46,789 bases of DNA, taken from contig JASJAS010000034.1 of assembly GCA_030066875.1 (NCBI GenBank), positions 1 to 46,789 of the forward strand, read 5' to 3'. Origin of the DNA: Acidimicrobiia bacterium (lineage in GTDB: Bacteria > Actinomycetota > Acidimicrobiia > Spongiisociales > UBA5794). Below the pieces are notes generated by a model, which saw only the letters and a program-made list of their open reading frames with translations, did not search any database and had not been told where the DNA came from. Each line of letters opens with the position of its first letter. The first letter of the stretch is position 1. The translations under genes and the position numbers were made by a program. This document shows positions 1 through 46,789 of the stretch, in pieces.

Positions 1-989
1 ATTCCCTCGGGTAGGGGATCATCGGCAAACAAGCCGAGCCATTCCAGGCTAGCGATCACGGGGTCGTCGGGCGGGAGCCCGAGGTGATCGGCCACGACCG
101 CGGCAAGGTCATCCGTTGCTGGGTGGCCGATCAAGCGGCTGAGCAATCCGGCGAAGGTGAGGCCCGCCATGTCCTCCTTCTCGGTCTCGTCCAGCAACCC
201 GAGGTCGACCATGCAGCGCATCACTGCACACCATCCTGGGTAGCGGAGCGTCCCTCGGAACATCGTCGCCGCCGAGTCGATGCCGTAGGTGTCCAGGTAG
301 GGCAAGCTGTCACGGTTCGGGTACCCCTCGAATTCGACCAGGTCATGGTCGAGCGCCACCGTTACCGGAGCCCGGTGATCGAATAGCACCTCGCCGGGCA
401 CCTCAATGGTGCGGCCGTCGCGACGGAAGCGGGCGGTGTTCTTGCCGGCCTTGAGCACGCCCTTGGGACTCCAAGAGAACTTGTAGCCAAAGGGGTTGTC
501 GTTGGCTTCCGGCGCGGGCAAGCCACCACAGAAGGAGCTGAAGGACGTGATCTCGCCGCCCGCCTCCTGAACCCGATGAATCACTTGCATCGCCGTCATG
601 TGGTCGATGCCGGGATCAACGCCGATCTCGTTGAGCAGAATGACCCCGGCCTTTCGGGCCGGACCATCGAGAGCGCGCATCGCATCACTGACGTAGGAAG
701 TGGTCACAAGGTGGGTGCCGGTCTCGATGCACACTTCGGCCACCCGGGTGTGGTGTTCGTAGGGCAGGAGGCTCACCACCAGATCGTGCGCGGCTACGAG
801 TGGCACCAACCGGGCGGGCTCGCGAGCGATGTCAAATGCCTCGGCCCGACCATGCTGGTGCCCGTCGATGATCGCCTCCGCCTTGCTCACAGTTCGGCTG
901 GCTGCGGTCACGGAGAAGCCGTGATCGAGGAGGTAGCGAATGTGCGCCCGGGCCACGGAACCTGCTCCGAGGACGACGATCTTCTTCAT
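1..989 (-). CDS. Saccharopine dehydrogenase-like protein (C-terminus runs off the window)
   Basis: Read by hand from the reverse complement: MKKIVVLGAGSVARAHIRYLLDHGFSVTAASRTVSKAEAIIDGHQHG..., a Rossmann GxGxxA start followed by LLPYEHHTRVAE and GVILLNEIGVDPGIDHMTAMQVI, typical of saccharopine dehydrogenase. ATG at 989..987 overlaps the upstream stop (ATGA). Not in the ORF track because it is open at the window edge. Confidence 0.85.
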   Translation of the reverse strand, partial: MKKIVVLGAGSVARAHIRYLLDHGFSVTAASRTVSKAEAIIDGHQHGRAEAFDIAREPARLVPLVAAHDLVVSLLPYEHHTRVAEVCIETGTHLVTTSYVSDAMRALDGPARKAGVILLNEIGVDPGIDHMTAMQVIHRVQEAGGEITSFSSFCGGLPAPEANDNPFGYKFSWSPKGVLKAGKNTARFRRDGRTIEVPGEVLFDHRAPVTVALDHDLVEFEGYPNRDSLPYLDTYGIDSAATMFRGTLRYPGWCAVMRCMVDLGLLDETEKEDMAGLTFAGLLSRLIGHPATDDLAAVVADHLGLPPDDPVIASLEWLGLFADDPLPEG

Positions 990-2344
990 GGTTCCTCCCC
1001 AATGGGCGTGGCCTGCCCGCCGTGGGCGTCGACATGCGTTTGGAGATATCGGTAGCGAGGGGTCAGCACACCTCTGTGAACGATTGCTGCGGGTTCGATC
1101 TCGGGCGGGAGACCCACCGATTCCCAAGGCTCGGACCATCGGGCACGGGCGATCGCGGGCACGAACGGAGTCAGTACCCGGCTGAAGTCTTCGGTGGATT
1201 CCCTCGGCAGTTCGCAGGGAAGGGCGTCGACGGCGAGCACTACCGGCCCGGCTCCGGCGACTCCGTCCCGCGTCTGTCCGGTGTCGCAATCCCAGACATA
1301 GATCGGGGAGTCGGGCGTGGTGGCCCGTTCTGTGATCTCGATGCTGCCCTCGATGTCACACGTGATATCCCCGATGACGCGCAGCCGCGGTCGATCCTCG
1401 GAGGCGAAGAGTCGACGGACGCTATCGCGAGTGACCAACCGCGGGTACGCCTCGGTCCAGAAGATCGTGTTCATGAGAACGGTCAGCGATCCTAGATAGG
1501 GGGCGAAGCGGGACCGGTAGCGTTCGGGATGGTCGTAGTACTCCTGCAACTCGAAAGGCTGGCCGGGCTCGATCCGCTCGACCAGGTGCTCCTCCCGGAA
1601 AGTTACCCGGTAGACCACGTCCCGCCGGGCCGTCCCGGAACCGACGAGGTCTTCGAGCTCGGAAGGGTCAAGCTCAACAGTGGGAAGCTCGGAGAGGATC
1701 TCATGGACCCCGCCGGCCACATTCCCATAGCCGGCCACGCCTACCACCAACGGTGCCAGCGACCCGGGCACTCCGTCTCGGGCCAGGGTCTTGCCAGCCT
1801 CGCTCACCGCATCCTTGGCCTCGGCGAGAGCCGCGTAGGCATGTGCCGGCTTGATCTTGCCGAAGACGTGCCGCGTCTCTTCCCAGTCCAGCCGCTGACC
1901 CAGGGCCCACAAGCTGTCGATCATGCCGGCCAGGCCTGCATGCCGGCCGAAGAAGATGAGACGCCTGCCCTGGTTGTCGACGACACGCTCGTAGTCCACC
2001 AGCGTCGCTTCGAGCTCCAGGATCCGTTGGAGCATGGGCATGTTGTATGGCTGACCCTTCACTACGTGGGAGAAGAAGACGTAACCCGTGCGTCTTTGGA
2101 GCTTGGCCGGCGGGATCTCTTTGACACCGAAGACGACTTCCGCGGCGGACAAGTCGGAGGTGACGACACCGCCGGCATTCCGGTATTCCTCGTCGCGGAA
2201 CACTCGGCGCTCCGATGGTTCGACCAGGACTTCTAGACCGTGCCGGTTCACCAGTTCCCGTACCCCGCTCGGGGCGAGAGGAGCCCTTCTCTCCCAGGGG
2301 CTCTTGTCTTCGGCCCGGATTCCGATGCGGGTCCGTCCGGTCAT
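986..2344 (-). CDS. Lysine-ketoglutarate reductase / alanine dehydrogenase-PNT N-terminal-like protein (LOR/SDH family)
   Basis: 452 aa; MTGRTRIGIRAEDKSPWERRAPLAPSGVRELV and VFFSHVVKGQPYNMPMLQRILELEATLVDYERVVD.GRRLIFFGRHAGLAGMIDSLWALGQRL are typical of the AlaDh/PNT-like half of bifunctional lysine-degrading enzymes; translationally coupled to the SDH gene. Confidence 0.8.
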   Translation of the reverse strand: MTGRTRIGIRAEDKSPWERRAPLAPSGVRELVNRHGLEVLVEPSERRVFRDEEYRNAGGVVTSDLSAAEVVFGVKEIPPAKLQRRTGYVFFSHVVKGQPYNMPMLQRILELEATLVDYERVVDNQGRRLIFFGRHAGLAGMIDSLWALGQRLDWEETRHVFGKIKPAHAYAALAEAKDAVSEAGKTLARDGVPGSLAPLVVGVAGYGNVAGGVHEILSELPTVELDPSELEDLVGSGTARRDVVYRVTFREEHLVERIEPGQPFELQEYYDHPERYRSRFAPYLGSLTVLMNTIFWTEAYPRLVTRDSVRRLFASEDRPRLRVIGDITCDIEGSIEITERATTPDSPIYVWDCDTGQTRDGVAGAGPVVLAVDALPCELPRESTEDFSRVLTPFVPAIARARWSEPWESVGLPPEIEPAAIVHRGVLTPRYRYLQTHVDAHGGQATPIGEEP

Positions 2345-2423
2345 GTCGGGCGAGATTGTAGAGCTTCCAACAGGGGCACCATTTGACCGGACCAGATGGG
2401 TCAGCCTTCTGTCAGGCGGGTCA

Positions 2424-3620
2424 TCAGCGGCTCGACCATGCCACCCAGGTGCCGTCGCTCACTCGTTGCGGAGCGGAACCGTCCGCTTTGACCCAGATCC
2501 CAGATTCACCATCGATCGCCCCGGGAAAGGCGAATGCCGAACCATCGGGTGACCAGAGGGTCACGCTCTGGGCATACTGGTCGAAGAAGGGGAGCAGTTC
2601 ACGCAAGAAGCTTGGATCAGGCTCAAATCGAACTGACTCGCTCATCTCGCCGTCCTCCCAGATGCTCCAGCGAGCCTCTCCGGAGGCGACGGCATCGAGC
2701 ACGAGCAGCCTCCGGCCATCCGGGGACCAGAAGAAAGCGATCGCCGGGTTCTCGGTCACCGTTTGCAGATCCCCACCCTCCACGTCGATCACCACGACCC
2801 GGCCTGCCGCGAGCCGTGGCGTCGTTTGATAGGCCACGCTGAGAGCGTCGCTGTCACGCATGCTTTGGGCGGCAATCTTCGAGCCGTCGGGAGTGGCAAC
2901 GAAGTTTGTCGGACCAGGCACTCGGGCGAGCAGGCTGCTGTCCCCGGTCGTGTCGATCAGGGCGAGGTATCTGTCGTTCCCTTGGTGGTCGATGGCGATG
3001 ATCCCACGGTCGGTCCACACCGGAGCTTGAAACTGTCCTGGTACCGGTCCGAGAGCTTGCGCCGAGCCGGCGATGTTGATCTCCAACCGGTCGGACCCGA
3101 TGTGTGTGACCATTTCCGTTCCGCTCGGGCTCCACGAGAAATACAGGGGTTGACCGGCGTCGAGCTGTTCCAGTTCGGAAAGTGCTCCGTCCGCAATCGA
3201 TGTCGTGTCGAGGCGCAGCCCGCTCTCACCGTTCCGCAGCAATGCCAGCTCGTTGCCCGTCGACCAGTGGAAATAGAAGGGGAAGCTCGAGGTGGGGAGC
3301 GACCACCGACCCGATGTGTCAGGATCTGCGACGTGGATCCCTCGTTCGGGGCTGATCTGAGAGAAAGCGAGCAGAGTGCCGTCCGGAGACCAGGTTGGTT
3401 GGAAGTAGAAGGCGCGATCGGCTCCGGAAGGAGCGACATCGGTCACTGCCACGCGGTTGGAACCATCGGCGTCGAGTACGACGACGTTGCCATCGTCGAC
3501 GATGGCAAGCCGACCCTCCCCTTCACCGGTTCCTTGGACGGTGCCGTTGGTGCACGCCCCGAGGGCGAGGATGGCCACCAGCATCCAGCCCGCCGTCACC
3601 GTCCTATTGAGTCGTCTCAT
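2424..3620 (-). CDS. Lipoprotein with TolB/WD40-like beta-propeller repeats
   Basis: Likely start MRRLNRTVTAGWMLVAILALGAC (lipobox LGAC) inside the longer ORF 2424..3677; repeated 'WSPDG' motifs (FQPTWSPDGTLLAFS, FFWSPDGRRLLVL, LWSPDGSAFAF). Confidence 0.7.
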   Translation of the reverse strand: MRRLNRTVTAGWMLVAILALGACTNGTVQGTGEGEGRLAIVDDGNVVVLDADGSNRVAVTDVAPSGADRAFYFQPTWSPDGTLLAFSQISPERGIHVADPDTSGRWSLPTSSFPFYFHWSTGNELALLRNGESGLRLDTTSIADGALSELEQLDAGQPLYFSWSPSGTEMVTHIGSDRLEINIAGSAQALGPVPGQFQAPVWTDRGIIAIDHQGNDRYLALIDTTGDSSLLARVPGPTNFVATPDGSKIAAQSMRDSDALSVAYQTTPRLAAGRVVVIDVEGGDLQTVTENPAIAFFWSPDGRRLLVLDAVASGEARWSIWEDGEMSESVRFEPDPSFLRELLPFFDQYAQSVTLWSPDGSAFAFPGAIDGESGIWVKADGSAPQRVSDGTWVAWSSR

Positions 3621-3786
3621 GCTCACTCTTCGGCGCAACCTCACCGGCCGGATCCTTGTTCCCGTAGGCAGCGTCACAAAAGGGACCCATTCCGGAAAAA
3701 GCCACTCAGAAGGGGACCTTTAGGCCCTGCTACGAAGCCACCTCTGGGCATACGATGCTTGGCGAGCAGTACGTCTAGGAGGACTG

Positions 3787-5739
<1,953 letters not shown>

Positions 5740-5763
5740 CCAGCAGAACGGACGACCACGGCA

Positions 5764-5795
5764 GACGCCTCCTTCGCTAGGGCGGGGGAGGCGTC
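5764..5795 (+). terminator. Intergenic hairpin, possible terminator or attenuator between acs and dps
   Basis: GACGCCTCC (5764-5772) pairs perfectly with GGAGGCGTC (5787-5795); 14-nt loop; no downstream U-tract. Confidence 0.45.
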
Positions 5796-5825
5796 GCAAC
5801 TAGAGAGAAGGACTAGGAGGAACTC

Positions 5826-6290
5826 ATGGCTTGGACGGTGCTCCCCGAGGCAACCGCTCACAAGGTGGCGGATGCCCTGCAGCCGACAATGCTCGACCTC
5901 ATCGACCTGCACCTCATCGGTAAGCAAGCGCACTGGACCGTCGTCGGTGACGGTTTCCAGCCTGTGCACGAGCGGCTCGACATCTTGATCGACGCATGGC
6001 GGGAGTGGAGCGACAGCGTTGCCGAACGGATCGTCATCCTTGGTGCGTTGCCACGGGGACGGGCCCAAGATGTGGTCAACGAGGGTGCCGGCAACGAGCT
6101 TCCGGTCGCATGGCTGGATGACACCGAAGCAATTCGCCTGATGGCCGACCGGGTTGAACTGGCGGCGAAGCGTGCAAGGGACAATCAGGCTGCAGTTGCC
6201 GATCTCGACGTCATAAGCGACGCTCTGTTGCAGACCATCATCGAGGGCCTCGAAGAGCAACTCTGGATGCTTCGCGCGCATCTCCGCTGA
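5826..6290 (+). CDS. dps: Dps/ferritin-like DNA-protection protein
   Basis: 154 aa; LIGKQAHWTVVGDGFQPVHERLDILIDAWREWSDSVAER matches the Dps ferroxidase-site signature region; RBS aggagga. Confidence 0.85.
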   Translation: MAWTVLPEATAHKVADALQPTMLDLIDLHLIGKQAHWTVVGDGFQPVHERLDILIDAWREWSDSVAERIVILGALPRGRAQDVVNEGAGNELPVAWLDDTEAIRLMADRVELAAKRARDNQAAVADLDVISDALLQTIIEGLEEQLWMLRAHLR

Positions 6291-6386
6291 AGTAGGCAAA
6301 CACGCGACCAGGCGGGAGCGTCTCCATGTTGCACGCGCCTGTGTCGTGGGCTGGCAACGTTATGTCCCAGCTTCGATAATGGTGCC

Positions 6387-8102
6387 ATGAGTAGCGTCCC
6401 TGATGATCTCCGCCGCCGCACCGAAGAGTGGATTGCGGCCGACCCGCACAAGAAGACCCGCCGGGAGCTGACCGAGCTCCTCGAAGCCGGTGACGCCGAC
6501 GAGTTGGCAGAACGAATGGACGGCTCTCTCGAGTTCGGCACGGCCGGATTGCGGGGGAAGGTCGAGGCAGGTTCGAATCGAATGAACCGCGCCGTCGTCA
6601 TTCGCACGACCCGCGGCCTCGCCGAGTTCCTCCTGGAGCGCGCCGGCGATTCCGACAAGCCGGTGGTCATCGGGCGTGACGCCCGGCTTTCGAGTCAGCG
6701 ATTCCAGAAGGATGCTGTGGCAGTGCTCACCGCGGCCGGAATCCTCGTGCGGTTCTTCCGCGACCCTGTGCCAACTCCGTTGGTTGCCTATGCGGCCCGC
6801 CAACTGGGGGCGCAGGCTGCCGTCGTGATCACCGCCAGCCACAACCCGCCACTCGACAACGGCTACAAGGTCTACGACACCAACGGAGCCCAGATCATCC
6901 CACCGACCGACAAGGAGATCGCCGCAAAGATCGCTTCGGCTCCTTCGGCCAAGGATGTACCCCGCCTCGCCAAGAAGTATCGGGGCGGCATGACCTACCC
7001 GGTTCCGGATTACATGTTTGAACGGTATCTCGGCGAGTTGGCGCAGGTGCGGGCGTCCGATGCAAAGGGTTCAGATCTGGGCATCGTCTACACCCCACTT
7101 CACGGTGTCGGTGGTGCGTTCGTGACGGACGCATTGCGCAGATTCGGCCACCCCAGAATCCATCAGGTTGCGGAGCAGTACGACCCCGATGGGCACTTCC
7201 CCACGGTTGACTTTCCCAACCCGGAGGAGCCGGGGGCGCTCGACCTTGCCAGCAGCCTTGCGGTCGAGAACAACGCCGATCTCATCATCGCCAACGACCC
7301 CGACACCGACCGGCTGTCGATCAGCCTGGCTCACAGTGACGGATGGCGTCCGCTCACTGGCAATCAGATTGGAGTGCTGCTGGCCGACTACCTCCTGTCG
7401 AACACGACCGTGGAGCGACCGGTTGTGCTCAACAGCATCGTCTCGTCTCCCATGCTGGCCAGCGTGGCGGAGTCCCACGGAGCACGGTTCGTGCAAACAC
7501 TCACCGGCTTCAAGTGGATCTGGAACGCCGCTCTCGATGTGGCTGAGGCCGACGGATCCACTTTCGTCTTCGGCTACGAGGAGGCGCTGGGGTACTCGGT
7601 CGGTCCCGCGGTGCGGGACAAGGACGGCATTTCGGCTGCCGTGATATTCGCCGATCTCGCCGCGGCATGTCACCAGCGAGGGGAGTCCGTGCTCGATTAC
7701 CTGGCTCGACTCTATGACGAGCACGGCCTGTGGGCTTCGACCCAGAAGAGCATCGTACGCCCCGGCAGCGAGGGAGCAGCCCAGATCGCAGCGGCGATGG
7801 AGCGCATCGGCGCCGCGCCGCCGTCCGAGATCGCCGGAATCGAGGTTGTCGAGGTTACGGACTACCGAATCGGAGCAGAGGATCGGCCCCGGTATCTCGC
7901 GGCGACCCCGCTGGTCGCTTTGGATCTGGGGAGCCGGGGGCGCGCCCTGGTGCGACCGAGTGGCACGGAGCCCAAGCTGAAGATCTACGTCGATCTCGTG
8001 GCCGCCCGTGACACCACGGTCACCGCCGAGCAGCAGGAGAGGACGCTGGTTGCGGAGGCCGACGGTGTTGCAGAGGCCCTGGCCGAGGTGCTTGGTCTGT
8101 AG
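6387..8102 (+). CDS. Phosphoglucomutase/phosphomannomutase family (phospho-sugar mutase)
   Basis: 571 aa; VITASHNPPLDNGYKVYD phosphoserine loop, NDPDTDRLSIS metal loop, GYEEALGYSVG, VRPSGTEPKLKIYV. Confidence 0.92.
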   Translation: MSSVPDDLRRRTEEWIAADPHKKTRRELTELLEAGDADELAERMDGSLEFGTAGLRGKVEAGSNRMNRAVVIRTTRGLAEFLLERAGDSDKPVVIGRDARLSSQRFQKDAVAVLTAAGILVRFFRDPVPTPLVAYAARQLGAQAAVVITASHNPPLDNGYKVYDTNGAQIIPPTDKEIAAKIASAPSAKDVPRLAKKYRGGMTYPVPDYMFERYLGELAQVRASDAKGSDLGIVYTPLHGVGGAFVTDALRRFGHPRIHQVAEQYDPDGHFPTVDFPNPEEPGALDLASSLAVENNADLIIANDPDTDRLSISLAHSDGWRPLTGNQIGVLLADYLLSNTTVERPVVLNSIVSSPMLASVAESHGARFVQTLTGFKWIWNAALDVAEADGSTFVFGYEEALGYSVGPAVRDKDGISAAVIFADLAAACHQRGESVLDYLARLYDEHGLWASTQKSIVRPGSEGAAQIAAAMERIGAAPPSEIAGIEVVEVTDYRIGAEDRPRYLAATPLVALDLGSRGRALVRPSGTEPKLKIYVDLVAARDTTVTAEQQERTLVAEADGVAEALAEVLGL

Positions 8103-8216
8103 CTCAGCCGAGGCCGGTCGGCGGGGATTCACCGCGGTATTGGGCCCTTCCCTACAATCGGCGATAATGCGACCACGAATCAGACCGGCGCGGCGCGCCA
8201 CAACCAAGGAGCTGTC

Positions 8217-9266
8217 ATGGACCTAGCCGCCCTCCTCGGAGACCAAGCCGAATACCTGCTCGGATACGAGGCGAAGGGGATCCCGAAGGAGCAGCTCAGC
8301 CTTCCTGGGCCGGATTTCATCGATCGTGTCATCGCCAAGAGCGACCGGACTCCGCAGGTGCTCCGCAGTCTGCAGAGCTTGTACGACCACGGCCGGCTCG
8401 GCGGTTCGGGATATGTCTCGATCCTCCCGGTGGACCAGGGGATCGAGCATTCTGCGGCTGCTTCTTTTGCGCCGAACCCGGCCTACTTCGACCCGAAGAA
8501 CATCGTCGAACTAGCTATTGAGGGAGGCTGCAACGCCGTTGCCTCCACCTTCGGTGTGCTTGCAATGGTCTCTCGTAGCTACGCGCACAAGATTCCTTTC
8601 ATCGTCAAGATCAACCACAACGAGTTGCTCACCTACCCGGCAACGCACGATCAGGTCATGTTCGGTTCGGTCGATCAGGCCTTCGACCTCGGGGCCGCCG
8701 CCGTGGGCGCCACCATCTACTTCGGTTCGGACGAGTCGATGCGGCAACTCCAGGAAACCGCCGAAGCGTTCGAGCGGGCGCACCAACTGGGTATGTTCAC
8801 GGTGCTGTGGTGCTATGTCCGCAACAGCGCATTCAAGAAGGACGGAGTCAACTACGAAGGTGCGGCCGACTTGACTGGTCAGGCAAACCACATTGGGGCG
8901 ACCATCGAGGCCGACATCGTCAAGCAGAAGCTTCCCGATTCCAACGACGGCTACGGCGTGATCGGTTTTGGACGTACCCATCCCAAGGTGTACGACGAAC
9001 TGACGAGCGACCATCCGATCGACCTCACCCGTTGGCAGGTGGCCAACACGTACATGGGCCGAGTCGGATTGATCAACTCCGGCGGTGCTTCCGGGGGCGA
9101 GAGTGACCTCGCTGATGCAGTGCGTACCGCGGTCGTCAACAAGCGGGCCGGCGGAACCGGTCTCATCAGCGGTCGGAAAGCGTTCCAGCGTCCGATGAGC
9201 GAGGGCGTCGAATTACTCAACGCCATCCAGGATGTCTATCTGGATGCATCGGTGACGATCGCGTAA
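8217..9266 (+). CDS. fbaB: Class I fructose-bisphosphate aldolase (FbaB/DhnA type)
   Basis: 349 aa; [52 protein letters not shown] motifs. Confidence 0.85.
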
Positions 9267-9319
9267 CTACAGTCAAGCCAAGAGTTGGATCACAACGGAT
9301 AAGGCCCCGAGGAGGACTA

Positions 9320-10846
9320 ATGGCGATCGCGCTTCCGGATGCTCGTTCAGTTGCGGTAAATCCCACCCAAGCCGAGATGCGTGCATGGGTGTTGGAGTTC
9401 ATGCCCAACATCACCGAGACCGAGTTCGGCAATCTCAACTACAAGGCCCAGGTCAAGGCGCGGCTGGCGGCATCGACCTTCTTCGTCGCTGAGGAAGAGA
9501 TTCACCAGAACCGCATTCCGCGTAGCGAGTTCGAGGAGTGGGCGGCGAAGCAGGACGCCTATATCGCCGACAAGGACATGATCCTCATCGAGGGTTACAT
9601 CGGTCCCGATCCTGCATTCCGTACCGCCGCTGCCCTCTACATGGAGCGGACTCAGGCCAACATTCCGGCAATGCAGCAGCAGCTGTACTTCCCCCGCGAC
9701 GACAAATGGAACCGCGAGTTCACGGTCATCTACACGCCGGGTCTGAATGCCCCGGGGAAACCGAATGACCGGCTGATCCTGGTCGATCTCGAGAACTACG
9801 TGACCAGAGTCTTCGGTTCCGACTACTTCGGAGAATCGAAGATGGGCGGTCTGCGCATGTGGAACCACCTGGTGTATCAGCAAGGCGGCTTGGCGATGCA
9901 CTCCGGCCTCAAGACGTTCCCTGACGTGAACGGCGAAGAGAAGGTCATGGTCATCTTGGGTCTCTCGGGGACGGGTAAGACCACTACGACATTCCGTCAG
10001 CAGCTCGGCTCGTTGCCGGTGCAAGATGACTTCAACGCTCTCATGCCCGGCGGAATTGTGTACACGACCGAAAACGGGTGCTTTGCGAAGACGTTCGGTC
10101 TCGACCCGGACGACGAGCCGACCATCTATGGGGGAACCACCCGGTACGATGCGTGGCTGGAGAACACCCACTGCAATCCGGATGGGTCGGTCGATTTCTT
10201 CGATGATTCCGATACGGCGAACGGGCGCTCCACCTTCCCGCTGGCGAACATCCGGCATCGCAGCCCGGTGGATCTGCCACCGGCCAACTATCTCTTGTTG
10301 CTCAACCGGAACGAGAACCTGATTCCCGCAGTGGCCAAGCTGAAGCGAGAGCAGGCCGCGGCATACTTCATGCTTGGGGAGACAAAAGGCACGTCGGCAG
10401 GGGGGAAGGAGGAGGCGGGCAAGAACCTGAGAGTTCCCGGGACCAATCCGTTCTTCTTCAACAACGACGCCATGCAGGGCAATCGCTTGCTCGAGCTACT
10501 CGACACCATGCCGGATCTCGAGGTCTACCTCATGAATACGGGTCGGGTGGGTGGCACCGATGGCGATGAGCGATCCAAGAAGGTGAAGATTCGCCACAGC
10601 TCAGCCGTGGTCGAGGGCATCGTCTCCGGCACCATCGAGTGGGAGGAAGACCCCGATTTCGGCTACGACGTGGCGACGTCGCTCCCCGGCTTTCCCGATG
10701 AGGAGATCCTGCGTCCGCACAAGCTGTACGAGCGTCAAGGTCGGCTCGAAGAGTACGCCGCCATCGTGGACAAGCTCAAGGAGGAGCGGCGGGAATACCT
10801 GCGTTCCTATCCGGGGCTCGACGAGAGCATCGTCACCTCGATCTAG
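9320..10846 (+). CDS. pckA: Phosphoenolpyruvate carboxykinase (ATP), divergent
   Basis: 508 aa; P-loop GLSGTGKTTTTF, ENGCFAKTFGL, LVDLENYVTRVFGSDYFGE, YLMNTGRVGG; family resemblance to ATP-PEPCK but divergent at several usual blocks. Confidence 0.8.
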   Translation: MAIALPDARSVAVNPTQAEMRAWVLEFMPNITETEFGNLNYKAQVKARLAASTFFVAEEEIHQNRIPRSEFEEWAAKQDAYIADKDMILIEGYIGPDPAFRTAAALYMERTQANIPAMQQQLYFPRDDKWNREFTVIYTPGLNAPGKPNDRLILVDLENYVTRVFGSDYFGESKMGGLRMWNHLVYQQGGLAMHSGLKTFPDVNGEEKVMVILGLSGTGKTTTTFRQQLGSLPVQDDFNALMPGGIVYTTENGCFAKTFGLDPDDEPTIYGGTTRYDAWLENTHCNPDGSVDFFDDSDTANGRSTFPLANIRHRSPVDLPPANYLLLLNRNENLIPAVAKLKREQAAAYFMLGETKGTSAGGKEEAGKNLRVPGTNPFFFNNDAMQGNRLLELLDTMPDLEVYLMNTGRVGGTDGDERSKKVKIRHSSAVVEGIVSGTIEWEEDPDFGYDVATSLPGFPDEEILRPHKLYERQGRLEEYAAIVDKLKEERREYLRSYPGLDESIVTSI

Positions 10847-10963
10847 GGCTAGGCCCGCCCCCTCGAGCTCCCCCAGCATGGTCTACCGCAGTGGCCTCGG
10901 GGCTATTGCGGTTCGCACGAAATAACTAGTGAATCGCGCTCGGTTGCTGCCGACAGCATCGGC

Positions 10964-11764
10964 ATGAAAGAGCGCACACCACACACCAAGCGGATCGATG
11001 AACGCGGGTTCAAGCTTGTCCGCAAGGGCTACGATCCTCGGGAGGTGACCACCTACCTGGAGGAACTCGAACACGCTTTCCAGGACATGGAAGGTCACGC
11101 CAGAAGGACTTCGCAGCGAGTGGTAGAGCTCGAACGCGACCTCGGCGCCGCCCGCGCCACCGAGCGGGCTTCCCTCGACAACGCGATGATGGCCGTCTTC
11201 GACGTCAAAGACCGCATGATCGACAGGGCTTCCCGTCGTGCGAAGGAGATCGAAGACCAGGCCGACAAGACTGTCTCAGCCATGATGGCGCAGGTTGCCG
11301 AATCGCGGGGTCGGGAGCCGGAGCTCGAAGCACGTATCGCGAACCTCGAACAGGACCTGGTGCGGAGCCGGGCCGATTCGGAGCGACTGCGGATGCAGCT
11401 CAATGAAGCTCACACCGCCCTAGATCACATCGAAACCACCACCACGGTCGATATCACCAGTCTGCAGGCGCAGCTCAAGCATGAGCAGCAGCAGAACGAA
11501 GCACTGCGCGGCGCGGCTCGTGACGTCAACTGGGTGAAGCGTGAATTCGAGCACAAGCTGGCGCAAGCACAAGAGAGGGCGATGCACGCACAGGCAGACG
11601 CCGAAGCGGCTCGCGCTGAGCTCGAAGCTCTCAAGACCACGTTGTCAGGGACGGATGCTCCTGAGGACGCGACCGTTGTCTACGAGCGGTCCGAGGTGGG
11701 CGACTACGAGCACGCTGTTGCCGCCTTTGCAGCCCTCAACGAAGAGCTCAAGAAGGCTATCTAG
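10964..11764 (+). CDS. DivIVA-like coiled-coil protein (short paralog)
   Basis: 266 aa; N-terminal FKLVRKGYDPREVTTYLEELE resembles the DivIVA domain, then long coiled coil. Confidence 0.65.
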   Translation: MKERTPHTKRIDERGFKLVRKGYDPREVTTYLEELEHAFQDMEGHARRTSQRVVELERDLGAARATERASLDNAMMAVFDVKDRMIDRASRRAKEIEDQADKTVSAMMAQVAESRGREPELEARIANLEQDLVRSRADSERLRMQLNEAHTALDHIETTTTVDITSLQAQLKHEQQQNEALRGAARDVNWVKREFEHKLAQAQERAMHAQADAEAARAELEALKTTLSGTDAPEDATVVYERSEVGDYEHAVAAFAALNEELKKAI

Positions 11765-11825
11765 CCCCTAGAACGGCGCAATCACCCACTATCAAGCTCG
11801 GTGTTGAACTGCCGATAGCTACGGA

Positions 11826-14399
11826 GTGAGCGAAGAACGCAGTCATTTCGCCCGGCGAATCGACGAACACACGTTTAGCCAGAGTCGTCGCGGCTACAAC
11901 AAGGCTGAGGTCAAGTCCTATCTAGAGGATCTCGAGCAAGCCTTCCGCGAGTTGGAGGGTCACGCGCGCCGCCAGGGTCAGAAACTGGCCGAGCTCGAGC
12001 AATCGCTGTCGAAGGCTCGGGCCACCGAGAAGGTGTCCGTCGACAACGCGATGATGGCCGTATTCGACGCGAAGGACCGCATCCTCGAACGGGCCAGGCG
12101 CAAGGGAGACGAGATCGAGGAAGAAGCCCGTCTGGAGGCGGGCCGGATACGCGAGGCTGCGATTGCGGAAGCCGGAGGCGGAGAAGGTGCGGCCGCAGGA
12201 GAGATCGCCGCCGCCCGCGCTCAAGCCGACGAGATTGTTGCCACTGCGAGAAAAGAGGCAGATCGGCTGCGCACTGAGGTGGCCGCGGCGACGGATGAGA
12301 AGCTCGAGGCCGAGTTGGCCGACATGGCGTCGCGGTTGGGGCGGGCCCACGACGAGACGGCGGCAGCTCGCGAAGAACTGGACTTGGCTCGCAAGAGGAT
12401 CGTCGAGCTGGAGGCAGCCGTTCCCGATGACAACCCGGCCGAGCTCGAAGAGAAGTTCGCCCAACTGGAGGGGTTGGTAGGCACGGCCCGGGCCGAAGCT
12501 GATCGGTTGCAGCAGGAGCTCGAAAAGGAAAGGGCCGAGCTGGAGACTGTTCGTGCCGAGGCGGCGACTGCTGGGGAAGCTCGCGAGGATCTGCAGAAGC
12601 GGCATGATGAGGTCGCGGCCGAGCTGGAGACTGTTCGTGCCGAGGCGGCGACTGCTGAGGAAGCTCACAAGGATCAGCAGAAGCGGCACGGGGAACTCGA
12701 GATCGAAGTGGAACGCGCCCGGGTCGAGCTCGCCGCGGCGATGCCCGCGGCTGCGGTGGAGAAGCTGAGGCAACAACTCGAGGAGCAGCAGGCGCGTATT
12801 GTCGAGCTGGGCGAGGCAGATCAGCTTCGCAAAGAGGCCGAATCCCAGCTCGAAGCAACCGCCGCCGAACTCGGTGCTGCCAAAGCGGCACTCGCGCAGC
12901 TGCAGACAGACACGACGGCAGCCGAGGATCGCCGTGCTGAGACCGAGGCTGAGGCTGCAGCACTCTCTGATGCCGCGGCCTTCGCCAGACGCATGGTGGG
13001 ATTCGAGGCACAGGTGGCAACCGCGACCGGTACAGATGAAACGGTCGCCCTTCTGGCCGAGACTCGGCGACTCGGGGGCAAAGAAGATGGTGGCGCGACT
13101 TCGGCTGAAGCTGAAGCGATCATCTCAGCCGCCCACGAGGAGGCAGAAGCGATCAAGGCAGACGCCGAGGCTCAGGCAGAGCAGCGCGCCGCCAAGGTCA
13201 TAGCCAAGGCACGAGAAGAGGCCGACCAGGTACGACAGACGGTCGCAACGCTGACGGCCCAGGCCGAGGATGCTCGCGCGGCAGCGCTGCGCTCCAAGCT
13301 GGAAGCTGAGGATTTGGTCGAAGCTCAGCGATCCATGGGCGAGGCGCGTGACGACATAGTCGCCGCGGCCGAGGATCGCGCCAGTGCAATCCAGGCTGAC
13401 GCCGAGCGGGCCGCTGTCGCGATGCGACGGGAGGCAGAAGAGGCGGTTGCCGCGGCTCGAGCCGAAGCCGAGAGGATCACAGCAGAAGCCTCCGCCCAAG
13501 CGCAAGAGATCATCGAAGTGGCACAGGCACAAACCGCCGAGTCTCGTGAAGCTGCCGGCCAGGATGAGCTGCCGGTCGAGCCCGCAGCCGAAGCGGAAGC
13601 AGAAGAAGATTCCTCGCCGGACGTCGCGATTCCCGGCGACGACCTCGCCGCCCTTCTCGCACAGGCCGAGCAGGACCTTGCTGGGGGTGACGAGGTTCGA
13701 AGGCAAGTCGAGGAACTCGATCAACAGGAAGCAGAACTCGCGGCCCAGCAGGCAGAAGCGATCCTGCTGGCAACTTCGCGCGATAGCGGCCAGCCTTCCT
13801 CCGAGGTTTCAGAGGACGAACCATCGGAGCCCGTACCCAATGAGCACGCCGCAGCTCCCGTGGCCGCAGACGAGATTCCCGACGATCCGCCGGTCATCGA
13901 GTTCGACGACATTCTGTCGGCGGAAGACGAGGGCGCCGCAGAAGGTGCTGAATCCCCGGCGGAAGATTCGCGGGAGGCGCCGGCCGTACCTTCCGTCTCG
14001 GATGATGATGAGGAGGATCCGGCAGAGCTGCTGACCGCACTTCTGGATGAGGTCGCCTCCGACCTAGAGGACGTCGATCTCGGCGACGCCGTTGAGCCGG
14101 TCGAAACCGTCGATGCGCAGGTCGGGCAAACCGAGTCGGCCTATGACGACATCCAAGTACCTGCTTCTGAAGAGCCGCGTCCTCGTGTGGCCTGGCCGGT
14201 CCCGGTCGACCTGGACGGGTCCGACGCAAGCAGACCCGACGGTGGCGAGGGTGACGATGGGGAACGAACGGGGGGCCAGCGGGAGAGCCGCTACCGGAGC
14301 ACGTCAGCGCAGCTCCCCAGCCTGGGGAGCCAAGCCAAGTCGAACATGAAGACCATGGCGAACTTGCGCAAGAAGAGCCGGGGCATCGACAAGGACTAG
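11826..14399 (+). CDS. DivIVA-like long coiled-coil protein with acidic region and basic C-terminal tail (long paralog)
   Basis: 857 aa, GTG start; N-terminal ~100 aa clearly paralogous to 10964..11764 (ARRIDEHTFSQSRRGYNKAEVKSYLEDLEQAFRELEGHARR...DNAMMAVFDAKDRILERARRK); Ala/Glu-rich coiled coil; tail KSNMKTMANLRKKSRGIDKD. Confidence 0.65.
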   Translation: MSEERSHFARRIDEHTFSQSRRGYNKAEVKSYLEDLEQAFRELEGHARRQGQKLAELEQSLSKARATEKVSVDNAMMAVFDAKDRILERARRKGDEIEEEARLEAGRIREAAIAEAGGGEGAAAGEIAAARAQADEIVATARKEADRLRTEVAAATDEKLEAELADMASRLGRAHDETAAAREELDLARKRIVELEAAVPDDNPAELEEKFAQLEGLVGTARAEADRLQQELEKERAELETVRAEAATAGEAREDLQKRHDEVAAELETVRAEAATAEEAHKDQQKRHGELEIEVERARVELAAAMPAAAVEKLRQQLEEQQARIVELGEADQLRKEAESQLEATAAELGAAKAALAQLQTDTTAAEDRRAETEAEAAALSDAAAFARRMVGFEAQVATATGTDETVALLAETRRLGGKEDGGATSAEAEAIISAAHEEAEAIKADAEAQAEQRAAKVIAKAREEADQVRQTVATLTAQAEDARAAALRSKLEAEDLVEAQRSMGEARDDIVAAAEDRASAIQADAERAAVAMRREAEEAVAAARAEAERITAEASAQAQEIIEVAQAQTAESREAAGQDELPVEPAAEAEAEEDSSPDVAIPGDDLAALLAQAEQDLAGGDEVRRQVEELDQQEAELAAQQAEAILLATSRDSGQPSSEVSEDEPSEPVPNEHAAAPVAADEIPDDPPVIEFDDILSAEDEGAAEGAESPAEDSREAPAVPSVSDDDEEDPAELLTALLDEVASDLEDVDLGDAVEPVETVDAQVGQTESAYDDIQVPASEEPRPRVAWPVPVDLDGSDASRPDGGEGDDGERTGGQRESRYRSTSAQLPSLGSQAKSNMKTMANLRKKSRGIDKD
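12534..12701 (+). repeat. 84-bp tandem duplication inside the long coiled-coil gene
   Basis: gccgagctggagactgttcgtgccgaggcggcgactgct... starts at 12534 and again at 12618; period 84 bp = 28 codons. Confidence 0.85.
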
Positions 14400-14427
14400 A
14401 GCCACTACGGCGCCGTAACATCGGGGC

Positions 14428-15402
14428 ATGGCCGAACGGATCCTGGTTACCCGCCGACCACCGGGTCGAGCCCTCGAAATGCTTCGCAATGTGGGGGATG
14501 TTGATCTGTGGGAGATCGACAACGTCATCCCGCGACCCGATCTTCTCGACAGAGTCGTCACGGCAGACGCTCTCTACTGCATGCTCACTGAGCAGGTCGA
14601 CAGCGTGCTTCTCCAGGCGGCACCCAGACTCCGGGTTGTTTCCAACATGGCCGTAGGTGTTGACAACATCGACCTGCTCGCCTGCACAAGTCGCCAGATC
14701 CCGGTGGGGCACACTCCCGGGGTGCTGACTGAGGCCACCGCTGATTTGGCAATGGCATTACTGCTGGCTGCAGCGCGACGCCTCGGCGAGGGAATCGACT
14801 ATGCCCGCTCCGGGCAGTGGGGGGAGTTCCGACCCGACCTCTTGCTCGGTCGCGAAGTCCATTCGTCGGTCATCGGCATTGTCGGAATGGGCCGAATTGG
14901 GTCCGCGGTGGCGCGCCGCGCCACCGGATTCGGAATGTCGATTCGATACACCGGGCCGAGCGCCAAGCCCGCGATCGAGCACGAGCTCGGCGCCGTCCGT
15001 CGTGATCTTGCGGGGCTGCTGACGGAGTCAGACCACGTGGTCCTCACCGCCCCCTTGAACCCGGCCACCTACCACCTGATCGACGAGCGTGCGCTTACCT
15101 TGATGAAGCCGAACGCCACTCTGGTCAACGTGGCTCGCGGTCCTCTGGTGGATACGGATGCGCTGGTTGTGGCCCTCGAGACAGGAGCTATCGCCGCAGC
15201 CGGGCTTGACGTAACCGACCCAGAGCCGCTTCCCATCGATCACCCGCTGCTGGACGCCCCCAATTGCGTCGTCATTCCCCACCTGGGGAGCGCCTCAGTG
15301 AAGACTCGAGAGGAGATGGCGGAGTTGGCCGCCCGTAATGTGATCCGCGGCCTCGCCGGTGAGCCGCTCGAAGCCTGTGCCAACCCTCGGGTCTATGGCT
15401 AG
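14428..15402 (+). CDS. D-isomer-specific 2-hydroxyacid dehydrogenase (glyoxylate/hydroxypyruvate reductase-like)
   Basis: 324 aa; VVSNMAVGVDNIDL, HTPGVLTEATADLAMALLLAAARR, GIVGMGRIGSAVARR, NVARGPLVDTDAL, HLGSASVKTREEMAELAA. Confidence 0.88.
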   Translation: MAERILVTRRPPGRALEMLRNVGDVDLWEIDNVIPRPDLLDRVVTADALYCMLTEQVDSVLLQAAPRLRVVSNMAVGVDNIDLLACTSRQIPVGHTPGVLTEATADLAMALLLAAARRLGEGIDYARSGQWGEFRPDLLLGREVHSSVIGIVGMGRIGSAVARRATGFGMSIRYTGPSAKPAIEHELGAVRRDLAGLLTESDHVVLTAPLNPATYHLIDERALTLMKPNATLVNVARGPLVDTDALVVALETGAIAAAGLDVTDPEPLPIDHPLLDAPNCVVIPHLGSASVKTREEMAELAARNVIRGLAGEPLEACANPRVYG

Positions 15403-16163
15403 CTGGGGGCAAGCGTGCCGGCGAACACCTGCCAAGCAAGCAACGACTTGGCAATGAGGCTGAGCCAGATGTATGCCCGCTCTCCATAGAGGTAGTCGCG
15501 CCACCTTCCGACCTGCCGGTATTGCAGCACCATGTTGATGGCGAAGCTGTTGAAGAAGATGAACAGCGAGAAGAAGATCCCGTAGACGAAGGCAGGCGGA
15601 GAACCGTCCGTGCTCGGGCTCCACAGGTAGAGCGCAATGATCAACCAGGGCACGGCACCGGCCAGCACGCCAAACCAATAGGACATCCAGTTCGGCCGGC
15701 CGGGCGTTTCATAGTGCTCCATGAGCAGTCCGAAGAGAATCATCGTTGCGTTCACGGCAAAGATCGCACCGAGAGCGCCGATGGTCGAGATCCCTGTCAA
15801 CATGGCGATCAACACAACCATCACCGAAGAGCTGACGGCATACTCGATCCAGCGGGCGTAGTTGCGACCGCGCTCGAGGTTGCGCACGTACCAGGGATAG
15901 ACACCGGGTGACGAGATGACCCAGTGGGCAATCGCAGACAGGAACACAAAGGCAGCGACACCCCAGGCAATTCTCACTTCGAACAACTCGTAAAGGGACG
16001 GGGGTTCAAGGCCCGGGGCGTTGTCGAGGAATGTCGCCGTCACCGGCAGCGCAAAGTCGTTGGCCAGCAGAAGGATCAAGACCCCCTGGACGGCATGAAA
16101 GAAGCCCATGATGACGTTGAAACGCCGGAGCCGGGATGTGGTCGTACTGTCTGTCTGATTCAT
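15399..16163 (-). CDS. Heliorhodopsin
   Basis: 254 aa from ATG at 16163: FNVIMGFFHAVQGVLILLLANDFALPVTATFL, NYARWIEYAVSSSVMVVLIAMLTGI, GALGAIFAVNATMILFGLLME, FVYGIFFSLFIFFNSFAINMVLQY, GERAYIWLSLIAKSLLAWQVFAGTLAPS. Close residue-by-residue resemblance to heliorhodopsin 48C12 as recalled; candidate Schiff-base Lys239 (codon 15449..15447), Glu107, His23 and His80. Confidence 0.95.
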   Translation of the reverse strand: MNQTDSTTTSRLRRFNVIMGFFHAVQGVLILLLANDFALPVTATFLDNAPGLEPPSLYELFEVRIAWGVAAFVFLSAIAHWVISSPGVYPWYVRNLERGRNYARWIEYAVSSSVMVVLIAMLTGISTIGALGAIFAVNATMILFGLLMEHYETPGRPNWMSYWFGVLAGAVPWLIIALYLWSPSTDGSPPAFVYGIFFSLFIFFNSFAINMVLQYRQVGRWRDYLYGERAYIWLSLIAKSLLAWQVFAGTLAPS

Positions 16164-16253
16164 ACTGATCTCACCGATTGTTCTGATGTCGATTAGGTAT
16201 TCGGAGCCGACCGGGATACTGGGTGATTGCCGCAGGTTGGGTATAGAGTTCGC

Positions 16254-16265
16254 TTGCGTACGCAA
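16254..16265. promoter_or_regulatory. 12-bp perfect palindrome in the heliorhodopsin/serB divergent intergenic region
   Basis: TTGCGTACGCAA, 12 bp upstream of the serB ATG at 16278. Confidence 0.4.
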
Positions 16266-16277
16266 CAGGCCAAATAG

Positions 16278-17102
16278 ATGGTGGATACCACACAGCCCTT
16301 CGCATTTCGCGCCTTCGACTACATCTTCTTCGACTGCGATAGCACCCTGAGCAGCATAGAAGGGATCGACGAACTCGCCCGGATGAAGGGCAAGTTCGAC
16401 GAGATAAAGGCGATGACGGACGCCGCGATGGATGGGGAGGTCTACCTCGATGCGGTGTATGACCGGCGGCTGGAAATGCTGGCCCCCACCCATGAGGAAA
16501 TCGTCGCGATCGAACCGCTTTATCGGTCAACAGTCGTTCCCCATGCGGCAGAAGTGATCGGTGCCCTTCATGTCGCGGGTAAGGAGGTTTTCGTCGTGTC
16601 GGGTGGCCTACTGGCCGCGGTGAGGCCGTTTGGCCGTTGGCTCGGTGTCCCGCACGATCACGTCCGGGCGGTCAGCTTGGAGTACGACGCCTTGACCGGC
16701 GAGTGGTGGGACTATCTCCAGGATCAGTGGGACCAGCGAACCGACGTCGAGTACAAGGATTCCGAGGACACCCCTTTGGTGCAGGCCTCCGGCAAGTCGG
16801 ATGTTGTCACGGAGATGTTGGGCGGCCGCTACGGCCGTACGGTGCTGATCGGCGACGGCGTCAGCGACCTAGCCGCCAGTGACGTTGTCGACCTGTTCGT
16901 GGGTTTCACCGGTGTCGTATCCCGTCCCCACGTGATTGCCGAAGCCGAGGTGCTGGTCACCGGAGATTCGCTGGCGCCCTTGCTCGCAATCGTGCTCACT
17001 GAGTCGGAGCAAAAGACCCTTTCGGGTACCGTGTACGAGGAAGTGCTGGAGGAGAGTCTGGCCAGATTCGATGCCGGCGAGGTGGTCGTCCGGAAGGCGT
17101 AA
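16278..17102 (+). CDS. serB: HAD-family phosphoserine phosphatase-like
   Basis: 274 aa; FDYIFFDCDSTLSSIEGIDELA motif I, VFVVSGGLLAAVRPF motif II, LIGDGVSDLAASDVVDLFVGF motif IV; directly upstream of serA. Confidence 0.8.
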   Translation: MVDTTQPFAFRAFDYIFFDCDSTLSSIEGIDELARMKGKFDEIKAMTDAAMDGEVYLDAVYDRRLEMLAPTHEEIVAIEPLYRSTVVPHAAEVIGALHVAGKEVFVVSGGLLAAVRPFGRWLGVPHDHVRAVSLEYDALTGEWWDYLQDQWDQRTDVEYKDSEDTPLVQASGKSDVVTEMLGGRYGRTVLIGDGVSDLAASDVVDLFVGFTGVVSRPHVIAEAEVLVTGDSLAPLLAIVLTESEQKTLSGTVYEEVLEESLARFDAGEVVVRKA

Positions 17103-17105
17103 CCC

Positions 17106-18695
17106 ATGGCGTTTCAACTTCTCGTCACCGGTGATCTTTCCCCGGAAGCGGTCGAGTTGCTGGAGACAAGCACCGATGTTCGCTTCGATGTGGCCAAAGG
17201 CCTGAGTCCCCAACAACTCGCCGAGAGAATCCCCGGCTACCACGGCCTGATCGTGCGCAGCAGCGCCAAGGCAACGGCAGAGGTGATCGCAGCCGCCGAC
17301 GAGCTTCGAGTCATCGGAAGGGCCGGAGTGGGCGTTGACAACATCGACCTGCGAGCGGCGAGCGAGCGGGGGGTGATCGTCATGAACACTCCGGGAGCCA
17401 ACACAGTTGCCTCGGCAGAGCACACCATGGCGCTGCTGCTTGCAATGTGTCGCAACATCCCGCAGGCGGCCGCCAGCCTGGATGCCGGCACCTGGGATCG
17501 GGGTCGTGGCCGCGGGGTAGAACTCCGTAGCAAGACGCTGGGTGTAGTCGGCTTAGGTCGCATCGGGCGTCGCGTAGCGCGTCGGTGCCGTGCGTTCGGA
17601 ATGGAAATCATCTGCTTCGATCCCTTCCTGAGTGACGAGCGCGCCCACGAGATGCATGTTGAGAGGGTGTCGTTCGAGGAACTCCTCGAGCGGTCGGATT
17701 TCATCAGTCTGCATGCTGCGCTGACCGACCGGACACGCAATCTCATCGATGGGCAGGCACTCGCCAGGATGAAGCGGGGGGTCAGAATCGTCAACACGGC
17801 TCGTGGCGCTTTGATCGATGAGGCCGCGCTCGTCGAGGCCTTGGTGAGTGGTCAGGTCGCCGGGGCCGCCCTCGACGTCATGGCCAAAGAGCCGCCCGAC
17901 CCCGACAATCCCTTGCTTCACATGGACAACGTCATTATCACGCCGCATCTCGCTGCCAGCACTCTTGAAGCGCAGCGCGAGGTGGGAATCCAGATCGTCA
18001 AGCAAGTGATCGACGCACTCCACGGCGTGGAGTATCGGAACGCGGTCAACATGCCTGCTGTGGATGCGCCCAGATTGAAGGAGCTGCAGCCCTTCTTGTC
18101 GATGGCCGAGCGCCTCGGCAGCATGCAGACCCAGCTTGCCGAGGACGCGATTACCAAGGTCGAAGTCGCCATAGAGGGCGAGGTGATCGATGAGCACATC
18201 AAGCCGATCACCGTTGCCATCCTCAAGGGCATGCTGGAGCCGGTTGAACCGGGATCGGTCAACTACGTGAACGCTCCTCACGTTGCGATGACGCGTGGCA
18301 TCGTCGTTTCCCAGACGACGGGTCTGCACATCACCGACTATCCGAACATCATCTCCTGCCGGGTGGAGTGGGATGGTGGGAAGCGGACCATCGCGGCAAC
18401 GCTGTTCAGCCACGATGAGCCCCGTATCGTCGATGTCGACGGGTTCCGGGTCGACGTGATCCCGGAGGGAACCATCCTGGTGACCTGGAGCCACGACGAG
18501 CCGGGGTTCATCGGGAAAGTCGGAACGCTGCTGGGTGAGTTGGGAATCAACATCGCCACTTGGAGAACCGGTCGCTCCGGTCCGGGGGAGCGGGCCTTGT
18601 CGTTCATTTCGGTGGACTCGGATGTACCCGACGATCTGATGGTCGAGCTTTCGGGAACGGCGCCGCTGGAACGGATCGCCAAAATCCGGCTCTAG
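17106..18695 (+). CDS. serA: D-3-phosphoglycerate dehydrogenase
   Basis: 529 aa; IGRAGVGVDNIDLRAASERGVIVMNTPGANTVASAEHTMALLLA, LGVVGLGRIGRRVARR, NTARGALIDEAALVEAL, C-terminal ASB and ACT-like region (HDEPGFIGKVGTLLGELGINIATWRTGR). Confidence 0.93.
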   Translation: MAFQLLVTGDLSPEAVELLETSTDVRFDVAKGLSPQQLAERIPGYHGLIVRSSAKATAEVIAAADELRVIGRAGVGVDNIDLRAASERGVIVMNTPGANTVASAEHTMALLLAMCRNIPQAAASLDAGTWDRGRGRGVELRSKTLGVVGLGRIGRRVARRCRAFGMEIICFDPFLSDERAHEMHVERVSFEELLERSDFISLHAALTDRTRNLIDGQALARMKRGVRIVNTARGALIDEAALVEALVSGQVAGAALDVMAKEPPDPDNPLLHMDNVIITPHLAASTLEAQREVGIQIVKQVIDALHGVEYRNAVNMPAVDAPRLKELQPFLSMAERLGSMQTQLAEDAITKVEVAIEGEVIDEHIKPITVAILKGMLEPVEPGSVNYVNAPHVAMTRGIVVSQTTGLHITDYPNIISCRVEWDGGKRTIAATLFSHDEPRIVDVDGFRVDVIPEGTILVTWSHDEPGFIGKVGTLLGELGINIATWRTGRSGPGERALSFISVDSDVPDDLMVELSGTAPLERIAKIRL

Positions 18696-18707
18696 GCTCG
18701 GGGCTGT

Positions 18708-19868
18708 ATGAAGATCGCCAATCGTGCCGAGGTTCCTCCCTTCTATGTGATGGAGGTGATGAAGGCCGCGGCCGATCGAGAGCGCGCCTCCGGAGACGTT
18801 CTTCACCTCGAGGTCGGCCAACCGAGCACGCCCGCACCAGCCAAGGTGCTCGAGGCAGCGCGGGCAGCCCTGGGGTCGGATCGGCTTGGCTACACCGATG
18901 CCATCGGTATCCCAGAACTGCGGGAGCGCATTGCGCTGCACTACGCAGAAACGTATGGGGTGGCGGTCTCCCCAGGCCACGTCATTGTCACCATGGGGGC
19001 GTCAGGTGGGTTCGTGCTCGCGTTTCTGGCAGCGTTCGATGTGGGGGATCGCGTCGCCGTGACCCGTCCTGGTTACCCCTGCTACCGCAACACCCTCGAG
19101 GCCTTCGGGGTTGAGGCCGTGCCGGTGCCGGTGGGGCCGGAGACCCGGTTCGTACCGACCAGCCGGTTGCTTGCAGATGCCGGTCCACTCGACGGTCTGA
19201 TTCTCGCCAGTCCAGCGAATCCGACCGGGACCGCACTGACCACCGACGAGTTGGCCGATATCGCTACGTACTGTCGCAGCAATGACATTCGGCTGATTGC
19301 CGACGAGATCTACCACGGTATCGAGTACGGCGTGCAGGTTCCGACTGCGGTGTCCATCGACCCCGACGCGGTGGTACTGCAGAGCTTCTCCAAGTACTTC
19401 TCGATGACGGGCTGGCGGCTCGGCTGGATGGTGGCGCCCGACGATCTGGTGCGTCCACTGGAACGACTCGCCCAGAATCTGTTCATCTCCCCGCCGACGC
19501 TCTCCCAACTTGCGGCGATTGCTGCATTCGATGCCACCGACGAGTTGGACGGCAATGTTGCCCGCTATGCCGAGAACCGGAGAGTGCTCATCGACGGCCT
19601 CGGCGCGGTTGGTTTGGACCACTTTGCATCGCCGGATGGTGCCTTCTACTTCTACATCGACGTGTCGCATCTGACGGACGACAGTCAGGAGCTGTGCCGG
19701 ATCTGGCTTGACGAGTTGGGGGTGGCCTGTACACCGGGCATCGACTTCGACCCCGAGCTGGGCCACCGCTATGTCCGTCTGTCCTACTCCGAGTCCATGG
19801 CCGACATCGCTGCAGCCACCGAGCGGATTGCTGAGTGGGTGAGCGACTTCGACTCAAATCCCATATGA
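18708..19868 (+). CDS. Class I/II PLP-dependent aminotransferase
   Basis: 386 aa; ASPANPTGTALTTDELADI, DEIYHGIEYG, QSFSKYFSMTGWRLGWMVAP (PLP Lys), VRLSYSESMADIAAATERI. Confidence 0.9.
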   Translation: MKIANRAEVPPFYVMEVMKAAADRERASGDVLHLEVGQPSTPAPAKVLEAARAALGSDRLGYTDAIGIPELRERIALHYAETYGVAVSPGHVIVTMGASGGFVLAFLAAFDVGDRVAVTRPGYPCYRNTLEAFGVEAVPVPVGPETRFVPTSRLLADAGPLDGLILASPANPTGTALTTDELADIATYCRSNDIRLIADEIYHGIEYGVQVPTAVSIDPDAVVLQSFSKYFSMTGWRLGWMVAPDDLVRPLERLAQNLFISPPTLSQLAAIAAFDATDELDGNVARYAENRRVLIDGLGAVGLDHFASPDGAFYFYIDVSHLTDDSQELCRIWLDELGVACTPGIDFDPELGHRYVRLSYSESMADIAAATERIAEWVSDFDSNPI

Positions 19869-19926
19869 CTCAACCGGGGCGGTCTGTTTGTCGATTCTGT
19901 AGGCCATCTCGTCCAACGGAGGGATC

Positions 19927-21075
19927 ATGCAAGGTTTGCGGCTAGTACTCGTGCTGACACTCTTGGTGCTGGCAAGCGCTTGTAGCGGCGACGATGCTGT
20001 CGAGACAACCACAACCTCCTCGGGTGTGTCGTCGTCGACCGTCGCTACTCCCGAGACGACCACCACGGGCGCGGTCGCAACCACAACTACCTCCACAACC
20101 ACGACCACAACCACAACCACGGAGCCGCCGCCCACCGGCCCTCCAGCTGGATCTGTCCTGATCACCGGTGAGGCGGGGGTGTTCGTCGCAACGCTGGATG
20201 GGGTGGCGGCGAAGATCATCGATGCCGATGAACTGGCAGTCAACGGCCTGATCGACTTCGCCATCGATGATGCGCGGGGAGGGATCGTGTTTCAGCCCAA
20301 TCGGGGTTCGTGGTTCTTCAGAGGAAGCGACTCGATCGTCTACTGGGTCCCAACAGGCGCGGGGACGTATCAGGAACTGCTGGTTCCTGATGCCGACCAG
20401 GGCCTCGCCCTCGAGGATGTCGCCAGTCACGGAGCGTCGGCCGCTGTCTACTACACCCGTACCGAGGGTGGGGACGACCCCGAAACGACGGTACAAACCC
20501 TGCGGCGGTTCGATCTCGACGACAAGACCGTCACCGAAATCGCCGTGGTCGGAGGCTGGGAATCTGGTTCGTCACCGATTTCCGCTGGAGGAGACTTGAT
20601 CGTGAAGAACTCTGGAGCGGAGGGATACGTCTGGATCGACTTCATGGATCTAGACGGTGTCGAGTTCGATTCGCCCGCCAACCCGCTGCCACTCGAAGAG
20701 TTCGACTGCTTCCCTGGCTGCTTCTACTACGCCGACTTGTCGCCCGACGGCAGCCGGGTAGCACTCGGACGGCTGGCACCGAACGCCGACGGCTTCCCCA
20801 CTACACCGGAGATCGAGATCCGCGATGTCGCAACGGGTGCCCTAGAGCTTGCGGTCTCGCTCCCCGATGTGGCTGCTTTCCCCTGGATTCATTCAATGGA
20901 TCTGAGCGACACGCACGTGCTCATCAACATCATCGAGGAAGGCTCGGAGTACCCGTTTGCCACGATCGTCGATATTGCCTCTGGGGGACTAGCGACCTAC
21001 CCAGCGCCGGTTGGCGGGGTAGCCCGCTTCCTGCGCTCGATGCCGGCGCTCGACGGCGTTGTCGCCTGGCCGTAG
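19927..21075 (+). CDS. Putative lipoprotein with Thr-rich linker
   Basis: 382 aa; signal MQGLRLVLVLTLLVLASACSG (lipobox ASAC), TTTTSTTTTTTTTTEPPPTGPP linker, beta-propeller-like body (ADLSPDGSRVALGRL). Confidence 0.65.
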   Translation: MQGLRLVLVLTLLVLASACSGDDAVETTTTSSGVSSSTVATPETTTTGAVATTTTSTTTTTTTTTEPPPTGPPAGSVLITGEAGVFVATLDGVAAKIIDADELAVNGLIDFAIDDARGGIVFQPNRGSWFFRGSDSIVYWVPTGAGTYQELLVPDADQGLALEDVASHGASAAVYYTRTEGGDDPETTVQTLRRFDLDDKTVTEIAVVGGWESGSSPISAGGDLIVKNSGAEGYVWIDFMDLDGVEFDSPANPLPLEEFDCFPGCFYYADLSPDGSRVALGRLAPNADGFPTTPEIEIRDVATGALELAVSLPDVAAFPWIHSMDLSDTHVLINIIEEGSEYPFATIVDIASGGLATYPAPVGGVARFLRSMPALDGVVAWP

Positions 21076-21203
21076 CCCTTCTGTTCTTGCGGACATAGCT
21101 GCGGTATTGCGGAGGCATGTCCGCAGGAACCGTCGAGGCTGCGTTTTCGCGTTCCGAACGATCCGTCTTGAATCCCGCCTCGGTTTCGTCGTAGTATCAA
21201 AAA

Positions 21204-21224
21204 TGAATACTGATTCAGTATTCA
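21204..21224. promoter_or_regulatory. Palindromic operator candidate upstream of the TetR gene
   Basis: TGAATACTGA-T-TCAGTATTCA: perfect 10-bp arms around one central base, in an AT-rich island ~40 bp before the TetR start. Confidence 0.75.
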
Positions 21225-21263
21225 GTTCCGGATGAGGGACCGGACAAAACGGAGGGAGGAGGG

Positions 21264-21887
21264 ATGGCCAAGACGGTCGCGGCTGGTCAGAAAGCACCGC
21301 CGACCGCCAAGGGTCGTGCCACGCGCCAAGCCATCCTGGAGGCAGCCGAAGAGGTCTTTGGCGAACTGAGCTACGACCGAGCCTCGATTGCTGAGATCAC
21401 CCGCCGCGCCGGTGTCGCCCAGGGCACGTTCTATGTCTACTTCCCCGACAAAAAGGCCGCCTTCATAGAGCTGGTTCACGTGCTCAACCACAATCTGCGG
21501 CGTGCGATCTCCGAGGAGGTTGCCGGTCTCGACAGCCGGTTTGAGATCGAACGTGTCGGGTTCCGCACCTTCTTCGAGTACGTAGTCGAGCATCGTCCCC
21601 TCTATCGCGTAGTCCGGGAATCCGAGTTCGTTGATCCGGAGACGCATCGCTGGCACTACCAGACCATTTCCGAGAGCTACATCCGGGGTCTGGCCAAGGC
21701 CCAAGGTGAAGGCCAGATTGCCGACGACGTTTCCGCAGAAACCATGGCGTGGGTTCTCATGGGGATCGCCGAGCTGATCGGGGCCCGCTACGTGCAGTGG
21801 GAGGGACGTACTCCGCCGGACGAAGTGCTCGACGATGTCATGACCCTGATCAGGTGTGCACTCAGTCCGCGAGGAGTATCCGAATGA
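21264..21887 (+). CDS. TetR-family transcriptional regulator
   Basis: 207 aa; RQAILEAAEEVFGELSYDRASIAEITRRAGVAQGTFYVYFPDKKAAFIELV, canonical TetR HTH. Confidence 0.92.
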   Translation: MAKTVAAGQKAPPTAKGRATRQAILEAAEEVFGELSYDRASIAEITRRAGVAQGTFYVYFPDKKAAFIELVHVLNHNLRRAISEEVAGLDSRFEIERVGFRTFFEYVVEHRPLYRVVRESEFVDPETHRWHYQTISESYIRGLAKAQGEGQIADDVSAETMAWVLMGIAELIGARYVQWEGRTPPDEVLDDVMTLIRCALSPRGVSE

Positions 21888-22930
21888 GCGACGACTTCAG
21901 CATGGGCATCGTTTCCACCGGGATGTATCTGCCTGAAGAGGTAATGACCGCTGAAGAGATCGCTGCTGAGAGCGGACTACCGCTATGGGTGGTGAAGGAG
22001 AAGCTGGGGATCTTCCAGAAGCACATACCCACCCCCGGGCTGCATCCCAACGCAATGGCGGTCGAGGCGGGCAAGCAAGCCATCGAGAAGGCCGGGATCG
22101 ACCCAAGAGAGATCGACGTGCTGCTCTGTACCACTGAGGAGTGGAAGGAATACAACCTCTGGACCGCGGGCATCGACCTCGCCTACGAACTCGGAGCGAC
22201 CAATGCGTGGGGCATGGACATGCACATGCGTTGTGCGACGACGATCGCAGCCCTCAAGTTGGCCCGCTCACTCATGCGAGAGGACGAGGGGATCGACACG
22301 GTCATGATCGCCGGCGGGTATGTGATCGGCCATTTCATCGATCACACCAATCTGCGTACGTCGTTCTTGTTCAACATCGGCGCCGGTGCCGGCGCAATGA
22401 TCGTCAAGCGGGACTGGCCGCAGAACCAGGTGCTGGGTACCCATCTGATGTCGGACGGCTCGATGAGCCGCCACGTCATCGTGCCGGCGAGCGGTACGGT
22501 CAAACATCCCACCGACGAAGCGGTCGCCGGTGGTGAGTTCAAGTTCGACCTCGTGGAGCCGGAGGCAATGAAGAACCGGCTCAACGAGGTCAGCATCGAC
22601 AACTGGATGCACTGTGTCGACGAGGCGTTGCGCAAGTCGGGAACCAAGCCGGACGGCAGCCCTTACACCAGGGCGGACCTCGACTACCTCAACATGTTGT
22701 TGGTTAAACCGTCGGCCCACAAGCAGATACTCGACCTGCTCGGTCTCACCGAAGACCAATCCTTCTATCTCAAGGACATCGGCCACATCGGTGAACAGGA
22801 CACCATCATCTCGATGATCGAAGGGGAACGTACCGGCAAGCTGAAGCCGGGCGATCTCATGGTGATGGTTGGTGCAGGCATCGGATACGTCTGGGGGGCC
22901 GGTGTCGTGCAATGGGGAGCTTCGGAATGA
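21884..22930 (+). CDS. 3-oxoacyl-ACP synthase III-like (thiolase superfamily) with non-canonical His/Asn motifs
   Basis: Start ATG at 21884 (ATGA overlap with the TetR stop; ORF track start at 21749 is too long). MGIVSTGMYLPEEVMTAEEIA, DMHMRCATTIAALKLARS nucleophile Cys117 (22232-22234). Confidence 0.82.
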   Translation: MSDDFSMGIVSTGMYLPEEVMTAEEIAAESGLPLWVVKEKLGIFQKHIPTPGLHPNAMAVEAGKQAIEKAGIDPREIDVLLCTTEEWKEYNLWTAGIDLAYELGATNAWGMDMHMRCATTIAALKLARSLMREDEGIDTVMIAGGYVIGHFIDHTNLRTSFLFNIGAGAGAMIVKRDWPQNQVLGTHLMSDGSMSRHVIVPASGTVKHPTDEAVAGGEFKFDLVEPEAMKNRLNEVSIDNWMHCVDEALRKSGTKPDGSPYTRADLDYLNMLLVKPSAHKQILDLLGLTEDQSFYLKDIGHIGEQDTIISMIEGERTGKLKPGDLMVMVGAGIGYVWGAGVVQWGASE

Positions 22931-24465
22931 TCTACGAACAAACGTCCCACTACACAACCGACTTTCTCCACAAGAGAAGCCAGCTCACCCCCGATCGAGT
23001 TGCTCTCATCGAAGGGCTGGGCGGACCAGAGGTCACGTTCCGCCAGTGGAACGAGCGGGTGAACCGAACGGCGAACTACCTGCGATCGCTGGGCGTTCAG
23101 AAGGGCGATCGCGTCTCGGTGTACGCCTCCAACTGTCCCGAATACCTCGATCTCTTCTGGGCCGCGGGCAAGATCGGGTTTGTCCTCCACAATCTGAACT
23201 GGCGGCTCACGGTTCACGAGCTGCGCCAGATCGTGGCCGACGCCGAACCCGTCGTGCTGTTCTACAGCGACGATTGGCGAGACCAGGTCGAAGAGCTGCG
23301 TCCTTCGTTCACCACCATTCGCGATGTCGTGGCGTTCGGCGAGCCGCTTGACGGTGACCGCAGCTTCTCAGAACGTGACAGTTCTCCTGCCGAGCTGGGG
23401 CCACGGCCGGACCTCGGCTTGGACGACGTCTGGGGCATCTATTACACCGGTGGCACAACCGGGCTTCCCAAGGGAGCCATCCTCACTCATGGGAACCTCA
23501 CCTGGAACTCGGTCAACACCATCACCTCGTGGGGACTAACCGCCGATCACGTCGCCCCGCTGCAGCTTCCGTTCTTTCACATCGGGGGACCCAACATCTT
23601 CATGGTGCCGCTTGTCCACCTCGGGGGCACCACGATCCTGTGCACCGGGTTCGACATCGACGAGTCCTACGACCTGATCGAGAAAGGTGGGATCACCCAC
23701 TACGTGGCCGTGCCCACGATGTATCAGATGTTGCAGGCTCATCCTCGGTGGGAGGACGCCGACTTCTCGAAGCTGGCGCTGGTCATCTCCGGGGGGGCTC
23801 CCTGTCCGGTCCCCATCATGCAGAAGTTCTGGGATCGAGGCATCGACTTCAAGATGGGTTACGGCCTGACGGAGGCAGCCGGCAACAACTTCTGGTTGCC
23901 CGCAGACCGGGTACGGGACAAGACCACTTCGGTGGGCTTTCCCATCTTCCACATCGACATGAAGATCATCGATGAGGAAGGCAACGAAGTGGGGCCCAAC
24001 GAGGCCGGCGAACTGCTGATTCGCGGTCCCCATGTCACGCCGGGCTATTGGCGACGTCCCGAAGCCACCGCCGAAACCATCAAGGACGGCTGGCTCTACA
24101 CCGGCGATCTCGCCGTCAAGGACGACGAAGGCTTCTTCACCATCAAGGGTCGATCCAAGGACATGTTCATCTCCGGCGGGGAAAACGTGTACCCAGCAGA
24201 GGTCGAGTCGGTGATGCTGGCCTACCCGGGCGTTGCAGAGGCAGCCCTGGTCGGGGTGCCCCACGAGGTCTGGGGAGAAGTCGGCAAGGCAGTCCTCGTC
24301 CTCGAGGAGGATGCCGACTACTCCGAAGAGATCTTCCTCGAGTTCCTGGGTGAGCGGCTCGCCAAATACAAGATCCCGCGCACGGTTGTAGTCATGCCCG
24401 AGATCCCCAAGACGGCCATAGGCAAGATCGACAAGAAGCTGCTCGTGGGAGGAGATCCGACATGA
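22927..24465 (+). CDS. Acyl-CoA synthetase (AMP-forming, FadD-like)
   Basis: Start MIYEQTSHYTT at 22927 (ATGA overlap); YYTGGTTGLPKGAILTHGN, GYGLTEAAGNNFW, YTGDLAVKDDEGFFTIKGRSKDMFISGGENVYPAEVE, PKTAIGKIDKK. Confidence 0.92.
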   Translation: MIYEQTSHYTTDFLHKRSQLTPDRVALIEGLGGPEVTFRQWNERVNRTANYLRSLGVQKGDRVSVYASNCPEYLDLFWAAGKIGFVLHNLNWRLTVHELRQIVADAEPVVLFYSDDWRDQVEELRPSFTTIRDVVAFGEPLDGDRSFSERDSSPAELGPRPDLGLDDVWGIYYTGGTTGLPKGAILTHGNLTWNSVNTITSWGLTADHVAPLQLPFFHIGGPNIFMVPLVHLGGTTILCTGFDIDESYDLIEKGGITHYVAVPTMYQMLQAHPRWEDADFSKLALVISGGAPCPVPIMQKFWDRGIDFKMGYGLTEAAGNNFWLPADRVRDKTTSVGFPIFHIDMKIIDEEGNEVGPNEAGELLIRGPHVTPGYWRRPEATAETIKDGWLYTGDLAVKDDEGFFTIKGRSKDMFISGGENVYPAEVESVMLAYPGVAEAALVGVPHEVWGEVGKAVLVLEEDADYSEEIFLEFLGERLAKYKIPRTVVVMPEIPKTAIGKIDKKLLVGGDPT

Positions 24466-25523
24466 GCGTTCCCACTATTGAGGGCATCACTGCCCACACG
24501 ATCACCACGAGCCGTCTCGCCACCCGCGTCCTCACCTCGGGTCCCGATGACGGGGTTCCTGTGCTGTTCCTTCATGGCAATGTGTCCTCTGCTACGTGGT
24601 GGGAAGAGACCATGCTCCGGCTTCCAGCCGGATTCCGCGGCATCGCTCTTGATCAGCGCGGTTTCGGTGAAGCCGATGCTGAGGCTCTGGTCGACGCCAC
24701 CCGGGGAGCAGGCGACTTTGCAGACGACGCCGTCGCTCTCATGGATCACCTCGGCCACGAGCGTTTCCACCTGGTCGGCAGCTCCCTCGGCGGCGTCATC
24801 GCATGGTGGCTCCTGGCTGGGCACTCGCAACGCATCATCTCGCTGACGCTGGCCGATCCGGGGTCGCCTTACGGGTTCGGCGGCACCAAAGATGCAGAGG
24901 GAACTCCGACGACCGACGACTACGCCGGTTCGGGCGGCGGGCTCATCAACCCGGAGTTGGTCCGGCTTATCGGCGAAGGCGACACGTCAACCGATTCGAT
25001 GTTCTCCCCGCGTGCGGCGCTGCGGGCCCTGGTGTGGAAGCCGCCGTTCATCCCGAAGCGGGAGGACGAGTTCGTTGCCGCCCTGCTGCAGACCCACCTC
25101 GGCGAGGATGCCTATCCGGGCGACAAGGTGATGTCCTCCAACTGGCCGTTTGTTGCGCCGGGAGCAATGGGCGTCAACAACGCGGTATCGCCGAAGTATG
25201 CGCTCGACGTAAGCCGCATCATCGGCGCAGCCGCCAAACCTCGGGTGCTTTGGGTGCGGGGTGCTCAGGACCTGACGGTGTCCAACACCGCAGCTGCTGA
25301 TCCGGGTACGTGGGGGCCGATGGGCCTCGTGCCCGGGTTTCCGGGAGCGGAGGCCTACCCGCAGCAGCCGATGCTCGACCAGATCCGCAAGGTGCTGGAC
25401 GACTACACCGCAGCCGGTGGAAGCTATTCCGAGATCGTTATCGACGACTGCGGCCACGTGCCGTTTATCGAGAAACCCGAAGAGTTCGACAAGGTCTTCC
25501 ATGCGCAGATCGCAAGTGGATGA
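24462..25523 (+). CDS. Alpha/beta hydrolase
   Basis: 353 aa; VLFLHGNVSSATWWEE, ALDQRGFGEAD, LVGSSLGGVIAWWL nucleophile elbow, IDDCGHVPFIEKPEEF catalytic His. Confidence 0.88.
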   Translation: MSVPTIEGITAHTITTSRLATRVLTSGPDDGVPVLFLHGNVSSATWWEETMLRLPAGFRGIALDQRGFGEADAEALVDATRGAGDFADDAVALMDHLGHERFHLVGSSLGGVIAWWLLAGHSQRIISLTLADPGSPYGFGGTKDAEGTPTTDDYAGSGGGLINPELVRLIGEGDTSTDSMFSPRAALRALVWKPPFIPKREDEFVAALLQTHLGEDAYPGDKVMSSNWPFVAPGAMGVNNAVSPKYALDVSRIIGAAAKPRVLWVRGAQDLTVSNTAAADPGTWGPMGLVPGFPGAEAYPQQPMLDQIRKVLDDYTAAGGSYSEIVIDDCGHVPFIEKPEEFDKVFHAQIASG

Positions 25524-25554
25524 GAAACAAGAGAGGGAAAGAGGAGGACAACGG

Positions 25555-26952
25555 ATGAGGAAAGCTACCAAGCTGCTGATGCTGCTGGTGGTACTTGCCT
25601 TGCTGGCTGCAGCCTGTGGCGACAGCGAGTCCGACGAGACCACCACGGCTGCTCCAGCAGAGACAACCGCGGCCCCAGCAGAGACAACCGCGGCCCCAGC
25701 GGAGACCACTGAGGCCCCGGCGGAGACCACGGCGGCGCCGGCCGCAGGTGTGAGCTGTGACGAGCCGATCACGATTGGCGTCATCACCGATCTGACCGGT
25801 GCGCTCGCCCTCTACGGGGCCCACATCAACCGCGGGGTGCCGATCGGGTTCGCCTATGCAACGGGTGGCGACGTCCAGACCGGAACCGAGCAGACGTACA
25901 TGTTGGACGATTGCGAACTACGAATCGTCTTCAAGGATGATCAAACCAATGCCGAGCTGAGCGCCACGGCGGCACGGGAGCTCATCGAAATCGAAGGTGC
26001 GGAGATCATCATCGGTTCCGTCAGCTCCGGTGTCACCGCAACGCTCCAGGGCATCGCGCGTGAAAACAACGTGATCCTGATCGCGGCCCCGGCGGCGGCG
26101 AACGACATCACCGGGAAGGATTTCGATCCGAACACCTTCCGGGCGAGTCGCAACAACTACCAGGATTCGATCGCGCTCTGCGATCAATTCGTCAACAGCA
26201 ATGGACTCAAGACCTTCGTCCAGATAGCACCCGACTACTCGTTCGGGTACGGCGGTGCGGCTGCCTGGAAGGACGCATGTACGTTCTTCGGAGGCGAGTT
26301 CATCGCCGACGACGTGTTTGCGCCGGCCGATACCACCGACTTCACGTCGTATTTGAGCCCGTTGGCGGACACTGATGCCGACGCGCTCCTGGTGACCTGG
26401 GCCGGCAGCACGTTCACTGCGTTGGACCAGGCGGCGCGCGACCTTGGTGTGCTCGATGAGGACACCGCACTCGGCTCACCGTTCGTCGACAACTTCGTCC
26501 TGCCGGTGTTCTTCGGCCAGGCGATAGGGATGACGTCGGTGATCCTGTACCACTACACCGCTCCGAGCAACCCGGTCAACGACTATCTGGTCGACCAGGT
26601 AGCAGCCAGCTTCGACACGTTCCCGGATCTGTTTGACGCCGACGGTATGAACGCGGCCATCATGGCGGTCGAAGCGCTCAAAGCGACCGGTGGTGCAGCA
26701 GATGCCGACTCGCTGAAGGCTGCTCTAGAAGGGATCAGCTTCGAAGGCCCCAAGGGTCTCATCGAGGTTCGACCCGAGGACCATGTCGCGGTCCAGGACA
26801 TGTACATCATGACGCTGACCAACCTGGACGACCCGGAGTCGAAATTCTTCGACTACGTAGACACGGTTCGTCCCGAGCCTCCCTGTCTGCTGGAGGGCGA
26901 GTACCTCTCCCGCTGCGGGGATCTTCCTGTCGGCACTCTGACGGGCGGCTGA
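25555..26952 (+). CDS. Branched-chain-amino-acid-type (Liv) ABC transporter substrate-binding lipoprotein
   Basis: MRKATKLLMLLVVLALLAAACGD lipoprotein signal; Ala/Pro/Thr/Glu linker; ITIGVITDLTGALALYGAHINRGVPIGFAYATGG; followed by Liv ATPases and permeases. Confidence 0.9.
   Translation: MRKATKLLMLLVVLALLAAACGDSESDETTTAAPAETTAAPAETTAAPAETTEAPAETTAAPAAGVSCDEPITIGVITDLTGALALYGAHINRGVPIGFAYATGGDVQTGTEQTYMLDDCELRIVFKDDQTNAELSATAARELIEIEGAEIIIGSVSSGVTATLQGIARENNVILIAAPAAANDITGKDFDPNTFRASRNNYQDSIALCDQFVNSNGLKTFVQIAPDYSFGYGGAAAWKDACTFFGGEFIADDVFAPADTTDFTSYLSPLADTDADALLVTWAGSTFTALDQAARDLGVLDEDTALGSPFVDNFVLPVFFGQAIGMTSVILYHYTAPSNPVNDYLVDQVAASFDTFPDLFDADGMNAAIMAVEALKATGGAADADSLKAALEGISFEGPKGLIEVRPEDHVAVQDMYIMTLTNLDDPESKFFDYVDTVRPEPPCLLEGEYLSRCGDLPVGTLTGG
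25636..25743 (+). repeat. Imperfect 21-bp tandem repeats encoding the ETTAAPA linker
   Basis: gagacaaccgcggccccagca at 25660-25680 and 25681-25701 (near identical), degenerate copies at 25636, 25702 and 25723. Confidence 0.85.
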
Positions 26953-26960
26953 TTGACGCA

Positions 26961-26995
26961 GGTTGGGGGTGGTGGCACTGCCACCACCCCCAACC
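26961..26995 (+). promoter_or_regulatory. Perfect 16-bp intercistronic stem-loop between the SBP and ATPase genes
   Basis: GGTTGGGGGTGGTGGC - ACT - GCCACCACCCCCAACC; no T-tract follows. Confidence 0.85.
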
Positions 26996-27018
26996 AGAAC
27001 TCCTGAAGGGAGGGCACG

Positions 27019-27798
27019 GTGAGTGTGATCCTGGAGACGCAGAACCTGCGGCGCGAGTTTGGTGCGCTCGTTGCAGTCGACGATGTGAATGTTCAGATCG
27101 CAGGGGGCACGCTGCATTCGATCATCGGTCCCAACGGGGCCGGCAAGACTACCTTCTTCAACCTGGTCAGCGGCACACTGAAGCCCACCGCCGGACGGGT
27201 CTTCTACAAGGGCGAGGACATCACAGATCTGCCGGTGCACCAGACCATCCATCGCGGTATCGGCCGGTCTTTCCAAATAACCAACATCTTTCCATTCCTC
27301 ACGGTGCAGGAGAACGTGCGCTTGGCTTGCCAGGCTCTGGGGAAGGACAGCTTCCGGCTGCTCCGCTCACATGCCAGGTTCTCCGACTACTTGGAGCGGA
27401 GCGAAGAGGTGCTCACCAGGGTCGGACTCGCAGAGAAGGCATACCACGTGGCGGCGACTCTGCCCCACGGTGATCAACGGAAGCTCGAACTAGGCATGAT
27501 CCTGGCTCCAGATCCCGAGGTCCTCATGCTGGACGAGCCGACAGCAGGGATGGCAGCCGAACAGGTCCCGGAGTTGATGGATCTGGTTCAGTCCATTCAG
27601 GAGGCCGGGGGCAAGACGGTGGTGCTTGTCGAGCACAACATGAACGTCGTCATGCGTGTGTCGGACAGGATCACCGTGATGCACCAGGGGGCATTGCTTG
27701 CGGAGGGGGCTCCGGCCGAGATCTCCGCCGACGAGCGGGTGCAAACCGCCTACCTGGGCGAGCTGTACGAAACATCGGCGGAGGAGGAGGCGCCATGA
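27019..27798 (+). CDS. livG: ABC transporter ATP-binding protein, LivG type
   Basis: 259 aa, GTG start; IIGPNGAGKTTFFNLVSG, GIGRSFQITNIFPFLTVQENV, LMLDEPTAGMAAEQV. Confidence 0.92.
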   Translation: MSVILETQNLRREFGALVAVDDVNVQIAGGTLHSIIGPNGAGKTTFFNLVSGTLKPTAGRVFYKGEDITDLPVHQTIHRGIGRSFQITNIFPFLTVQENVRLACQALGKDSFRLLRSHARFSDYLERSEEVLTRVGLAEKAYHVAATLPHGDQRKLELGMILAPDPEVLMLDEPTAGMAAEQVPELMDLVQSIQEAGGKTVVLVEHNMNVVMRVSDRITVMHQGALLAEGAPAEISADERVQTAYLGELYETSAEEEAP

Positions 27799-28496
27799 GC
27801 CTGCTCGAACTCCACGATGTCCACACATTCATCGAACAGTTTCACATCCTCGAAGGTGTCACTGTCGAGGTGCCCCAGGGGTCGATCGTTGCTCTTCTCG
27901 GCCGCAATGGCGCCGGCAAGACAACAACCCTGCGAACCGTATTGGGTCTCAACCCCGCATCGTCGGGGAAGGTCATCTTCGACGGCGTGGACATCACCGA
28001 ACAGAAGTCGTTCGACATCGCCGCAATGGGTATTGGATACGTACCGGAGAATCGGCAGATCTTTGCGGAACTCAGCGTCGAGGAGAACCTCCGAATTGCA
28101 GAACGCAACAAAGGCGACCTTGCGGGCAAAGAGGAGATGATCTTCGGACTCTTTCCCGACTTGAAGCGACTCATCCGGCTCCCCGGCACCAACCTGTCGG
28201 GAGGACAGCAGCAGATGTTGGCAGTGGCTCGGGCGCTGGTAGCCAACAACCGGCTGCTGCTCATCGACGAGCCGAGTGAAGGTCTGGCGCCTGTGCTCAT
28301 CGAGCAAATGATGGAAGCCATTCGGGCCCTGTCCGAACACACCACAGTGCTACTCGTCGAACAGAACTTCATCGTCGCCAGCCGACTTGCTCAGCACTAC
28401 GCAATCATCGAAGAAGGGCGAACCGTCAAGGCGGGAGAAATGGGGCATCTCGTCGAGGACGAGGAGACCGTCAAGCGCTACCTGGGGGCAGCATGA
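27795..28496 (+). CDS. livF: ABC transporter ATP-binding protein, LivF type
   Basis: 233 aa; LLGRNGAGKTTTLRTVLGL, NLSGGQQQMLAVARALVANNRLLLIDEPSEGLAP. Confidence 0.93.
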   Translation: MSLLELHDVHTFIEQFHILEGVTVEVPQGSIVALLGRNGAGKTTTLRTVLGLNPASSGKVIFDGVDITEQKSFDIAAMGIGYVPENRQIFAELSVEENLRIAERNKGDLAGKEEMIFGLFPDLKRLIRLPGTNLSGGQQQMLAVARALVANNRLLLIDEPSEGLAPVLIEQMMEAIRALSEHTTVLLVEQNFIVASRLAQHYAIIEEGRTVKAGEMGHLVEDEETVKRYLGAA

Positions 28497-30103
28497 GTAC
28501 CGAGACCTCAGACCTCAGATCGCAAACATCGGAAGCCGGTCCATCGAAGAATCGGCAGCGGGCCGAGTGGCTTCGGGAGAACCGAGTTCGCGTCACAGTC
28601 CTCGCCGTCCTGGTCTTCGTGTTTGTCGTTGCTCTCCTCGGGCTCGAGCGCGAGGACTGGTTCGAGACCATCATGCAGGGCCTATCGGTGGGAGCGCTCA
28701 CGTTCCTCGTCGTGTCCGGTCTGTCATTGATCTTCGGTCTGATGGATGTCTTCAACCTGGCCCACGGCGAGTTCTTCATGCTCGGCGCCTACCTGGGTTG
28801 GACGGCATACACACGAGCGGACACGTTGCTCGACGTTGCCATACCGTTGTTGCTGCTGGCGGCACCATTTGCGCTGATGCCGCTGTGGCAGCGACTTGCC
28901 GTGTCGATCACATTGACCGGGCGGGCGCGGAAGGCAACGGCATGGGGCTTCGTCATCGTTGGTGCGCTCGCAGCGTTCTTCACGATCACCCGGTTCCCGC
29001 TGGTGATCTGGGATGCGGAGAACTTCGCGCTGACTCCGGCCAACATGACCGTTCAGATCGACCTGGGCACGCACGCGCCGCTCCCGGCCGACACATTCTC
29101 TGGGCCGGTGATCGTGGCCGTCCTCGGGGTGCTTCTCGGCGGTGCGCTGATCGCCTTCGGCTTCGGCACACTCCGCAAACCGGGCACGGAGACCGAGGCA
29201 CTTGACCGCAGGAACTATGTCGCGTTCGGTGGCTTGCTCCTGGCTGCGTTGCTGCTCCATCTCGTCAAGGAGCCTGTCAACGAATGGATCTTCGGACTGA
29301 GTACGACCTGGCGCTTCTTCCTCTCGATGGGGATCTCGGTGCTTCTTGTCGCTGCTTTTGGTGCCTTGGTCGAGGTGATCTTGATCAGGCCGCTGTACGA
29401 CCGGCCCATCTATCAACTGATGATCACCCTCGGCCTGGGCTTCATCCTCATCGAGTTGGTGAGAGAAGTGTGGGGTCGCCCCGAGTTCACCATGGCCCGA
29501 CCCGCGGCATTTGCCGGAACCGGAGAGGGTTGCCCCGGCCAGGGTCTCGGTGGGTTCTTTAGCGGTTGCTCTACCGTCGAGGTCTTCGGGGGCAGGCTTC
29601 GGGTCTACAACGAGGGGTTCGTGATCCTCGTCGGCATTGTCGTCCTCGTCGCCGTGACACTGCTGCTGCGGCGAAGCCGGCTCGGAATGGTCATTCGTGC
29701 AGGTGTAGAGCACCCCGAGATGGTCGAAGCGCTCGGCATCAACGTGCGTCGAGTGTTCACGATGGTCTTTGCGCTGGGCTCGGGGCTCGCCGCCCTCGGC
29801 GGCGTTCTCGCCGCACCGTCGATAGGGCTCAGTTCCGGCATGGGGGCCGTGTTCCTCTTGGGAGCAATCGTCGCCCTCGCGGTGGGCGGCTTGACCAGTT
29901 TCCCCGGAGCCGCGGTCGGTGCCCTGGTAGTAGGGCTGCTGCAACAGATCATCATCCGGTATGGACAAGTCGGGATACCCATTCCGTTTGTGGAGGAGCC
30001 GTTCAAGCCATCACCAACGGTGGTGCCAGCGGCGTCGATCGTGCTCATGGTGATCATCCTGCTCGTCTTGCCAACGGGTCTGCTGGGGAGGAGTGAGAAA
30101 TGA
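28493..30103 (+). CDS. livH: ABC transporter permease, LivH type, with enlarged N-terminal/central region
   Basis: 536 aa; GLSLIFGLMDVFNLAHGEFFMLGAYLGW and EALGINVRRVFTMVFALGSGLAALGGVLAAP are LivH-typical; ~165 aa extra between them. Confidence 0.9.
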   Translation: MSTETSDLRSQTSEAGPSKNRQRAEWLRENRVRVTVLAVLVFVFVVALLGLEREDWFETIMQGLSVGALTFLVVSGLSLIFGLMDVFNLAHGEFFMLGAYLGWTAYTRADTLLDVAIPLLLLAAPFALMPLWQRLAVSITLTGRARKATAWGFVIVGALAAFFTITRFPLVIWDAENFALTPANMTVQIDLGTHAPLPADTFSGPVIVAVLGVLLGGALIAFGFGTLRKPGTETEALDRRNYVAFGGLLLAALLLHLVKEPVNEWIFGLSTTWRFFLSMGISVLLVAAFGALVEVILIRPLYDRPIYQLMITLGLGFILIELVREVWGRPEFTMARPAAFAGTGEGCPGQGLGGFFSGCSTVEVFGGRLRVYNEGFVILVGIVVLVAVTLLLRRSRLGMVIRAGVEHPEMVEALGINVRRVFTMVFALGSGLAALGGVLAAPSIGLSSGMGAVFLLGAIVALAVGGLTSFPGAAVGALVVGLLQQIIIRYGQVGIPIPFVEEPFKPSPTVVPAASIVLMVIILLVLPTGLLGRSEK

Positions 30104-31206
30104 CGAGCACAGCACTTGCCCAGTCAACGGGACTGAGCGGCTGGCTCCGCCGCCGGCGCGGGCTGCTCGGCGCGATCGCGCTTCTCGTTGCCTTCCCGTT
30201 CATCATCTCGATCGTGATCGACGGGCAGGGCCTAGCAGCAGTGGTCAACAACGATCTGGGGAATGCCCGCTTCTTGCAGGGACTGGCGATCGAGATCTTC
30301 ATCCTGGGCATTTACGCGATCAGCTACGACCTCATCCTGGGGGTCACCGGGATTCTGTCGTTTGGGCACGCCATGTTCTTCGCAGTCGGCGCCTACACGT
30401 TCGGCATCATGCTGAAGAGCTTCGAGCTTGCCTGGCCGGTCGCATTGCTCGTGGTCCTCGTGGCTGCGGTGCTGCAAGCGATTCTGTTTGCCCTGGTGCT
30501 CCCGCGAGTCCACGGGATTACGTACGCCCTGGTGACCCTGGGCTTCGCCTCGGTGTTCTGGATCGTGATCCAATCGAGTGACCTTGCCGACTACGCAGGA
30601 GCCGAGGTGGGTCTCCAGGGTGTTGACGCGCCGGTGTGGTTCCTCGATACGACCAACGAACGGTTCATCTTCTACCTGATCTGTCTCGCGATCTTCTTCG
30701 GCGTGTACGTGCTGTATCAGCACATCGTTGACTCCCCGGCGGGGAGGGTCTTTGTTGCCATCCGGGAGAACGAGGACCGCGCTCTGATGCTGGGGTACAA
30801 CACCTTCTGGTTCAAGTTGCTGGTGCTAGTCATCGCGTCGATCACGGCTGCGTTGGCCGGCACGATTCACACGTTGCACCAGCCGATTGTGACGCCGAAC
30901 GTCGCCGGCCTCTTCTGGACGGTGACGGCCCTGCTGATAATCCTCATTGGCGGGATGGGCACGATCACAGGGGCGCTGATTGGAGCTGCGGTCTATCGCC
31001 TTCTCGAGTACTACTTGGACAAGTGGTTCGCAGGTGCGGCAGGGCTGCTGATTGGTGCGGCCTACGTGCTGCTGGTGCTCTATGTGCCATACGGCATCGT
31101 CGGCACATGGCGGGCCAAGTCCCTCAGGATCAAGGAAGGACGAGACCGGCTGCTGAAGCTACTCACCGGGGGTGGAGGCAAGGAGGAACCCGCCGCAAAG
31201 GAGTGA
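30100..31206 (+). CDS. livM: ABC transporter permease, LivM type
   Basis: 368 aa; AISYDLILGVTGILSFGHAMFFAVGAY, LGYNTFWFKLLVLVIASITAALAGTIHTL. Confidence 0.92.
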   Translation: MTSTALAQSTGLSGWLRRRRGLLGAIALLVAFPFIISIVIDGQGLAAVVNNDLGNARFLQGLAIEIFILGIYAISYDLILGVTGILSFGHAMFFAVGAYTFGIMLKSFELAWPVALLVVLVAAVLQAILFALVLPRVHGITYALVTLGFASVFWIVIQSSDLADYAGAEVGLQGVDAPVWFLDTTNERFIFYLICLAIFFGVYVLYQHIVDSPAGRVFVAIRENEDRALMLGYNTFWFKLLVLVIASITAALAGTIHTLHQPIVTPNVAGLFWTVTALLIILIGGMGTITGALIGAAVYRLLEYYLDKWFAGAAGLLIGAAYVLLVLYVPYGIVGTWRAKSLRIKEGRDRLLKLLTGGGGKEEPAAKE

Positions 31207-31217
31207 TCGGAGAGCAG

Positions 31218-32714
31218 ATGACCAGACCCGTACCCGCATTCGACTGGATCGGCCACCACGCCGATCTGTCGCCCGATGCGGTCGCCCTGGTCGACGATGG
31301 ACGTGACCTCACGCTGACATATGCACAGCTGGAGGATCAATCCCGCCGCCTCGCGGCCTGGTTCGAGGCCAATGGTGTTGGCACCGGGGAGCGGGTTGCT
31401 TTCCTGGCGGCGAACACCACCGACGTTTTCGAGGCGTTGTTTGCTTGCGCCAAGCTCACCGCCGTCCTGGTTCCACTCAATTGGCGGCTGGCGATTCCCG
31501 AGCTCCAGTTCATCGTCAACGACTGCCGTCCGCAGGTTCTCGTTTTCTCAGCTGAGTTCGCCGAGGCCGCCGCCGAGCTGGAGACGCCGGTCAAGCTGCA
31601 GCTCGGGGCGGACTACACCGCAGCCAAGGAGAATGCCAATCCCGCGGCAGTCGGTCCGGTAACGGCCACCCACGACGATCCATGGGCGATCCTCTACACC
31701 TCCGGCACTACCGGCCACCCCAAGGGGGCCATCTGCACCCACGGGATGTTCTTCTGGAACGCCATCAACATTGGCCACGCCGTCGGCCTCACTTCGAGAT
31801 CGACCAACCTCAACGTGCTTCCCACCTTCCACTCGGGCGGTCTCAACCTGTACACGACGCCGTGTCTCCATCTGGGGGCGCGGTCGATCAACCTGGCGGA
31901 GTTCGACCCGGGCAAGGTGCTGGAGTACCTGGAGAGCGGTGAGATCACCCACTTCTTCGGCGTCCCTGCCATCTATCAATTCCTCGCCGAACACCCCAGC
32001 TGGGAGGAAGCCGATCTGTCGCCGGTCGAATCGTGGGCGTGTGGCGGTGCCCCGATGCCGGTGGCGCTGTTGCAGCGCTATGCCGACCGGGGAGTGGTGA
32101 TCCGCCAGGGGATGGGTCTCACCGAGACCAGCCCCACCGTCTTCCTCACGGATGAGGCGCATGCCATCGCCAAGGTGGGTTCGGTAGGCAAACCAGCGTT
32201 GCACACCGAGATCAGGGTCGTGGACGAGGACGGGGTCGATGTGGGTACCGACGAGATTGGCGAGCTGTGGGTGCGGGGACCCAACGTAACGCCGGGCTAC
32301 TGGGAGCGCCCGGATGCGAATGCCGACTCATTCACCGACGGCTGGCTGCACACCGGAGACGCTGCCCGCATCGACAGCGATGGGTACGTGTTCATCGTCG
32401 ATCGTTGGAAGGACATGTACATCTCGGGCGGGGAGAACGTATACCCGGCCGAGGTGGAGCAGGTGCTCTTCCACCACCCGAATGTGCTCGACGTCGCCGT
32501 GATCGGAGTACCCGATGAGAAGTGGGGCGAGGTGGGCATGGCGGTGGTGGTTCCTCGGGAAGCGGGCTCATTCGATGGGGACGCCTTGTTGGGCTTCTGT
32601 CGCGAGAAGCTGGCCCGCTACAAGATCCCCAAGCTGGTTCGCACCGTTGACGAGCTACCGCGCAATGCCGCCGGCAAGGTCCTGAAACGGTCGCTCAAGG
32701 AGATGCTGATGTGA
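31218..32714 (+). CDS. Acyl-CoA synthetase (AMP-forming)
   Basis: 498 aa from ATG 31218; LYTSGTTGHPKGAICTHGM, GMGLTETSPTVFL, HTGDAARIDSDGYVFIVDRWKDMYISGGENVYPAEVEQVL, PRNAAGKVLKRSLKE. Confidence 0.92.
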   Translation: MTRPVPAFDWIGHHADLSPDAVALVDDGRDLTLTYAQLEDQSRRLAAWFEANGVGTGERVAFLAANTTDVFEALFACAKLTAVLVPLNWRLAIPELQFIVNDCRPQVLVFSAEFAEAAAELETPVKLQLGADYTAAKENANPAAVGPVTATHDDPWAILYTSGTTGHPKGAICTHGMFFWNAINIGHAVGLTSRSTNLNVLPTFHSGGLNLYTTPCLHLGARSINLAEFDPGKVLEYLESGEITHFFGVPAIYQFLAEHPSWEEADLSPVESWACGGAPMPVALLQRYADRGVVIRQGMGLTETSPTVFLTDEAHAIAKVGSVGKPALHTEIRVVDEDGVDVGTDEIGELWVRGPNVTPGYWERPDANADSFTDGWLHTGDAARIDSDGYVFIVDRWKDMYISGGENVYPAEVEQVLFHHPNVLDVAVIGVPDEKWGEVGMAVVVPREAGSFDGDALLGFCREKLARYKIPKLVRTVDELPRNAAGKVLKRSLKEMLM

Positions 32715-33736
32715 GCGCGGTCATGGGCGAGGGCACGGTGGAGTCGGGCAAGGACCGTTCCCCCGCCGACATCTACGCTGTGATGGATGACGTGCGGCTG
32801 CACCGGCTGCGTCCGACTCATGAAGACCTCTATCCGGTCCCCATCGTGCTGGTGCCTTCGCTGCTCAGCAAGTGGTACGTGTTCGATCTGCATCCAGCCC
32901 GCACCATGGCCGGGTTTCTGCGTGATCACTCGTACGACGTCTGGGTGGTCGACTGGGGCAAGCCGCCACGCAAACGACCCACACTCAGTTTTGAGAACTA
33001 CGTCGATGACTACCTCGCTGCTGGGGTGGACGACATCACAGGTGCGGTCGAGGTCGACCGGGTCAGCATCCTCGGCTACTCGCTTGGGGGTGTGATCTCG
33101 ACACTCTTTGCCGCCTTGTATCCGGATCGGGTGCGCAACCTGATCACATTGACAACGCCGATCGACTTCCACCGCACCGGGTTGACCGCAACCTGGGCCC
33201 GGTACTTCCCGGTGAATCCGTTCGTCGATTTCTGGGGCAACGTACCCGCTTGGTGGATGCGCGCTGCTGTCTCGTCCTCGAGCCTTGCCCGGGTGCTGAA
33301 ACTGTGGACGACACTCGGCGGCGATCAAGACGACCCGCACCGCAAGGAAGTCCTGCGTGCGGTCCGCAAATGGATCGGCGACGGGGTGCCTGTCGCCGGG
33401 GAGATGTATCGCACCCTGGTGCGGGATTGCTACAAGCACAACATGCTCATCCGCAACACGCTCCACATCGGCGGACGTGTGGCGGAGCTGAGCAGTATCG
33501 AGGCGGCGCTGTTGACCATTACTGCGTCGGACGACCACCTGTGCCCCCCACAATCCGCCCAGGCACTCAACCGGGCCGTGTCCACCGAGGACGAGACCGC
33601 GATCACGGTGCCGGGAACCCATCTCGGAGCAGTCATCGGGCCCAAGGCCCACCACCTGTTGTGGACACGGATTGTCGACTGGCTGGAGCATCGCTCCGGA
33701 CACCATCCTGCTGACTGGTATGGAGACGCATCATGA
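32711..33736 (+). CDS. PhaC-like poly(hydroxyalkanoate) synthase family protein with Ser nucleophile
   Basis: 341 aa, GTG start; YDVWVVDWGKPPR, ILGYSLGGVISTLFAALYPDRVRNLITLTTPIDF (PhaC lipase-like box, Ser124 at 33080-33082), TASDDHLCPP (Asp), VPGTHLGAVIGPKAHHLLW (His). Confidence 0.8.
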   Translation: MSAVMGEGTVESGKDRSPADIYAVMDDVRLHRLRPTHEDLYPVPIVLVPSLLSKWYVFDLHPARTMAGFLRDHSYDVWVVDWGKPPRKRPTLSFENYVDDYLAAGVDDITGAVEVDRVSILGYSLGGVISTLFAALYPDRVRNLITLTTPIDFHRTGLTATWARYFPVNPFVDFWGNVPAWWMRAAVSSSSLARVLKLWTTLGGDQDDPHRKEVLRAVRKWIGDGVPVAGEMYRTLVRDCYKHNMLIRNTLHIGGRVAELSSIEAALLTITASDDHLCPPQSAQALNRAVSTEDETAITVPGTHLGAVIGPKAHHLLWTRIVDWLEHRSGHHPADWYGDAS

Positions 33737-34080
33737 GAGACGACTCACACGACCACCTTGATCCGCTGGGGATGGCCCGGGGCATCGCAGACCGGCTCCT
33801 AGCGAGCGCCTCGACCGTTGTTGATGACGTGGTCGCCTCGGAGGGGTTCTCTGCGACACTGGCCAAGGGCATGCAGGGTGTGGTGACGGTCACATCGTCG
33901 TTGCGGCGCAGGGTCAACGCAGTCGGGGATTTCGCCGCCGAGTGGCTGAACATTCCGACGCGCCGCCAGATGATCGACCTGGCACGACGGCTCAATCACC
34001 TCGAGCTTGCGGTCGACGACGTAGACGCGAAAGCGGCAGAGCTTCTGCGCCTCCTCTCCGAGGAGGCGGACGATGGCTGA
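33733..34080 (+). CDS. Small phasin/PhaE-like helical protein
   Basis: 115 aa; AAEWLNIPTRRQMIDLARRLNHLELAVDDVDAKAAELLRLL resembles the C-terminal PhaE/phasin helix motif; lies between two phaC-like genes with overlapping stops and starts. Confidence 0.6.
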   Translation: MRDDSHDHLDPLGMARGIADRLLASASTVVDDVVASEGFSATLAKGMQGVVTVTSSLRRRVNAVGDFAAEWLNIPTRRQMIDLARRLNHLELAVDDVDAKAAELLRLLSEEADDG

Positions 34081-35173
34081 CACGGTTGGCGAGCGGGTCT
34101 CCAGCACCGCCGGCAAGGCGTGGCGGGCAACCACCCGCCCTTTCCGTACCTGGCGCGCCGTATCCGATTCGTTCGACCTACCGGTTGGGCTGACACCCCG
34201 GGAACAGGTCTGGGCGCTCAACAAGACCCGCCTTTACCGGTACGTTCCGCGGGTCCCTGAAGAGCAGCGTCACCCAGTTCCGCTGTTGCTGGTCTTTGCC
34301 GCGATCAATCGGCCGTTTCTGCTCGACATGCAGCCGGGCAACAGCTTCATCGAGTTCATGCTCGATGAAGGCTTCGATGTCTACATGCTCGACTGGGGGG
34401 AGCCGGGTCCGGAAGATGCCGAGATGCGACTCGACGACTATGGCGCCGAGCTGTTGCCGCGGGCGGTACGCCGGGTGCTGGCAGACTCGGGCGCAGAGGA
34501 GATCAGCATGCTCGGCTACTGCTTGGGTGCGCTGATCATTCTGCTCTACGCCGCCCTGGAGACCGACGGCCCGCTGCGCAACCTGATCCTGCTCACCCCG
34601 CCGCTCGACATGTCGCATCGGGAAGACAGCCTGTTCAGCGCGTGGTTGGACAAGCGGTGGTTTGATGTCGATCGGTTCGCCACCAACCTTGGCGGCTTGC
34701 TGTCCAGCTCCGCCATCGAAAACGGTGGCAAGATGCTCAAAGCGGTCGCCAACTACGTAGGCGCTTATGTGAACCTGTGGGACCGGATCGACGACCCCGA
34801 GAGTGTGCGCAATTGGCAGGCGATGCACCGGTGGGTGCATGACGGAGTGCCGCTACCTGCCGAAGTCTTCCGGCAATGGGTGCAGGATTATCTGTGGAGC
34901 AACGCCTTGGTATCGGGCAGGCACGTCGTCAGGGGCAGGCTCGTGCAGCTGAGTGATATCGAGGTTCCGGTGCTCAACATCCTGGCCAAGTTCGACCATA
35001 TAGTGCCCAACGGGCAGTCGCTGCCGGTGGCGGAGTTGGTTGGGAGCGACGATGTCCATACCGAGATCCTGAGCGCCGGCCACATCGGGATAATGGCCGG
35101 CCACAAAGCGCGCCATGTCCTTTGGCCGACTCTGTCGGCGTGGCTGGCGGAACGCTCCGGGGCGACTGTGTGA
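34073..35173 (+). CDS. phaC: PhaC-like poly(hydroxyalkanoate) synthase (class III-like size) with canonical Cys
   Basis: 366 aa; LDMQPGNSFIEFMLDEGFDVYMLDWGEPGPED, SMLGYCLGALIILLYAAL (Cys150 at 34520-34522), LAKFDHIVPNGQS (Asp), SAGHIGIMAGHKARHVLWP (His). Confidence 0.85.
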   Translation: MADTVGERVSSTAGKAWRATTRPFRTWRAVSDSFDLPVGLTPREQVWALNKTRLYRYVPRVPEEQRHPVPLLLVFAAINRPFLLDMQPGNSFIEFMLDEGFDVYMLDWGEPGPEDAEMRLDDYGAELLPRAVRRVLADSGAEEISMLGYCLGALIILLYAALETDGPLRNLILLTPPLDMSHREDSLFSAWLDKRWFDVDRFATNLGGLLSSSAIENGGKMLKAVANYVGAYVNLWDRIDDPESVRNWQAMHRWVHDGVPLPAEVFRQWVQDYLWSNALVSGRHVVRGRLVQLSDIEVPVLNILAKFDHIVPNGQSLPVAELVGSDDVHTEILSAGHIGIMAGHKARHVLWPTLSAWLAERSGATV

Positions 35174-35940
35174 GCGCGGCCAGTCTCGTCGAGTCACGGC
35201 GGTCAGGGCCCGTAGCCACTCTGACCCTGAACCGCCCGGAGCGGCACAACAGTCTCGTGCCCGAGCTGCTGACCGGGTTGCTCGACGGATTCGGCGAGGT
35301 CGCCGGGGACCCGTCGGTGCAGGCCGTGGTGCTGTCGGCGGCTGGTCGCTCGTTCTCGACGGGTGGGGATGTGAGGGGTTTCTTCGCCAGCGGAGATGAT
35401 CTCGAGTCATATGCCCTTGAAACGGTTGGGCTGCTCAACGAAGTGATGCTGGCGATGATCCGGATGCCCCAACCTATTGTGGCCGCGGTCCATGGAATCG
35501 TGACCGGGGGTTCGCTGGGGCTACTGCTTGCATCGGATGTCGTGCTGATAGCACCCGAGGTAACCATCGCCCCGTGGTATGCGGTTGTCGGGTTCTCTCC
35601 GGACGGCGGTTGGACGGCGCTGTTGCCGGGACTCATCGGTGAGAAGCGGACTGCGACTCTCTTGCTTGCCAATCAGCAGATCTCGGCAGCGGAGGCGGTT
35701 GATTGGGGAATCGCCAGCGAGATAGTGATCGCCGGCGAGATTCAGGAACGAGCTGCAACAGTTGCTGCCGAAATCGCCGCCATGAAGCCGGGTGCGGTCG
35801 CCCGCATCAAGCGGCAACTCCATCCCGATCCCGAGGCCGTCGCGGTCGCTCTCGAGGCTGAGCGAAGTGCATTTGTAGAGCAGATAATCACCGCCGAGGC
35901 GCGCACGGGAATGGCTGAGTTCCTGGGGAGGGAGGGATGA
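35170..35940 (+). CDS. Enoyl-CoA hydratase/isomerase (crotonase) family
   Basis: GTG start at 35170 overlapping the phaC stop; VATLTLNRPERHNSLVPELL, AGRSFSTGGDVRGF, PIVAAVHGIVTGGSLGLLLASDVVL, VVGFSPDGGWTALLPGLIG. Confidence 0.88.
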   Translation: MSAASLVESRRSGPVATLTLNRPERHNSLVPELLTGLLDGFGEVAGDPSVQAVVLSAAGRSFSTGGDVRGFFASGDDLESYALETVGLLNEVMLAMIRMPQPIVAAVHGIVTGGSLGLLLASDVVLIAPEVTIAPWYAVVGFSPDGGWTALLPGLIGEKRTATLLLANQQISAAEAVDWGIASEIVIAGEIQERAATVAAEIAAMKPGAVARIKRQLHPDPEAVAVALEAERSAFVEQIITAEARTGMAEFLGREG

Positions 35941-35945
35941 ACCTC

Positions 35946-36740
35946 CTACTCCCGCATCATCACATCCACTGCCAGTACCAGGGCCTCGCCGGACACCACG
36001 ATCCCCTCGGCCGTGGTGCACCGAGTGGCGAGGTTGACGAGTCCTTTCTGGGGCCGAATTCGGGTGATGGTGACCGTGGACGTCACCGCAGCCGGCACCC
36101 GCACCGGTCGGTGATAGACGAAGCGTTGCTTCAGCCAATTGGTTCCTCGTCCGGGGAGATCAACTCCCAAGACCCACGAGTCCATGCCCGCAAGCAGACC
36201 GGGCGGTACCTCGTGGATTGGAGCGTCGAACAACGGGTTGGGATCCCTGACGAGTGCGACGAAGTCGGCAACGTCATCGGCGGTGAAGGTCTTGCTCCGG
36301 CTCGCCGACATCCCGACCTGGAGACCTTTGTAAGTGGCGGGTTCGGTGAGCTCGATCTCGGCGGGAAGACTCGGGTCGGGCGGCCCCAAGGTGCAGATCC
36401 CGCTCGTCGTCACCGTCCCTGCAGAGTCGATGATTCTCTGTGCGATCGTGCTTTGCTCAGCCGGAGTGAGTTCGAGGAGCAGCGGGTCGCCGGTGAACGT
36501 CGGCGCGCTGAAGACGAACTCCTGAGAACTCAAACGTGTCGGCCTCTCGAGTTCCTGGGCGATGGCTGCTTGCAGAACCGAGAACAAGAACATGCCGTGA
36601 GCGACGGTCCGGCGAAAGCGAGTCGTGGCAGCGAAATCGGCATCCACGTGGATTGGGTTGTCATCGCCGGACAGCCGGGCGTATTCGTTGAATTGCCGCT
36701 GCGTGAAGACCGTGGCCACTTGCCTGGTGCCATCGAGCAT
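35946..36740 (-). CDS. MaoC-like double-hotdog (R)-specific hydratase-like protein
   Basis: 264 aa; N-terminal hotdog FTQRQFNEYARLSGDDNPIHVDADFAATTRFRRTVAHGMFLFSVL carries the D/H hydratase motif; second degenerate hotdog FTADDVADFVALVRDPNPLFDAPIHEVPPGLLAGM. Confidence 0.78.
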   Translation of the reverse strand: MLDGTRQVATVFTQRQFNEYARLSGDDNPIHVDADFAATTRFRRTVAHGMFLFSVLQAAIAQELERPTRLSSQEFVFSAPTFTGDPLLLELTPAEQSTIAQRIIDSAGTVTTSGICTLGPPDPSLPAEIELTEPATYKGLQVGMSASRSKTFTADDVADFVALVRDPNPLFDAPIHEVPPGLLAGMDSWVLGVDLPGRGTNWLKQRFVYHRPVRVPAAVTSTVTITRIRPQKGLVNLATRCTTAEGIVVSGEALVLAVDVMMRE

Positions 36741-36752
36741 CGAGCCATGTTA
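36741..36752 (-). promoter_or_regulatory. Putative leaderless -10 element for the MaoC-like gene
   Basis: Reverse strand TAACAT-GGCTCG-ATG; hexamer TANNNT 6 nt before the start codon; no SD apparent. Confidence 0.4.
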
Positions 36753-36769
36753 CGGAGAGGGAGACCATC

Positions 36770-38286
<1,517 letters not shown>

Positions 38287-38290
<4 letters not shown>

Positions 38291-39132
38291 TGGGCAACTA
38301 CGTGGAAACCAACGGGATTCGACTTCACTACGTAGAGCGACCCGGCGATGGGCCTACAGTGCTGCTGGCGCCGGGTCTCGCCGCCGGTGCCTACTTCTAT
38401 GAGGCGCTGCTGGAGCGGCTGGCGCCGCGGCTGAATGTGATCGCCTTCGATCTTCGCGGGCGCGGAGCCAGCGACCGGCCGGACACCGGCTACACGATGG
38501 CCGACCATGCCGCCGACATGATCGGCGCCATGGATGCATTCGGGCTGGACGAGGTGGTGTTTGGCGGGCACAGCTTCGGTGGCCTGCTCACCTATGTGAT
38601 GGCGGCTAATCACCCGGACCGGGTCGAGCGGGGGGTGGTGATCGATGCACCGGCCGAAGTCGACCCACTCGTGATGGAACAGATCCAGCCGACGCTCGAC
38701 CGTCTGGAGACGACATTCCCGTCGTGGGAGCAGTACATCGAGATGGTCAAGGGTATGCCTTTCTACACAGATTGGGAGTGGGATCCGGCACTCGAGGTGT
38801 TCTATCGATCCGATCTGGAGGAGTTGCCCGACGGTGGAGTCCGGTCGGTATGCCGGCCGGAGCACATCCGGCAGGCGTTGGAGGGGACGCTCCAAGTCGA
38901 CTGGGACGCAACTGTGCGGCAGATCGAGCAGCCGATCCTGTTCGTTCGCGCTACCGAGCCTTTTGGCCCGCCGGGGTACCCGCCGATAGTTCCCGAGGAC
39001 AAGGCGAAGCTGACGATGGACCGGTTGCAGAACGGCCGTTATGCCGAGTTCCCGGGCAATCACATCACGTTCTTGTTTGGCGACGTTGCAGGGCGAGTAG
39101 CAGACGAGATCGTTGAGTTTGTTCTCGGCTAG
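38287..39132 (+). CDS. Alpha/beta hydrolase
   Basis: 281 aa; TVLLAPGLAAGAYFYEALLERL, FDLRGRGASDRP, FGGHSFGGLLTYVMAANHPDRV, GNHITFLFGD. Confidence 0.9.
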
Positions 39133-39702
39133 CTAGCCCAAGGGGCTCTCGCCGCGCTGCAGCGCCTCGATCGTTTTGGCGATCCGGTTGGCCCGGGTGG
39201 TGTCCCGCTTCGCCATGGCCAGCCAGGCCAGGATGGCCTTGCGAGCGCCCATGGCCAGCGCGTTGTAGGCCTCCCGAACGCCCGTCGCATCCATCGCTGT
39301 CCCCAGGTCGTCCGGCACGATTCCGGCTTCGGGTCCGTCGAGGATGGTCCACGATCCGTCCTGCTTGGCGCGCTCCACCGCGGCAAGCCCGGAGGGCGCC
39401 ATCCGCCCCTGTTGAGACAACCTCGCGACCTTGTCCTTGTTGATCTTCGACCAAGTACTGCCCGGCTTGCGCACCGTCCAGTACTGCCGATAGCGGCTGT
39501 CGTCGATTGACTGGACCTTGGAATCGATCCAGCCGAAACACAACGCCTCGTCGACGGCGTCGGCCCACTCGATCGACGGTCGGCCGCTGCCTTTCTTCCA
39601 GAAGATCAGCCAGACCGCGTTCTCAGTGGCATGATTCTCCTCCAGCCAGGCGCGAAAAGCCGCCCGATCCGGGGCCTCGATTACTTGAATGTCGTCACTC
39701 AC
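39133..39702 (-). CDS. YdeI/OmpD-associated family protein
   Basis: Likely GTG start at 39702 (MSDDIQVIEAPDRAAFRAWLEENHATENAVWLIFWKKGSGRPSIEWADAVDEALCFGWIDSKVQSIDDSRYRQYWTVRKPGSTWSKINKDKVARL); the ORF track 39133..40287 overextends. Confidence 0.8.
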   Translation of the reverse strand: MSDDIQVIEAPDRAAFRAWLEENHATENAVWLIFWKKGSGRPSIEWADAVDEALCFGWIDSKVQSIDDSRYRQYWTVRKPGSTWSKINKDKVARLSQQGRMAPSGLAAVERAKQDGSWTILDGPEAGIVPDDLGTAMDATGVREAYNALAMGARKAILAWLAMAKRDTTRANRIAKTIEALQRGESPLG

Positions 39703-39866
39703 GGTGGCGACGCTACCCCGGTTGAACGCGTGGTGCCCAGTCGACGGAGCCGGACGATCGAGGTAGAGGCCACGATTGGGGTCCTCGTCTGCGGCGCTAT
39801 TGCGCGACTCGTCGCAAACGGGCAGAGACTCTAGTCTGTGGCTCATTCTGGTTGGCAGAGGGGCAA

Positions 39867-40291
39867 TGAAGATAAGCAGCGTGTTGATTTGGGCAACTAT
39901 CGTCGTGATCTGGGTGACGGTCCTGGCGATGAGCATGGGGTCGCCGAATCTGGAGTTCGGGGACGAGCCGGAAATCATCGATATCGCTGTCATCGTCAAC
40001 TGGTTCTGGGGTCTCGTGGGCACCGTCGGGGTGCTTCGGCTCACGTTGTTCCGTCGTCCCAACGAGGTCGGATGGGGTGAGACGACCGCATATCCATGGA
40101 TTCTTGGAGTCGTCGGAGCACTCTGGATTGCCGCCGGGTTCAGCGCAATCAACCTTCCCGTGTTGGAGTGGGGCGACAATATCGTGATTCCGGTTGCGGC
40201 CATCGTTGCCCCGATAGCTGCGGCGATGCTCACCTGGTACGCCTGTGAGTTCCTCGTTGCCGGTTTCGCCGCCCGGCAGAGCGGCAACTAG
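39867..40291 (+). CDS. Small membrane protein of unknown function
   Basis: 141 aa from ATG 39867 (MKISSVLIWATIVVIWVTVLAM...); about four hydrophobic segments. Confidence 0.6.
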
Positions 40292-40674
40292 CCCTTATTA
40301 CTGTTCTGTGGCAGTAGCTCCTGAATAGCCGCGGCGAGTTCGGCCGGCATGAACGGCTTCTCGAAGAAGCGGTCGGCGCCGCCCTCGAACGCCCGCCGTG
40401 CGCTGTTGCCTTGGCCGTGGGCGGTAATAACGATGATCGGAACGGCACCTGCCAGGTCGCCCATGCGCAGCGCGTGGAGCACTTGCCAGCCGTCGACCCG
40501 TGGCAAGGCGATGTCGAGTATCACAAGGTCGGGTATCGAGTCATGGAGGCTGACGAGGGCATCGATGCCATCGACAACGAACTTTGCGTCGACCCCGCGC
40601 TTGCGGAGAATCTCGCCGACAAGCCTGCTCGAACTCGGATCGTCTTCGACAACCAGCGCGGTGGGCCTATCCAT
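40288..40674 (-). CDS. Single-domain response regulator (CheY-like receiver)
   Basis: 128 aa from ATG 40674; ALVVEDDPSSSRLVGEIL, DLVILDIALPRVDGWQVL (phospho-Asp), IVITAHG, FFEKPFMPAEL; no output domain. Confidence 0.88.
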   Translation of the reverse strand: MDRPTALVVEDDPSSSRLVGEILRKRGVDAKFVVDGIDALVSLHDSIPDLVILDIALPRVDGWQVLHALRMGDLAGAVPIIVITAHGQGNSARRAFEGGADRFFEKPFMPAELAAAIQELLPQNSNKG

Positions 40675-43600
40675 CGTCACTCTCCACTGTGGCACCCCAG
40701 GCGTTGGCGCGCTGATCGCTGGCCAGCAGCCGGTAGCGCACCCGCATCCCGGCATTGAGACCGGCGCGTTGCCGGCGGGGGAAAGCGTGTGCATGGACGA
40801 ATATCGCCTCGCCGCCGGCGTCTGGGTCGATCAGCCCGAAGTGCATCTCCTCATCGAAGAAGCTGATGGTGCCGGCATGTCGATCGCCGCGCCACAACAG
40901 CGGGTAGAGGCCGATGCGCCCGATGGTGGTAAACCCGAGGAGAAGCACGATCAACAACGTCAGGGGCAAGCTGAGCGCCTCGGTGGTTGCGCTGGCGACA
41001 CCACCCATCACGACAAGCGTGCGGCGGATGCGCGGTGTCTCCTCACCTTGGCCAACGCTGGGTTGCTCGAAGTCATCGATCGCTTCGATGATCAGTTCCT
41101 TGTCTTCCGCGGCTACCGGGTCGGCAACTATCCAGTTGAACTCCACGGTCGCCTGCAATTGCGGAGTTCCGCTGTCGGTCACCGTGACGGTGACGGGATG
41201 AGATCCCGCCGTATTGACCGCCAGCCGGCCGCCGATCACGCCAGTCGCTGGGTCGATGGCCAGCCCGGTGGGCAGTCCGGTGGCCGAGTAGCTGAGGGGC
41301 TGTTCGTCGCTGGCGAGGATGCTCAATGTGACCGTCTCACCTTCGGAATCGAACTGTGTAGCCACCGGAGAAATGATGGGCGCCGAGTTGGGATCATCCT
41401 GAAGAGCTGAAGCGGTCACCATCCAGGTGAGGTTGGTGCTCGCCTGCAGCGAGGGTATGCCGTCGTCGGCGACGGTGATCGCGACGACGTGGAACCCGGT
41501 GGCGCTTTGCTCGATTGTGCCGGTGATCATCCCGGTCACGCGATCGATCCGCAGTCCTTGCGGCAGACCTTCGGCCGAGAAGCTCAGCATATTGCTGGGC
41601 AGGTCGGGATCCGATCCCGCTACTTGGATCTCCACGGTGGTAGCCGCTTCGCTGATCTGGCTCGAGAGCGGCTCGATGGTCGGCGGCAGGTTGGTCTCGA
41701 ACACGGAGATCGTGACGATTCGTCTGGCGGCCAGTTGCGGGCTGCCGGCGTCGGTGGCGTAGACGGTGAGCCGATACGTTCCCGGTCCCTGCGCTTCCGT
41801 CGGTATCCACGTGACGACTCCCGAAGCAGCATCGATGGTGGCACCGGCCGGCTCGCCGGACAGTGAGAACATGACGTCATCACCGTCGGGATCGGTTGCC
41901 CGAGCCGTGAACGAGATTTCGGTTTCCTCGGCACCTGATATCGATGAAGCGACGTCGAGGGTTGGGGGTCGATTGGTGTCGGTCACCGTCCACACGAAAC
42001 TCGCCGAGCCGGAGAGCGATGGGCTGGCCCCGTCGCTGACCGTGACGGTCACTGGGTACACGCCGACTGATCCCGCCGGGAGCGTGCCGGAGATGTGTCC
42101 CGTGTCGTCGTCGATAGCCAGGCCAGGTGGCAGACCACTCGCATGGAAGCTGAGAGTGTTGGCGGGGAGATCCGGGTCAGAAGCAGCGATCGTCAGGTCG
42201 ACATCGCCGAACTCTCCGCTCACCTGGTCGGGAACGGGGTCGACTGTGGGAGCTCGGTTCACCTCCGTCACCGTGATTGTGACGCTCTTGCTGTGAGCTT
42301 TGGCCGGGTGCCCGCTATCGGTCACCGTCACCGTCACCAAGTAGACCCCGAACCCGTCGGCTTCGCCGGGCGTCCAAACGAAGTCGCCGCTGGTCGGGTC
42401 GATGGACGCTCCGGGCGGTCCGGAGATGCTGAAGAGCAAGTTGTCGCCGTCGAGGTCGCTCGCCGTCGCCGTGAACGTGATCGTGGTTTCCTCAGGCACA
42501 GTGTGATCGGGAATGAGCCCGAGTACCGGGCGCCGGTTGGTATCGGTGACGGTGATGATGAAGGACTCGTCGTGACTGAGCCCGCCGGCTGAGGCGGTGA
42601 TCGTGACGGTTGTGGTTGCGGCGTCGGTGTAGCCGGGGGTGCCGGTGACTGTGCCGGTGCCGTCGCCGTTGTCGACGAACGTGGCCCAGCCGGGCAGGCC
42701 GCTCGCCGAAAGGCTGGGAGTGGTCCCGTCGGGGTCAGAGGCGGTCGCGACCAGGGTGAACGGGTCGTTCTCGGCAACGACTTGATCGGCAATCGGTTCG
42801 ATCGTTGGGGGCCGATCCGTGTCGCTGATCACGATGCTGAAGGTGGCGGTGTCGATGAGTCCACCGTCAGTAACCGTGATGGTGACCGTTGTGGTTGCGG
42901 CGTCGGTGTAGCCGGGGGTGCCGGTGATCGTGGCGGTGTCGTCCCCATTGTCGGTGAGTGTGGCCCAACCGGGGAGGGTGCCGCCGTCGCTGAAGGCGAC
43001 GGTCGTTCCGTCGGGGTCGGTGGCGGTGAGAAGAACACTGAAAGATGATCCTTCGGCTCCACCTTGGTCACCGGGGTTGGTGATGGTGGGTGGCCGGTTG
43101 GTGTTGGTGACGGTGAGGTCGAAAACTACATCGTCGGTGAGGTTGGGAACTCCTCCGTCGTCGGCAGTGATGGTGACTGTTGTCGTTCCGGAGTCGCTTG
43201 CCCCGGGGGTGCCGCTGATGGTGCCGGTGCCGTCGCCGTTGTCGGTGAGTGTGGCCCAACCGGGAAGCGTTCCTCCGTCGGCGAGCGTTGGGATCTCGCC
43301 GTCGGGGTCGGTGGCCACGACGAGGAGCGTGAATGGTGCCAGCTCGGGCGTTGTCTGTGGGCCCGGGCTGGTGATTGTGGGTGGCCGGTTGGTGTTGGTG
43401 ACGGTGAGGTCGAAGGTCTCGTCGTCGGTGAGAGAGCCGTCGTGGGCGGTGACGGTCGCGGTGCTGATGCCGGCGTCGGTGTAGCCGGGGGTGCCGCTGA
43501 TGGTGCCGGTGCCGTCGCCGTTGTCGACGAATGAGGCCCAACCGGGGAGGCCAGTTGCGGCCAGCGATGGGATGGTGCCATCGGGATCGGACGCGGTGAC

Positions 43601-46600
43601 CGTCAGTGTGAACGGGTCGTTTTCGGCGACGGTTTGGTCGACGATGGGATCGACTACCGGTGGCCGGTTGGTGTTGGTGACCGTCAGCTGGAAGGGGGTG
43701 CTGTCGGATAGGTTGGGAACGCCCCCGTCCTCAGCTTCGATGGTCACGGTGCTGATGCCGGCGTCCGTGTAGCCGGGGGTACCGGTGATGGTGCCGGTGC
43801 CGTCACCGTTGTCGACGAATGAGGCCCAGCCGGGGAGGCCAGTTGCGGCCAGCGATGGGATGGTGCCGTCTGGATCGGATGCGGAAACGACGACGGGGAC
43901 CAGGGCCACACCCTCCGCTGCTAGCTGGTCTCCGACCGGATTGACCACCGGGGGCCGGTTCGTGTTGGTGACGGTGAGGTCGAACGTCTCGTTGCCGGTA
44001 TCCGTACCGTCGTCTGCGCTGATGGTCACGGTGCTGATGCCGGCGTCGGTGTAGCCAGGGGTGCCGCTGATGGTGCCGGTGCCGTCGCCGTTGTCGACAA
44101 ACGTCGCCCATCCCGGCAATCCAGCAGCCGACAGCGACGGGATGGTGCCATCGGCGTCGGACGCTGTCACCGTCAGTGTGAACGGGTCGTTTTCGGCGAC
44201 GGTTTGGTCGACGATGGGATCGACTATCGGGGCCCGGTTTGTGTTGTTGATGGTGATGTCGAATACGGCGTCGTCGGTCAGCGAGCCGTCCCATGCGGTG
44301 ATGGTGACTGTGGTAGTCCCGGCGTCGGTGTAGCCGGGGGTGCCGCTGATGGTTGCGGTGTCGTCGCCGTTGTCGGTGAGGGTCGCCCACCCCGGCAAGG
44401 TGCCACCGTCGCTGAAACCAACCGTGGTGCCATCCGGGTCTGAGGCGGTGATGAGCAGGCTGAACGGAGTGGCCTCGGCCCCAATCTGATTGCCCGGGTT
44501 GGTGATCGTTGGAGGCTGGTTGGTGTTGCTAACCGTGAGGTCGAACACTGCGTCGTCAGCAAGCGACCCGTCCGAGGCGGTGACAGTGACCGTGGTCGTG
44601 CCGGAGTCGCCCCCACCGGGCGTGCCGGCGATGGTTGCGGTACCGTCGAGGTTATCGGTCAGCACCGCCCAGGCGGGCAGCGTGCCCGAGTCTGTGAATG
44701 ACGGTGTTGTGCCGTCTGGATCGGAAGCAGTGATCACGATCGAGAACGGTGCCAGCTCGGGTGTCGTCTGCGGACCCGGATTGACGATAACCGGCGGCCG
44801 ATTTGTGTTGTTTACGGTCCAGGTGAACGTATCGGGCACCGCACTCTCAGGCGGGGTGCCGTTGTCGGTCGCGGTGATCGTGACTGCATACGGACTTCCT
44901 GCAGCGGCGTTGTAGTCAATGGTGCCGCTGATCAGTCCTGAGCCAGGATCGATGGAGAGACCGGGGGGCAGCCCGGTTGCTCCGTAGGTGACGATGTCGC
45001 CGGAGTCGGGGTCGGTCGCGGCCGCCGACAACGAGATCGGCGCACCCTCCGCATCGATCCGGTCAAGTAGGTCTTGATCGAACACCGGAGGCCGGTTTGA
45101 TTCACTCACAGTCCAAGTGAATGTGTCCACTGCGCTCAAATTGGGGATGCCATCATCGGTTGCGGTGATTTCGACGGCGTAGCTGCCGGTGGCGGCGAAG
45201 CCGATGGTTCCCGATATCAAGCCGCTGTTCGGGTCGATCGCCAACCCGGGGGGAAGCCCGACAGCGGAATAGCCGACATCGTGCCCGTCGGGATCGGTTG
45301 CGGCTGCCGACAGTGAGATGGTCGAGCCCTCGGGGTCGGTTCTATCGAGCAGGTTCTGGTCGAACACGGGCGGCCGGTTCGGATCGACCGGGAAGGCGAT
45401 CGCCAATGCTTCGTAGCTCTCACCGTTGTCGATGTCGATGACACCAAGCGATGACCCGTCGGACTTGCTGAGTTCGTAGATCCGTTCTGTTCCCGCGGTA
45501 TCGGTCGAGGTGTAGAGCCGGCCTGTCTCGTCAAATGCCAAGCTAGCGACGTCATCTGGGGTCACGCCCAAAGTGACGGTTGCGCCGGTGGCAGGGTCGA
45601 GAGTGGCCAGGCTCCAGTCGCCGCTGAAATCCCAATGCACCAGATAGAGCTCGCCGTTGGTCGGGTCGAAGGCAATATCAGCTGAGTGGTAATACCCGCC
45701 CTGGGCTCCTATCAGCAGGTAGTCATCACCGCCGAAGACGCCCGGAATGTGGGCTCCACTGACTGGGTCGATCTGGAAGAGCAGGTCTTCCTGCCAGTTG
45801 CCCCGCCGGTGCGTCCCGTATAGCCCCCCTGAAAACGGATCGAACGACAGCCCTTCGATGTCGTCGAACGCAATGAGGCCGGCCGGACCGCTGCCGGCAC
45901 CGGCGATCGAGGGTCTGGGAGCGAAGACCCCCGTGGTCACGTCGATGATCCCAAGCTGATCGTCCTCGACCGCAAAGAGCGTGTTGGTGCCGGGCTGCAG
46001 CGCGATGGACTCGATATTCCAGGTGCCGGTACCGGTCCCAATGCTGACCTCGTTGGTGGTGGGATTCGAATCGGTCAGATCAACCGCCGTCAGCAAGTCA
46101 TTCCCGCCGTTGGCTCCTCCGCTGTTGGCGACGAGGTAGGTGACATCGCCCGGAGCAACGGTCCAGTCGAAGATGTCGGTGTCCTGCAGGTTCGGGGTAC
46201 CGTCGTCGGTGACTGTGATGGTGATTGAATAGACGCCAGCCGAGTTGGGGCCGAGCGCCCCGGTGAGAGTCCCGTTCGCCGAATCGATGGTCACTCCCTC
46301 GGGGAGTTCGGTTGCGCTGTAGGTGAGGTTGTCGCCCGGGTTGGGGTCGGTGGCCGAGGCTGCGATGATGACCAGCGTTCCCTCTGCGTCGGTCCGATCG
46401 AGGAGGTCCTGGTCGAAGACCGGCGGCTCGTTGGGGGGAGGGGTGTTGGGTATTGCCAGGGACTCGTAGTCGAAGCCGTTGTCCAGATCGATTTGGGCGA
46501 TGCTGGCGCCCGTGCTCTTGTCCAGCTCGTGGAGCTGCTCAGGTGCCGAACTTGTGGCCGTTGTTGCCCATGCTCGGCCATCCGAGTCGAAGTCCAGGCT

Positions 46601-46789
46601 TCTCAGGTCGTCCGGAACGGTTCCTATTCCAACCGTGTCGCCATTCGCCGGATCGAGGCTGGAAAGCGTGAAAGTGTTGAAGGTCTCGCTGACGTGGACT
46701 ACGTAGGTCTGGTCGGTGGTTGGGTCGAACGCCAGGCCGGACACCTGGTAGTTCAAGCCACTGGGCTCGATGCGGACGTAGTCGTCGCC
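40667..46789 (-). CDS. Giant cadherin/putative-Ig repeat surface protein with C-terminal TM helix and cold-shock-like cytoplasmic domain (N-terminus outside the window)
   Basis: Frame is open through 46789 (upstream residues GDDYVRIEPSGLNYQV...), so the TTG start at 46756 in the ORF track is not real. About 16 repeats of ~90-97 aa (TNRPPTI..PGDQ..ASDPDGT..LPGWATLTDNGDGTGTISGTPGYTDAG.STVTI.A.DG), DUF4394/propeller-like segments near the N-terminus, TM LPLTLLIVLLLGFTTIGRIGLYPLLW, then HAGTISFFDEEMHFGLIDPDAGGEAIFVHAHAF. Confidence 0.85.
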   Translation of the reverse strand, partial: GDDYVRIEPSGLNYQVSGLAFDPTTDQTYVVHVSETFNTFTLSSLDPANGDTVGIGTVPDDLRSLDFDSDGRAWATTATSSAPEQLHELDKSTGASIAQIDLDNGFDYESLAIPNTPPPNEPPVFDQDLLDRTDAEGTLVIIAASATDPNPGDNLTYSATELPEGVTIDSANGTLTGALGPNSAGVYSITITVTDDGTPNLQDTDIFDWTVAPGDVTYLVANSGGANGGNDLLTAVDLTDSNPTTNEVSIGTGTGTWNIESIALQPGTNTLFAVEDDQLGIIDVTTGVFAPRPSIAGAGSGPAGLIAFDDIEGLSFDPFSGGLYGTHRRGNWQEDLLFQIDPVSGAHIPGVFGGDDYLLIGAQGGYYHSADIAFDPTNGELYLVHWDFSGDWSLATLDPATGATVTLGVTPDDVASLAFDETGRLYTSTDTAGTERIYELSKSDGSSLGVIDIDNGESYEALAIAFPVDPNRPPVFDQNLLDRTDPEGSTISLSAAATDPDGHDVGYSAVGLPPGLAIDPNSGLISGTIGFAATGSYAVEITATDDGIPNLSAVDTFTWTVSESNRPPVFDQDLLDRIDAEGAPISLSAAATDPDSGDIVTYGATGLPPGLSIDPGSGLISGTIDYNAAAGSPYAVTITATDNGTPPESAVPDTFTWTVNNTNRPPVIVNPGPQTTPELAPFSIVITASDPDGTTPSFTDSGTLPAWAVLTDNLDGTATIAGTPGGGDSGTTTVTVTASDGSLADDAVFDLTVSNTNQPPTITNPGNQIGAEATPFSLLITASDPDGTTVGFSDGGTLPGWATLTDNGDDTATISGTPGYTDAGTTTVTITAWDGSLTDDAVFDITINNTNRAPIVDPIVDQTVAENDPFTLTVTASDADGTIPSLSAAGLPGWATFVDNGDGTGTISGTPGYTDAGISTVTISADDGTDTGNETFDLTVTNTNRPPVVNPVGDQLAAEGVALVPVVVSASDPDGTIPSLAATGLPGWASFVDNGDGTGTITGTPGYTDAGISTVTIEAEDGGVPNLSDSTPFQLTVTNTNRPPVVDPIVDQTVAENDPFTLTVTASDPDGTIPSLAATGLPGWASFVDNGDGTGTISGTPGYTDAGISTATVTAHDGSLTDDETFDLTVTNTNRPPTITSPGPQTTPELAPFTLLVVATDPDGEIPTLADGGTLPGWATLTDNGDGTGTISGTPGASDSGTTTVTITADDGGVPNLTDDVVFDLTVTNTNRPPTITNPGDQGGAEGSSFSVLLTATDPDGTTVAFSDGGTLPGWATLTDNGDDTATITGTPGYTDAATTTVTITVTDGGLIDTATFSIVISDTDRPPTIEPIADQVVAENDPFTLVATASDPDGTTPSLSASGLPGWATFVDNGDGTGTVTGTPGYTDAATTTVTITASAGGLSHDESFIITVTDTNRRPVLGLIPDHTVPEETTITFTATASDLDGDNLLFSISGPPGASIDPTSGDFVWTPGEADGFGVYLVTVTVTDSGHPAKAHSKSVTITVTEVNRAPTVDPVPDQVSGEFGDVDLTIAASDPDLPANTLSFHASGLPPGLAIDDDTGHISGTLPAGSVGVYPVTVTVSDGASPSLSGSASFVWTVTDTNRPPTLDVASSISGAEETEISFTARATDPDGDDVMFSLSGEPAGATIDAASGVVTWIPTEAQGPGTYRLTVYATDAGSPQLAARRIVTISVFETNLPPTIEPLSSQISEAATTVEIQVAGSDPDLPSNMLSFSAEGLPQGLRIDRVTGMITGTIEQSATGFHVVAITVADDGIPSLQASTNLTWMVTASALQDDPNSAPIISPVATQFDSEGETVTLSILASDEQPLSYSATGLPTGLAIDPATGVIGGRLAVNTAGSHPVTVTVTDSGTPQLQATVEFNWIVADPVAAEDKELIIEAIDDFEQPSVGQGEETPRIRRTLVVMGGVASATTEALSLPLTLLIVLLLGFTTIGRIGLYPLLWRGDRHAGTISFFDEEMHFGLIDPDAGGEAIFVHAHAFPRRQRAGLNAGMRVRYRLLASDQRANAWGATVESDDG
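40670..40879 (-). other. Cold-shock-domain-like C-terminal tail of the giant protein
   Basis: HAGTISFFDEEMHFGLIDPDAGGEAIFVHAHAFPRRQRAGLNAGMRVRYRLLASDQRANAWGATVE aligns by eye with the CSD pattern GTVKWFN..KGFGFI.PDDGG.DVFVH.SA......L..G..V.F......G..A..V (RNP1-like FGLI, RNP2-like IFVH). Confidence 0.65.
42540..44810 (-). repeat. Block of about eight closely related ~275-290 bp domain repeats
   Basis: Recurring DNA such as gtagccgggggtgcc.gtgat.gtgccggtgccgtcgccgttgtcg; an exact 56-bp copy at 43601-43656 and 44171-44226. Confidence 0.85.

Follow-up and report, generated by a model that had tools for sequence, protein, structure and literature searches.

The locus described here raises the question of what a cold-shock domain (CSD) does at the cytoplasmic end of a very large surface protein. 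Descriptions of bacterial cold-shock domains present them as free RNA chaperones of the cytoplasm; at this locus the domain forms the inner end of a giant surface protein, is under selection, and is encoded together with a sensor kinase and a receiver in one operon. The window, meaning the whole 46,789 nt stretch of DNA that was analyzed, is a complete contig (C111) of an Acidimicrobiia genome, and the features of the locus are listed in Table 1.

Table 1. Features of the CSD-tailed giant locus; all lie on the reverse strand of the window.
Feature	Position	Strand	Basis or remark
Stand-alone receiver protein	40288..40674	(-)	128 aa; Response_reg 83.4 bits; no output domain
Giant surface protein	40667..46789	(-)	2040 codons in the window; truncated at the 5' end by the end of the contig, lacks N-terminus and signal peptide
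Cold-shock domain (OB-fold) cytoplasmic tail	40670..40876	(-)	Pfam, profile search, AF2 and Foldseek, dN/dS
Basic inner linker GRIGLYPLLWRGDRH, positive-inside	40877..40921	(-)	Sequence alignment
Single transmembrane helix ALSLPLTLLIVLLLGFTTIG	40919..40978 (about)	(-)	Sequence; helix in AF2 tail model built without alignment
Conserved juxtamembrane segment IRRTLVVMGGVASATTE, extracytoplasmic side	40979..41029	(-)	Homolog alignment
Ig/cadherin-like repeat region	41150..46435	(-)	Pfam scan; approximate limits, estimated from residue numbers

Architecture of the giant surface protein

The reading frame of the giant contains no internal stops across its 2040 codons and runs off the end of the contig. 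The repeat region is composed of 16 He_PIG stretches with overlapping Big_9, Cadherin_4 and Cadherin_5 matches in the Pfam scan, and is broken up by a non-Ig, propeller-like stretch. The repeats are followed by the juxtamembrane segment IRRTLVVMGGVASATTE, one membrane helix, the linker GRIGLYPLLWRGDRH and a C-terminal tail of 69 residues. This arrangement, with the repeats outside, a single membrane-spanning helix and a cytoplasmic CSD, had been proposed in an earlier note made from the sequence of the window, and it is conserved across one order. Alignment of the homologs showed that R3 of the juxtamembrane segment is invariant and that the membrane helix module carries a conserved P...T.G(R/K) pattern; when the juxtamembrane-helix module was used alone as a query, the same giant copies were recovered. 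A C-terminal sorting signal was rejected, as no LPXTG motif precedes the membrane helix in the 18 aligned juxtamembrane segments and the tail is a folded domain.

Complete homologs of the giant span 1000–2319 codons and carry a signal peptide. The signal peptide that the earlier note proposed to look for upstream is evident in most homologs, the N-terminus of the window copy itself lying beyond the contig end. At one homologous locus (L028, G020:C39), the N-terminal part of the giant, with YCF48/BNR-like repeats, is encoded in two different frames downstream of the kinase stop and upstream of the giant ORF, perhaps owing to a sequencing error.

The C-terminal tail is a cold-shock domain by sequence and predicted fold

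The Pfam CSD family (PF00313) matches residues 1972–2030 of the giant with 30.4 bits in the whole protein and 34.7 bits for the tail alone (30.4–35.6 bits across scans), above the gathering cut-off of 27 bits, and the genome search places the domain at 40700–40876. Each of the 18 intact homologous tails also matches this family on its own at an E-value limit of 0.01, some of them under the curated cut-off. The tail of the paralog in the same genome (C87), for example, scores 25.8 bits, just under that cut-off. A profile built from the homologous tails retrieved the structures of CspE, CspA and CspB with E-values of 1e-14 to 1e-11.

AF2 predicts a five-stranded barrel (pLDDT 83, pTM 0.74) for the window tail when two homologs are included; from the single sequence the prediction was poor (pLDDT 51). 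The top PDB match provided by Foldseek for the tail model was CspA (TM 0.79/0.85), and nearly all matches with E<0.001 were cold-shock domains. The ratio dN/dS in the tail segment is approximately 0.09–0.15 (window versus G072 and G067), which indicates that the reading frame is real and under purifying selection. Together these results bear out the CSD-like tail that had been recognized in the earlier note: the structure prediction suggested for the C-terminus returned a CspA-like barrel, and an OB-fold/CSD match, whose absence would have counted against the assignment, was found both in Pfam and in the model.

Distribution of the architecture

An initial contig search with the single window tail as the query gave no match; with a three-sequence tail alignment as the query, two named relatives were retrieved, an uncultured Acidimicrobiaceae MAG and MAG Vin_3. 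The search for the same architecture in related genomes, as the earlier note had advised, identified 18 intact full-length repeat-TM-CSD copies in 13 genomes belonging to three families of one Acidimicrobiia order (138 genomes searched). Nearly all of the frames that hold these copies are 950–2319 codons long, and a divergent 19th copy is present in G070. No full-length tail was found outside the order in two wider samples, one of the class (395 genomes) and one of the phylum (397 genomes), where only ordinary cold-shock proteins (CSPs) were seen. Nine long-frame CSD loci outside the order were read and rejected; they proved to be either plain CSPs preceded by a read-through frame or CSDs running on from a helicase-like frame, with no surface protein among them.

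The source genome holds two copies, the window giant and a copy with a shorter ectodomain (L035, G000:C87:2660-6154). The latter has its own histidine kinase (C87:1785-3134) and a tail in which W8, F15, F17 and H29 are all lost. In other orders of the class, three loci (L105, L110, L111) encode an in-frame CSD at the C-terminus of an apparent DEAD-box helicase (HRSGRTARAG), which may be helicase-CSD fusions or run-on frames.

Organization of the operon

A sensor histidine kinase gene lies immediately upstream of the giant, on the same strand, in all 15 homologs with upstream sequence, and in eight of these the giant start overlaps the kinase stop by 4 nt (ATGA or GTGA). The upstream kinases that were scanned contain HisKA and HATPase_c domains, both over the cut-off, and two apparent membrane helices that flank a segment of approximately 150 residues. 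The kinase is missing from the window because the contig ends there, and the source assembly contains no other kinase of this subfamily except that of the paralog on C87.

The subfamily was defined by a profile of the sensor region, which gave 22 members above 199 bits with the next best sequence at 124 bits. Fifteen of the 22 lead into a complete CSD-tailed giant, six into giants cut by a contig end, and for one the contig ends inside the kinase; none was found with a CSD-less partner. The subfamily kinases without a matched tail were considered as counterexamples and rejected, as all are contig-end truncations. Kinase and tail distances co-vary (r=0.83, 0/5000 permutations), a correlation to which shared ancestry contributes.

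Directly downstream, a receiver-only gene follows the giant in the window and in seven homologs, its start overlapping the giant stop by 4 or 8 nt; in the window the overlap is 8 nt (ATGGATAG). The D/T/K residues of the receiver are intact. Approximately half of the giant copies are without a same-strand receiver gene. The extent given for the locus in the earlier note left out this co-operonic gene (40288–40674).

Putative nucleic acid-binding surface of the tail

The binding surface was compared with that of plain CSPs from the class (20 sequences, several nearly identical to one another), using CspB numbering and counting aromatic replacements. F30 and F38 were excluded as binding-site markers, as most plain CSPs of the class are also without them. 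The base-stacking residues W8, F9, F15, F17, F27 and H29 and the basic K7 are kept in 20/20 plain CSPs, whereas the 19 tails keep W8 in 9, F9 in 17, F15 in 12, F17 in 5, F27 in 18, H29 in 14 and K7 in 2. F9 and F27 thus persist while much of the remaining binding surface erodes. Judged on these residues, the suggestion that the tail tethers or regulates nucleic acid is weakened; the alternative offered beside it, in which the OB-fold of the tail has taken on a signalling or protein-binding function, fits no less well.

The erosion is unevenly spread. The window tail has F8, F9, F15, F27 and H29 (five of the six stacking/His positions), with L at position 17 and K7 lost, and four tails (G020, G013, G014, G016) are aromatic or His at all six. 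The C87-type tails, including the second copy of the source genome, lose W8, F15 and F17, and most also H29, and keep the architecture. The net charge of the tails (median -1, up to +6) is above that of plain CSPs (-5). Since the stacking residues are mostly kept in the window class and eroded in the C87 class, RNA/ssDNA binding is plausible for the former but probably does not explain why the fold persists in the latter. A protein-docking role fits both classes.

Residue retention also differs with the presence of the receiver gene. Position 8 is aromatic in 8/9 tails linked to a same-strand receiver and in 1/10 of the others, with F15 kept in 9/9 versus 3/10 and H29 in 9/9 versus 5/10 (Fisher p 0.001, 0.003 and 0.03, respectively, not corrected for relatedness). 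The loss of these residues in tails outside the receiver-linked group favors a docking role in at least part of the family. This correlation rests on related sequences and could reflect one or two evolutionary events. Both intact and eroded binding sites occur naturally, as do copies that have or lack a receiver gene, so the role of the tail can be tested on purified domains.

Proposed function of the locus

The giant is proposed to be the receptor of a surface-sensing two-component-type operon that is composed of a histidine kinase, the giant Ig/cadherin protein and a receiver, with the CSD tail in a docking or regulatory role; the probability of this reading is put at about 0.6. The "surface sensor" put forward in the earlier note gains strong support from the kinase that directly precedes every homolog with upstream sequence and from the overlapping receiver gene downstream. 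Counted against the receptor-operon reading are that the kinase is not seen in the window itself and that about half of the copies lack a same-strand receiver.

HisKA/HATPase_c kinases phosphorylate receivers, and the ligands of Ig/cadherin repeats are surfaces, polymers or other cells. The signal peptide would export the giant, and the repeats would be held outside the cell to bind a ligand of one of these kinds. Such binding, or a pulling force, would be relayed to the partner kinase by the conserved juxtamembrane-helix-GR module. The extracytoplasmic part of this kinase is itself short and probably helical. The kinase would then charge the single-domain receiver. The CSD tail would sit at the inner face of the membrane beside the kinase, where it could act as a docking or regulatory module for the kinase or receiver. 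In receiver-linked lineages, the window included, the tail may still bind RNA/ssDNA, and the state of the receptor could gate such binding at the membrane. A more speculative extension, considered rather unlikely, is that extracellular contact directly controls, via kinase and receiver, the RNA/ssDNA binding of the receptor's own tethered CSD, which would direct the output to nucleic acid at the inner face of the membrane without a DNA-binding regulator. If the receptor reading is true, the locus would provide a direct molecular link from outside contact sensing to a signalling adaptor or to RNA handling at the membrane.

The clear CSD homology and the predicted fold are also what would be expected of a membrane-tethered nucleic acid binder, in which a working CSD holds RNA/ssDNA at the inner membrane face under receptor control, for example localizing or chaperoning the mRNAs of surface or secreted proteins. 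The four tails with all six aromatic/His positions, the window tail with all but F17 (L), and the raised net charge agree with this possibility, which is nevertheless held only tentatively given that K7 is lost in 17/19 tails, F17 in 14/19 and W8 in 10/19, and that the C87-type copies retain the architecture after losing W8, F15, F17 and mostly H29. That the fold is better conserved than the binding site would suit an ordinary repeat adhesin as well, with the CSD-like barrel as a mere structural stop or anchor of a very long force-bearing protein and with no signalling or nucleic acid role, and the ectodomain repeats are typical of adhesins. Such an explanation appears improbable; it leaves the strict operon with a histidine kinase, the gene overlaps and the receiver unaccounted for, and other kinase-linked surface proteins (L049, L095, L096) have just a short cytoplasmic tail.

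Read-through of plain CSP frames does occur at other loci in high-GC genomes, and the giant frame could in principle be a fusion or assembly artefact in which a csp gene was run on through a lost stop codon. This is refuted by conservation and is given practically no weight: there are 18 intact copies in 13 genomes with the same membrane module, dN/dS is near 0.1, and the source genome itself holds a second copy.

Comparison with known systems

In two-component systems with an accessory extracytoplasmic sensor, such as HbpS with SenS/SenR, the sensor is encoded beside the kinase and is presumed to control it. The CSD-tailed giant would likewise be a separate sensor protein encoded beside a kinase, but it is far larger, built of repeats, spans the membrane and has a cytoplasmic domain of its own, and the receiver is without an output domain. 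CSD/DUF1294 proteins are small, with a CSD at the N-terminus tied to a membrane segment and no ectodomain; compared by description, they share the tie between CSD and membrane segment with the giant, in which the CSD is C-terminal and the ectodomain is large.

With cold-shock proteins (PF00313; CspA, CspB, CspE) the tail shares the sequence profile, the length of approximately 70 aa, the five-stranded OB barrel and the RNP1/RNP2-like positions, and it differs in being the C-terminal inner end of a secreted single-pass giant with variably lost base-stacking residues. According to a cold-shock domain review (PMC7825780), bacterial CSPs as a rule consist of a single CSD only, and the words "membrane" and "transmembrane" are absent from its text. 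Bacterial Ig/cadherin-repeat adhesins (He_PIG, Big_9, Cadherin_4/5) resemble the giant in the signal peptide (seen in the homologs), the many repeats and the one C-terminal membrane helix, but the giant has a folded CSD inside rather than a short basic tail, and lies in an operon with a kinase and a receiver. No published description of the repeat-TM-CSD architecture or of the operon was found in the open-licence literature that was searched. The parts are known and the combination appears to be new; two-component sensing with an accessory receptor is known, and the inner CSD is the feature for which no precedent was found.

Related giants and kinases in the order

A second giant family in the same order, seen as C-termini at five loci (L083, L090, L091, L094, L101), carries an SH3-like inner domain on a similar membrane module. 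One of the two tested inner tails matched SH3_3 at 18 bits, which is sub-threshold, and the domain of approximately 150 aa that follows the SH3-like domain (RPVELLSKLA...SPRGLVVAL...W.VFFEY...KPYVVGLG) had no Pfam match. The SH3-tailed giants adjoin the same kinase family at some loci. The presence of an SH3-like tail on a similar membrane module near the same kinase family suggests a docking role for the CSD tail, and that the cytoplasmic barrels of these giants are exchangeable inner adaptors.

One of these loci (L083, G005:C248) encodes on one strand an SH3-like-tailed giant, two receiver-only genes, a histidine kinase and the beginning of a second giant, this one of the CSD-operon type. 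The wider kinase family seems to be generally paired with surface proteins. In the source genome, L049 (G000:C163, 5431–11137) contains two tandem cassettes, each with a secreted single-anchor protein (~470 aa, TM motif FTTTGREL) and a kinase of the same wider family, and no CSD tail. At L050 (G000:C167, 1–3510), a kinase of the same wider family precedes a surface protein with SBBP-like repeats, which is cut off by the end of the contig.
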